This document shows, in pieces, positions 1 through 39,955 of a DNA stretch of 39,955 nt. The stretch covers positions 1 through 39,955 of the forward strand of contig OMJM01000028.1 in the NCBI GenBank assembly GCA_900299345.1, written 5' to 3'. This stretch comes from a bacterium (lineage in GTDB: Bacteria; Fibrobacterota; Fibrobacteria; UBA11236). Each line of letters starts with the position of its first letter. Position 1 is the first letter of the stretch. The translations under genes were made by a program, and so were the position numbers. The notes under the pieces are model-generated. The model saw nothing but the letters and a program-made list of their open reading frames with translations, searched no databases and was not told where the DNA came from.

Positions 1-230
1 AAGGACTCGCACCGCGCGAACTCGAGACCGTGGCGCATGCCGTGGGATGGGAAACCCTTCCGGATCGGGACTCCAAGTATTTCCGTGAAAAGGGGCTGGC
101 CTTTATGACTCCCTCACGGATTCCTCAGGTTCTGGCAACCGATTCCCTGCTCCTGCACACTCCCATCGTCCGAAATGGACGTGAAGCCACAGTGGGCATG
201 AAACCGGAAATCTGGCTGAACTGGAAATAG
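1..230 (+). CDS. ArsC/Spx-family thioredoxin-fold protein, C-terminal part (partial)
   Basis: The reading frame is open from the first bases of the window (codons in phase with base 3) and stops with TAG at 228-230, so the gene begins upstream and about 75 residues are visible. The tail has the pattern of ArsC-like reductases of the YffB/Spx type: a PREL-x-x-V-A-x-x-x-G-W-E-T-L segment, then LLLHTPIVRNG and a closing VGMKPEIW, the family's conserved region around the cis-proline and last strand. The redox cysteine would lie in the missing N-terminus, so a true reductase cannot be told from a cysteine-less relative. An internal GTG at base 30 is in frame, but the conserved PREL segment lies before it, so it is not the start. 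The next gene converges 4 bp downstream. Confidence 0.75.
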   Translation, partial: GLAPRELETVAHAVGWETLPDRDSKYFREKGLAFMTPSRIPQVLATDSLLLHTPIVRNGREATVGMKPEIWLNWK

Positions 231-234
231 CCGT

Positions 235-1731
235 CTAAAAACGATTATCCACACCCAAGTGCAGCAACGCATCACCCGGTGCGCGTTCGGGATTCAAGGC
301 ATAAGTGAAGGAAATTCCCCAATCTCCTTTAGATAATTCCATACCCGCCCCATATCCGATAACTCGATGGAATGAGTATTCACCCGAAAGGTGATTCACC
401 AAGCCCGGGTCTGTAAAAGCGAACAGACGTCCACCACGCCCCAACCACAATTGCCACTCTAATTGACCGAGGGCGTAGGCATTAGTCCAGAATTCACGTT
501 CGCGGTATCCGCGCAATGAATTGGCCCCGCCCACATAGAAGATTTCACCACGGTTGATGCGGTTCAAAGGAAGATTGCTGGCCATATTCAATCCGAATTT
601 CAAACCCTGCCGTGAAATCAGCGGAACCCAACATTCGATTTTTCCGGTTCCTTGCGCCAGATAGTAGAGACTGTCGACGATGTTCCGCCGGATACCCGTC
701 ACTCCCAATTCGGTGTGGTAGCCGGAAGCCGTCAAAGGAACCCGATCTCGTGCATCAATAATCAATCTCAATCCGGAGCGTAATGCCCGGGTGTGAATGC
801 CCAGAATCGCGTCACGATTCTCCTGATCGCCGAACTGCGCTTCTAGACGACTGGTGAAACTCAGGTCTTGAAACAGCGTCAGACCTCGATTCCATTCCCA
901 GAATACGGTGTCTTGCTGAAGAAAATTCAACTCCAGTCGCGTCCCTACCGGCGTACCAAACAACCACGGCTCGGCATAGACCAAATGTGCCTCCCGCTCA
1001 TTTCCGGCTCTGCCGTCAAAGGAGAAATCCAAATCCCGGGCGGTGCCGAAAAGATTGAGCAAATGGAGATCGATATAACCTGTCAGTTTATTGACGCTTG
1101 TCGCCTTCGAATCGTAACCCAACAGGCCGCTCAAATGATTGTCGTGTGCGTCCGGTAACCGTAAGGCCGGGTAGATAAGGTTTCGCGTCGAATCACGAAA
1201 TAGACCCGTCAATTCTGTGGATTCGAAATACCCCCTTCGCCTCAACCGTTGCAATCCAAGATTGACGCGTGATTCATTGTACGTATCGTCGCTCTCCCAT
1301 AAGGCGAGCCTTTGCACTATTTCAGGTTTACTACGCGTCTCCGACACCTTGGGTATTCCCAGTTTGTAGCCGTAACCACGGTGGATGTGGAATTCCACAT
1401 CCACCCAGCCTATTTTCATGGAATCCGCCTGCGCGTCGCTGTGGATTACGGCGAATGGGAATCCCTGATTAAGGAAGTAACGCTTGATCTCGGCCTGCAA
1501 GGCCATGATGTTTTTTCGGTTGGCCGCAATCCCGGTGTATCTCTTCACCGGGATTCCTTCCAATGGATTTTCTTGCTCGTCAAAAATCCGGATGCTATGG
1601 ATCTTGAACAGTGGCCCCCATTGAACTGAATCCACTGCGGCCCAGTATCCTTCATCCACCGCCTTTTCACGCGCGGGCTTCTGAGGATAACCGCACATGG
1701 CGAATGCCAAGACAAGCATGCAGAATTTCAT
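235..1731 (-). CDS. BamA/TamA-like (Omp85 superfamily) outer-membrane protein
   Basis: This is a 498-residue predicted outer-membrane barrel of the Omp85 family. Residues from about 40 to 180 look like one or two POTRA-type modules (the segment PEIVQRLALWESDDTYNESR and a following RLRRRGYF, typical of POTRA helices). The rest is beta-rich. Near the C-terminus GGANSLRGYRER matches the conserved L6 'RGY/RGF' loop motif, and the protein ends in Phe (VDNRF), as barrel proteins recognised by the Bam complex do. It is much shorter than true BamA (about 800 residues), closer to TamA-type or FhaC-like members. The start at 1731 (MKFCMLVLAFAMCG, a signal peptide with a possible lipobox-like Cys) is preferred because its ATG overlaps the upstream gene's stop as TGATG. 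The frame extends to 1773 without a better start. It is the last gene of a three-gene coupled cassette. Confidence 0.85.
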   Translation of the reverse strand: MKFCMLVLAFAMCGYPQKPAREKAVDEGYWAAVDSVQWGPLFKIHSIRIFDEQENPLEGIPVKRYTGIAANRKNIMALQAEIKRYFLNQGFPFAVIHSDAQADSMKIGWVDVEFHIHRGYGYKLGIPKVSETRSKPEIVQRLALWESDDTYNESRVNLGLQRLRRRGYFESTELTGLFRDSTRNLIYPALRLPDAHDNHLSGLLGYDSKATSVNKLTGYIDLHLLNLFGTARDLDFSFDGRAGNEREAHLVYAEPWLFGTPVGTRLELNFLQQDTVFWEWNRGLTLFQDLSFTSRLEAQFGDQENRDAILGIHTRALRSGLRLIIDARDRVPLTASGYHTELGVTGIRRNIVDSLYYLAQGTGKIECWVPLISRQGLKFGLNMASNLPLNRINRGEIFYVGGANSLRGYREREFWTNAYALGQLEWQLWLGRGGRLFAFTDPGLVNHLSGEYSFHRVIGYGAGMELSKGDWGISFTYALNPERAPGDALLHLGVDNRF

Positions 1732-4691
1732 CAGAACACCGCCCTCATCTCCGCGGTCATCTTTTGATCCCACGAAGTGGCATGGGGTTCCAGCCGCGCC
1801 AGATAACTGAAATTCAAATGCAAATGACTTTGAAGTTCGGATTGTGCCAATGCCTCGATACGATGTGTGATCCCCTTGCGATACCCGTCTGTCGTGAAGT
1901 ATCCCCCCTCGCCCTGACCGAAGAGATAGTGCCAGGCATATTCAACCGAGGCACGGCCACCAAAAAAGGAACCCTTTTCAATCCTCGCTTTGGTAGTCAC
2001 TTCCTGCAAGTCGAATGGAAAACCGACATTCTCACCCTGTGCGGATCCATATTGCATTGAGGGAACCAAGGTAAAGGAATGCGGAAGATGACGGTACAAT
2101 TCCAACCGGGTCTGTCTGGCATCCACACGGCTTTCTGAAATGGAGGAAGTGGAAAGTCCGCGCCGGCTTTTCGATTGCACCATTCCGGACCACGCAGCCT
2201 CCCATTCCTCCGACCAAGACCAGCGATATTCCGCGTCCGTTCGCCAATCAAACTCTCGGAATGCGTACAGGCCTGCACCCCTCAGGTAATCGCGTTGATA
2301 GCGCAATGTGGCGGAACTGGTTCCGGAAGGCGCGTGCCACCGCAGAAAGGGTTCGTAATGCGTGCGGCCGGAACGGACTGCGTCGATTTGCGCATCGGTA
2401 AGCCGGGGAAGCGGAACGGGATCCGAAGAACTATCCTGATAATCCGTGGCCAGGTCGAGACTCAGATCGACGTCTGCCAGCACACCACCGATCCCCACGG
2501 GCCATTTCCCCGGCGATAAATCCAGATGTATGTTCCACTGCAGTTCCTGATAAGGACGGCGGCCAAGGGTCGTATCGCGCTGCAGGCCCGCAAAGACATA
2601 ATCGCCGCCAAGTTCCACGCGTTGGTATGCATTGAGCAACGAGTCGAAGACGTAGTCACCTTTCCCCGAATCCACTTTTTGATAGGCATTGACAAGAGGA
2701 GCTTCGGCCGTGCGTGAAACCTGATAATGCGTTTGCAAGCCATATCCCTTGGGATACCCCGACGCGGCAAAATCAAGCTCGGCTTGATCATAAATCGTTT
2801 CTTGTGGCTTATGGGAAAGAGTGCCATCTGTTTGCAACAGCCATTCCCGGTGAAAACGCCGCGCCGCATAGGCATCTCCGCTGAACGGTCCCCAATCCAA
2901 AAGTCGCAAACGCTGTGAAACGCCGATATCGAAGAGGGAATCCTGGCGGGCAGATAGTTTGCTTGTGTAATTCGATCGACCATACAGGGAATTCACTTCG
3001 GTATCCCAAATCCAGCGGTTCCATAACGGCGCGCTTTCCAGTGAAACCGTGGGTTGCCAGAGTTCGGACTGAGCCGAGGTAACGGAGGGAGAGACATCCG
3101 TCATCCAGAGATCATGCACTACCTGAAGTTTGGGAATCCATCCGAACAATTTCGTCGCTGCATTCAACTTTTCCCGATAATTATCCCTGCGGTTGGGATC
3201 CGCCGCCAACTTGGCTTCCGTCGAAAGATCCACGTCAGCGTTGGTACGATGCAGTTTTATAAAACCTTCCCCGCGCTGCGATGTAACCCGCAACGTATCT
3301 CCGATTCTGCCATAGGCAAGACCGCCGCCACCTCCAACTTGAAAACCGGAATAAAGTTCCACGGCAAGCCGGAGGCTGTTGGCATCAAAATTTCTCTCAC
3401 CTGTCTTTGCATCGAGGTTCCATTGGTCTCGAAACGTCCGGGTTTCCACGGTCTGATGAAAGGCGGAGAAATTCTTTGAGCGATGTTCATGTGTCGGTTC
3501 GAGTTCCAGACGCAGCAACCCACCTTGATCCAATGGGGAACCGAATCGGTGAATACCGTGATAGCGGGTGGAAAATCCGAGATTGTCTCCGTCGTCACGT
3601 TCGGAGTAAAGGTTTTTGTCCCACAGACTTCCCAAGGCTACGAACCTGCCTTTCCCCTTTTCCCCACCATCCCACTCAGCTGCAAAAACGCCAGCCGCCA
3701 GTTTTTGCGGCAATGAAACCGCACCTGACGAGTCTGTCAGAATGGAATCACCCGCCAGTTCGTAGCGATGAAGCGCGGAATCTCCCGGCGTCCCTGCAGC
3801 AGGATTATCCTTGTCATCCCATTCTTGAATCATTCGCGCACTGAAACGGAAAGCGCCGAGAGTGTCCGAAAGTTCGGTTCCTGCCACGCTTCTTGGAAAG
3901 ACTTGCTCGGTATACTGAAATTCCACCGTGAACAGATTTTCGCCGGTGACCCAGACCGCCTTGAGAAAGTCAACCCTGCCATCCGAATAATCAATGGTGT
4001 AGTCGGCACCGCGTAGCAGCAGGGAGCCATTGCGCCAGACGCGTTCCGTCCCTGCAAGGACGGTGATGAAAGCACTCCCGTCGCGGCCACGGAGATAGTA
4101 GCCGCTTTGTTTCCCGTCCACGCCGTGCAAGGTGTCGGTGTGAAAGACACCCTTGCTCAAGGCATACATTGCCGTGAGCCCGAATCCGGAATGGACATAT
4201 CCAAGCCGCGCCCCATCGGCTTTGATGGCAAAACGATCCTCGCCCTCTCGACCGTAGTTGAGGAAATAATCCCCCAGCAGGTATTCGTATTGTCGGCCGT
4301 AAACCCGCAGGTATTTATTGTCCACCTCGCGCAAACTGGCGGTGTTTCCTTGCGGCTGAACGGGAACATTTTGATCCGAAAGACTGCCTTCTATGAAGAC
4401 ATTCTCCGCGATTTGTCCTTTCACATTCACAAGCAGCGAGGCATCGACCCCAACCCCATTCCCCTGCCCTGTGGTCACGGAAAGCGATTTGCTTCCCGAA
4501 AAATCCACATGGTAGGCTCCCGTATCGATCGTGGTGTCCTTGAAGGTTTGCGATTCAACGTGAACGGAATCGTTGCGGAAGACGGGGACATCAGCAGAAT
4601 CATGCAAGTGGATCTCGGAATGCGCCCACGGAGGCGCGGGAACCGGGCCGGAGATCAAAGAATTGAGTAGCAATAGGCCGGGGTAAATCAC
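1731..4691 (-). CDS. Large predicted outer-membrane beta-barrel protein with a SprA-like DYTIDY motif
   Basis: The product is a 986-residue exported protein of unknown function. It has an N-terminal signal-like segment (MIYPGLLLLNSLISG) and then almost entirely alternating polar/aromatic beta-strand sequence, ending in Phe (EMRAVF). Around residues 205-265 the segment GTERVWRNGSLLLRG, DYTIDYSDGRVDF and then FTVEFQY resembles a motif I associate with SprA and with large uncharacterised outer-membrane proteins of Gemmatimonadota and other FCB phyla. That comparison is from memory. A second repeated element, VNAYQKVDSGKGDYVFDSLLNAYQRVELGGDYVF, is visible near residues 670-700. The start is GTG at 4691, whose GTGA overlaps the TGA of the lipoprotein gene upstream. 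The stop overlaps the ATG of the Omp85 gene. Coupling of all three argues for one envelope complex. Confidence 0.8.
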   Translation of the reverse strand: MIYPGLLLLNSLISGPVPAPPWAHSEIHLHDSADVPVFRNDSVHVESQTFKDTTIDTGAYHVDFSGSKSLSVTTGQGNGVGVDASLLVNVKGQIAENVFIEGSLSDQNVPVQPQGNTASLREVDNKYLRVYGRQYEYLLGDYFLNYGREGEDRFAIKADGARLGYVHSGFGLTAMYALSKGVFHTDTLHGVDGKQSGYYLRGRDGSAFITVLAGTERVWRNGSLLLRGADYTIDYSDGRVDFLKAVWVTGENLFTVEFQYTEQVFPRSVAGTELSDTLGAFRFSARMIQEWDDKDNPAAGTPGDSALHRYELAGDSILTDSSGAVSLPQKLAAGVFAAEWDGGEKGKGRFVALGSLWDKNLYSERDDGDNLGFSTRYHGIHRFGSPLDQGGLLRLELEPTHEHRSKNFSAFHQTVETRTFRDQWNLDAKTGERNFDANSLRLAVELYSGFQVGGGGGLAYGRIGDTLRVTSQRGEGFIKLHRTNADVDLSTEAKLAADPNRRDNYREKLNAATKLFGWIPKLQVVHDLWMTDVSPSVTSAQSELWQPTVSLESAPLWNRWIWDTEVNSLYGRSNYTSKLSARQDSLFDIGVSQRLRLLDWGPFSGDAYAARRFHREWLLQTDGTLSHKPQETIYDQAELDFAASGYPKGYGLQTHYQVSRTAEAPLVNAYQKVDSGKGDYVFDSLLNAYQRVELGGDYVFAGLQRDTTLGRRPYQELQWNIHLDLSPGKWPVGIGGVLADVDLSLDLATDYQDSSSDPVPLPRLTDAQIDAVRSGRTHYEPFLRWHAPSGTSSATLRYQRDYLRGAGLYAFREFDWRTDAEYRWSWSEEWEAAWSGMVQSKSRRGLSTSSISESRVDARQTRLELYRHLPHSFTLVPSMQYGSAQGENVGFPFDLQEVTTKARIEKGSFFGGRASVEYAWHYLFGQGEGGYFTTDGYRKGITHRIEALAQSELQSHLHLNFSYLARLEPHATSWDQKMTAEMRAVF

Positions 4692-5407
4692 TGAAATCGG
4701 ATTGGCTGAAGCCGACGTTGGACTGAAAGGAAACGGAATCCAAAGCCATCCTTGTCCGCCACCTCAAGAGTCCATTCCCGTGCACTTTCATCCCAGACCG
4801 TTCGACCTCCAGAATGATTGTTGTTGTGGTCTGAACTCTTGTTCAACGAGGCATCGAAACGCGCCGGGCCATCGGGTAACACACAGGCAATGGAACCACT
4901 ATCTGGTTCCTGAATGCAATCCCGTATCCCCATGGGAAGACGGATGCGATTGCGCAAGATCCAATCCGCAGTCCCTTCGCTTCCCTGCCGATCCGCGAAT
5001 TGCCATGCTTCACCCGAGGCATAATCCAGGAAGGTGAAAGCCCCATCCGCACCGCGGAAAGCAACCATGCGTCCAGGGGCCCATGGAAGCAGTATTGACG
5101 GGAGAGGAAAGGTGGAAATCAATTGCGCGCCGGTATCGTACAAGCACAGGCGACCTTGCGCAGCGTCCAGCAAATAGAAATGTCCCTGAATTCCTTCCAA
5201 CGCCGCCACAGGCCGAAAGGCGCCACCGGGTGAAGCGATCTCCTTCCATGATTCAAAATTCGGAAAACGGGAATAGCGCGCGCCGCCAAAACGAAACGCA
5301 TACCACATGTCACGGGAATGGACAACCGCATCCGCTTCAATGCCTGGATTTCGGTTGGAGCTTGCCGAATGAGTGGCACAACCGACAACCGAGATCATGA
5401 ACGTCAT
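4688..5407 (-). CDS. Predicted lipoprotein, beta-propeller-like, first gene of the envelope cassette
   Basis: This is a protein of about 239 residues with an N-terminal lipobox-like SVVGC followed by a Ser/Asn-rich linker, so it is probably a lipoprotein. The body contains short repeats of the type GHFYLLDAAQGRLCLYDTGA and GAFTFLDYASGEAWQF, reminiscent of propeller blades in which a strand reads out a 'value' and then a 'label'. I do not recognise the family. The start is uncertain. ATGs at 5407 and 5398 give a very short signal (10 or 7 residues before Cys), while a hydrophobic run continues in frame upstream with no ATG, GTG or TTG nearby. A CTG start at 5434 would give a normal-length signal peptide. 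No clear Shine-Dalgarno is seen at either ATG. The gene ends in a GTGA overlap with the 986-residue barrel gene and faces the sigma factor gene across a repeat-rich region. Confidence 0.7.
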   Translation of the reverse strand: MTFMISVVGCATHSASSNRNPGIEADAVVHSRDMWYAFRFGGARYSRFPNFESWKEIASPGGAFRPVAALEGIQGHFYLLDAAQGRLCLYDTGAQLISTFPLPSILLPWAPGRMVAFRGADGAFTFLDYASGEAWQFADRQGSEGTADWILRNRIRLPMGIRDCIQEPDSGSIACVLPDGPARFDASLNKSSDHNNNHSGGRTVWDESAREWTLEVADKDGFGFRFLSVQRRLQPIRFQ

Positions 5408-5416
5408 GAATAAGAG

Positions 5417-5475
5417 TGTGCAAGTTGTGCACAGTAAAAAACCACACTGCGCAGACTGCGCAAAACCTTGCGCAG
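5417..5475. promoter_or_regulatory. Cluster of TGYGCA hexamers with an 8-bp perfect inverted repeat
   Basis: Five hexamers lie in the intergenic region: TGTGCA at 5417 and 5426 (9 bp apart), and TGCGCA at 5448, 5457 and 5469 (9 and 12 bp apart). The last two form the perfect dyad CTGCGCAA-AACC-TTGCGCAG at 5456-5475, and the second contains the palindrome TGTGCACA. The cluster ends about 60 bp upstream of the sigma-54 site and starts 10 bp upstream of the divergent lipoprotein gene. That suits an activator (enhancer-binding protein) site for the rightward gene and an operator for the leftward cassette. The binding protein is unknown. Confidence 0.6.
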
Positions 5476-5534
5476 GGAAAGGATGTTTGGGATACAAATC
5501 TTTGTGTTTATGGCCAAAAAGGGCAATTCGCAGA

Positions 5535-5552
5535 CTGGCACGCCCGTTGCAA
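5535..5552 (+). promoter_or_regulatory. Sigma-54 (RpoN) -24/-12 promoter
   Basis: The sequence CTGGCACGCCCGTTGCA matches the sigma-54 consensus YTGGCACG-N4-TTGCW at every defined position, with GG (5537-5538) and GC (5549-5550) at the required spacing. It lies just upstream of the ECF sigma factor gene. The expected transcription start, about 12 nt past the GC, falls near 5562, so the mRNA would have only about 3 nt before the ATG at 5565. That would make it nearly leaderless, which fits the lack of a Shine-Dalgarno. Confidence 0.75.
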
Positions 5553-5564
5553 AATACCCTCCGC

Positions 5565-6116
5565 ATGAACACAACAATTCTCACAGCCCAAACCCTTTGT
5601 CCCGATGCCACCCAGTTGTATGCACGCTACCGCGATTTCGTGGTCCGCGTCTGCATTCGATATGTACAAAACCACGACGAAGCGGAAGATCTCGCCCAAG
5701 AAGTGTTTCTCAAGGCTGGAAATGCCATGGATTCCTTCGCGGGCCAGAGTCAGCCCAGCACGTGGTTGTATCGCATCGCTGTGAACCACTGTCTCGATAC
5801 CCTTCGCCAAAAGAAGCGCCAACGCGATCAACTGGCGACCTACGCCATCATTATGGAAGACGATTGTGAAGAAGAAGGCGAAGAAACACCTTCCGCCATG
5901 AGACAGGTATTGGACAGGTTGCGCTCCGAGATGGATCCCATCAATGGACAAATCGTGTATCTACGCTTCGAGATGGGAATGACACACGATGCCATTGCGG
6001 AAGTCCGCGGAGTTTCACGTGTGGCCATCACCAAGCGGCTCGCAAAAATCGAACTTCGCGCCAAGGCAATCTACGCAGAGCTGGCAAATGCTGAATCCGA
6101 AAGGATGTCAGCTTGA
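5565..6116 (+). CDS. ECF-type RNA polymerase sigma factor
   Basis: This 183-residue sigma-70-family factor of ECF architecture directs RNA polymerase to a specific promoter set. Region 2 spans about residues 18-85 (LYARYRDFVVRVCIRYVQ, then DEAEDLAQEVFLKA, the conserved region 2.2 motif, then TWLYRIAVNHCLDTLR of region 2.4). A strongly acidic linker (EDDCEEEGEE) follows, and region 4 covers about 125-178 with a helix-turn-helix (MTHDAIAEVRGVSRVAITKRL). The ATG at 5565 is chosen because it sits at the start of the family fold. The frame is open further upstream, but only through intergenic repeats. No anti-sigma factor gene with a transmembrane segment is adjacent, unlike most ECF genes. The divergent neighbour is the envelope cassette, a plausible target. 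Confidence 0.9.
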   Translation: MNTTILTAQTLCPDATQLYARYRDFVVRVCIRYVQNHDEAEDLAQEVFLKAGNAMDSFAGQSQPSTWLYRIAVNHCLDTLRQKKRQRDQLATYAIIMEDDCEEEGEETPSAMRQVLDRLRSEMDPINGQIVYLRFEMGMTHDAIAEVRGVSRVAITKRLAKIELRAKAIYAELANAESERMSA

Positions 6117-6226
6117 TCTTCCGGGGAACCGGACCCGGCTCGGACTCTGCTAGTGCAGCGATTCGAGAAACCGCATGCCGCCGTTCGGTTCCCCACCACG
6201 GGAATTTTCCAATTTTCAATGACCTA

Positions 6227-6934
6227 ATGAACCGCATCTTACTTCTTGCCTTGATCGCAGTTTGTTATTCGATTCCAGTCTGCGCCAAAGATACCGTTAT
6301 TTTATTGCATGGTCTTTTAAGGGACAGCCGCTCGATGGAGAAGATGAGTGCATCTCTCGTCGATGCTGGCTACGAAGTGACCAACGTGGATTACCCTTCC
6401 CATTCCGCGTCGGTGGAGGAATTATCGGAAACCATCCTTGGAGCAACTCTCGCGCGCCTCGACAACAAAGACTCGGCGGCGAAGATTCATTTCGTAACCC
6501 ATTCGTTGGGAGGCATCCTCGTACGACAGTACCTGAGCAGGCATCAAGTCCCACAACTTGGACGAGTCGTCATGCTCGCGCCTCCCAATCAAGGAAGCGA
6601 AGTGGTGGACAAGCTGGGGGATCTTAAAGCTTTCGAATGGATCAACGGACCTTCCGGAAAAGAGCTCGGAACATCTCCGGAATCGGTTCCCAACAAACTG
6701 GGACCGGTTCATTTCGAGTTGGGAGTGATTGCAGGAGATCGCTCCATCAACGGCATCAACAGTCGGATGATCCCGGGCCCGGATGATGGCAAGGTATCCG
6801 TGGAGCGAACCAAAGTACAAGGCATGAAGGAACACATCACCTTGCATGCCACGCATCCTTATATCATGAAAAACAGGGAGGCTATTGGGCAAACTGTGTT
6901 TTTTCTGGGAAACGGGACGTTTCAACACCGTTAA
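6227..6934 (+). CDS. Secreted alpha/beta-hydrolase, lipase/PGAP1-like
   Basis: This is a predicted exported esterase or lipase of 235 residues. A signal peptide ends near residue 20 (MNRILLLALIAVCYSIPVCA). The mature protein begins with the oxyanion strand TVILLHGLLRD, and the nucleophile elbow is THSLGG with Ser in a G/T-H-S-x-G context typical of triacylglycerol lipases and DUF676/PGAP1-like proteins. A late Asp (GPDDGKVSV) and His (THPYIM) can complete the triad. The ATG at 6227 is preferred because it starts the signal peptide; an in-frame TTG at 6113 overlaps the sigma factor stop but adds an implausible N-terminus. It follows the sigma gene by 110 bp and may share its transcript. The substrate is unknown. 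Confidence 0.8.
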   Translation: MNRILLLALIAVCYSIPVCAKDTVILLHGLLRDSRSMEKMSASLVDAGYEVTNVDYPSHSASVEELSETILGATLARLDNKDSAAKIHFVTHSLGGILVRQYLSRHQVPQLGRVVMLAPPNQGSEVVDKLGDLKAFEWINGPSGKELGTSPESVPNKLGPVHFELGVIAGDRSINGINSRMIPGPDDGKVSVERTKVQGMKEHITLHATHPYIMKNREAIGQTVFFLGNGTFQHR

Positions 6935-6985
6935 ACCAGTTCGACGGATTGACGAAGCTTATTCGATTTGGCAGGTTTTTTCCAA

Positions 6986-8209
6986 ATGAGAACGTGTCTG
7001 CTGTTGATCTTTTTATTGCTGCTTCCGCCTGCCTGTCGGGCAACAGTTTCCACATGGATCGGCAACGGGACTTCAGGCTATATCAACGGCAGCCTGTCCA
7101 ACGCAAGGCTGTATGAACCCGTCGGGCTTTTCCGCGACAAAACTGGAACCCTCTACCTCGCTGATTCCAGAAACAACCGAATTCGGAAAATCGATCCGGC
7201 AGGCAACGTTTCTCTATTGGCCGGTTCAGGAACGGCCGGATTTCAGGATGGTGCTCCCACGACGGCCCGTTTTAACGGTTCCTTCAATTTGACTGCCGAT
7301 GATAGCGGAAACGTTTACGTGGCTGATTTCTCCAATCAGCGCATCAGGAAAATATCCCCTGCGGGCAATGTCACCACAATTGCGGGAAGTGGTCAGGAGG
7401 GATATGCCGATGGTCCTGCTCTTTCCGCCAAGTTCGACTACCCGAGAGGCATCGTGCTCGACAAGTCGGGCAATCTTTATATCGGCGATAGCTGGAATCA
7501 CCGTATCCGAAAGATCGATTTGAAGACCAATCAGGTTACCACGTACGCAGGGGGCGGACAAGCCATGGGAGTTCAGGTTGAAGGCGGTTACCTCGACGCC
7601 TCAGACACTGCGGCCCGTTTCAACACGCCCTGTGGTCTCTCCATCGATCCTGACGGCAATATCTATGTCGCCGACGCCAACAATCATCGCATCCGAAAAA
7701 TCGACGCTTTACGTCGCGTGACGACCATTTCCGGAAGCGGCCCTGTAGGCAAGGTTAATGGCGGTTTTATGAATGGGGCTTTTTCTGTCGCACGATTGAA
7801 TACCCCCACCGAGATCTGTTACACAAACCTTGGTTTTCTTCTGATTGGGGATACGTACAACAACAGGGTCAGAAAATTGTTGTCGGACGGTAGTCTCTCC
7901 ACGTTGGCGGGAAATGGTACCGCAGGACGCGTAGACGGAGCGGATTCCATTGCGCAGTTCAACTACCCACGAGGAGTAGCGGTGAATTCCGCCGGCGATT
8001 CCGTATTTGTCGCGGACTTCAACAATCACTCCATCCGTTTGATTCGAACTCAAGTTTCGACGGGCATTACCACCCCCGCAACGCGGAGATACGATTCACC
8101 CTTTGAGATTCGCATCTACTCGGTCAATGGTAAACTGGTTTACGGCAGGCAACCCTCTAGCGAAATGCGAATGTTTCCATTGACCCGACGAATAAGGCCG
8201 GGAAATTAA
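6986..8209 (+). CDS. Secreted NHL-repeat beta-propeller protein
   Basis: A 407-residue exported protein with a strong signal peptide (MRTCLLLIFLLLLPPACRA). It is followed by about six NHL repeats, each reading roughly P-x-G-[IL]-x-x-D-x-x-G-N-[LI]-Y-[VI]-[AG]-D-x-x-N-x-R-I-R-K-I-x, for example GNIYVADANNHRIRKID. These form a six-bladed propeller. Repeats alternate with 'AGSGTAGFQDG'-type turns. The last 35 residues are not propeller: they carry FEIRIYSVNGKLVYG, similar to C-terminal sorting or adhesion tails of FCB secreted proteins, followed by a basic end. The ATG at 6986 begins the signal peptide. The stop overlaps the convergent mutarotase-like gene by 4 bp (TTAA). The function is probably binding rather than catalysis. 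Confidence 0.85.
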   Translation: MRTCLLLIFLLLLPPACRATVSTWIGNGTSGYINGSLSNARLYEPVGLFRDKTGTLYLADSRNNRIRKIDPAGNVSLLAGSGTAGFQDGAPTTARFNGSFNLTADDSGNVYVADFSNQRIRKISPAGNVTTIAGSGQEGYADGPALSAKFDYPRGIVLDKSGNLYIGDSWNHRIRKIDLKTNQVTTYAGGGQAMGVQVEGGYLDASDTAARFNTPCGLSIDPDGNIYVADANNHRIRKIDALRRVTTISGSGPVGKVNGGFMNGAFSVARLNTPTEICYTNLGFLLIGDTYNNRVRKLLSDGSLSTLAGNGTAGRVDGADSIAQFNYPRGVAVNSAGDSVFVADFNNHSIRLIRTQVSTGITTPATRRYDSPFEIRIYSVNGKLVYGRQPSSEMRMFPLTRRIRPGN

Positions 8210-9099
8210 ATCCCGAATTCCTTCGCCTTCTTCCAATCCACAGGATCGCGCAACGCCCACGTTTCAGTATTGCGCGCCGTCTGACCCGGTTTCAACATCA
8301 CTTCGGAACCCATGCTTTCCATTTCGGTCATGAAATTTCCGGGACCATTGTACAGCGCGAGATTGCAATTTGAAGGGTACCGGCCGTCGAGAACATACGG
8401 TGAATGTTTAAGGAAGGAAACCTTCTCAGTCGGGTCGGTCATGCCCATTAAGCCTTTTGGAGCCTGAACCATGCGTTTGGCCTCGCGGCCACCCGGAGTA
8501 AATACAAGACAATGTTCTGTGAATGAAAACTGGGGATCGTTGACCAAGGTGGTATGTCCTCCCCAGGTTTTGGGAATCACCACGGCGAACAGATCCCAAT
8601 TGCTGTCATCACCCAAAGGGAAACCGTAGGTACAGCCTTTTTTGGGCAGTGTGGCTGTCAAGGACCAAACCCCGCCGGACCATAGCATGTCTCCAACATT
8701 GGTGATCGAACTTTCAACTTCAAACGTCGCATCGTCAAACATCTTGATGGACAGGGATTTGCGGACCCCATACGCAGCCATTTCAGGCCCGACCACCGTG
8801 ATACCGCGGCTGCCCATGCGTACCTTGCAGGGCTCGTTGTCTGCCGTATAGGCCTCTTCCCCTTCGTCCCCCAAGGGACGGGTTCCCCAAATTCTGTGCC
8901 CTCCCATCAACAGCCAATCTTTGCGCCGGTACTTCCTGGGAGAATCCCAGAACATCAGATTGCGGGTTTCGTGTTTTCCGCGAATGGCGGACAGATGTGC
9001 CACACGCGGCCCAACCCCTGTGACCACAATCATGCGGGTCTTGGAAGTTTTGATTTCAACGGCTTCGAAGTTATCAAAGAGAGTTTTGCGTATTTGCAC
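8206..9099 (-). CDS. Galactose-mutarotase-fold protein (DUF4380/aldose-1-epimerase-like)
   Basis: This is a 297-residue cytoplasmic protein without signal peptide. Motifs such as GGHRIWGTRP, then a YTADNEPC segment and the late NTETWAL, resemble DUF4380-type proteins of the aldose-1-epimerase/galactose-mutarotase superfamily. These bind sugars in a beta-sandwich, and many have no known substrate. I cannot place the catalytic His/Glu pair of GalM with confidence, so mutarotase activity is not claimed. The start is GTG at 9099, supported by AAGGA about 8 nt upstream on the minus strand. It diverges from the esterase pair by 63 bp and converges on the NHL gene, so a role in sugar handling next to secreted polysaccharide enzymes is plausible. 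Confidence 0.65.
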   Translation of the reverse strand: MQIRKTLFDNFEAVEIKTSKTRMIVVTGVGPRVAHLSAIRGKHETRNLMFWDSPRKYRRKDWLLMGGHRIWGTRPLGDEGEEAYTADNEPCKVRMGSRGITVVGPEMAAYGVRKSLSIKMFDDATFEVESSITNVGDMLWSGGVWSLTATLPKKGCTYGFPLGDDSNWDLFAVVIPKTWGGHTTLVNDPQFSFTEHCLVFTPGGREAKRMVQAPKGLMGMTDPTEKVSFLKHSPYVLDGRYPSNCNLALYNGPGNFMTEMESMGSEVMLKPGQTARNTETWALRDPVDWKKAKEFGI

Positions 9100-9162
9100 G
9101 GGTCAAATCCTTGTGTCTAAAACGAGAGATGGGGGTAAGTTTACATATCCTCGGAGAATAAA

Positions 9163-10272
9163 ATGAGACTTCATCGCATACCCGTATCCGCATTCGTTTT
9201 GTGCATGGCAGGACTCGCTGCAAGTCAGACTGTTGAACGCCTCTGGGCAAATCGCAAAGCACCATGGCCCATTCCTGTTCCAGCCGGACTCGATACCACT
9301 CGCGCCATGACGGACACCAGTAAAAATCCCTATCTGACCGTTTATCAACCCTCCAGCAACGCCAACGGTGCAGCTGTCGTCATCATGCCTGGAGGTGGAT
9401 ACGAACATCTTTCCCCCATTCGTGAAGGCCGAAATGTGGCCATCAAATTCAATGGGTATGGCGTCACAGGTTTTGTATTGCGCTATCGTTATGGTGTGGT
9501 TGCCGGCAACGCACCGTTCCAACATCCGATTGAGATGTGGGACGCACAAAGATCGGTACGTTGGGTGCGAGCCAATGCTGCGCGCTTTGGGATCGATCCA
9601 CGACGTGTGGGGGTCATTGGGTTTTCTGCCGGGGGACACTTGGCCTCCACAGTCGCCACCCATTTCGATACGGGAAACCCCGATTCAACGTCCATCAATT
9701 ACTACCCCGGTGTTAAGGATTCCGTGGATGCCGTATCCTGCCGTCCGGATTTCCAAATTCTCGGATATCCAGTCATCAATATGGATTCTTCCATCGCGCA
9801 TGCCGGTTCTCGTACTGCGTTACTGGGAACCAATCCTTCGCAAGCCTTACTTCGTTTATTGTCGAATGAGCGGCAAGTAACCGCCAACACGCCTCCCGGT
9901 TTTGTTTTTGCCGCGCGCAATGACGCTACGGTTCCACCACAAAATAGCCGCGCTTATGCAGACTCCCTCAGAAAAAAGGTGGGGATCGGAGATACGCTTT
10001 TTGTCGCCACAGGTGGCCATGGTTTCGGACTTGCTGATGGTCAAGATGGCGCTGTCAATGATGCCAGTGCAAAGGTCTGGCCTGACACGGCAAGAGCATG
10101 GTTGCAGAAGCGCGGCTTCTTGACGACGACCGTCATCTTTCCTGGTCAGGCTGGAAAAGTCTCTTCAAAATCTTATTTGAAGGGTTCGCAGAAGAACCTT
10201 CTTGATGCATTGGGTAGGAATTCCAAACAGCCTCATGGGATACGAGTGAAAACCTTACCTTCGGTTAAATGA
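9163..10272 (+). CDS. Secreted carbohydrate-esterase-like alpha/beta-hydrolase (copy 1)
   Basis: A 369-residue exported esterase with signal peptide MRLHRIPVSAFVLCMAGLAAS. The catalytic fold shows the oxyanion glycine stretch MPGGGYEHLS, the nucleophile elbow GFSAGG (Ser near residue 155), an acidic residue in ARNDATVPP and the histidine in TGGHGFGL. This layout is typical of acetylxylan esterase/BD-FAE-like enzymes often encoded next to xylan-degrading genes, so it probably removes acyl groups from plant polysaccharides. After the fold comes a tail of about 45 residues with the motif DALGRNSK. The ATG is preceded by GGAG at a 6-nt spacing. The next gene is a paralogue 9 bp downstream, so the two form a tandem operon. 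Confidence 0.85.
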   Translation: MRLHRIPVSAFVLCMAGLAASQTVERLWANRKAPWPIPVPAGLDTTRAMTDTSKNPYLTVYQPSSNANGAAVVIMPGGGYEHLSPIREGRNVAIKFNGYGVTGFVLRYRYGVVAGNAPFQHPIEMWDAQRSVRWVRANAARFGIDPRRVGVIGFSAGGHLASTVATHFDTGNPDSTSINYYPGVKDSVDAVSCRPDFQILGYPVINMDSSIAHAGSRTALLGTNPSQALLRLLSNERQVTANTPPGFVFAARNDATVPPQNSRAYADSLRKKVGIGDTLFVATGGHGFGLADGQDGAVNDASAKVWPDTARAWLQKRGFLTTTVIFPGQAGKVSSKSYLKGSQKNLLDALGRNSKQPHGIRVKTLPSVK

Positions 10273-10281
10273 AAGGGAAGC

Positions 10282-11418
10282 ATGCTTTTCCATCGTTCTA
10301 AAGCTGCTTTGGCAGTCGCACTTATTATCGCATCCATTCAGCTTGTGTCCGGTCAGGCGGTTGAACTCCTCTGGAAACAACGCAAAGCTCCGTGGCCTCT
10401 TCCCGTGCCTTCCGGCCTCGACACGACAAAAGCCCTGACAGATACCACTAAAAACCCTTATCTCGCTTTGTATCCCGTTACTGGCAGTAATGCCAATGGA
10501 GCGGCCGTGGTCATCTGCCCCGGAGGCGGCTACACGTCGCTTTCTGCCTTCACCAAGGAAGGCGTGGATATCGCAAAATGGATCAATAAACTCGGAGTAT
10601 CGGCTTTTGTGTTGCGCTATCGTCTAGGCAATTCATCTGGAACCGCGCCTTTCCAACACCCCATTGAAATGTGGGATTTGCAGCGTGCGATGCGCTGGGT
10701 ACGCGCAAATGCATCCCGATTCAACATCGACGTGCGGCGGGTCGGCATCGTAGGGTTTTCCGCCGGAGGACACCTGGCGTCCACCGTGGCGACGCATTAC
10801 GATTTGGGAAGCCCTGATTCAACATCCATCGATTTTTATCCCGGCGCGAAGGATTCCATTGACACCTATTCCTGCAAACCGGACTTTCAGGTTCTCGGTT
10901 ATCCCGTCATCACTATGGACGCCTCATTCACACATGCCGGGTCGCGCACGGCATTACTGGGAAACAATCCCTCCGCCGCGCTGATCAACCTGATGTCGAA
11001 TGAAAAGCAGGTCACATCCTCCACCCCACCCGCCTTCATGGTTCATACCACGAACGATGGGACCGTACCTGTGAAAAACAGCCAGGTATATGCAGACTCA
11101 CTGCAAAAAAAGGGGGTGACCCACAAATTCTTGCTTTATGCCATGGGCAGCCACGGATTCGGTCTCGCTGATGGCAAAGACGGCGCCCCGAACTACGTAA
11201 CACCTCCAAACGACATCATACATTGGCCAGATAGCGCCGGCGTCTGGATGCAAACCCTAGGTGTGTTGACCCCGACCGCCATCCTGCAACCCCGGAAAGG
11301 AATGTCCGGTACGCTACAAAGTGACTTGAAAAACTCCGAAGTGCCTGATGCCTTGGGCCGCCTTTCCAAACACCCCATCAAAACTCATTTGCCGTATTTG
11401 CGCTCTTCGCGATATTGA
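10282..11418 (+). CDS. Secreted carbohydrate-esterase-like alpha/beta-hydrolase (copy 2, tandem paralogue)
   Basis: The 378-residue product aligns with the preceding esterase over its whole length, including the mature N-terminus (LLWKQRKAPWPLPVPSGLDT versus LWANRKAPWPIPVPAGLDT), the nucleophile elbow GFSAGG, NDGTVPVKNS and the MGSHGFGL histidine. All triad residues are kept, so both copies can be active. Differences cluster near the active-site entrance (for instance a five-residue PPNDI insertion after the His) and in the tail, which again carries DALGRLSK. A signal peptide is present (VALIIASIQLVSG). GAAAGGGAAG is a clear ribosome site. The last 34 bp overlap the convergent lipoprotein gene. 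Tandem duplication followed by divergence is the simplest origin. Confidence 0.85.
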   Translation: MLFHRSKAALAVALIIASIQLVSGQAVELLWKQRKAPWPLPVPSGLDTTKALTDTTKNPYLALYPVTGSNANGAAVVICPGGGYTSLSAFTKEGVDIAKWINKLGVSAFVLRYRLGNSSGTAPFQHPIEMWDLQRAMRWVRANASRFNIDVRRVGIVGFSAGGHLASTVATHYDLGSPDSTSIDFYPGAKDSIDTYSCKPDFQVLGYPVITMDASFTHAGSRTALLGNNPSAALINLMSNEKQVTSSTPPAFMVHTTNDGTVPVKNSQVYADSLQKKGVTHKFLLYAMGSHGFGLADGKDGAPNYVTPPNDIIHWPDSAGVWMQTLGVLTPTAILQPRKGMSGTLQSDLKNSEVPDALGRLSKHPIKTHLPYLRSSRY

Positions 11419-11738
11419 GTCTGATCGAGCGGCTGGTCCTGGGACCATGGTGTGCAATCCGCCCGCAAATTATCTGCTGTAAATTGGGCGAACTTTTTTC
11501 GTTCTTTTAATGCGTCATGTCTCCGCATTTCCGAGTTGAGGCTGGCGGTATCACCTGACGCACGGAACTTCTTGATTTTCGTTTCCGATTTCGCAATCTG
11601 TTTTTCGACCGCCCGGATCTCATCCGCCTCTTTCACCATTTCACGACATGGGTCAAACTTGTTGGAGGCGCAACCCAAAACAGCGAAAGCTGTTAAACCT
11701 GCTGTAAAAACCCGCGTTACTGTTCGTGTCGTTCGCAT
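11385..11738 (-). CDS. Small lipoprotein, charged and helical
   Basis: A 117-residue predicted lipoprotein of unknown function. It has a basic N-terminus (MRTTRTVTR), a hydrophobic stretch and lipobox AVLGC, then a helical, highly charged body (VKEADEIRAVEKQIAKSETK) likely to form a short coiled coil. The 11738 ATG is chosen because it starts the lipoprotein signal; the frame runs further upstream, but only into the divergent gene. The gene starts 22 bp from the divergently transcribed gene at 11761 and its 3' end overlaps esterase copy 2 by 34 bp. I do not recognise a family. Confidence 0.6.
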   Translation of the reverse strand: MRTTRTVTRVFTAGLTAFAVLGCASNKFDPCREMVKEADEIRAVEKQIAKSETKIKKFRASGDTASLNSEMRRHDALKERKKFAQFTADNLRADCTPWSQDQPLDQTQYREERKYGK

Positions 11739-11760
11739 AACGGGAAAGTAAGTTATCCCC

Positions 11761-13026
11761 ATGCGTTTTTCCTTTTTTGTCCGTCTACTCCTGTCCTGTG
11801 CCGCTACAAGTCCTGTTTGGGCGTCAAAGTTGCTCATTCCCATGGATTTGACACAGACAAACCATCTCAAAGCCTACGGCATTGCCTATCAATCGCTGGC
11901 ACAGGGTCACAAGGTCGAGTGGCTTCTCAACTATCGGGGTGGAAGTTTTTTACTGGATGACGAGGAAATATTTCGGCGTGAAGCCGTTCGCCGTAGCGTG
12001 CTGTTCGAAGCCATTGGCGAGGATGAAGTCGATCGCATCCGGCAGATCATCGAAACTTCCAGCATGGAATCTGTGTCCTTGGAAAAACCACCCAAGATGG
12101 CCGTATACACTCCGCTGACCAAGCAGCCGTGGGACGATGCGGTGACCTTGGCGTTGACATACGCCGAAATCCCGTATGAAAAAATCTACGACCGGGAAAT
12201 CATCACGGGCAAGCTACCCAAGTACGACTGGATTCATCTGCACCATGAGGACTTCACGGGTCAATACTCGAAGTTTTATTCGATCTATCAAGGTTCGGAA
12301 TGGTACGTAAACCAGGTGAACACCCAGACGGCTCTGGCCAAGGAGCTGGGGTTTCCCAACGACGCCATGCTGAAGAAAGCAGTGGTGCTGGCCATCAGGG
12401 ATTATGTCGAAAAGGGTGGGTTTCTGTTCGCAATGTGCCTGGCTCCCATGACTTTGGACATGGCCTTGGCCGCTGTTCATACCGATGTGGTGGCTACCCC
12501 CTTCGACGGCACACCTCCTGCTCCCGATTACAAAAGCAACCTCGACTATAACCTGTCACTCGCTTTCACGGATTTCTCGTATGATACAGATCCCGTCTCC
12601 CCTATTCATGGCGATCTTGATTTCAATCATGCCAACTCCGGACCATTGCGCCGCCGCCCCGCCCGCGATTTCACCTTGTTCGGCTTCAGCCCGAAATTTG
12701 ATCCGGTTCCCGCCATGCTTGTGCAAAACCACACCGACGTGGTTCGAGGTTTCTTTGGTCTTGCGACATCATTTCCCCGCGATAAACTCAAACCTTCCAT
12801 CGCTGTCTTGGGAGAATGCGCGGGACAGGGCACTGTCCAATATCTGCACGGCAATCTAGGCAAGGGACAATTCACCTATTACGGGGGGCACGATCCAGAG
12901 GATTACACACATGCCGTGGGCGATCAACCCACAAACCTTGACCTGCACAAAAACTCTCCAGGCTACCGCCTGATCCTGAACAACATCCTTTACCCGGCAG
13001 CAAGACAGAAGAAGCACAAAACATGA
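11761..13026 (+). CDS. Exported protein of the 'asparagine synthetase B'-labelled family
   Basis: This 421-residue protein has a signal peptide (VRLLLSCAATSPVWA) and then SKLLIPMDLTQTNHLKAYGI, the typical opening of a Bacteroidota/FCB family that databases often call 'asparagine synthetase B'. It has neither the N-terminal Cys of glutamine-dependent asparagine synthetase nor the PPi-loop motif SGGxDS, so that name looks wrong. The middle resembles a glutamine-amidotransferase-like flavodoxin fold (MAVYTPLTKQPWDDAVTLAL, then a GGFLFAMCLAP segment where a nucleophile Cys could sit, and GGHDPEDYTH near the end). Such ThuA/GATase-like folds can bind or process small ligands. The actual function is unknown. 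The stop overlaps the queG start (ATGA), implying co-translation. Confidence 0.7.
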   Translation: MRFSFFVRLLLSCAATSPVWASKLLIPMDLTQTNHLKAYGIAYQSLAQGHKVEWLLNYRGGSFLLDDEEIFRREAVRRSVLFEAIGEDEVDRIRQIIETSSMESVSLEKPPKMAVYTPLTKQPWDDAVTLALTYAEIPYEKIYDREIITGKLPKYDWIHLHHEDFTGQYSKFYSIYQGSEWYVNQVNTQTALAKELGFPNDAMLKKAVVLAIRDYVEKGGFLFAMCLAPMTLDMALAAVHTDVVATPFDGTPPAPDYKSNLDYNLSLAFTDFSYDTDPVSPIHGDLDFNHANSGPLRRRPARDFTLFGFSPKFDPVPAMLVQNHTDVVRGFFGLATSFPRDKLKPSIAVLGECAGQGTVQYLHGNLGKGQFTYYGGHDPEDYTHAVGDQPTNLDLHKNSPGYRLILNNILYPAARQKKHKT

Positions 13027-14045
13027 CATCGCCGTCTGGCGTGACTCTTCAAAACACTCTCGCCGACTTTTTCGCCGGACAACCCGAGGTGCTGGAATGG
13101 GGCATCGTTCCTCTCAATCGCGCCCTGCCCAATGCGGACAACCTCGAATCATGGGTCGGACAAGGTATGCACGCGGGACTCCGGTACATGGAGGAAAACC
13201 TCGACAAGCGTACTGTTCCGCGGCAATTGTTCCCTTGGGCGTGTAGCGCCGTTCTCTTTTCACTACGGCAGTCCGTACCTTTTGGAACTCCCACCGGTGA
13301 TTTCCGCGTCGCAGCCTATGCGCTGGGTGAGGATTACCACCGACGCGCCCGCCGTATCTTAAATGAGGCGCATCACTCACTAAGCTTGTCGACAGGTGCT
13401 GCTCCGCTACGCTTCGAAAGCTTTTGCGACACGTGGCCAGTCTTCGAACGCGATCTTGCAGCGGAAGCGGGATTGGGATGGCGGGGGAAAAATTCCTGTC
13501 TCATTCATCGAAAACACGGTTCCGGCTTCATGCTGGCCGGTTTTTTTCTTGATGTGGATTTCGAAGCGTATTCCACACCCCAAGAAGATTTCTGCGGAGG
13601 CTGTACGGCCTGTCTTGAAGCGTGCCCCACCAATGCCTTTGTTGCACCGGGACGATTGGATGCTTCCAAATGCCTCAGTTATTGGACCATTGAGGCCAAG
13701 GGAGACGTGCCTTCGGATATCGCTGAAAAATCGGGAAGCTGGATCTTTGGCTGCGACGTCTGCCAAGAAGTCTGTCCGTGGAATCACAAGCACATAAAAA
13801 AATCAACCACCAGCACACCCAAGAACTTGCCACAAACAGGTTTAGATTGGTTGACTTTGCTGCGTAAGGGCGGTGGATTTCAGAGCCGGTTCAAAGACTC
13901 ACCACTTACTCGCGCGGGACGCCGCTCTTTGTTGCGCAACGTCCTCATCGCCCTCCGTAACAATCCACAGACAAATATCCGGGAATTGGTGGAAACGATT
14001 GGAAAGGAAGAGAGCAATCAATCCGTGGAATCTGGTTCGGATTGA
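13023..14045 (+). CDS. queG: Epoxyqueuosine reductase
   Basis: QueG catalyses the last step of queuosine synthesis, reducing epoxyqueuosine to queuosine in tRNA with cobalamin and two 4Fe-4S clusters. The 340-residue length suits the family. Visible motifs are the cobalamin/catalytic segment CDTWPVFERDLA (Asp near 136), GLGWRGKNSCLI, cluster cysteines CGGCTACLEACPTNAF (C191, C194, C197, C201), a further Cys at 217, and CDVCQEVCPWN (C244, C247, C251). All ligands are present, so the enzyme should be active. The ATG overlaps the stop of the exported protein before it, an unusual partner for a tRNA-modification gene. The 3' end overlaps the convergent lipoprotein gene by 28 bp. Confidence 0.95.
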   Translation: MTSPSGVTLQNTLADFFAGQPEVLEWGIVPLNRALPNADNLESWVGQGMHAGLRYMEENLDKRTVPRQLFPWACSAVLFSLRQSVPFGTPTGDFRVAAYALGEDYHRRARRILNEAHHSLSLSTGAAPLRFESFCDTWPVFERDLAAEAGLGWRGKNSCLIHRKHGSGFMLAGFFLDVDFEAYSTPQEDFCGGCTACLEACPTNAFVAPGRLDASKCLSYWTIEAKGDVPSDIAEKSGSWIFGCDVCQEVCPWNHKHIKKSTTSTPKNLPQTGLDWLTLLRKGGGFQSRFKDSPLTRAGRRSLLRNVLIALRNNPQTNIRELVETIGKEESNQSVESGSD

Positions 14046-14836
14046 CCGTGTAATTCCAATCTCACCCGTTTCGGTACCTTTCCTTGCGACACGAATTCGT
14101 ACTGAATTTCCAACTCCGCTTCCGGGATGGTGGGAGGAAACGGCGGAAACCGGCGAACCTTTTTCAGGGCCCTGTCCGCCAAAGTATTGAATACTGTGGA
14201 ACTGCTCTTTTCTTTCCAGCTTAATGCCCGGAGATCCCCTATGCGTCCAATGCGCAGTGTTGCCACGCTGCGATAAGGTTTCCTGGCCAATTCTTTAGGG
14301 ATACTCCAATAGGATTCCACTGTGGCGCGCACTCTCCCACTCCATTCTTCAATCCCCTGCCTCCTTTGAACTGCTGCAATGGAGTCGTGCTTCCACTTTG
14401 CCCGTGCGTTGGCAACCGTATCCAAAGGAACCGCCGTAACGGAATCATAAGCCTGAAAATGAATCTGTCTCCCGTCGCGGAAAACTGTGACAGTCTGCAG
14501 GTTACCGTTGGGATACCAGTAGTACAGGGAATCTTGAGCGATACCGTGGATATCGCGCCCCTTATACCATGGTTTGCCATCCGAAAACCAAGCCTGATAT
14601 TCTCCGTTGCGAAGCCCGTGCTCATTCGTGGCTTCATAACGCTTGATCACACCATCGTACCACCATGTTTCCAGGCCATGTTTGAGACCACCAGTATCTA
14701 TTTCGATTCGGTAATGCAGCTTCCCGGAAGAATACCGGCCTTCCTGTACAACAGGTTTGGACCCCGCACAGCCCCAAAAGTTTGCGAAACACACGACCAA
14801 CAAAAAAGGGGCTGTTAGCCAATGCCGAAAGCGCAT
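14018..14836 (-). CDS. Lipoprotein with MORN-like repeats and a TonB/TolA-type C-terminal domain
   Basis: A 272-residue lipoprotein (signal with lipobox ANFWGC at about residue 23). Residues 30-125 contain MORN/YwqK-like repeats, each pairing a W/Y-x-x-G strand with a G-x-x-x-G turn (GLKHGLETWWYDG, GLRNGEYQAWFSDGK, YYWYPNGNLQTV). Residues 165-260 resemble the TonB C-terminal/AgmX fold: VESYWSIPKELARKPYRSVA, then LRIGRIGDLRALSW and ALKKVRRFPPFPP. It lacks the TonB transmembrane helix and Pro-rich linker, so it is not a classical TonB. The AgmX/TolA-like module may bind envelope partners. It lies 14 bp downstream of lexA on the same strand, so it is probably co-transcribed. Function unknown. 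Confidence 0.7.
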   Translation of the reverse strand: MRFRHWLTAPFLLVVCFANFWGCAGSKPVVQEGRYSSGKLHYRIEIDTGGLKHGLETWWYDGVIKRYEATNEHGLRNGEYQAWFSDGKPWYKGRDIHGIAQDSLYYWYPNGNLQTVTVFRDGRQIHFQAYDSVTAVPLDTVANARAKWKHDSIAAVQRRQGIEEWSGRVRATVESYWSIPKELARKPYRSVATLRIGRIGDLRALSWKEKSSSTVFNTLADRALKKVRRFPPFPPTIPEAELEIQYEFVSQGKVPKRVRLELHGQSEPDSTD

Positions 14837-14850
14837 TCCGGCAAATTACA

Positions 14851-15525
14851 TCAGTTGTACTTTCGCATCACGCCGATGACGCGGCCCAAAATGGAAAGTT
14901 CGGGCATATTGGCGTCCACAATAATGGGGCGATATGCATCATTCGCGGGCTGTAGACGTACATAGGAGCCTTCAGGAAAGAAATATTTCACTGTGGTCTC
15001 CTCACCAATCAAGGCGATGACGATCTGGCCGGGATCGGCCACGCGCTGCTGGCGCGCAAATACCATGTCACCATCCATGATTCCAGCATCCTTCATACTA
15101 TCACCCGTTACTTTCAATGCAAATACACCGTCCTGTCGCATAAGAAATTCACGATCCACGACAACAGTGCCTTCGAGGTTTTCCACGGCGAGAATAGGCG
15201 TGCCAGCGGCCACCCTACCCAATACCGGAACTTCCACAACATCTTCACGATAGTCCGGAGCCATTTTCTCGACTTCGGGTAAATCAATACCCCGTGAAAG
15301 TTTCGGTGCGCGTTCGATATACTGCTTTTTTGCCAACGCGTGGAGAATGCTGCGTACTCCATTGGTAGAAGAAATCCCGAACCGCACGCCGATCTCGCGC
15401 AAAGTGGGTGGTCGGCTGGTGGACTGTATCCGTTCCTTGATGAATTCGAAAACTTCACGTTGACGGGAAGTCAGCGCTTTTCGCTCTTTTCCAGATTCCA
15501 TATTGGCTTGGGAGTCATTTTTCAT
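14851..15525 (-). CDS. lexA: LexA, SOS-response repressor
   Basis: LexA represses DNA-damage genes and cleaves itself when RecA filaments form. The 224-residue product has the winged-helix DNA-binding domain (TSRQREVFEFIKERI, PTLREIGVRFGISSTNGV), the autocleavage bond Ala107-Gly108 in GRVAAGTP, and the Ser143 (VTGDSMKDAGI) and Lys180 (EETTVKYFF) catalytic dyad, so it should be functional. The start at 15525 is supported by a strong GGAGGAG site 5 nt upstream; ATG at 15501 is an alternative. The recognition helix (SSTNGVRSIL) differs from the gamma-proteobacterial pattern, as expected for a lineage with its own LexA box. Confidence 0.95.
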   Translation of the reverse strand: MKNDSQANMESGKERKALTSRQREVFEFIKERIQSTSRPPTLREIGVRFGISSTNGVRSILHALAKKQYIERAPKLSRGIDLPEVEKMAPDYREDVVEVPVLGRVAAGTPILAVENLEGTVVVDREFLMRQDGVFALKVTGDSMKDAGIMDGDMVFARQQRVADPGQIVIALIGEETTVKYFFPEGSYVRLQPANDAYRPIIVDANMPELSILGRVIGVMRKYN

Positions 15526-15547
15526 GTTCTCCTCCTTGCTGCCTTAA

Positions 15548-15576
15548 AGTATACTGCACAAAGTAATAGGTGTCAA
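15548..15576 (-). promoter_or_regulatory. lexA promoter, sigma-70-type
   Basis: On the minus strand TTGACA (15576-15571) is separated by exactly 17 bp from TATACT (15553-15548), near-perfect -35/-10 elements. They lie about 20 bp upstream of the lexA start. GTGCA abuts the -10 box and TGCAC lies just before the -35 box, so two LexA-type half-sites may flank the promoter. They are about 20 bp apart and do not form the Fibrobacter consensus TGCNCN4GTGCA as I remember it. Confidence 0.75.
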
Positions 15577-15589
15577 TACGTGCATTTAT

Positions 15590-15900
15590 TTTTGGTTGCC
15601 CTTTCGTAAACAAAGAGTTAACATTCCCATTCGGTATCGTTGAAAACCGTTGAGTTAGGGTTTTTAAGAGAATTCCGCTTGGTCCCGCCGATTTCCAATA
15701 GAATTTCCGGCCCGACCAAATGGCTCTAATGCCCCATGGGCGCCCTACTCACTGGCCGATACCACGCCTCCCCGCCCGGAAATTATTGCGTCCCCGGGGG
15801 TGAAGGATCAACAATTCGGACGCATACCGCGAAGGTTCGATATGGGTGCCAAACAGGCCCCGAACCGCGTGCCTGAAACCAACAGGAAAACAAAACCCAC
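15590..15900. other. Gene-free stretch with GC-rich dyads upstream of the Arg/Asp-rich protein gene
   Basis: Together with the lexA promoter next to it, this is the only stretch above 300 bp without a gene. I see no credible ORF. Two dyads stand out: TTGGTC (15679-15684) pairs with GACCAA (15714-15719), enclosing a CCGCCG/CCGGCC segment, and TGCGTCC (15787-15793) pairs with GGACGCA (15818-15824). The end supplies an AGGAAAA ribosome site for the next gene. It could be a long structured 5' leader or a small RNA. I could not match it to a known riboswitch, 6S, SRP or tmRNA pattern. Confidence 0.35.
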
Positions 15901-16638
15901 ATGGAAACCAATCTCATCGTTCTCACTTTGGCCGTTTCGGCCATATCATTAGCGATTTCAATTTATCTGGCGTTGAAGATGAAGACTGTCAGCTACCTCC
16001 TGGAACAACCGGTGGTAAAGAAAATGTCTCCGCAACTCAAGCTCAAACCGGTCAATGTGGATGAGCGGATGGCGGAGAGAAATCGTCAACAACAGCAGCA
16101 AAATCGTGATCAGCGCCCTCAGGGTGGAAACCCCAATCATCGCCACAATCATGGTGGACAGCGCGATGATCGCCGTCAGGATCAAAACCGCGACCGCTCG
16201 GATCGACCCCAAGGTGGTGATCGTGGTGACCGCCGCGAGCGCAATGATGGCGATCGCAACCGTCACGGTGATCGTGAGCGCTTCCGCGATCGGGATCGCA
16301 ACCGTGACCGCTCAGATCGCTCCCAAGGTGGTGACCGCGGGGATCGCCGTCCTCCTCGTGAATTCCAAGAGAATCGTGAGCCGGTTCAAAACGCAGCTCC
16401 GCAAATGGAAGCCAATCGTACGGAAGCTCCGTCACACCAGGAAACCGTTCTTTCTCCGCGTCGCCCCCTCGTCGCGACAGTTGAAACCGAAGCGCGTATT
16501 GAAAGCGCAGCACCTTCCTTTGAGAATGAGGCCTCTTCCAACTTTGGTGATGGCGACATGCAACATGGACGCCGCAGTCAGTTGAAGAAGAAACCCCGCT
16601 TTGAGATGGACGAATCCGAGGTTAAGACCGAAGGATAA
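15901..16638 (+). CDS. Membrane-anchored Arg/Asp-rich low-complexity protein
   Basis: A 245-residue protein with one N-terminal membrane helix (residues about 4-26, LIVLTLAVSAISLAISIYLAL). A short linker and then a highly charged segment follow (about 60-160), built from imperfect repeats of D-R-S-D-R-[PS]-Q-G-G-D-R-G-D-R-R and R-D-R-N-R-D. The repeat SDR-x-QGGDRGDRR occurs twice, and the DNA shows the same duplication, so the array probably grew by slippage or recombination. The C-terminal 80 residues are acidic and disordered. Similar RGD/RD tracts occur in RNA-binding or phase-separating proteins, but no domain supports a function here. It is followed by a strong terminator, so it is probably a monocistronic unit. 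Confidence 0.75.
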   Translation: METNLIVLTLAVSAISLAISIYLALKMKTVSYLLEQPVVKKMSPQLKLKPVNVDERMAERNRQQQQQNRDQRPQGGNPNHRHNHGGQRDDRRQDQNRDRSDRPQGGDRGDRRERNDGDRNRHGDRERFRDRDRNRDRSDRSQGGDRGDRRPPREFQENREPVQNAAPQMEANRTEAPSHQETVLSPRRPLVATVETEARIESAAPSFENEASSNFGDGDMQHGRRSQLKKKPRFEMDESEVKTEG

Positions 16639-16656
16639 GCGTCGTTGTGATTTGAG

Positions 16657-16691
16657 AAAAAGCCTCTCCATTCTTGTGGGGAGGCTTTTTC
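16657..16691 (+). terminator. Intrinsic terminator after the Arg/Asp-rich protein gene
   Basis: A stem pairs AGCCTCTCC with GGGGAGGCT around the loop ATTCTTGT, with one G-U pair. It is flanked by AAAA on the left and TTTTTCTTT on the right, so it can work in both directions. It lies 18 bp past the stop codon. Confidence 0.9.
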
Positions 16692-16770
16692 TTTGAGGAA
16701 AAACGGATTTGAAAATGACCTACAATAAGAGTATGTTTAGTAGGGTTTAAAACGGACAACTAAACGGACC

Positions 16771-17802
16771 ATGAAAATCGATATTCAAGGTGTTACCAAA
16801 CGCTTCGAGACTACACAGGCGTTGGATAATGTCTCGTTGAGTATTCCCGACGGGGAACTGGTGGCGCTCTTGGGACCTTCCGGTTGCGGTAAAACCACTT
16901 TGTTGCGCATCATTGCCGGACTGGAATCACCCGATTCCGGTGAAGTGAAGTTGGGTCAAAGCGACACCAAGAACCTTGCGGTACGCGAACGTAAAATCGG
17001 TTTTGTCTTTCAGCATTACGCCCTGTTCCGACACATGACCGTCAGGGAAAACATCGGCTTTGCGCTCAGTGTCCAGAAAAAACCGAAGGATGAGATTCGG
17101 GAACGCGTGGATGAACTGCTTTCATTGATTCAGCTTAAAGGCATGGCCGAACGCTACCCCTCACAACTTTCCGGGGGGCAAAAGCAGCGTGTGGCCCTGG
17201 CCCGAGCGCTGGCCGCAAGACCTGAGGTGTTGCTACTCGACGAGCCATTTGGAGCTTTGGATGCACAAGTAAGACAGGATCTGCGCCGCTGGCTGCGCAA
17301 CCTCCATGACGAAATGCACATCACTTCGGTATTTGTGACGCACGATCAGGATGAGGCCTTCGAAGTCGCCGATCGCGTGGCCATTCTCAATAAAGGACGT
17401 GTGGAACAGGTTGGCTCTCCCGAGGAAATTTTTCACAAGCCCTCCAATGCTTTCGTCATGCAGTTTCTCGGCAATGTGAACATTTTTCACAGCCGGCTCG
17501 ACGCCTCAAATTCGATGCGGTTGGAGCCATCCCCTGTTTCGGGAGGAAGGGAAGTCTTTGTCCGACCACATGAGCTTTCTCTCAGACCTCAACGCGAAAG
17601 CCAGGAATCCATTGAGGGTCGTATCACCCACATTCGTACGACGGGATTATCCGTGCGTGTGAGCTTGATGGTGGATGGAGGCTCACAACTGCAGGTCGAA
17701 CTTCCTGCGGAGGAATTTCAAAACCTCGGCTTGCAAAAAGGCGATTTGGCTTTCGCCACACCACGCGAGATCAAGGTTTTCGACGGCGATTATTCCATCT
17801 GA
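16771..17802 (+). CDS. CysA-like ABC transporter ATP-binding protein (lone ATPase)
   Basis: The 343-residue ATPase closely resembles the sulfate/molybdate/spermidine class of importer ATPases. Walker A is GPSGCGKTT (35-43), the Q-loop is FQHYALF (Gln81), the signature is LSGGQKQR (133-140), Walker B is LLLDEP (153-158) and the switch His is in VTHDQDEA. The C-terminal 100 residues form a TOBE-like regulatory domain (FVRPHELSL, then [14 protein letters not shown]), as in CysA. All ATPase motifs are intact. No permease or binding-protein gene is next to it, so its partners must be encoded elsewhere or it serves several systems. Sulfate is only the best guess from the overall resemblance. A possible promoter (TTGAAA, 17 bp, TATGTT) lies at 16709-16737. 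Confidence 0.85.
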
Positions 17803-17907
17803 ATTGATCGCAGTAAAACGATTCATTTATCTCGGGTTAAGACACTTTCCATCACAAAACTCTCATAACATTTTCTATACTTTTCATCCTTGTTTTTCAC
17901 ATTATTT
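17803..17907. other. AT-rich intergenic region before the GH2-like gene
   Basis: This 105-bp stretch is much richer in A+T than its surroundings and contains TATACT (on the plus strand near 17876), a likely -10 box for the downstream gene. No clear -35 box at 17 bp was found. No ORF is present. Confidence 0.35.
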
Positions 17908-17940
17908 AAACCCCTAAAAAGGGTGAAATTTGGGGTTTTT
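17908..17940 (+). promoter_or_regulatory. Hairpin with T-tract immediately before the GH2-like start codon
   Basis: AAACCCC (17908-17914) is the exact complement of GGGGTTT (17932-17938), and a run of five T follows, ending one base before the ATG at 17942. It could be the terminator of the ATPase gene or a leader hairpin. The GGGG arm is also the only Shine-Dalgarno-like sequence for the next gene, so folding would hide it. Confidence 0.5.
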
Positions 17941-17941
17941 C

Positions 17942-20695
17942 ATGGCTAACACCCTTCGTTTTGAAGAAAATTGGGAGTTTTGCTTTGATCCCGGAGATAT
18001 CGGAGTTCAGAACGATTGGCCCAGATTCAAGCCTGCTTCTGGACTAAAAAAGGTTCGGGTACCCCATCTTTTTGCGCATGAGTCAAACCCGGAAAACGCC
18101 TTTGCCGGTTTTTATTTCAAGGAATTCACGCTCGACAAAAAAGACCCTGCAAAGCGTTTTCTTTTACGCGTCCATTCCGCCCATCCACACTGTCGAGTAT
18201 GGTTGAACGGCGAAGAACTCGGGGCACGCTATTTTGGTCACGTAAGCTTTGATTTGGAGGCCACACGGGCCATCAAACTGGGTGCTGTCAATCTTCTGAC
18301 GATCCGCGTCCAAAGCCTCGACAAACTGGGAAAAATTCAGGAACAATCTGCGCAAGAATTGCCCCTAGGAGCGCCCTTTCAGAAAGGCGCCTATGCAGGA
18401 TTGCTGGGGCCTGTGGATCTCATTCCTGGCAACAAGGCCATCATCCGCTCAGTCAGTGTATTGCCGGATTATGAAGCAGATCGCGTCACCATCGAAACAC
18501 GTTTCCTGAACAGCAAGAGCTTTCAGACCGAGTTGACCTTTGATATCACCAATCCTGCGGGTGAGACCGGCACATTGGCCAAGAACATCCGGCTGGATAA
18601 GGAGAACGGCATTTACAGCCTCAGCTTCCAGCTCGACAACGGCAAGGTCTGGAGCCCTGCGACACCGATACTTTACACCCTGAAAATTAGCGCGCCCGGA
18701 ACTCCTTCTGTTCAAGTCCGATTCGGAATGCGTAGCGTTGAAGTGGATAAGGGGAATTTCAAGCTCAACCACAGCACCTTCAAGGTGCGTGGGGTGGGTT
18801 ACCCTTGGTTCTTTCCATTCCACCATGCAATGCCCGCCTACCCCGTGGACATCCGCAAGGAACTTCAGACCCTCAAGGACTCCGGCTTCAACCTGATTCG
18901 TGCCACCGGAGCGCCCCTGCCTCCCGCCGTTCTCAGCCTCTGTGATGAAATGGGTTTGCTTGTTCTACAGGAAACCACCTGCTACAACCAAAAAGCGGGT
19001 AAAGAAGGCTTGGAATGGCTGAAGGCTCAGATCCATGCACTGGTCGAGCGCGATGGATATCATCCCTGTGTATTCGGATGGGTCATCGGCGCGGATAACG
19101 GTTCGATGGTGCTGGAAAATGGCAACAAGCTTTTGCGTTACACCGCCGATCTCGATCCGACCCGCCCGGTCTTCTCCAATCTCGGCTCCGTATATCTGGA
19201 CGGCCAAGGGGGCGGTAAGATCGATTTGGGTAAGGTTTACGAACCACTGGCGGCGCAAATTTCACCGTTCGAGGGTCATAAGATTCATGCGGGTTATCCC
19301 GTGGCGCAGCGCACCTATTCGATGCTGTCCAACTATTGCTCTTCCAAGGAAGGCAAGACCATCACGGACGGGATTCACGGCAATAAATCCTATTGGGAGC
19401 GGTACAACTACCTGAAGGATGAAATCGCGGGTAAAGTTCTCGTAGACGGCCTCGGTGTTCCAGCATTCGGAAACCCCTCTTCCCTGCTGGAGAGTGTCAA
19501 AAAATTTTCTTCCTCTCAGGACTACAAGGATCTCAACAAACTCCTCCAAGAACTGGGACAAGGACTGAAAGACCGGGGACTGAACTTCTGGAAAAACGCA
19601 CAAGCATTTTTGGCAGATGCAGATGCCCTGGGCCGTCAGGCATTGATTCGCCAAATCGAAGCGTTGTTCACCAATGTCCAATTCGCGGGTTACCTCGTGG
19701 AATCCTTCGGCGATCACGCCCTGAATTTCACGGGTCTTTCTAACTGGCTTCGACATCCCAAACCGGATCTCCTGGAGTCCTTCAAGCGTGTGAACCGACC
19801 TGTGCACGTATTCGCTGAGGCTGAAGAACGCACACCCTATGTAGGCAGCTCCGCAGCCATCAAGGTGCATCTCTTCAACGAAGGTCATCTTGGGGATTAC
19901 TCGGTGCAGTTCCGGGTAAAGGGACCGAACGGTCGTGTGTGGCACCAAGAGTCCGTGAACGGAAAAGCCAAACCAGGTATCAATGCTGTGGGACGCTTCA
20001 AGTTCCCCGTAGGTTATGAACGCGGCCGTTTCACATTTGACCTCGTCTTAACGAAACACAACAAGGAAGTCGGGAAAACTGAGGAAGTCTTCTTTGTCCC
20101 CCCGGAAGTCAAACTCGACTCGCTTTTGAAAAAGGTCACCTTGCTCGGGAACTTCCCGGATTCGGTTTCTTATTCAACCGTGGAGGATGCCCCTATCACA
20201 GTGGTTTCCGGCCTGACGGAAGTGCCTGAAGCTGCGCTGAAGAAGGCTGTCGATCGCGCCGCGCATGGTGCGACCTTGATTCTGGGCGCATTGGGTGAAG
20301 AAGACATGCGCAAAATCAACGCTCTGAAATCACTGGGTTCAGAGCTCACATTGATCCGTTCCACAGGCGGCCCGCAGGGTAATTATCACTACCTCAAATC
20401 CGGACCGGTGTTCAAGGATCTTCCTGCGCCTGGGCTCATGGATCAAACCTTTGCGGACGTACAACCTCTCTGGAGCTTGGACCATCTGCCCGCACAAGCG
20501 GAGGTGCTGGCCGGTAGCATCAACTTCGTCACCACGCCGGGAGCCAAATCCAAAATTCGGTGGGGTGCAGATCTTGCGGTTGCGCCACTGGGGCGTGGCA
20601 AGGTCATCTACTGCCAATTCGATATTTTTTCGCGACTCGGGAAAAACGCATTGGCCGACGCACTATTCGCCAACCTTATCCATCTCGCCCGCTGA
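17942..20695 (+). CDS. GH2-like (beta-galactosidase/mannosidase architecture) protein with altered active site
   Basis: A 917-residue cytoplasmic protein (no signal peptide) with the order of a glycoside hydrolase family 2 enzyme: sugar-binding jelly roll (about 5-165), Ig-like domain (170-270), TIM barrel from about 280 (VRGVGYPWFF, then DIRKELQTLKDSGFNLIRATGAP and CDEMGLLVLQET), a further Ig domain and a C-terminal Rossmann-like domain. In active GH2 enzymes the acid/base lies in a Gly-Asn-Glu motif after W-x-x-G. Here the segment reads FGWVIGADNGS, so Asn-Glu is replaced by Ala-Asp, and the usual His of 'GxNxH' is absent from GVGYPWF. It may be inactive or use a changed mechanism. The ATG at 17942 is preferred over an in-frame TTG at 17930. 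Confidence 0.75.
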   Translation: MANTLRFEENWEFCFDPGDIGVQNDWPRFKPASGLKKVRVPHLFAHESNPENAFAGFYFKEFTLDKKDPAKRFLLRVHSAHPHCRVWLNGEELGARYFGHVSFDLEATRAIKLGAVNLLTIRVQSLDKLGKIQEQSAQELPLGAPFQKGAYAGLLGPVDLIPGNKAIIRSVSVLPDYEADRVTIETRFLNSKSFQTELTFDITNPAGETGTLAKNIRLDKENGIYSLSFQLDNGKVWSPATPILYTLKISAPGTPSVQVRFGMRSVEVDKGNFKLNHSTFKVRGVGYPWFFPFHHAMPAYPVDIRKELQTLKDSGFNLIRATGAPLPPAVLSLCDEMGLLVLQETTCYNQKAGKEGLEWLKAQIHALVERDGYHPCVFGWVIGADNGSMVLENGNKLLRYTADLDPTRPVFSNLGSVYLDGQGGGKIDLGKVYEPLAAQISPFEGHKIHAGYPVAQRTYSMLSNYCSSKEGKTITDGIHGNKSYWERYNYLKDEIAGKVLVDGLGVPAFGNPSSLLESVKKFSSSQDYKDLNKLLQELGQGLKDRGLNFWKNAQAFLADADALGRQALIRQIEALFTNVQFAGYLVESFGDHALNFTGLSNWLRHPKPDLLESFKRVNRPVHVFAEAEERTPYVGSSAAIKVHLFNEGHLGDYSVQFRVKGPNGRVWHQESVNGKAKPGINAVGRFKFPVGYERGRFTFDLVLTKHNKEVGKTEEVFFVPPEVKLDSLLKKVTLLGNFPDSVSYSTVEDAPITVVSGLTEVPEAALKKAVDRAAHGATLILGALGEEDMRKINALKSLGSELTLIRSTGGPQGNYHYLKSGPVFKDLPAPGLMDQTFADVQPLWSLDHLPAQAEVLAGSINFVTTPGAKSKIRWGADLAVAPLGRGKVIYCQFDIFSRLGKNALADALFANLIHLAR

Positions 20696-21458
20696 TACTG
20701 TCCTTAGCCACGCTTACACTGTCGCTCGGGGAAAGCTGAAGAGAATCCAGCGGTAACGGCACCGAAGTCGCATGCGTGGCCGCATCACGAGGGTTCGGTT
20801 CCAAAAGCAGGGGACCATTCTCTCCACTCATGGGTTTCACGTTCATCAACTCATATGCGCTAAGCAGGGTTTTTGCCCATTCCAGCGCCCAGACCACTCT
20901 TCCTTCGCGTGAGGACCACCATGCTCCGGGATCAAAACCGGAATAATCGGCCATCGCCACGCAAACCACGGGAACTCCTCCGGCCAATTTTCGGAAAATC
21001 CGGAGTGCACGGGCGGAGTGAAAGCTGGACGTAATGATGAGCAGGGTATCCACGCCCAACAAGTGAGCCTGCTTTAATATCACACCCGCTTCTGACAACG
21101 TCGAGTTCGCTTCGTGGGGCAGCTGGAAAAGACGATCATGTGGAAATCCGTTTGATTCCAGGTATTCCGTGGAAAATTCGGATTCATGGTGATCCCGGAA
21201 AACTCGCGGACCCGATAAAATCAAACTGTCAAAGCGTCCCTCACGAAACAGGTTGAGCGCCGCGCTGCTCCGCTCCATACCACGGCCTTCTCCAGCCAGC
21301 ACGACGGCCCACCGGACATGATTCGGCGCATTGGAACGGACCAACATGTCGCCCGACTTCCAGAGAAAGACGAAGGCGCAGAAAAGAAGAATCAGAATGG
21401 GAAAGTAAAGCCAGACAATCGTACGGCTCCACACAGGCCGGTGCTTTGCACCCGTCAT
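20676..21458 (-). CDS. YdcF-like (DUF218) membrane protein
   Basis: The 260-residue protein has one N-terminal membrane helix (TIVWLYFPILILLFCAFVFLW) and a DUF218 domain: WAVVLAGEGRGMERSSAAL, FDSLILSG, ESNGFPHDRLFQLPHEANST and LIITSSFHSARALRIF. These are the conserved strands and the STSxE/SSFHxxRA motifs of the YdcF/SanA group. The family is linked to envelope or peptidoglycan-related functions (SanA, ElyC), but the reaction is not known. The tail is Pro/Ser-rich and unstructured. The ATG at 21458 is chosen; an in-frame TTG at 21479 would add seven residues. It ends 20 bp inside the GH2-like gene on the other strand and follows the cyclophilin gene closely. Confidence 0.8.
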   Translation of the reverse strand: MTGAKHRPVWSRTIVWLYFPILILLFCAFVFLWKSGDMLVRSNAPNHVRWAVVLAGEGRGMERSSAALNLFREGRFDSLILSGPRVFRDHHESEFSTEYLESNGFPHDRLFQLPHEANSTLSEAGVILKQAHLLGVDTLLIITSSFHSARALRIFRKLAGGVPVVCVAMADYSGFDPGAWWSSREGRVVWALEWAKTLLSAYELMNVKPMSGENGPLLLEPNPRDAATHATSVPLPLDSLQLSPSDSVSVAKDSISGRDG

Positions 21459-21482
21459 ATGCGAAGGCCGGGAAAACAAGGA

Positions 21483-21965
21483 TCAGGTGTCTTCCACAAG
21501 GCGGATACGAATGGAAACCGGATTGACCGGATTGTCCCGATGATCGGTGGCTTCAGCCACAATGGCATCAGCGACTTCCATTCCACTCACCACCTTGCCG
21601 AACACCGAATATTGGCCGTCGAGATGCGGTGAATCGTCCACCATGATGAAGAACTGCGAGGATGCGGAATCCGGATTGGCGGCCCGTGCCATGGAAACGA
21701 TTCCGCGCGTATGCGGGGTTTTCGAAAACTCCGCCTTCAGATTCTTGCCAGAGCCACCAGTCCCATGAAAACGTTTGTCAGGATTTTTACTGTTGGGATC
21801 TCCGCCTTGAATCATGAATCCGGGAATCACGCGATGGAACAGGGTATCATCGTAAAAGCCGGATTTCGCAAGCTCGATGAAATTTTGAACATGATTGGGA
21901 GCAACGTCCGGAAAAAATTCAAGGGTCATGTCGCCGTGGCGCGTGGTCAGAATGGCTTTGGTCAT
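21483..21965 (-). CDS. Cyclophilin-type peptidyl-prolyl cis-trans isomerase
   Basis: A 160-residue single-domain cyclophilin, the usual size for bacterial PpiB-type proteins, which catalyse cis-trans isomerisation of X-Pro bonds. The catalytic signature FHRVIPGFMIQGGD carries the key Arg and the Phe/Met/Gln set. Later GIVSMARAANPDSASSQFFI and LDGQYSVFGKVVSGMEV complete the active site. There is no signal peptide, so it is probably cytoplasmic. The ATG at 21965 is preferred; an in-frame TTG at 21992 forms a TTGA overlap with the upstream rimI stop and would add nine residues. It probably forms one operon with rimI and the YdcF-like gene. Confidence 0.9.
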   Translation of the reverse strand: MTKAILTTRHGDMTLEFFPDVAPNHVQNFIELAKSGFYDDTLFHRVIPGFMIQGGDPNSKNPDKRFHGTGGSGKNLKAEFSKTPHTRGIVSMARAANPDSASSQFFIMVDDSPHLDGQYSVFGKVVSGMEVADAIVAEATDHRDNPVNPVSIRIRLVEDT

Positions 21966-21988
21966 GGGGTGAATTGTAGCAACACGCG

Positions 21989-22441
21989 TCAATTTCGGAC
22001 ACCATCATATCGCATGACCAACGCATCTTCACCGTTATCTGCGTAGTAACTCTTCCGCATGCCGGTTTCGCGAAACCCAAAACGCTGGTATAGCGAAATG
22101 GCCGCGACATTGCTCTTCCGAACTTCCAGAAAGATCGCCCGGCATCCGGATGTTTCCAGTATCTGCCGCATATGCTCCAGCAGAGCCTGGCCGATCCCTT
22201 GACGACGTACCTCGGGATGGACGCCGAAGATCAGGATTTCCGCTTCATCTTCCAGAAGCTGCAGACACAGATAGGCTACAGGCTCTTCCGTCCCCACGGT
22301 TTCAGCCACCCAACTCCCCTTCCCCGAAACAAATGGACGAAGCGCTTCCATCGTCCATGGCATTGGATTGCAAAGGCGTTCCAATGCAGTAATTGCCGCC
22401 AAATCACGTTCCTGAAGGGTTCGAAATGATGGTTTTGTCAT
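21989..22441 (-). CDS. rimI: Ribosomal protein S18-alanine N-acetyltransferase
   Basis: A GNAT-fold acetyltransferase of 150 residues that acetylates the N-terminus of ribosomal protein S18. The acetyl-CoA-binding loop is VRRQGIGQALLEHM, and the RimI-typical C-terminal part is present: FLEVRKSNVAAISLYQRFGF followed by RKSYYADNGEDALVM. The opening CNPMPWTMEAL also fits RimI (the W-x-x-x-x-F/L substrate-recognition segment). Its gene is divergent from the beta-helix gene at 22501 with only 59 bp between. tsaB lies 4.6 kb away on the same strand; in many bacteria rimI sits beside tsaB. Confidence 0.9.
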   Translation of the reverse strand: MTKPSFRTLQERDLAAITALERLCNPMPWTMEALRPFVSGKGSWVAETVGTEEPVAYLCLQLLEDEAEILIFGVHPEVRRQGIGQALLEHMRQILETSGCRAIFLEVRKSNVAAISLYQRFGFRETGMRKSYYADNGEDALVMRYDGVRN

Positions 22442-22500
22442 GCTTGTCAGACCGATTGACCTTAAATTGATGAAATATTTTCCAATGCGTTAAGGATGGA

Positions 22501-24129
22501 ATGACAATCAAACCGCTGTTCATCATATCAGTCTGTCTTCTTTTATCCTGTAAATCCTCACTTGCCAGAAGTTTTTACGTGGATGCCGTTTCCGGAGACG
22601 ACACCCGAACGGGTCTGAGTTCCGCCTTGGCGTGGAAAACCTTGACGAAGGTGAACGCAACCACCTTTCAAGCCGGCGATTCTGTGCTCTTCAAGAGCGG
22701 AACGCAGCACACCGGTTCTTTGATTCCCAAAGGTTCTGGAACCTCCGCGAATCCCATCTTCATGGGCACCTATGGAACCGGAGTTATTCCATTGATTCAG
22801 GCGCAGGGACAAACGCCCGACGCGCTATTGTTGCAAAACGATTCTTACTGGATCATCAATGGGCTGGAATTGACCAACACGGGTGCGACGCGCGCCACCA
22901 CTCGGCGTACAGGCGTGCACCTTCTGTCCAACGGAGGCTCTGTCCTCAGTGGAATCCGTCTGCGCAACCTCTATGTGCACGATGTCAACGGCAGCAATGT
23001 GAAATCCAACACCAATGAGGGACAGGGAATCCTGTTCGAAAGCGCCACAGGTACTTCACGCTTTGACGACCTGATCATCGAAAACTGTCATCTGGTTCGA
23101 ACAGATCGCAACGGCATCTGCCAGTATACCTCCAACAACACTCGCAGTACCCATGTTGTAATCCGGAATAACCTGTTGGAAGATATCGGCGGAGACGGAA
23201 TCAAGGTGTGGGGATCGAACGGAGCCCGCCTTGAATACAACGTGATTCACGGTGGGCGTATGCGAGCTCTGGACAACGCCGCGGGAATCTGGCCGTTTGC
23301 CTCGGACAGCACCGTCATCCAATTCAATGAAGTTTCCGGCATGAAAGGCATCATGGACGGAATGGCCTATGATGCGGATTACCAATGCCGCAATTCTCTG
23401 TTCCAGTACAACTACAGCCACGACAATGAGGGTGGATTCTTGCTGATTTGCGCGCCTGGGAACTCCTACTCCCAAAACACGGTATTCCGCTACAACATCA
23501 GTGTTCACGATGGCATTGATTCCGCCCGTATTTTCCAACTTGGAGGCAAAGCCACCAACACGTGGATTTACAACAATACCGTGTACGTTGCGGCCAGCCA
23601 GCATGTGCCACTCATCTCCGACAACGAATGGAGCAGTGGCAATGCGGATAGCACCTTCTTCTACAATAACATCTTTTATGCAGACGGCAACGTGCGCTAC
23701 GTCTGGAATAAAAGCACACACAACTTTTTCCAAAACAACGTTTTCTACGGAAACCACATCACGCCCCCCGTCGATTCGCGGGGTATCACTGCCAAACCTC
23801 CTTTGATCAATCCCGGCGCCAATGCCAATGGTTTGGCTGCAGCCGGCGCGTATGCTTTCTCTGGAGCCAGCGCAGCATTTGCCACGGGCGTGGTGATAGC
23901 GAACAATGGGGGCAGGGATTATACAGGCAATATTGTTCCAGCAACTTCACCGCCATATGTGGGAGCCATACAATACGGCACGGCTTCCGGAATCCATTTT
24001 TCACTGTCTCGAGAGTTTTTAAACGGCTTCAACGGAAAGACTGAACCACAGATTCGCGATCTTCGCGGCCGCAAACTGGATGAATCCTCTCTTAATGACC
24101 CAATGCTCTTTTTTCGATTGAAAAGATGA
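22501..24129 (+). CDS. Secreted right-handed parallel beta-helix protein
   Basis: A 542-residue exported protein, possibly a lipoprotein (signal segment LFIISVCLLLSCKSS contains a lipobox-like LLSC). The opening RSFYVDAVSGDDTRTGLSS followed by AWKTLTKVNATTFQAGDSVLF is the classic N-terminal cap of polysaccharide-lyase-like beta-helices. Repeated coils of PbH1 type follow, rich in N-x-x-x-x-N-G ladders (LIIENCHLVRTDRNGICQY, LEDIGGDGIKVWGSNGARLEYNVIHGG, FQYNYSHDNEGGFLL). No catalytic triad is certain, so it may be a lyase, epimerase or glycan-binding protein. The last 40 residues carry QIRDLRGRKLDESS. AAGGATGGA precedes the ATG. The next gene starts 13 bp after the stop. Confidence 0.85.
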   Translation: MTIKPLFIISVCLLLSCKSSLARSFYVDAVSGDDTRTGLSSALAWKTLTKVNATTFQAGDSVLFKSGTQHTGSLIPKGSGTSANPIFMGTYGTGVIPLIQAQGQTPDALLLQNDSYWIINGLELTNTGATRATTRRTGVHLLSNGGSVLSGIRLRNLYVHDVNGSNVKSNTNEGQGILFESATGTSRFDDLIIENCHLVRTDRNGICQYTSNNTRSTHVVIRNNLLEDIGGDGIKVWGSNGARLEYNVIHGGRMRALDNAAGIWPFASDSTVIQFNEVSGMKGIMDGMAYDADYQCRNSLFQYNYSHDNEGGFLLICAPGNSYSQNTVFRYNISVHDGIDSARIFQLGGKATNTWIYNNTVYVAASQHVPLISDNEWSSGNADSTFFYNNIFYADGNVRYVWNKSTHNFFQNNVFYGNHITPPVDSRGITAKPPLINPGANANGLAAAGAYAFSGASAAFATGVVIANNGGRDYTGNIVPATSPPYVGAIQYGTASGIHFSLSREFLNGFNGKTEPQIRDLRGRKLDESSLNDPMLFFRLKR

Positions 24130-24142
24130 AAGGAAATCCGGA

Positions 24143-25585
24143 ATGATTTCCAGAATTTTGTTTTTGATTTCGACGCTTGCTTTAATGCCACATGCGAAAG
24201 TCTATTACGTCAGCCCCTCGGGCAATGATGCCGCTGCCGGGACTTTGACAGCACCCTTCAAGACCATTGCACAGGGACAGACCGCGGCGAATCCCGGCGA
24301 CACGGTTTACTTCCGCGGAGGCGTCTATGCTTTTGTGAGTACGACTGCTCAAATCGGAATTGCATTGACCAAAAGCGGAACGCAGGGAAATCCCATTCGT
24401 TACTGGGCTTTTCCGGGTGAATCTCCGGTTTTCGATTTCTACGGCATGACCGCCGCCCAGCGGATCAAGGGTGTGAATCTGACAGCAAGCTGGATTCATC
24501 TCAAAGGTTTTGAGATGAGGGGCGTGCCTCAAACGGCCTCTCTCAAAGCACATGAAGACTGGTGCATTTATGTGGATGGCGGCAGCAACAACATTCTCGA
24601 ACTTTTGAATCTGCATCACAACATGGGACCCGGACTCTTCATCATCAACGGCGGGAAGAACCTGATCCTGAACTGCGATTCGCATGATAATTGGGATGCG
24701 TATTCCTATACCAACGGGTCGCTCGACGCCGGACAGAATGCGGACGGCTTCGGGTTTCACAGCACGAATATCGCAGATTCGGGAACGGTGTTTCGCGGCT
24801 GCCGGGCATGGTGGAACGCCGACGACGGATGGGATTTCATCCAAGCGGCAACGGCCGTGACCGTGGAAAACAGCTGGTCGTGGCTCAATGGTTACAAGGC
24901 TGGTACCACTACGGCATCGGGCAATGGTAATGGATTCAAGGTGGGCGGTTACGGTTTGCCACCCTCCAATGTTCCCGCCAAGGTCCCGCAACATATGGTT
25001 CGTTTCTGTCTGGCTTTCAACAACCGGGCGGCGGGATTTTACCAGAACCATCATCTTGCCCCGGACTTTTTCTACAACAACACCTCTTATAACAACGCCG
25101 CGGCCAATTTCAATCTACTGGGCTACAAGAATGGGGACGCGAGTCTGGGCATCTTGAGAAACAATATCGCCTTCATGGGCGCGGCATTGTCTAACGCCAT
25201 GACTGGAACCGGTGTGGATGCGATGAATAATTCATGGAACCTAACGCCAGCTCCGGTGGCGGGCGATTTCTTGAGCACCGATTCAACAGGTGTCAGCGGC
25301 CCACGTCAGGCCGATGGCTCACTCCCCAACATCGCATTCATGAAATTGAGAGCAGGGAGCGCAATGATTGACAAGGGTGTAAATGTGGGGTATTCCTATA
25401 CCGGCAATTCTCCGGACTTGGGGGCGTTTGAGTATGGCGCAATCACCGGCATTTCACTCAACTCGAGACAAAACCGGGCCGGAGTGCTGGTGTGGCATAG
25501 CCTCGATCTGCGCGGTCGTACTTACAATGGCACAAAATGGAAAACGGGTTTACACGGTACCTCGTTATTGCAAATCCAACACTGA
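24143..25585 (+). CDS. Pectate-lyase-like polysaccharide lyase, family PL9-like
   Basis: A 480-residue secreted protein (signal peptide MISRILFLISTLALMPHA) of the PL9 type, which cleaves polygalacturonate by beta-elimination with calcium. After the cap (KVYYVSPSGNDAAAGTLTAP, PGDTVYFRGGVY) come the PL9 landmarks: NADGFGFHS, CRAWWNADDGWDFI with the D-D-x-x-D calcium ligands, and NGNGFKVGG, whose Lys sits about 35 residues after the last Asp, as the catalytic Lys does in Pel9A (from memory). The residues needed for activity are present. The C-terminus has HSLDLRGRTYNG, the same D-x-x-G-R tail motif as its neighbours. The spacing of 13 bp before and 7 bp after it indicates one operon. Confidence 0.85.
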   Translation: MISRILFLISTLALMPHAKVYYVSPSGNDAAAGTLTAPFKTIAQGQTAANPGDTVYFRGGVYAFVSTTAQIGIALTKSGTQGNPIRYWAFPGESPVFDFYGMTAAQRIKGVNLTASWIHLKGFEMRGVPQTASLKAHEDWCIYVDGGSNNILELLNLHHNMGPGLFIINGGKNLILNCDSHDNWDAYSYTNGSLDAGQNADGFGFHSTNIADSGTVFRGCRAWWNADDGWDFIQAATAVTVENSWSWLNGYKAGTTTASGNGNGFKVGGYGLPPSNVPAKVPQHMVRFCLAFNNRAAGFYQNHHLAPDFFYNNTSYNNAAANFNLLGYKNGDASLGILRNNIAFMGAALSNAMTGTGVDAMNNSWNLTPAPVAGDFLSTDSTGVSGPRQADGSLPNIAFMKLRAGSAMIDKGVNVGYSYTGNSPDLGAFEYGAITGISLNSRQNRAGVLVWHSLDLRGRTYNGTKWKTGLHGTSLLQIQH

Positions 25586-25592
25586 AGACGGA

Positions 25593-26447
25593 ATGAAATT
25601 TTCTCCGTTACACCGTTCCCCCCCCCTCGTTTTCCTCTTTCTTCTTGGCATTTTTTATGGATGCCTCTGGGACAACTCGGATGCCAATAAAACCAAAATC
25701 CCTGGGGGAATGACACTGGTCTCAGCGAAAGGTCACAGCTTTCAAATGGGCGACAGTATTTCCGCACCCTTGCATGAAGTTGTGTTCACTTATGATTTTT
25801 ACATGGACCAAACCGAAGTGACGCAGGCAGATTATCGCTCCTTAATGGACACCAATCCCTCTTATTTCAACCACGATTCGCAGCGCCCCGTGGAACGGGT
25901 CACATGGTATGACGCCATCATTTACTGCAACCGACGAAGTCAGCGTGACGGGCTGGATACGGTTTATCGCTTCTCCGCCTTATCGAGAATGGAGGATGGT
26001 TTCGGGGTGGATAGCATGATCGGGCTTGTGATTGATTACACCAAGAAGGGATACAGGCTTCCCACGGAAGCCGAATGGGAGTATGCCTATCGCGGAGGGA
26101 CACAAAGTGTTTTTTACTGGGGGAACAACCCGGACAGTACCGGAGACTATTCCTGGTATGCCGCCAACTCGAGAGATAGCACACAGCCAGTTGCACAGAA
26201 AAAACCCAACACTTACGGTTTATACGACATGGCCGGCAATGTGTATGAATGGATAGCCGATTGGTACGACGATTACACCTCATCCCCAGAAACCGACCCA
26301 AGGGGAGCGGCTGAAGGAGCGTTGCATGCTCTGCGAGGTGGATGCTGGTTCAACACACCACAAATCTTGCGCGCCGCACATCGCGGCAAGGAACCGGCAA
26401 ATGACCGAAATCTCGATGTAGGATTCCGGTGCGCCCTTACTAAGTGA
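25593..26447 (+). CDS. Lipoprotein with formylglycine-generating-enzyme (SUMF1/FGE-sulfatase) fold
   Basis: A 284-residue lipoprotein (lipobox FYGC at about residue 24) with an FGE-type domain: YDFYMDQTEVTQADYRSLMD, then PVERVTWYDAIIYCNRRS, the hallmark GYRLPTEAEWEYAYRGG, NTYGLYDMAGNVYEWIADWY and the final LRGGCWF...VGFRC. True formylglycine generators need two closely spaced cysteines near the C-terminus. Here only single, separated Cys residues occur (GGCW, GFRC), so it is probably a non-catalytic FGE-fold protein, as found in many FCB gliding or envelope proteins. The start at 25593 has GAAGACGGA in front; the long frame upstream overlaps the lyase gene and is not used. It ends 8 bp inside tsaB on the other strand. 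Confidence 0.8.
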   Translation: MKFSPLHRSPPLVFLFLLGIFYGCLWDNSDANKTKIPGGMTLVSAKGHSFQMGDSISAPLHEVVFTYDFYMDQTEVTQADYRSLMDTNPSYFNHDSQRPVERVTWYDAIIYCNRRSQRDGLDTVYRFSALSRMEDGFGVDSMIGLVIDYTKKGYRLPTEAEWEYAYRGGTQSVFYWGNNPDSTGDYSWYAANSRDSTQPVAQKKPNTYGLYDMAGNVYEWIADWYDDYTSSPETDPRGAAEGALHALRGGCWFNTPQILRAAHRGKEPANDRNLDVGFRCALTK

Positions 26448-27072
26448 TTTTTGTTTCCGCCGCGGAAAGTTGGAGGTAATGAGGGCGCAATGCATCAAAA
26501 TTTGATTCTCTCGCATGTTTAGCCAAACGCGTGGCATTCACCTTTCCCTCAATGATATGAACGTCACTAAATCCGGTGAGTAAGGCTTCCACTTGTGTGA
26601 CGCGAGCCGGTATAATCAAAGTTGTTTCCGGATTCGCCAATCGAAGCAATTCCTCAGTGCCAGCCATAACCCCTGTTTCATGAAGATCTGAAGACGCATA
26701 AAACCTTCCTGCATTGGACGGGATTACCGCAATGTGCCTGTCACCCAGCTTCGATTCGCAGGACAACAACAATGGTGCAAAAGAGTTGAATCCGTACAAG
26801 GGCAGATTGCGGGGCAAGGCGAGACCTTGGGCAAAAGCCATGGCGATGCGGATGCCGGTGAAACTTCCGGGCCCTACTCCCACCGCAATCGAATCCAGTT
26901 CTGAAAAAGCTCCACCCGCCTGCCGTAAAAGCCCTTCGATCCAGTCTCCCACATCGTCGTAGCGAGCGCCCGGGCTCCGCCAATCCGTAGCCAAATCATT
27001 GTCCGCTCCATCCACCACGGCGGCGAAACCGGCAAAGGAAAGGTCGAGGACAAGATTCAATGAACGGTTCAA
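26440..27072 (-). CDS. tsaB: tRNA threonylcarbamoyladenosine biosynthesis protein TsaB
   Basis: TsaB partners TsaD in making N6-threonylcarbamoyladenosine on tRNAs that read ANN codons. The 210-residue product has the ASKHA-type opening NLVLDLSFAG and the family signature IAVGVGPGSFTGIRIAMAFAQGL. Here the usual opening 'ILAIDTS' has become LVLDLS, a small divergence. The C-terminal part (ALRPHYLQLSAAE) matches the TsaB tail, usually 'PxYLR'. Translation appears to start at TTG 27072, which overlaps the ddl stop (TTGA); a second TTG lies four codons on. It is co-transcribed with ddl, the small gene at 28131 and probably galE. Confidence 0.9.
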   Translation of the reverse strand: MNRSLNLVLDLSFAGFAAVVDGADNDLATDWRSPGARYDDVGDWIEGLLRQAGGAFSELDSIAVGVGPGSFTGIRIAMAFAQGLALPRNLPLYGFNSFAPLLLSCESKLGDRHIAVIPSNAGRFYASSDLHETGVMAGTEELLRLANPETTLIIPARVTQVEALLTGFSDVHIIEGKVNATRLAKHARESNFDALRPHYLQLSAAETKIT

Positions 27073-28127
27073 TGCTTGAGACTTTCTTCGATGATGCGCG
27101 TCAGCAGGTCACTGTAATTGATTCCCGCTTTGGCAGCTTGCTGGGGCAGAATGGACATGGGCGTGAAACCCGGAAGATTGTTGGTCTCCAAGGCAAACAA
27201 ACCATCAGTCCCTGAGCCTACCGAAGGGGACCAAATGAAATCGGTGCGACTGTAAACGGAAAGCTGAAGTGCTTCGTGGCTTTTGCGCGCAAGGCGCTGA
27301 ATCTCCGCAATCACTTCTGCAGGGAATTCCGCAGGCGTGATCTCTTCTGTCCGACCAGGTTGATACTTGGCTTCGTAGGAGAAAAAAGCATCCTGCTTGG
27401 GACGAATCTCCGTGGGGGGTAAAGGTTGCGCCAAACCTTCCAGCACGCCGCACGTCGCTTCACGCCCCTTGACAAAAACCTCTGCCAGCAAATGGGGAGC
27501 ATCCTTCCCCAACTCGCGAACCGCTTTACGCAATGATTCTCCGTCTCGCACCACCGCAACACCGATGCTGGAGCCTCCGGTGGGATGTTTCACCACGCAA
27601 GGCAATCCCAATTCTTTCTCAATCTTCGCGGCGCCAGCTTCTCCGTATTCATTCGGTTCCAGTATTACCCATTTTGCGGTGGGAATACTGTGTTGGGTAT
27701 AAAGTTGTTTGGAAGAAATTTTATCCATCGCCAACGCAGATCCAACGCTTCCACTTCCAGTAAAAGGCTGTTTGCGTTGCTCCAGAATTCGCTGGAGGCT
27801 ACCGTCTTCTCCACCCACGCCGTGCAGACCAATGAAAAAAATGTCAGCTTGGGGAAACGCTGAAAACCCCGGAAACTGTATTCGATGCCAATCGGCGGGG
27901 GGATTATTCAATAAAGATTTCGCTTGATCCGGTTGTAGTGGCGGATGAATATCCGCTCCGGCAGACGGCCACATCCATTCATTTCCCGACGAGATCAACA
28001 CGGGAAAGCCCTCGTAGCGCGAAGGATCGAGATTGGACAAAATGCCACATCCCGACACAAGGGACACGGGATGTTCGGGTGAAATGCCGCCCATGAGAAC
28101 GGCTACACGCAGACGAGCGGAACTCAA
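27069..28127 (-). CDS. ddl: D-alanine--D-alanine ligase
   Basis: Ddl joins two D-alanines with ATP to form the dipeptide that ends the peptidoglycan stem. The 352-residue protein has the N-terminal RVAVLMGGISPEHPVSL (the usual EHEVSL reads EHPVSL), GLHGVGGEDGSLQ, the ATP-grasp segment PCVVKHPTGGSSIGV, and the metal-binding part YSRTDFIW...ALETNNLPGFTPMS, where the common E-x-N-T-LPG reads ETNNLPG. These are conservative changes, so activity is likely. The start is TTG at 28127, with GAGGTG upstream; an ATG at 28094 would remove the first strand and is unlikely. It overlaps tsaB and starts 3 bp after the small upstream gene. Confidence 0.92.
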   Translation of the reverse strand: MSSARLRVAVLMGGISPEHPVSLVSGCGILSNLDPSRYEGFPVLISSGNEWMWPSAGADIHPPLQPDQAKSLLNNPPADWHRIQFPGFSAFPQADIFFIGLHGVGGEDGSLQRILEQRKQPFTGSGSVGSALAMDKISSKQLYTQHSIPTAKWVILEPNEYGEAGAAKIEKELGLPCVVKHPTGGSSIGVAVVRDGESLRKAVRELGKDAPHLLAEVFVKGREATCGVLEGLAQPLPPTEIRPKQDAFFSYEAKYQPGRTEEITPAEFPAEVIAEIQRLARKSHEALQLSVYSRTDFIWSPSVGSGTDGLFALETNNLPGFTPMSILPQQAAKAGINYSDLLTRIIEESLKH

Positions 28128-28130
28128 GGT

Positions 28131-28337
28131 TCACACCTCGACGATGCTGCCGAGCGGCTCTTCGGAATTATTGAAATCCTCTAGAAAATAGGCGTACCCT
28201 TCGGCATCCTGTGTGTAATTCGGGCCCACGTGATGCTGGAAAAAATACCGTAGGGCGGAATCCCTGGAATCCATCTCCACCAGTTTGTGAATCAGGGACG
28301 GTTTGGCGGTGACGAACGCAATGGAATAACGGGGCAT
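28131..28337 (-). CDS. Small protein of unknown function in the ddl operon
   Basis: A 68-residue protein without signal peptide or membrane segment. It has a mixed alpha/beta look: a basic start MPRYSIAFVTAKPSL, a helix HKLVEMDSRDSALRYFFQHHV and an acidic tail with YAYFLEDFNNSEEPLG. I recognise no family. Its reality is supported by tight packing (3 bp before ddl, 18 bp after galE) and by a frame that fits the gap exactly. The amphipathic helix and acidic tail could mediate protein contacts. Confidence 0.65.
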   Translation of the reverse strand: MPRYSIAFVTAKPSLIHKLVEMDSRDSALRYFFQHHVGPNYTQDAEGYAYFLEDFNNSEEPLGSIVEV

Positions 28338-28355
28338 GATGCGTAAAAGATAACC

Positions 28356-29351
28356 CTAGCCGGGCTGCTTGCGACTGGAAGCGTTGGCTTGATACGCCTT
28401 CCAGGTTGTCTTCAACAAAGTTTCACCATCACTGTAACGCGCCTTCCATCCCAATGTTTCCAACGCCTTGTCGGAGGACGCGAGGACTGAAACAGCATCT
28501 CCAACGCGACGGGCAACGATTTCAAAAGGAATACCTCGGCCCGTGACCTGCATGGCAAGACGTACCATCTCCATGACGGTGATACCCGAACCGGTGCCGA
28601 GATTCACCGTCAAATTTCCGCCCTTGGTATGGAGGTAATCCAGCGCCTTTACGTGCGCATCCGCAAGATCAGAGACATGGATGTAATCGCGAATACAGGT
28701 ACCGTCACGTGTGGGATAATCGTCTCCGAAAATCTGCAGTTTCTTCCGCCAGCCCATAGCGGTTTCCATGACGACAGGCAAAAGGTTCGCTGGATTCTGT
28801 TCCAACCCCTGCAACTCCCCGTCCGGGTCATACCCTGCGGCATTGAAATAACGCAGGCAGACATGTTTCAATCCCTTGAGTCGTCCGTACCACTCGATAA
28901 AACCTTCAATGGCCAGCTTGGTATGTCCATAATAATTCTCAGGCTTGGTCGAATGTTTCTCGTCCAAGGGCAGATATTGCGGCTCGCCGTAAACGGCGGC
29001 CGTGGATGAGAACACAAAATTGGGAATACCCGCTTCCAATACACTCTCCAACAGATTCAAGCTACCGACGATGTTGGCGCGACTGTATCGCTCAGGAACC
29101 TCCATGCTCTCACCCGCCGCCTTCAAAGCGGCAAGGTGGACCACGCCGTCAAAGCGGAATTCCCTGGCGGCGGCTCTGAGCACCGGAAGATCGAGGATAT
29201 CCCCTTCTCGAAAAGGGATTCCGGGAAGAACATTGGAACGCAGGCCGGTGGACAAATTGTCGAAGACCACCGGCTCATGGCCGGCTTTGATCAGCGCCTT
29301 GCAGACGTGCGATCCAATGTACCCCGCGCCGCCAACGACCCAAACCTTCAC
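28356..29351 (-). CDS. galE: UDP-glucose 4-epimerase
   Basis: GalE interconverts UDP-glucose and UDP-galactose, feeding envelope polysaccharides and galactose use. The 331-residue protein has the NAD-binding motif GGAGYIGSH (7-15), the conserved FDNLSTG, VVHLAALKAAGESMEVP, SSTAAVYGEP, the catalytic Tyr/Lys pair in ENYYGHTK (Tyr141, Lys145) and the family segment RYFNAAGYDPDGELQG. Length and motifs are normal. The start is GTG at 29351 with a strong AAGGAGG site 4 nt upstream. It is first in a run of minus-strand genes that includes ddl and tsaB, so it may be co-transcribed with cell-wall functions. Confidence 0.95.
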   Translation of the reverse strand: MKVWVVGGAGYIGSHVCKALIKAGHEPVVFDNLSTGLRSNVLPGIPFREGDILDLPVLRAAAREFRFDGVVHLAALKAAGESMEVPERYSRANIVGSLNLLESVLEAGIPNFVFSSTAAVYGEPQYLPLDEKHSTKPENYYGHTKLAIEGFIEWYGRLKGLKHVCLRYFNAAGYDPDGELQGLEQNPANLLPVVMETAMGWRKKLQIFGDDYPTRDGTCIRDYIHVSDLADAHVKALDYLHTKGGNLTVNLGTGSGITVMEMVRLAMQVTGRGIPFEIVARRVGDAVSVLASSDKALETLGWKARYSDGETLLKTTWKAYQANASSRKQPG

Positions 29352-29458
29352 GCAACCTCCTTGAAGCGGGGGAAGATACCAATTCTGCCGTCCAATCCTC
29401 CCTTGTCCCGAAGCATGTTCTCCTTGTATCTTATCCCTGACTTTTACGCAGAGGTTTT

Positions 29459-30019
29459 ATGCGCACAGGCAATCTTCTTCTCGTCGGCTTTTTGGGAACG
29501 GCTTCGCTCTTGATCGCCCAACCGTCTCCCGTGCAGGGTCCGCAGGCACCCGAGCCTCCTCCGACTTACGAGATGGACAAGAATGGGGAAAGGGAACACA
29601 TCGATTTCTCCTTGAAGGTCAAACCGATTTCCGATCCGAACATGCAGTTCACCAAGTTCAGCGGCAAGAAGTCCTTGATCTTTTACTTCTCAGCCAAATG
29701 CCCGCACTGCCAGCATGCCTTCCCCTTCATCCAGAAAGTTTCGGATTCACTGACGGCCAAAGGGTTCGCCTCCGTGGCCATCGCCATCAAGTTCAACACG
29801 GATGAGGACATCCATGACTTCGTCCGTGATTTCAAGGCCCGCATGCCGATTTTCCAGGACGACGATCGCAGCTTCGGAGAAAACTACGGCACCGGTTACG
29901 TACCTGTGATTTACCTCGTGAATGAAAAAGGCGAGTTCATCCGTTACAAGAACTTCGACGAAAACGAAACGCCGAAGATGATCATGAAAGAAGCCCGGAC
30001 ACTCATCGCCAAGAAGTAA
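29459..30019 (+). CDS. Exported thioredoxin-like (TlpA-type) protein
   Basis: A 186-residue periplasmic thioredoxin-fold protein. The signal peptide MRTGNLLLVGFLGTASLLIA is followed by a Pro-rich linker and the thioredoxin domain. The active site is SAKCPHCQHA (Cys81, Cys84; C-P-H-C as in DsbA rather than the C-G-P-C of thioredoxin), and the cis-proline lies in GYVPVIYLV. The C-P-H-C pair implies an oxidising or TlpA/ResA-like role in disulfide handling of exported proteins. It uses GAGG at a 6-nt spacing. A strong terminator lies 51-82 bp past the stop, inside the next open frame. Confidence 0.88.
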   Translation: MRTGNLLLVGFLGTASLLIAQPSPVQGPQAPEPPPTYEMDKNGEREHIDFSLKVKPISDPNMQFTKFSGKKSLIFYFSAKCPHCQHAFPFIQKVSDSLTAKGFASVAIAIKFNTDEDIHDFVRDFKARMPIFQDDDRSFGENYGTGYVPVIYLVNEKGEFIRYKNFDENETPKMIMKEARTLIAKK

Positions 30020-30027
30020 TCCTGTCC

Positions 30028-31008
30028 GTGTCCGGAACCCGCCGGGTCCGCGCGACCTTTTCCCATACCGCCGCCGCTTCAGAGAGCGGCGGTTCTTTTT
30101 TGGATCTCCTCTGTCGGCGTTTCACCTACCATACCCGTGAAGAATGGATTGAACGCATCCAAGATGGGCATGTGCTCTTGAATGGTGCTTCCGCCAGCCC
30201 CGATACCCCGATTCAAACCGGAATGCGGTTACAGTACCGGATGGAGAATTACGAGGAGCCCGCTGTCCCCATTTCCTTTTCCGAAATTCTGACACAGGGC
30301 AATCTGGCTTTAGTCCACAAACCCGCGGGACTTCCGGTTCATAAAACCGGCCGAGTGTTCGTTTATACATTGGCCAACCTCTATCGCCAGCACCGAAAAG
30401 ATCCCACTTGGGCACCGCTAAACCGATTGGATGTGGAAACTAGCGGCATCGTGGCCTTTGCTCGTGGATCCGAAGCTCTACGGCAATACTCGCCCACTGA
30501 ACCGGGAACTTTGTGGAAAAAGTTTTATCTGGCCGTGGTCCATGGGGAAATCACTTCGGATGGCTCTGTGGATTTTCCTTTGGCCGAGAAGCCGGGAGAT
30601 TCGATCCGCAGCCGGATGCATCCTGACCCCCACGGCAAACGGGCCAAAACTCTTTTCCATCCCTTATCCGTACGGAATGGAAAGACTTTGCTGCGGGTTC
30701 AACCTCTGACCGGCCGCAAGCACCAGATCAGGGCCCATCTTGCGGCAATAGGTCATCCGATTGTAGGCGATAAGGCTTACAGCTTGGATGGACGGCATTA
30801 TCTCAAGCGGCTGGAGAAGGAACTCGATGAGGCTGATTACGCTGCCCTAGGGGCATCGCACCAGCTATTACATGCAGTCCACCTGGAAATTCGGAACCAA
30901 ACTGGCGAAGGGATTGTAGGAACGGATAGCGAAGTTCCAGAGGATTTCCGAAAACTGTTTCCAGATCTGGATCTGTCTTCGGGCTTTAATTTCCCAACAA
31001 CTCCCTGA
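30028..31008 (+). CDS. RluA-family 23S rRNA pseudouridine synthase
   Basis: The 326-residue protein converts specific uridines in RNA to pseudouridine. An S4-like N-terminal domain (FLDLLCRRF, then REEWIERIQDGHVLLNG) precedes the catalytic domain: LALVHKPAGLPVHKTG, the catalytic Asp in NRLDVETSGIVAF, the family segment FYLAVVHGEI and LTGRKHQIRAHLAAIGHPIVGD. It is the RluA/RluC/RluD class; the target cannot be read from the sequence. The start is open. GTG at 30028 has no ribosome site and would place an intrinsic terminator inside the coding sequence. TTG at 30100 lies just after that terminator and still keeps most of the S4 part. The 3' end overlaps the ferredoxin-like gene by 23 bp. Confidence 0.9.
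   Translation: MSGTRRVRATFSHTAAASESGGSFLDLLCRRFTYHTREEWIERIQDGHVLLNGASASPDTPIQTGMRLQYRMENYEEPAVPISFSEILTQGNLALVHKPAGLPVHKTGRVFVYTLANLYRQHRKDPTWAPLNRLDVETSGIVAFARGSEALRQYSPTEPGTLWKKFYLAVVHGEITSDGSVDFPLAEKPGDSIRSRMHPDPHGKRAKTLFHPLSVRNGKTLLRVQPLTGRKHQIRAHLAAIGHPIVGDKAYSLDGRHYLKRLEKELDEADYAALGASHQLLHAVHLEIRNQTGEGIVGTDSEVPEDFRKLFPDLDLSSGFNFPTTP
30071..30101 (+). terminator. Intrinsic terminator inside the RluA-type open frame
   Basis: CCGCCGCT (30071-30078) pairs perfectly with AGCGGCGG (30085-30092) around the loop TCAGAG, followed by TTCTTTTTT. It is ideally placed to end the thioredoxin-like transcript. If the RluA gene starts at 30028, it lies within codons 15-25. Confidence 0.85.
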
Positions 31009-31279
31009 CCTTTGCCTCAATCTCAGGGATATCCGTCTCCCCCACCGCCTGAAACCAGACTCCGTGCGGATAGCACATCACATTCGGGCCTTGAGCGCAG
31101 GGACCCAGGCAACCGGTCCGACTTACCCGTACCGGAAGCTTTGCTTGCTTCAGTCGAGCCTTAAGTTGTTCGAAAACCCGTTGTGCTTCTCCTGAATCTC
31201 CACAGGACGGCGTGCCATCGTGTCGTGCATTGGTGCACACGAGAACATGCAATGGATGGGGCGTTTTGGCGGTCAGCAT
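30986..31279 (-). CDS. Thioredoxin-like [2Fe-2S] ferredoxin
   Basis: A 97-residue protein of the small thioredoxin-fold ferredoxin family that binds one 2Fe-2S cluster. The pattern is a first Cys in HVLVCTNARHDGTPSCGDSG, then GCLGPCAQGPNVMCYPHGVWF, the typical C-x(n)-C ... C-x3-C arrangement plus Pro-rich turn. Such proteins act as electron carriers, sometimes next to cobalamin or anaerobic genes. The ATG at 31279 starts close to the HVLVC strand. It lies back-to-back with the LpxH-type gene (48 bp between starts) and overlaps the RluA gene end by 23 bp. Confidence 0.85.
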   Translation of the reverse strand: MLTAKTPHPLHVLVCTNARHDGTPSCGDSGEAQRVFEQLKARLKQAKLPVRVSRTGCLGPCAQGPNVMCYPHGVWFQAVGETDIPEIEAKVRELLGN

Positions 31280-31327
31280 AAAGGTTTCACCTGGCTTAGA
31301 AATCTAGATTACACAGACATTCGCCTC

Positions 31328-32092
31328 ATGACAGAACCCTCCGCCATTTTTGTTTCAGACCTGCATCTCGGCACGCTCTATGCCGGTGCGGACCCGGATC
31401 GGGGACGAAAGTTCGAGGAATTTCTCCGCGGTCTTTCCGGAAAGTCCTCCCATCTTTTCCTGCTCGGCGACATCTTCGAATTCTGGATGGAATACCGCCA
31501 TTACATCCCCAAGGATCATTTTGGAATTCTCTCGGCCCTGAAGGAACTTCGACTATCAGGGATGCAAATCCATTACCTGTGCGGTAATCACGATTTCAAT
31601 CTCGGAACCTTTTTCAAGGAACATCTGGAAATCGAAACGCACGATGAACCCTTCCAGCTCGAACTTCAAGGGAAAAGGCTGCTGTTGCTGCACGGGGATG
31701 GCATGGATGTGGAAGACAAGATTTACCCTTGGGTCCGCAAGATTCTTCACCATCCCTTTTGCAATTGGTTGTACAGTCTGTTGCACCCCGATCTGGGTAT
31801 GAAGATCGCCTTGGGAGTGGGAAATTTCTCCCGCAACCACACCGGGAATGTTCCACGCTACCTCGATCGCTATGAGGCCGCGGCAAAACGACTTTTACAG
31901 GAGAGCCGCGTAGACATCCTCATGCACGGCCATGTGCACGCAGGGTTTGTGAAGGATCAGCCGGAAGGTGTTTATGTCAATACGGGTGAGTGGCTGCAAA
32001 AACTGCAATACGTCGAGATGATCGGCGGACAATGTTTTTTGAGGAACTACAACGATTCGAGTTCTCGTTTGATCGACTCCAGCTTTTCGTAA
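31328..32092 (+). CDS. UDP-2,3-diacylglucosamine diphosphatase-like metallophosphoesterase
   Basis: A 254-residue calcineurin-type phosphoesterase resembling LpxH/LpxH2, which makes lipid X in lipid A synthesis. Metal ligands are visible in FVSDLHLG (Asp11, His13), LLGDIFEFW (Asp48), CGNHDF (Asn87-His88-Asp89), LLLHGDGMD and the late HGHVHAGF. The LGDIFEFW segment is typical of LpxH. The Arg-rich insert GNFSRNHTGNVPRYLDRYE is compatible with the lipid-binding lid. The ATG at 31328 is preferred to the frame start at 31220, which overlaps the ferredoxin-like gene. The stop lies 46 bp inside the convergent unknown gene. Confidence 0.8.
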   Translation: MTEPSAIFVSDLHLGTLYAGADPDRGRKFEEFLRGLSGKSSHLFLLGDIFEFWMEYRHYIPKDHFGILSALKELRLSGMQIHYLCGNHDFNLGTFFKEHLEIETHDEPFQLELQGKRLLLLHGDGMDVEDKIYPWVRKILHHPFCNWLYSLLHPDLGMKIALGVGNFSRNHTGNVPRYLDRYEAAAKRLLQESRVDILMHGHVHAGFVKDQPEGVYVNTGEWLQKLQYVEMIGGQCFLRNYNDSSSRLIDSSFS

Positions 32093-32949
32093 TCCTCCTG
32101 CTGGAGCGCCTCGATCTTGGCGACCAGCAACTCGAGCTTCTTCAAGGCAAGCGGGCCGAAATCCTTGGAATTTTCGATGACGCTTAAAATGGCGTCTGTA
32201 TCCTCCGGAAACCCGAATTCTTCCATGAAGGAACGAAACTCCTTTTCGGTCTTTTCGTGTTCTTCTTTTTCGCCCACACCACCGCGCGCATAAATCATGC
32301 GGGGGATCAGACTCTTGAGCAGATATTCCTTCCAATCACCTTTTTCCCGGTCAAAAGCGGATTCCAGAAATTCGGCTTTGGGCTTGCCCTCGATGGTTTT
32401 AAGCAGCGACGAAATTTCGGCTTCGATTTCCCGATGTTCCTGTTCGCGATAGTAGGCCTGATACAGGATGGGAAAAGCGTTCACACACAAATGTGCATGG
32501 CTCAAGACGGTAAACTCACCGAGGTAATAGATGTCTGCATCCTGTGCCAGCATCTCCTCGTCCGAAGAAAAGAAGGCCACCTTGGCTGGGATGGGAATGA
32601 AGTCCGCGTTCTTCATGGACTCCAATCGTTCCTTTACCGCTTCAGGATCGAGTGCACCTTCCAAGCCACCGGTATCACGTGCCTGCTCGATGACTTCTTC
32701 AATTCCCTTTTCCAGTGAAATCCCGAATTCCTTGCGGAAAAAATCACGGATATTGCGTTGTTCCACGTAATTGGCCTGCACGGCAAGAATGCCATTGCGA
32801 ACCAGATTCTCCAGTGGCGAGGAAGCTTCACCCTCAGGCGCCAGTGCAGTCGATGAATTGTGATCCAACACCCGGACATAAGTGATCAGCTTGCCGCGAA
32901 GGTGGTTGGGATCCCCTTTTTTAAGCTCGAACAACAGCGCTTTGGACAA
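32047..32949 (-). CDS. Unknown, mostly helical cytoplasmic protein
   Basis: A 300-residue protein with no signal peptide, rich in Glu, Lys and Leu, and predicted helical and partly coiled coil at its C-terminus (LELLVAKIEALQQEDYEKLESI). The N-terminal half has FELKKGDPNHLRGKLITYVRVLD and NYVEQRNIRDFFRKEFG. The centre has a more structured FIPIPAKVAFFSSDEEMLAQ and YYLGEFTVLSHAHLCVNAF. I recognise no family. The TTG at 32949 is preferred for the GGGGAG site 5 nt upstream; a TTG at 32967 would add six residues. It follows the outer-membrane protein gene by about 35 bp on the same strand, and its 3' end overlaps the LpxH-type gene by 46 bp. Confidence 0.6.
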   Translation of the reverse strand: MSKALLFELKKGDPNHLRGKLITYVRVLDHNSSTALAPEGEASSPLENLVRNGILAVQANYVEQRNIRDFFRKEFGISLEKGIEEVIEQARDTGGLEGALDPEAVKERLESMKNADFIPIPAKVAFFSSDEEMLAQDADIYYLGEFTVLSHAHLCVNAFPILYQAYYREQEHREIEAEISSLLKTIEGKPKAEFLESAFDREKGDWKEYLLKSLIPRMIYARGGVGEKEEHEKTEKEFRSFMEEFGFPEDTDAILSVIENSKDFGPLALKKLELLVAKIEALQQEDYEKLESIKRELESL

Positions 32950-32984
32950 AAAGACTCCCCGCGTCAAGTCGCGCGGCTGATGCC

Positions 32985-33722
32985 TTAAAAGGCGAGGACG
33001 TACCCGAGATGCAAATCAAGGTTTACGAGATCCGTACTGCGAAGCCCGTCGCCTTTTTTGATCACGACCTTGGGCTCAAAATTCAATCCCATGGTCTCGG
33101 TCAGGCGGTACAGGATATCCGCGGAAACGGAAATGTCGTGCTGGATGAAATAATCATCCTCAAAATGACCTTCGGGGGTCGTTGATGACGTGGTGCTGTA
33201 TGTCACCCAATTCAACAGCCACTTGGTGTAAAAGAATTCATAGGCCAGCTTGGGGGTGATTTCGAATTTATCCCCGGCCCGAAACCTGAACCCAAACACC
33301 GGTCCCATGCCGAAATAGTTGCGCGAAAAACTGTTCAAGTTCGAATCCGCAGGGGCCTTCTCGTAGATGTAATCGGCGCGGAGTGCCAGTGAAAACTTGT
33401 TAGTGTTGTCAGGTTCAATAAATTCGAACACCGCATAAGGATTGACAAAAAAGGACTTGAACTTGGCCTCCACCTTCTTGTCAGAATCAGGTGGAGCGGA
33501 AAATGCGGTGTCCTTCAAAGGCATACCAGCCCGGATACCCAAGGTCGATCGTCCTTCAATGGTGTATTCCAAGCCCACGAACGGCTGGGTAATCTTGGAA
33601 TTCCATTTGGTGCCGACATAGGGATGGATTCCTGACAAATCCTGCTCAAAAAGTTCGGTTTGCGAAAAGGCTAAAACCGCCGTCAACAGGATGAAAACCT
33701 GTCCCATCGCGAGCTTTTTCAT
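32985..33722 (-). CDS. Predicted outer-membrane beta-barrel protein
   Basis: A 245-residue exported protein. The signal peptide ends near residue 20 (VFILLTAVLAFSQ), and the rest alternates in beta-strand fashion (QPFVGLEYTIEGRSTLGIRAG, FSLALRADYIYEKAP, FEITPKLAYEFFYTKWLL) and ends in Phe (LHLGYVLAF). That fits a small barrel of about 10-12 strands resembling OmpW/OprF-like or MetA-pathway porins. The exact family is not clear. GAAGGAG lies 9 nt before the ATG. It is followed closely by the unknown helical protein gene, with which it may be co-transcribed. Confidence 0.75.
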   Translation of the reverse strand: MKKLAMGQVFILLTAVLAFSQTELFEQDLSGIHPYVGTKWNSKITQPFVGLEYTIEGRSTLGIRAGMPLKDTAFSAPPDSDKKVEAKFKSFFVNPYAVFEFIEPDNTNKFSLALRADYIYEKAPADSNLNSFSRNYFGMGPVFGFRFRAGDKFEITPKLAYEFFYTKWLLNWVTYSTTSSTTPEGHFEDDYFIQHDISVSADILYRLTETMGLNFEPKVVIKKGDGLRSTDLVNLDLHLGYVLAF

Positions 33723-33786
33723 CGGGAATGCTCCTTCACAAGTCTTTGGAATATAGCTTCGCGGAAAGGTCTGAAGGCGTGAAATT

Positions 33787-35193
33787 TCACCTTTCCAGCT
33801 TGAATTTGAACTTCAAATGGGCTCCAGGACCCACAGTGATATCCGTGTCGAAGGGCGGGGCTATACGGTGCAGGAGTTCGACGTGATATTTTCCAGGGGG
33901 AAGCTCCAGCCAGGACTTCATGGGAGTTTCCCCTTCAGGTTTGCCGTTGATGTTAATGGCCGCAAACGGGGGCGCCGATTGTACCATCAAATAGCCATTT
34001 CTGCCGTCCAATCCTTCCATTGGATTGGGAGCCATGGACTTCTTAACCTTCTTGGCTGTTCCAGAAGCTGCGGATACGGTCTTGACCGAATCTTTCTCCA
34101 CCATCGTTTTTGATGTGGCGGCAATGCGTTTGGGCGCCATTTGATTTTTGAGTCCCACAGGCATAAGCCCGGTCAACCATGCCCCGCCCACCAACACCGC
34201 CAAAGAAACCAGGGCGCTGAGTGTCAACCAAAGTATCCGGCGCGATTTGAACCGCTTCAGCGTTGAGGACGAAAAACCCGAGAATCTGTTCCCGGACAGG
34301 CTGCCGGACAACGTGGGTGGTGGAGGAATGTTCAAGCCGACAATGAATTCCCGGACATGATCCACGGAGTCCGCAATCCCCCGCATTCCCAGCCAACTCT
34401 TCAATTGCTGAGCCACCCACCTGGCCCCTGCTCCACGATCCGCAGGATTTTTTTGCAGCAAAGTATCGACGATTTGAATGAGAAAGGGATCAGCTTTTGG
34501 ATTCAGGTCCGCCACAGGAACGTGTGGCTTTTCACAGATGTTTCTCAACGTGGCCGGAATGCTGCCCCCGGTAAATGGCATCATGCCCGTCAGACACGAA
34601 TAAAAAACACCACCCAATGCGAACACGTCGGTTTTGGGGGTGGGCTTTAGCCCTTCCACCTGTTCCGGGGACATGAAATTGGGCGAGCCCAGCACCGCGC
34701 CCGTTTGAGTGCGTGAATGTTCGTCGGCAATATGCGCAATGCCGAAGTCCGTGATCTTGAGAGCGCCTTCGGTATTGAACAGAAGATTTTCCGGCTTGAT
34801 ATCCCGGTGAATCACACCCTGTTTTTCTGCGACTGTCAGGCCTTCCGCAGCTTGAAGAATGATGGCCGCTGTAACCGTGTCGGGCATAGGTTTCCCAGCC
34901 AAGGCTGTGCACAAAGTTTGCAGACTTTGCCCGTCGATAAACTCCATGACGAGGTATTGCTGGTTGTCCTGAACGCCGAAGTCGAAAATTTCGACGATGT
35001 TGGCATGCCGCAATGCCGCAATGGTCTTGGCTTCGACATTGAATCGTTCGATAAGCTTGTCGTTGGTCGAAAGGTGGGCCTGAATGACCTTGATGGCCAC
35101 GAGGCGGTTCAATAACGGATCTTCCGCCAAATAAACTGTGGCCATGCCTCCCTGGCCCAGCGGTCTCAATATTCGGTAGCGCCCCAGTTCCAT
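33787..35193 (-). CDS. Membrane Ser/Thr protein kinase with extracytoplasmic PEGA domain
   Basis: A 468-residue Hanks-type kinase. The catalytic domain (about 1-270) has the Gly-rich loop LGQGGMATVY (12-21), Lys35 in VAIKVI, HRDIKPEN (129-136) and DFG (149-151), so all catalytic residues are present. A membrane helix follows at about 320-341 (ILWLTLSALVSLAVLVGG), then a Lys-rich linker and a PEGA domain (YLMVQSAPPFAAININGKPEG, then LPPGKYHVELLH) that is likely to sense or bind something outside the membrane. This is the usual PknB-like order with PEGA in place of PASTA. No phosphatase gene is adjacent. It may phosphorylate envelope or cell-division proteins. Confidence 0.92.
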   Translation of the reverse strand: MELGRYRILRPLGQGGMATVYLAEDPLLNRLVAIKVIQAHLSTNDKLIERFNVEAKTIAALRHANIVEIFDFGVQDNQQYLVMEFIDGQSLQTLCTALAGKPMPDTVTAAIILQAAEGLTVAEKQGVIHRDIKPENLLFNTEGALKITDFGIAHIADEHSRTQTGAVLGSPNFMSPEQVEGLKPTPKTDVFALGGVFYSCLTGMMPFTGGSIPATLRNICEKPHVPVADLNPKADPFLIQIVDTLLQKNPADRGAGARWVAQQLKSWLGMRGIADSVDHVREFIVGLNIPPPPTLSGSLSGNRFSGFSSSTLKRFKSRRILWLTLSALVSLAVLVGGAWLTGLMPVGLKNQMAPKRIAATSKTMVEKDSVKTVSAASGTAKKVKKSMAPNPMEGLDGRNGYLMVQSAPPFAAININGKPEGETPMKSWLELPPGKYHVELLHRIAPPFDTDITVGPGAHLKFKFKLER

Positions 35194-35226
35194 GGAGTTG
35201 CGAAGTTATAAAATCCCGGAATGCGG

Positions 35227-35278
35227 AAAAACCCCGCGACCGTCAACGGCCGGGATTCGGCCGCCAGCGGGGATTTTT
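35227..35278 (-). terminator. Intrinsic terminator at the end of the glgP-prs unit
   Basis: Read on the minus strand, CCCCGC (near 35272) pairs with GCGGGG (near 35232) across a GC-rich loop and is followed by TTTTT. It spans the stop codon of the PRPP-synthetase-like gene (35245-35243), so the 5' arm is coding. The A/T flanks are symmetric, so it may also act on the plus strand. Confidence 0.8.
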
Positions 35279-36400
35279 CGAAGACATATCCACCGAGTAG
35301 AAATTGCGCTCGAAACGGGTGGCGTCCCGACCCAAGTGCCTGAGCAGGAAGCGGGCAATCCACTTCTCGATTTTCAGAACGACCATCTTCTTGCGCAACC
35401 GCCCCTGCGTGTCGCGGTTCAGAATCGAAGGAATAGTGTTCATGGTCAGGATTTCATCGAGTACGCCCGCATTCATATTCTCCCTGCCTTCGGGAGAGGC
35501 ATAGAAATGCGTGACCCCGAAGCAGATGCGATTGGGCTTCCCTTCGTGCAAAAGGCGGCAGCATTCCATGATGGTGGAACCGGTGCGCACCATGTCGTCC
35601 AGAACGATGACATCCTTCCCCGCGATGCCTTCCAATCCGATGTCCGACTGCGCGCTCAACGTCATGCTCACCTGCCGCTCGCCCGAGCGGGATTTCTGCA
35701 TCACTACACGCGATACGCCGGAAAGCCCCAAAGTTTCCCGTACTTGGGTGACAAAGGGCCATGCCCCCATGTCCGGGGCACAGAGGACTAGATTGCTTCC
35801 GTCGATTCCGGTAGAGACCATGTCAGAATACTTGATGTAATCCGCATAGACTTCACTGGGTGTGAGGTTGTAAAATCCGCTGGAGAAGGTGTCACTGAAC
35901 AACTTCTGCACCTTGGCACTGTGATTGTGCACCGTGATGACGGAATCCACTCCGGAAAGACGGAGTAGTTCCGCGTAGAGTTTGGCTGTGAAGGCCTGGC
36001 CGTCGAACTTTTTGAGATCCTCCACGGGTCGGCTTTCCTCATCCTTGCCTCGGTGCGGGCCGCGATCTTGCGCTGAGAAAAACAGATCCGGCTCCACCAG
36101 AATCACCTGTTTGGCCCCGTTGTCCTTGGCGGCACGGGCCAGCACGAAGGTTCGTGAAGCAAGCGAACCGCGCGTATGGTTGGTGGCGGCGGAACAAATG
36201 ACCACAGTCTTTCCCGTCAAGGACTTGCCGATGTTGGCCATATCGTTCTCATCGCTGAGATAACGAGGGCAGAATTCGGTGTTGGCGTAGACTTTGAGGG
36301 AAATGAGGTCGGCCATGTCCTCGATCTGGCCGCACATGTGGGCTATGTCAATGGCGAAAGGGTCGTCGGAAACGTTCGAGATAATGATCAAATCACGCAT
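35243..36400 (-). CDS. Ribose-phosphate pyrophosphokinase-like protein (long form)
   Basis: The 385-residue protein resembles PRPP synthetase, which makes PRPP from ribose-5-phosphate and ATP for nucleotide synthesis. It has the central segment VEPDLFFSAQDRGPH (the usual Y-A-R-Q-D-R region) and the PRPP-binding loop DVIVLDDMVRTGSTI, plus VTHFYASPEG, close to the family's later GVTHG-type turn. It is about 70 residues longer than ordinary Prs (about 315), mostly at the C-terminus, and the N-terminal start (MRDLIIISNVSDDPFAI) is not the usual one. It could be a true synthetase or a PRPP-related homologue. It lies 11 bp downstream of glgP, so the two are co-transcribed. Confidence 0.75.
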   Translation of the reverse strand: MRDLIIISNVSDDPFAIDIAHMCGQIEDMADLISLKVYANTEFCPRYLSDENDMANIGKSLTGKTVVICSAATNHTRGSLASRTFVLARAAKDNGAKQVILVEPDLFFSAQDRGPHRGKDEESRPVEDLKKFDGQAFTAKLYAELLRLSGVDSVITVHNHSAKVQKLFSDTFSSGFYNLTPSEVYADYIKYSDMVSTGIDGSNLVLCAPDMGAWPFVTQVRETLGLSGVSRVVMQKSRSGERQVSMTLSAQSDIGLEGIAGKDVIVLDDMVRTGSTIMECCRLLHEGKPNRICFGVTHFYASPEGRENMNAGVLDEILTMNTIPSILNRDTQGRLRKKMVVLKIEKWIARFLLRHLGRDATRFERNFYSVDMSSKNPRWRPNPGR

Positions 36401-36411
36401 CGTGGGGATGT

Positions 36412-38877
36412 CTATTCCTCTCGGGACATGGTTACGGGAACAGGCGCGGCCCGCCAGACGTCCCGATTGTATTCAAGGATGGTGCGATCCGAAGAAAATT
36501 TTCCCATGCGCGCCACGTTGAGCACTGCCTTTTGCGCCCACGCTCCGGCATCCCGGTAAAGTTCGGACACTTTGTGCTGGCATGCCACATAGCTTTCGAA
36601 ATCGGCAAGCAACATGTATTCGTCGTGGTGCATGAGACTGTCGAGAAAGGGATTGAACAACCCTGGGTCTTCCGGTGAAAAGTAACCTGCCCGTAGAAGA
36701 TCCATGACGGAGGAAAGCGCGGGAGACTTTTGGACGTATCTGGAGGGGACGTAACCCGCTGTTTTCAAATGCAATACCTCTTCCGCCGTCATCCCAAAAA
36801 TGAAGATATTCTCCTCACCGACCTCCTCACGGATTTCGATGTTGGCCCCATCCAAGGTGCCGATGGTCAGGGCCCCGTTGATGGCAAATTTCATGTTGCC
36901 CGTGCCGCTGGCTTCGGTTCCTGCAGTGGAAATCTGCTCGGAAAGATCGCTGGCCGGAAAGATCTTCTCTGCCAGCGAGACGCGATAGTCCTCGAGAAAC
37001 ACAACCTGCAACAGACGGCGGGAGTCGGGATCGTTATTCACCACCGCCGACACGGAGTTGATGAGTTTGATAATCAATTTGGCCATGAAATAACCCGGAG
37101 CGGCCTTGCCACCGAAAATGAATACGCGTGGGACCATGCCTTTCCCCCGCCCTGCCTTGATCTCGTTGTAGAGATGAATCACATGCAGGATGTTCAAGGC
37201 CTGCCGTTTGTATTCGTGCATTCGCTTGACCTGCACATCGAACAATGCGTCCGTGTGGATCTCGAGATCGAGGTGGTAGCGAATCCAATCAGCGAGACGT
37301 TGCTTGTTCGCTTGTTTGATTTCTCGCCAACGGATTAGAAATTTCTCGTCTGCGGCAAATTTTTCCAATTCCCGGATGCGCGAGAGGTCTCCGGCCCAGC
37401 CTTCGCCGATCTTTTCCGTGATCAAGGCGGATAGGGCCTTGTTGGACTTGAGCAGCCACCGGCGCGGTGTGATGCCGTTGGTCTTATTGTGAAACTTGTC
37501 GGGCCAGAGGTCGTGAAAATCCCTCACAAGCCGCGTCTTGAGAAGATCCGTGTGCAGACGCGCCACTCCGTTCACGGAATGCGATCCTGCGATGGCAAGA
37601 TACGCCATGCGCACCGAGCGATGCTCGCCTTCTTCGATCAAGGACATGCGGCGCAATCGCTCCACATCGCCCGGGTATTTCCAGGAAACCTGCTTGAGAA
37701 AGCGGTGGTTGATCTCGAAAATGATTTGCAGATGGCGGGGCAGTAACGCACCCATTAATTCCACGCCCCACTTCTCCAGCGCTTCGGGCAGCAGGGTGTG
37801 GTTTGTGTATGCAAAGACACGCGTTGTGATATCCCATGCATGCTCCCACGACATCCCCTCTTCGTCGATCAGCAGGCGCATCAACTCTGGAATGGAAATC
37901 GCCGGATGGGTGTCATTGAGCTGAATGGACACCTTGTCCGCCAAACGCCCGCAATCCTTGTGAAACTTCTTGTAGCGACGCAGGATGTCGCTCAATGTCG
38001 CGGCGCACAGGAAATACTGTTGCTTCAGGCGCAGTTCCTTGCCGTTCATTGAAGAATCGTTCGGATACAGCACTTTGGAGATGCTCTCTGCAATGGCAAT
38101 GTCCGCGCCAGCCTCCACGTAGTCGCCGCTGTTGAAGTAATGCAATCCGAACTCATCCGCCGATTTTGCCGACCACAGACGCAGTGTATTCACCGTCTGG
38201 TTGCCGTAGCCTGGAATGGGAATATCGAAGGGACAGGCCAGCACCTCATCGGCATCGATCCAATCGTACACCGTGACACCATGGTCATTCCTGCGTGGTA
38301 CCACCCTGCCCTTGAACTTGACACGTACCGTGTATTCCGGACGGGCTATTTCCCACGGGTGCGTCAATCTCAGCCAGTTATCCGGATGCTCCTGCTGAAA
38401 GCCATTGCGGATTTTCTGATGAAACATTCCGTAGTCATATCGAATGCCGTAACCGTAGGCGGGAAGTTCCAGCGTGGCCATGGAGTCGAGAAAACAGGCT
38501 GCAAGCCTACCCAGTCCCCCGTTACCCAAACCAGCCTCGAGTTCCTGGTCCCGCAAATCCTCCAACTCCATGCCGAGATCATATAAGGCTTTGCGCGCTA
38601 CATCCTCAACACCCAGATTGATCAAGGCATTTCCAAGGGAACGCCCCATCAAAAATTCCATGGAAAGGTAATAGATGCGTTTGGAATCCTGCTTGTAATA
38701 GGTCTGCTGGGTTTTGATCCAGCGGCGAATCAAGTGCTCACGAACGGCATAGCAGGCGGCCAGATACTTGTCGTAGGAAGTTGCGGAATACTTGTCCTTG
38801 CCCAACGAGAATTCCAGGTGGCGTTGAAAAGCCGATTGAAACTCCTGCTGAGGAAGCGTTTTGACCTTGGTGGACAT
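36412..38877 (-). CDS. glgP: Glycogen/starch phosphorylase
   Basis: GlgP releases glucose-1-phosphate from glycogen ends with phosphate and PLP. The 821-residue length and sequence are standard for family GT35: N-terminal SYDKYLAACYAVREHL, YYLSMEFLMGRSLGNALINL, the glycan-binding LGNGGLGRLAACFLDSMATL, and the PLP-lysine segment EASGTGNMKFAINGALTIG followed by TLDGANIEI. All expected motifs are present. AAGGAC precedes the ATG at 38877. It heads an operon with the PRPP-synthetase-like gene, linking stored glucose to pentose/nucleotide supply. Two dyads in the region in front may regulate it. Confidence 0.97.
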   Translation of the reverse strand: MSTKVKTLPQQEFQSAFQRHLEFSLGKDKYSATSYDKYLAACYAVREHLIRRWIKTQQTYYKQDSKRIYYLSMEFLMGRSLGNALINLGVEDVARKALYDLGMELEDLRDQELEAGLGNGGLGRLAACFLDSMATLELPAYGYGIRYDYGMFHQKIRNGFQQEHPDNWLRLTHPWEIARPEYTVRVKFKGRVVPRRNDHGVTVYDWIDADEVLACPFDIPIPGYGNQTVNTLRLWSAKSADEFGLHYFNSGDYVEAGADIAIAESISKVLYPNDSSMNGKELRLKQQYFLCAATLSDILRRYKKFHKDCGRLADKVSIQLNDTHPAISIPELMRLLIDEEGMSWEHAWDITTRVFAYTNHTLLPEALEKWGVELMGALLPRHLQIIFEINHRFLKQVSWKYPGDVERLRRMSLIEEGEHRSVRMAYLAIAGSHSVNGVARLHTDLLKTRLVRDFHDLWPDKFHNKTNGITPRRWLLKSNKALSALITEKIGEGWAGDLSRIRELEKFAADEKFLIRWREIKQANKQRLADWIRYHLDLEIHTDALFDVQVKRMHEYKRQALNILHVIHLYNEIKAGRGKGMVPRVFIFGGKAAPGYFMAKLIIKLINSVSAVVNNDPDSRRLLQVVFLEDYRVSLAEKIFPASDLSEQISTAGTEASGTGNMKFAINGALTIGTLDGANIEIREEVGEENIFIFGMTAEEVLHLKTAGYVPSRYVQKSPALSSVMDLLRAGYFSPEDPGLFNPFLDSLMHHDEYMLLADFESYVACQHKVSELYRDAGAWAQKAVLNVARMGKFSSDRTILEYNRDVWRAAPVPVTMSREE

Positions 38878-38924
38878 GAGAAAGTCCTTGTTGAATTGCG
38901 GGCTGAGTCAATCTTAGCAATATT

Positions 38925-38960
38925 CGATTTTTGCCCCGCAAAATCGTACCTTGCCGCAAG
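38925..38960. promoter_or_regulatory. Two inverted repeats in the glgP/methyltransferase divergent region
   Basis: Between the divergent starts (38877 and 38980) lies a dyad with arms CGATTTT and AAAATCG (38925-38946), extended inside by TGC/GCA with one bulged T. Four bases later comes the palindrome CTTGC-C-GCAAG (38950-38960). Such paired dyads are typical operator sites. The regulator is unknown. Confidence 0.5.
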
Positions 38961-38979
38961 CATTAACAACTTTCGACAA

Positions 38980-39708
38980 ATGCCTTCAACTGCGGAATAT
39001 TTTCTACAACGTGGCCTGGTGCCGATGGATTGGCAGCAGGTGTTGCAGGTCATCGAAGCGCGACTGCCACCTGATGATTTGGCAACCTTCCGCCGGCTGC
39101 ACAAAAGTTTCACTGGCTATCCCATGAATCATACTTGCGCCGCGTTCTACGATTTCATCGCAACGCGGGAGCTGTCCGATCTGCTGGGATCCTTCCGTTT
39201 TCAACGTATGACGCAAATCGGAGAAAGCCTGTCGACTCTTCCTTTGAAAGGACGCCACGTTCTCGATGTGGGCGCAGGCGGCGGATACCTCGCAGAGTAT
39301 ATGCGGGATGAGCTTGGAGCACAGGTCCGTGTCACAGATTTGTCCACCCAAAGTCTTCGTCGCCTTGAAAGATCAGGATTCCAGCTCCTTTCAAATCAAG
39401 CCAAAACATTCGACTACATCCTCTGCGCCGACAGCCTTGGAGAAGTCAACTCAGATGAAGATGATTGGTTAAAGGCACCGGAGAACGAAGGCGATCCCGG
39501 TTATCCTGAAGAACTGGAACAGCGCTATGGACTCGCAGGAAAACTTTCACCTTTAAAATCTCTACTGGCACCCGATGGCAAGGTGCTGCTTTTCGAACCC
39601 GTGAAATATCCCGGCTTTTGGAAAGGGACAGGCCAATTGCTGTCCAACCGTGGTTGGAATACGGAAGTTCACGATCCTGTTCCAACTTGGTACGTTTCTG
39701 CGAGTTAA
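38980..39708 (+). CDS. SAM-dependent methyltransferase-like protein
   Basis: A 242-residue protein with a class I methyltransferase fold. The SAM-binding motif is HVLDVGAGGGYLAEYM (about residue 92 on), then QVRVTDLSTQSL as the acidic strand-2 motif and FDYILCADSLGEV as motif II/post II, and finally DGKVLLFEPVKYPGF. The N-terminal 80 residues are helical and may recognise the substrate. The substrate is unknown; the late LEQRYGLAGKLSPLKSLL could lie near an acceptor site. The ATG at 38980 is preferred because the upstream frame runs through the divergent promoter. No clear ribosome site precedes it. Confidence 0.8.
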   Translation: MPSTAEYFLQRGLVPMDWQQVLQVIEARLPPDDLATFRRLHKSFTGYPMNHTCAAFYDFIATRELSDLLGSFRFQRMTQIGESLSTLPLKGRHVLDVGAGGGYLAEYMRDELGAQVRVTDLSTQSLRRLERSGFQLLSNQAKTFDYILCADSLGEVNSDEDDWLKAPENEGDPGYPEELEQRYGLAGKLSPLKSLLAPDGKVLLFEPVKYPGFWKGTGQLLSNRGWNTEVHDPVPTWYVSAS

Positions 39709-39799
39709 ATCGAGTGTTAGGGTGGATAAGCCCCTCCCCCGTTTTTATATTACAATTTCGCCAAGAACAGGTATTTAACCCAACCGAAAGGATTTCATC
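39709..39799 (+). promoter_or_regulatory. Short intergenic region before the peroxiredoxin gene
   Basis: The 91-bp gap holds an AT-rich stretch with TATATT around 39747-39752 as a possible -10 box and, near its end, the ribosome site AAAGGAT. No convincing -35 box or OxyR/PerR site is seen. Confidence 0.4.
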
Positions 39800-39955
39800 A
39801 TGGCAGTGCTCGTGGGCAAGGAAGCCCCTGATTTTACCGAAGACGCGGCCGTCGGCCAGTCCACCCAAAAAGTTTCGCTCTCCCAGTATAAGGGCAAACA
39901 ATACGTCGTGCTCTTCTTCTACCCGCTCGACTTCACCTTCGTGTGCCCCACGGAG
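39800..39955 (+). CDS. 2-Cys peroxiredoxin (AhpC/Prx family), N-terminal part (partial)
   Basis: The gene runs off the end of the window; 52 residues are visible. The start [12 protein letters not shown], the strand [18 protein letters not shown] and the peroxidatic Cys in FVCPTE are characteristic of typical 2-Cys peroxiredoxins, which reduce peroxides. The Thr three residues before the Cys and the Pro after it are kept, so the active site is intact. AAAGGAT precedes the ATG. The resolving Cys would lie beyond the window. Confidence 0.95.

What the first reader, a model, noticed from the sequence alone, without database searches (positions are those of the whole stretch)
5408..5564. Sigma-54 promoter plus repeat array in front of an ECF sigma factor gene
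A complete match to the sigma-54 consensus (CTGGCACG-N4-TTGC, correct GG/GC spacing) sits just upstream of an ECF sigma factor gene. Five TGYGCA hexamers and a perfect 8-bp dyad lie 60-145 bp upstream of the expected transcription start, the normal place for enhancer-binding-protein sites. A sigma-54 to ECF relay, shared with a divergent envelope cassette, would be an unusual regulatory design. The predicted start is only about 3 nt before the ATG, so the mRNA may be nearly leaderless.
Basis: partly seen in the sequence, partly recalled or inferred. Interest (0 to 1): 0.75.

Follow-up and report, generated by a model that had tools for sequence, protein, structure and literature searches.

The report
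Sigma-54 switch for ECF sigma gene
In an uncultured family of Fibrobacterota bacteria, the gene for one RNA polymerase specificity factor appears to be switched on by another (sigma-54), through a control region whose layout is kept almost to the base across diverged species and whose mRNA seems to begin directly at the start codon.

Summary
The -24/-12 element TGGCACGCCCGTTGC (5536-5550) lies 14 nt before the ATG of an ECF sigma gene (5565-6116). All ten genomes of this Fibrobacterota family have a GG-N10-GC sigma-54 element at the orthologous place, and the gap to the ATG is exactly 14 nt in all ten, which predicts a 3-nt leader. Seven of the nine relatives also have the TGYGCA array. Its core is the dyad TGCGCAA-N4-TTGCGCA, set 60-61 nt from the -24 element although the spacer is only 33-68% identical. 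The dyad-plus-sigma-54 composite occurs once in this genome, at this locus in six relatives and once in a sister-family genome, out of 121 class genomes; the reversed-pattern control gives none.

The likely activator is an NtrC-type response regulator with its kinase. It is encoded beside the ECF gene in five relatives and unlinked here.

Best reading: kinase, then NtrC-type activator, then sigma-54, then a leaderless ECF mRNA. Sigma-54-to-ECF relays are known (HrpL; E. coli rpoE P2 with QseF), so this is a new variant of a known kind. Sharing of the control region with the divergent envelope operon is not shown. There are no expression data.

The parts
5536..5551 (+). Sigma-54 -24/-12 promoter element TGGCACGCCCGTTGCA (GG 5537-5538, GC 5549-5550)
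   Evidence: element at the orthologous place in 10/10 family genomes
5562..5564 (+). Predicted 3-nt leader (+1 at 5562) directly before the ATG
   Evidence: Inferred from the -12 position; TTGC-to-ATG distance is 14 nt in 10/10 genomes
5456..5475 (.). Perfect dyad CTGCGCAA-AACC-TTGCGCAG, likely core upstream activating site of an NtrC-type activator
   Evidence: dyad end to TGG 60-61 nt in the 8 genomes that have it
5417..5474 (.). TGYGCA array: 5417-5422, 5426-5431, 5448-5453, 5457-5462, 5469-5474
   Evidence: the -88/-79/-67 positions from TGG recur as -87/-78/-66 in relatives
5565..6116 (+). ECF sigma factor gene, 183 aa, no anti-sigma gene beside it
   Evidence: PF04542 71.7 bits; TIGR02937 87.8 bits, cut-off 42.9; orthologs
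4688..5407 (-). Divergent lipoprotein gene (lipobox VVGC), first gene of the envelope operon
   Evidence: syntenic in relatives
1731..4691 (-). 986-aa outer-membrane beta-barrel protein, phylum-wide family without Pfam model
235..1773 (-). Omp85/BamA-like protein
   Evidence: PF01103, TIGR03303

Best explanation
This is a sigma-54-dependent promoter with a nearby enhancer that controls an ECF sigma factor gene by transcription. A membrane histidine kinase phosphorylates an NtrC-type response regulator (own genome: contig C14, 4695-6032 kinase, 6029-7363 regulator). The regulator binds the TGYGCA array, mainly the dyad at 5456-5475. It contacts RNAP-sigma-54 held at 5536-5551 across a short, helically fixed spacer and drives open-complex formation. 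Transcription starts about 3 nt before the ATG, so the ECF mRNA is essentially leaderless. The ECF factor, with no adjacent anti-sigma gene, then turns on its own regulon, which is unknown. Shown by sequence: promoter and dyad conservation, fixed spacing, presence of rpoN and of an intact regulator, linkage of regulator and ECF genes in relatives. Inferred: which activator binds, start site, leaderless translation, absence of anti-sigma control, and the regulon.
For: GG-N10-GC sigma-54 element at the orthologous place in 10/10 family genomes, ECF identity down to 38-52%. Exactly 14 nt from TTGC to ATG in all ten, with no Shine-Dalgarno; several relatives have an in-frame stop just upstream, so the ATG is the start. 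Dyad-to-promoter gap 60-61 nt in the 8 genomes with the dyad, with spacers only 33-68% identical. Composite found in 8 of 121 class genomes, 7 of them at this locus, control 0. rpoN in all 13 genomes tested. NtrC-type regulator with receiver, AAA+ and Fis-type HTH, GAFTGA intact, next to the ECF gene in G004, G005, G006, G007 and G009 in the order SMC-kinase-regulator/ECF. The sister-family genome G010 also has the regulator (59%) and a dyad 57 nt from a sigma-54 element before another gene. flgB genes of the same family use the same TGGCAC-N5-TTGCT element, a positive control for the consensus.
Against: No expression or binding data. In this genome the regulator is not linked to the ECF gene, and four other sigma-54 activators exist, so the assignment is by analogy with relatives. 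G001 keeps the regulator (with GAYTGA) but has no dyad before its ECF gene. G003 keeps the sigma-54 element but has neither dyad nor regulator ortholog (87% complete). An additional sigma-70 promoter cannot be excluded, although the consensus scan found none.
Confidence: 0.78

Rival explanations
1. Sigma-54 promoter is real, but a different activator of the genome, not the C14 regulator, binds the array.
For: Five sigma-54 activators in the genome; the regulator is unlinked to the ECF gene here, and G001 has the regulator without a dyad.
Against: Adjacency in five relatives, nearly identical recognition helices, and dyad plus regulator together also in the sister family.
Confidence: 0.15
2. 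The array is the operator of a repressor or activator of the divergent lipoprotein operon, and the sigma-54 promoter works independently of it.
For: The array lies just upstream of the lipoprotein start in several genomes and overlaps the place where its promoter should be.
Against: The dyad-to-sigma-54 distance is fixed at 60-61 nt, whereas the dyad-to-lipoprotein distance varies widely. In G001 and G003 the operon persists without a dyad.
Confidence: 0.1
3. Array and dyad are RNA elements (terminator or attenuator hairpins) in a transcript toward the lipoprotein.
For: Two minus-strand terminator-like stems lie in the array here; a perfect dyad in G010 at C32:2962 is followed by a T-run.
Against: No T-run follows the array in the relatives shown, and the spacing is fixed to the sigma-54 element, not to the lipoprotein gene.
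Confidence: 0.04
4. Chance match: neither the -24/-12 element nor the array has a function.
For: The exact sigma-54 pattern alone is at chance level genome-wide.
Against: Conserved position, spacing and leader length in 10/10 genomes amid diverged sequence.
Confidence: 0.01

Closest known systems
E. [quoted passage not shown]
   Same: Kinase plus NtrC-type response regulator activates a sigma-54 promoter of an ECF sigma gene through upstream sites; a lipoprotein is also involved there.
   Different: rpoE also has other promoters and a strong anti-sigma system. Here the ECF gene has one detectable promoter, no adjacent anti-sigma gene and a 3-nt leader. A signalling role for the divergent lipoprotein is not shown.
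HrpL of Pseudomonas syringae (HrpRS / sigma-54 / HrpL; PMC5263251)
   Same: Sigma-54 promoter with an upstream activating sequence drives an ECF factor gene in a divergent intergenic region.
   Different: HrpR and HrpS form a heterohexamer, IHF bends the DNA, and HrpL drives the divergent hrpJ operon from a hrp-box. Here the candidate activator has a receiver domain and no ECF-type motif was found toward the divergent operon.
Sigma-54 flagellar promoters of the same family (flgB)
   Same: Same -24/-12 consensus TGGCAC-N5-TTGCT.
   Different: flgB has 29-32 nt between -12 and ATG with a Shine-Dalgarno sequence; the ECF gene has 14 nt and none.

Membership tests
Sigma-54-dependent promoter | -24 GG and -12 GC with 10 nt between, near consensus | tested here: met
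   conserved in 10/10 genomes
Sigma-54-dependent promoter | rpoN encoded in the genome | tested here: met
   PF04552 212 bits, own and all relatives tested
Sigma-54-dependent promoter | Activator-binding sites upstream of the promoter | tested here: met
   By sequence and conserved spacing only; binding not tested
Sigma-54-dependent promoter | Transcription lost without RpoN | not testable with these tools
   Needs a mutant or in vitro transcription
ECF sigma factor | Sigma-70 regions 2 and 4 | tested here: met
   PF04542 71.7 bits (cut-off 24); TIGR02937 87.8 bits (cut-off 42.9); region 4 models just below their own cut-offs
ECF sigma factor with cognate anti-sigma | Anti-sigma gene beside the ECF gene | tested here: not met
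   No such neighbour recognised in the window or relatives; an unlinked anti-sigma is not excluded
NtrC-family activator (candidate, G000:C14) | Receiver, AAA+ domain with GAFTGA, Fis-type HTH | tested here: met
   PF00072, PF00158, PF02954; GAFTGA
HrpRS-HrpL relay | Activators without receiver domain, acting as a heterohexamer | tested here: not met
   The candidate activator carries a receiver domain and follows a kinase gene
QseEF-type relay | Two-component NtrC-type regulator activates a sigma-54 promoter of an ECF gene | tested here: inconclusive
   All parts present and linked in relatives; activation not tested
Leaderless mRNA | Transcript starts at or within a few nt of the start codon | tested here: inconclusive
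   Predicted 3 nt in 10/10 genomes; start site not mapped

The most novel reading that the evidence does not exclude
Sigma-54 promoters in Fibrobacterota are used as built-in leaderless promoters: the position of the ATG is fixed by the sigma-54 start site. In this family a dedicated two-component activator with a single detectable target promoter feeds one ECF factor controlled only by transcription, making a two-sigma relay with no anti-sigma and no leader.
Probability: 0.4. Interest if true: 0.62.

Novelty: new variant of a known kind. Interest (0 to 1): 0.52.

Why it matters
Few sigma-54 to ECF relays are documented, and the two compared here are in proteobacteria. This would be one in Fibrobacterota, a phylum for which the literature search found no sigma-54 study, with a named activator, enhancer and spacing that can be tested directly. 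The invariant 14 nt between -12 and ATG is a sharp prediction of leaderless translation from a sigma-54 promoter. The divergent operon belongs to a phylum-wide outer-membrane module with no known function, so the relay gives one handle on it.

Tried and rejected
ECF-type promoter toward the lipoprotein operon: a search for a conserved 4-mer / 15-19 nt / 4-mer pair gave support in at most 3 of 10 genomes, the same as shuffled sequence. Sigma-70 promoter scan of 5380-6250: none. First sigma-54 scan used the wrong spacing and was redone; loci from minus-strand matches had to be reversed. GTDB contig scan gave only one close relative, a Fibrobacteres MAG. The G010 dyad at C32:2962, on the same contig as the regulator, was set aside because it is followed by a T-run and looks like a terminator. 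Other perfect dyads in G008 (C133) and G006 (C84) have no sigma-54 element in the fetched regions. Fold search with the barrel protein gave only generic outer-membrane barrels at low TM (mean pLDDT 54), so no finer family is claimed. Whether sigma-54 elements truly favour 14 nt to ATG across the genome was only sampled.

Full report
Setting. The window is a whole contig (C28) of a 2.24-Mb draft genome. A near relative with 69% ECF identity is a public MAG named 'Fibrobacteres bacterium', so the genome belongs to Fibrobacterota. Ten genomes of its family (own plus G001-G009) and one of its order (G010) were compared.

The observation. The sigma-54 element CTGGCACG-CCCG-TTGC is at 5535-5550 with the correct GG-N10-GC spacing. 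With the -12 C at 5550 the start is predicted at 5562, 3 nt before the ATG at 5565. Five TGYGCA hexamers fall in 5417-5474 and a perfect 8-bp dyad in 5456-5475. The array is 88-145 nt upstream of the predicted start. The exact sigma-54 pattern by itself is no rarer than its reversed control in the whole genome, so conservation had to decide.

Conservation. The ECF gene has orthologs in all nine family genomes (38-69% identity), each divergent from the same lipoprotein / barrel / Omp85 operon. All ten have the -24/-12 element before the ECF gene: nine TGGCAY and one CGGCAC, one of the former with TTCGC instead of TTGC at -12. The distance from -12 to ATG is 14 nt in every case. Seven relatives (G002, G004-G009) have the TGCGCA array, and in all eight genomes with it the dyad ends 60 or 61 nt before the -24 element, while the spacer is only 33-68% identical between genomes. 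Further half-sites also recur, at -87/-88 and, in the second genus, mostly at -101. A search of 121 genomes of the class for dyad plus 50-78 nt plus sigma-54 element found eight sites: seven at this locus and one in G010, with no hit for the reversed control. A functional promoter with an enhancer at fixed distance is the reading that fits.

Activator. rpoN is present throughout. The own genome has five full sigma-54 activators. In G009 one of them, an NtrC-type response regulator, is the convergent neighbour of the ECF gene. A whole-genome search gave its best relatives directly beside the ECF gene in G004, G005, G006, G007 and G009, always after SMC and a membrane histidine kinase gene. The own ortholog, 444 aa, sits on contig C14 behind the same SMC and kinase genes. 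It has receiver, AAA+ and Fis-type HTH domains and an intact GAFTGA. The recognition helices are nearly identical across genomes. In G010, of another family, the regulator ortholog exists and a dyad lies 57 nt from a sigma-54 element before an acyl-CoA synthetase-like gene, which suggests that the dyad follows the regulator and not the ECF gene. Exceptions: G001 has the regulator but no dyad at its ECF gene, and G003 has neither regulator nor dyad but keeps the sigma-54 element.

Leaderless mRNA. The 14-nt constant, the lack of a Shine-Dalgarno sequence and in-frame stops just upstream in relatives make translation from a 3-nt leader the simplest reading. It is not a general property of sigma-54 genes here: flgB has 29-32 nt and a Shine-Dalgarno sequence with the same promoter consensus. 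Yet among sampled sigma-54-like sites followed by ATG in five genomes, distances of 13-14 nt are over-represented (18 of 64; 9 of 61 non-ECF sites at exactly 14, binomial p about 1e-4). Some lead into short frames and are chance; others start real genes (L090, L121, L133, L162). These mRNA starts are predictions.

Divergent operon. The lipoprotein, barrel protein and Omp85 form a conserved operon. The barrel protein is found in 60 of 61 class genomes. In the Fibrobacter-like genomes examined it sits with Omp85 and, in two of the three, close behind Ras-like GTPase and roadblock genes, without an ECF gene or sigma-54 element. The relay was therefore probably added next to this module in one family. 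I found no conserved promoter facing the lipoprotein. Co-control remains possible, as at hrpL-hrpJ (PMC5263251), but is not shown.

Known systems. Sigma-54 to ECF relays exist: HrpRS-HrpL (PMC5263251) and QseF at rpoE P2 (PMC6075780, PMC8103513). The second is the closer analogue because it uses a kinase and an NtrC-type response regulator. What differs is the phylum, the apparent dedication of the activator to one site, the lack of an adjacent anti-sigma gene and the invariant leaderless start. I file it as a new variant of a known kind.

Noticed in passing
Loci L090, L121, L133, L162 and others: Sigma-54-like sites in Fibrobacterota are followed by ATG at 13-14 nt more often than at other distances, hinting at further leaderless sigma-54 genes.
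   Followed up: partly
window 1731-4691 (-); L194, L195, L196: The 986-aa barrel protein has no Pfam model, is found in 60/61 class genomes, and in two of the three Fibrobacter-like genomes read sits close to a Ras/MglA-like GTPase and a roadblock protein.
   Followed up: partly
L197 (G010:C306:54077-54166): Same dyad plus sigma-54 composite in a sister-family genome, 57 nt apart, before an acyl-CoA synthetase-like gene.
   Followed up: partly
flgB loci L135, L140, L156, L164, L173, L174, L175: Flagellar flgB genes of the second genus carry the same sigma-54 consensus with 29-32 nt to the ATG and a Shine-Dalgarno sequence.
   Followed up: yes
L149:2962-2979: A perfect TGCGCAA-N4-TTGCGCA dyad followed by a T-run looks like an intrinsic terminator; dyad counts alone can mislead.
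   Followed up: yes
window 6986-8209 (+): NHL-repeat beta-propeller protein two genes after the ECF gene; not conserved beside the ECF gene in relatives.
   Followed up: no
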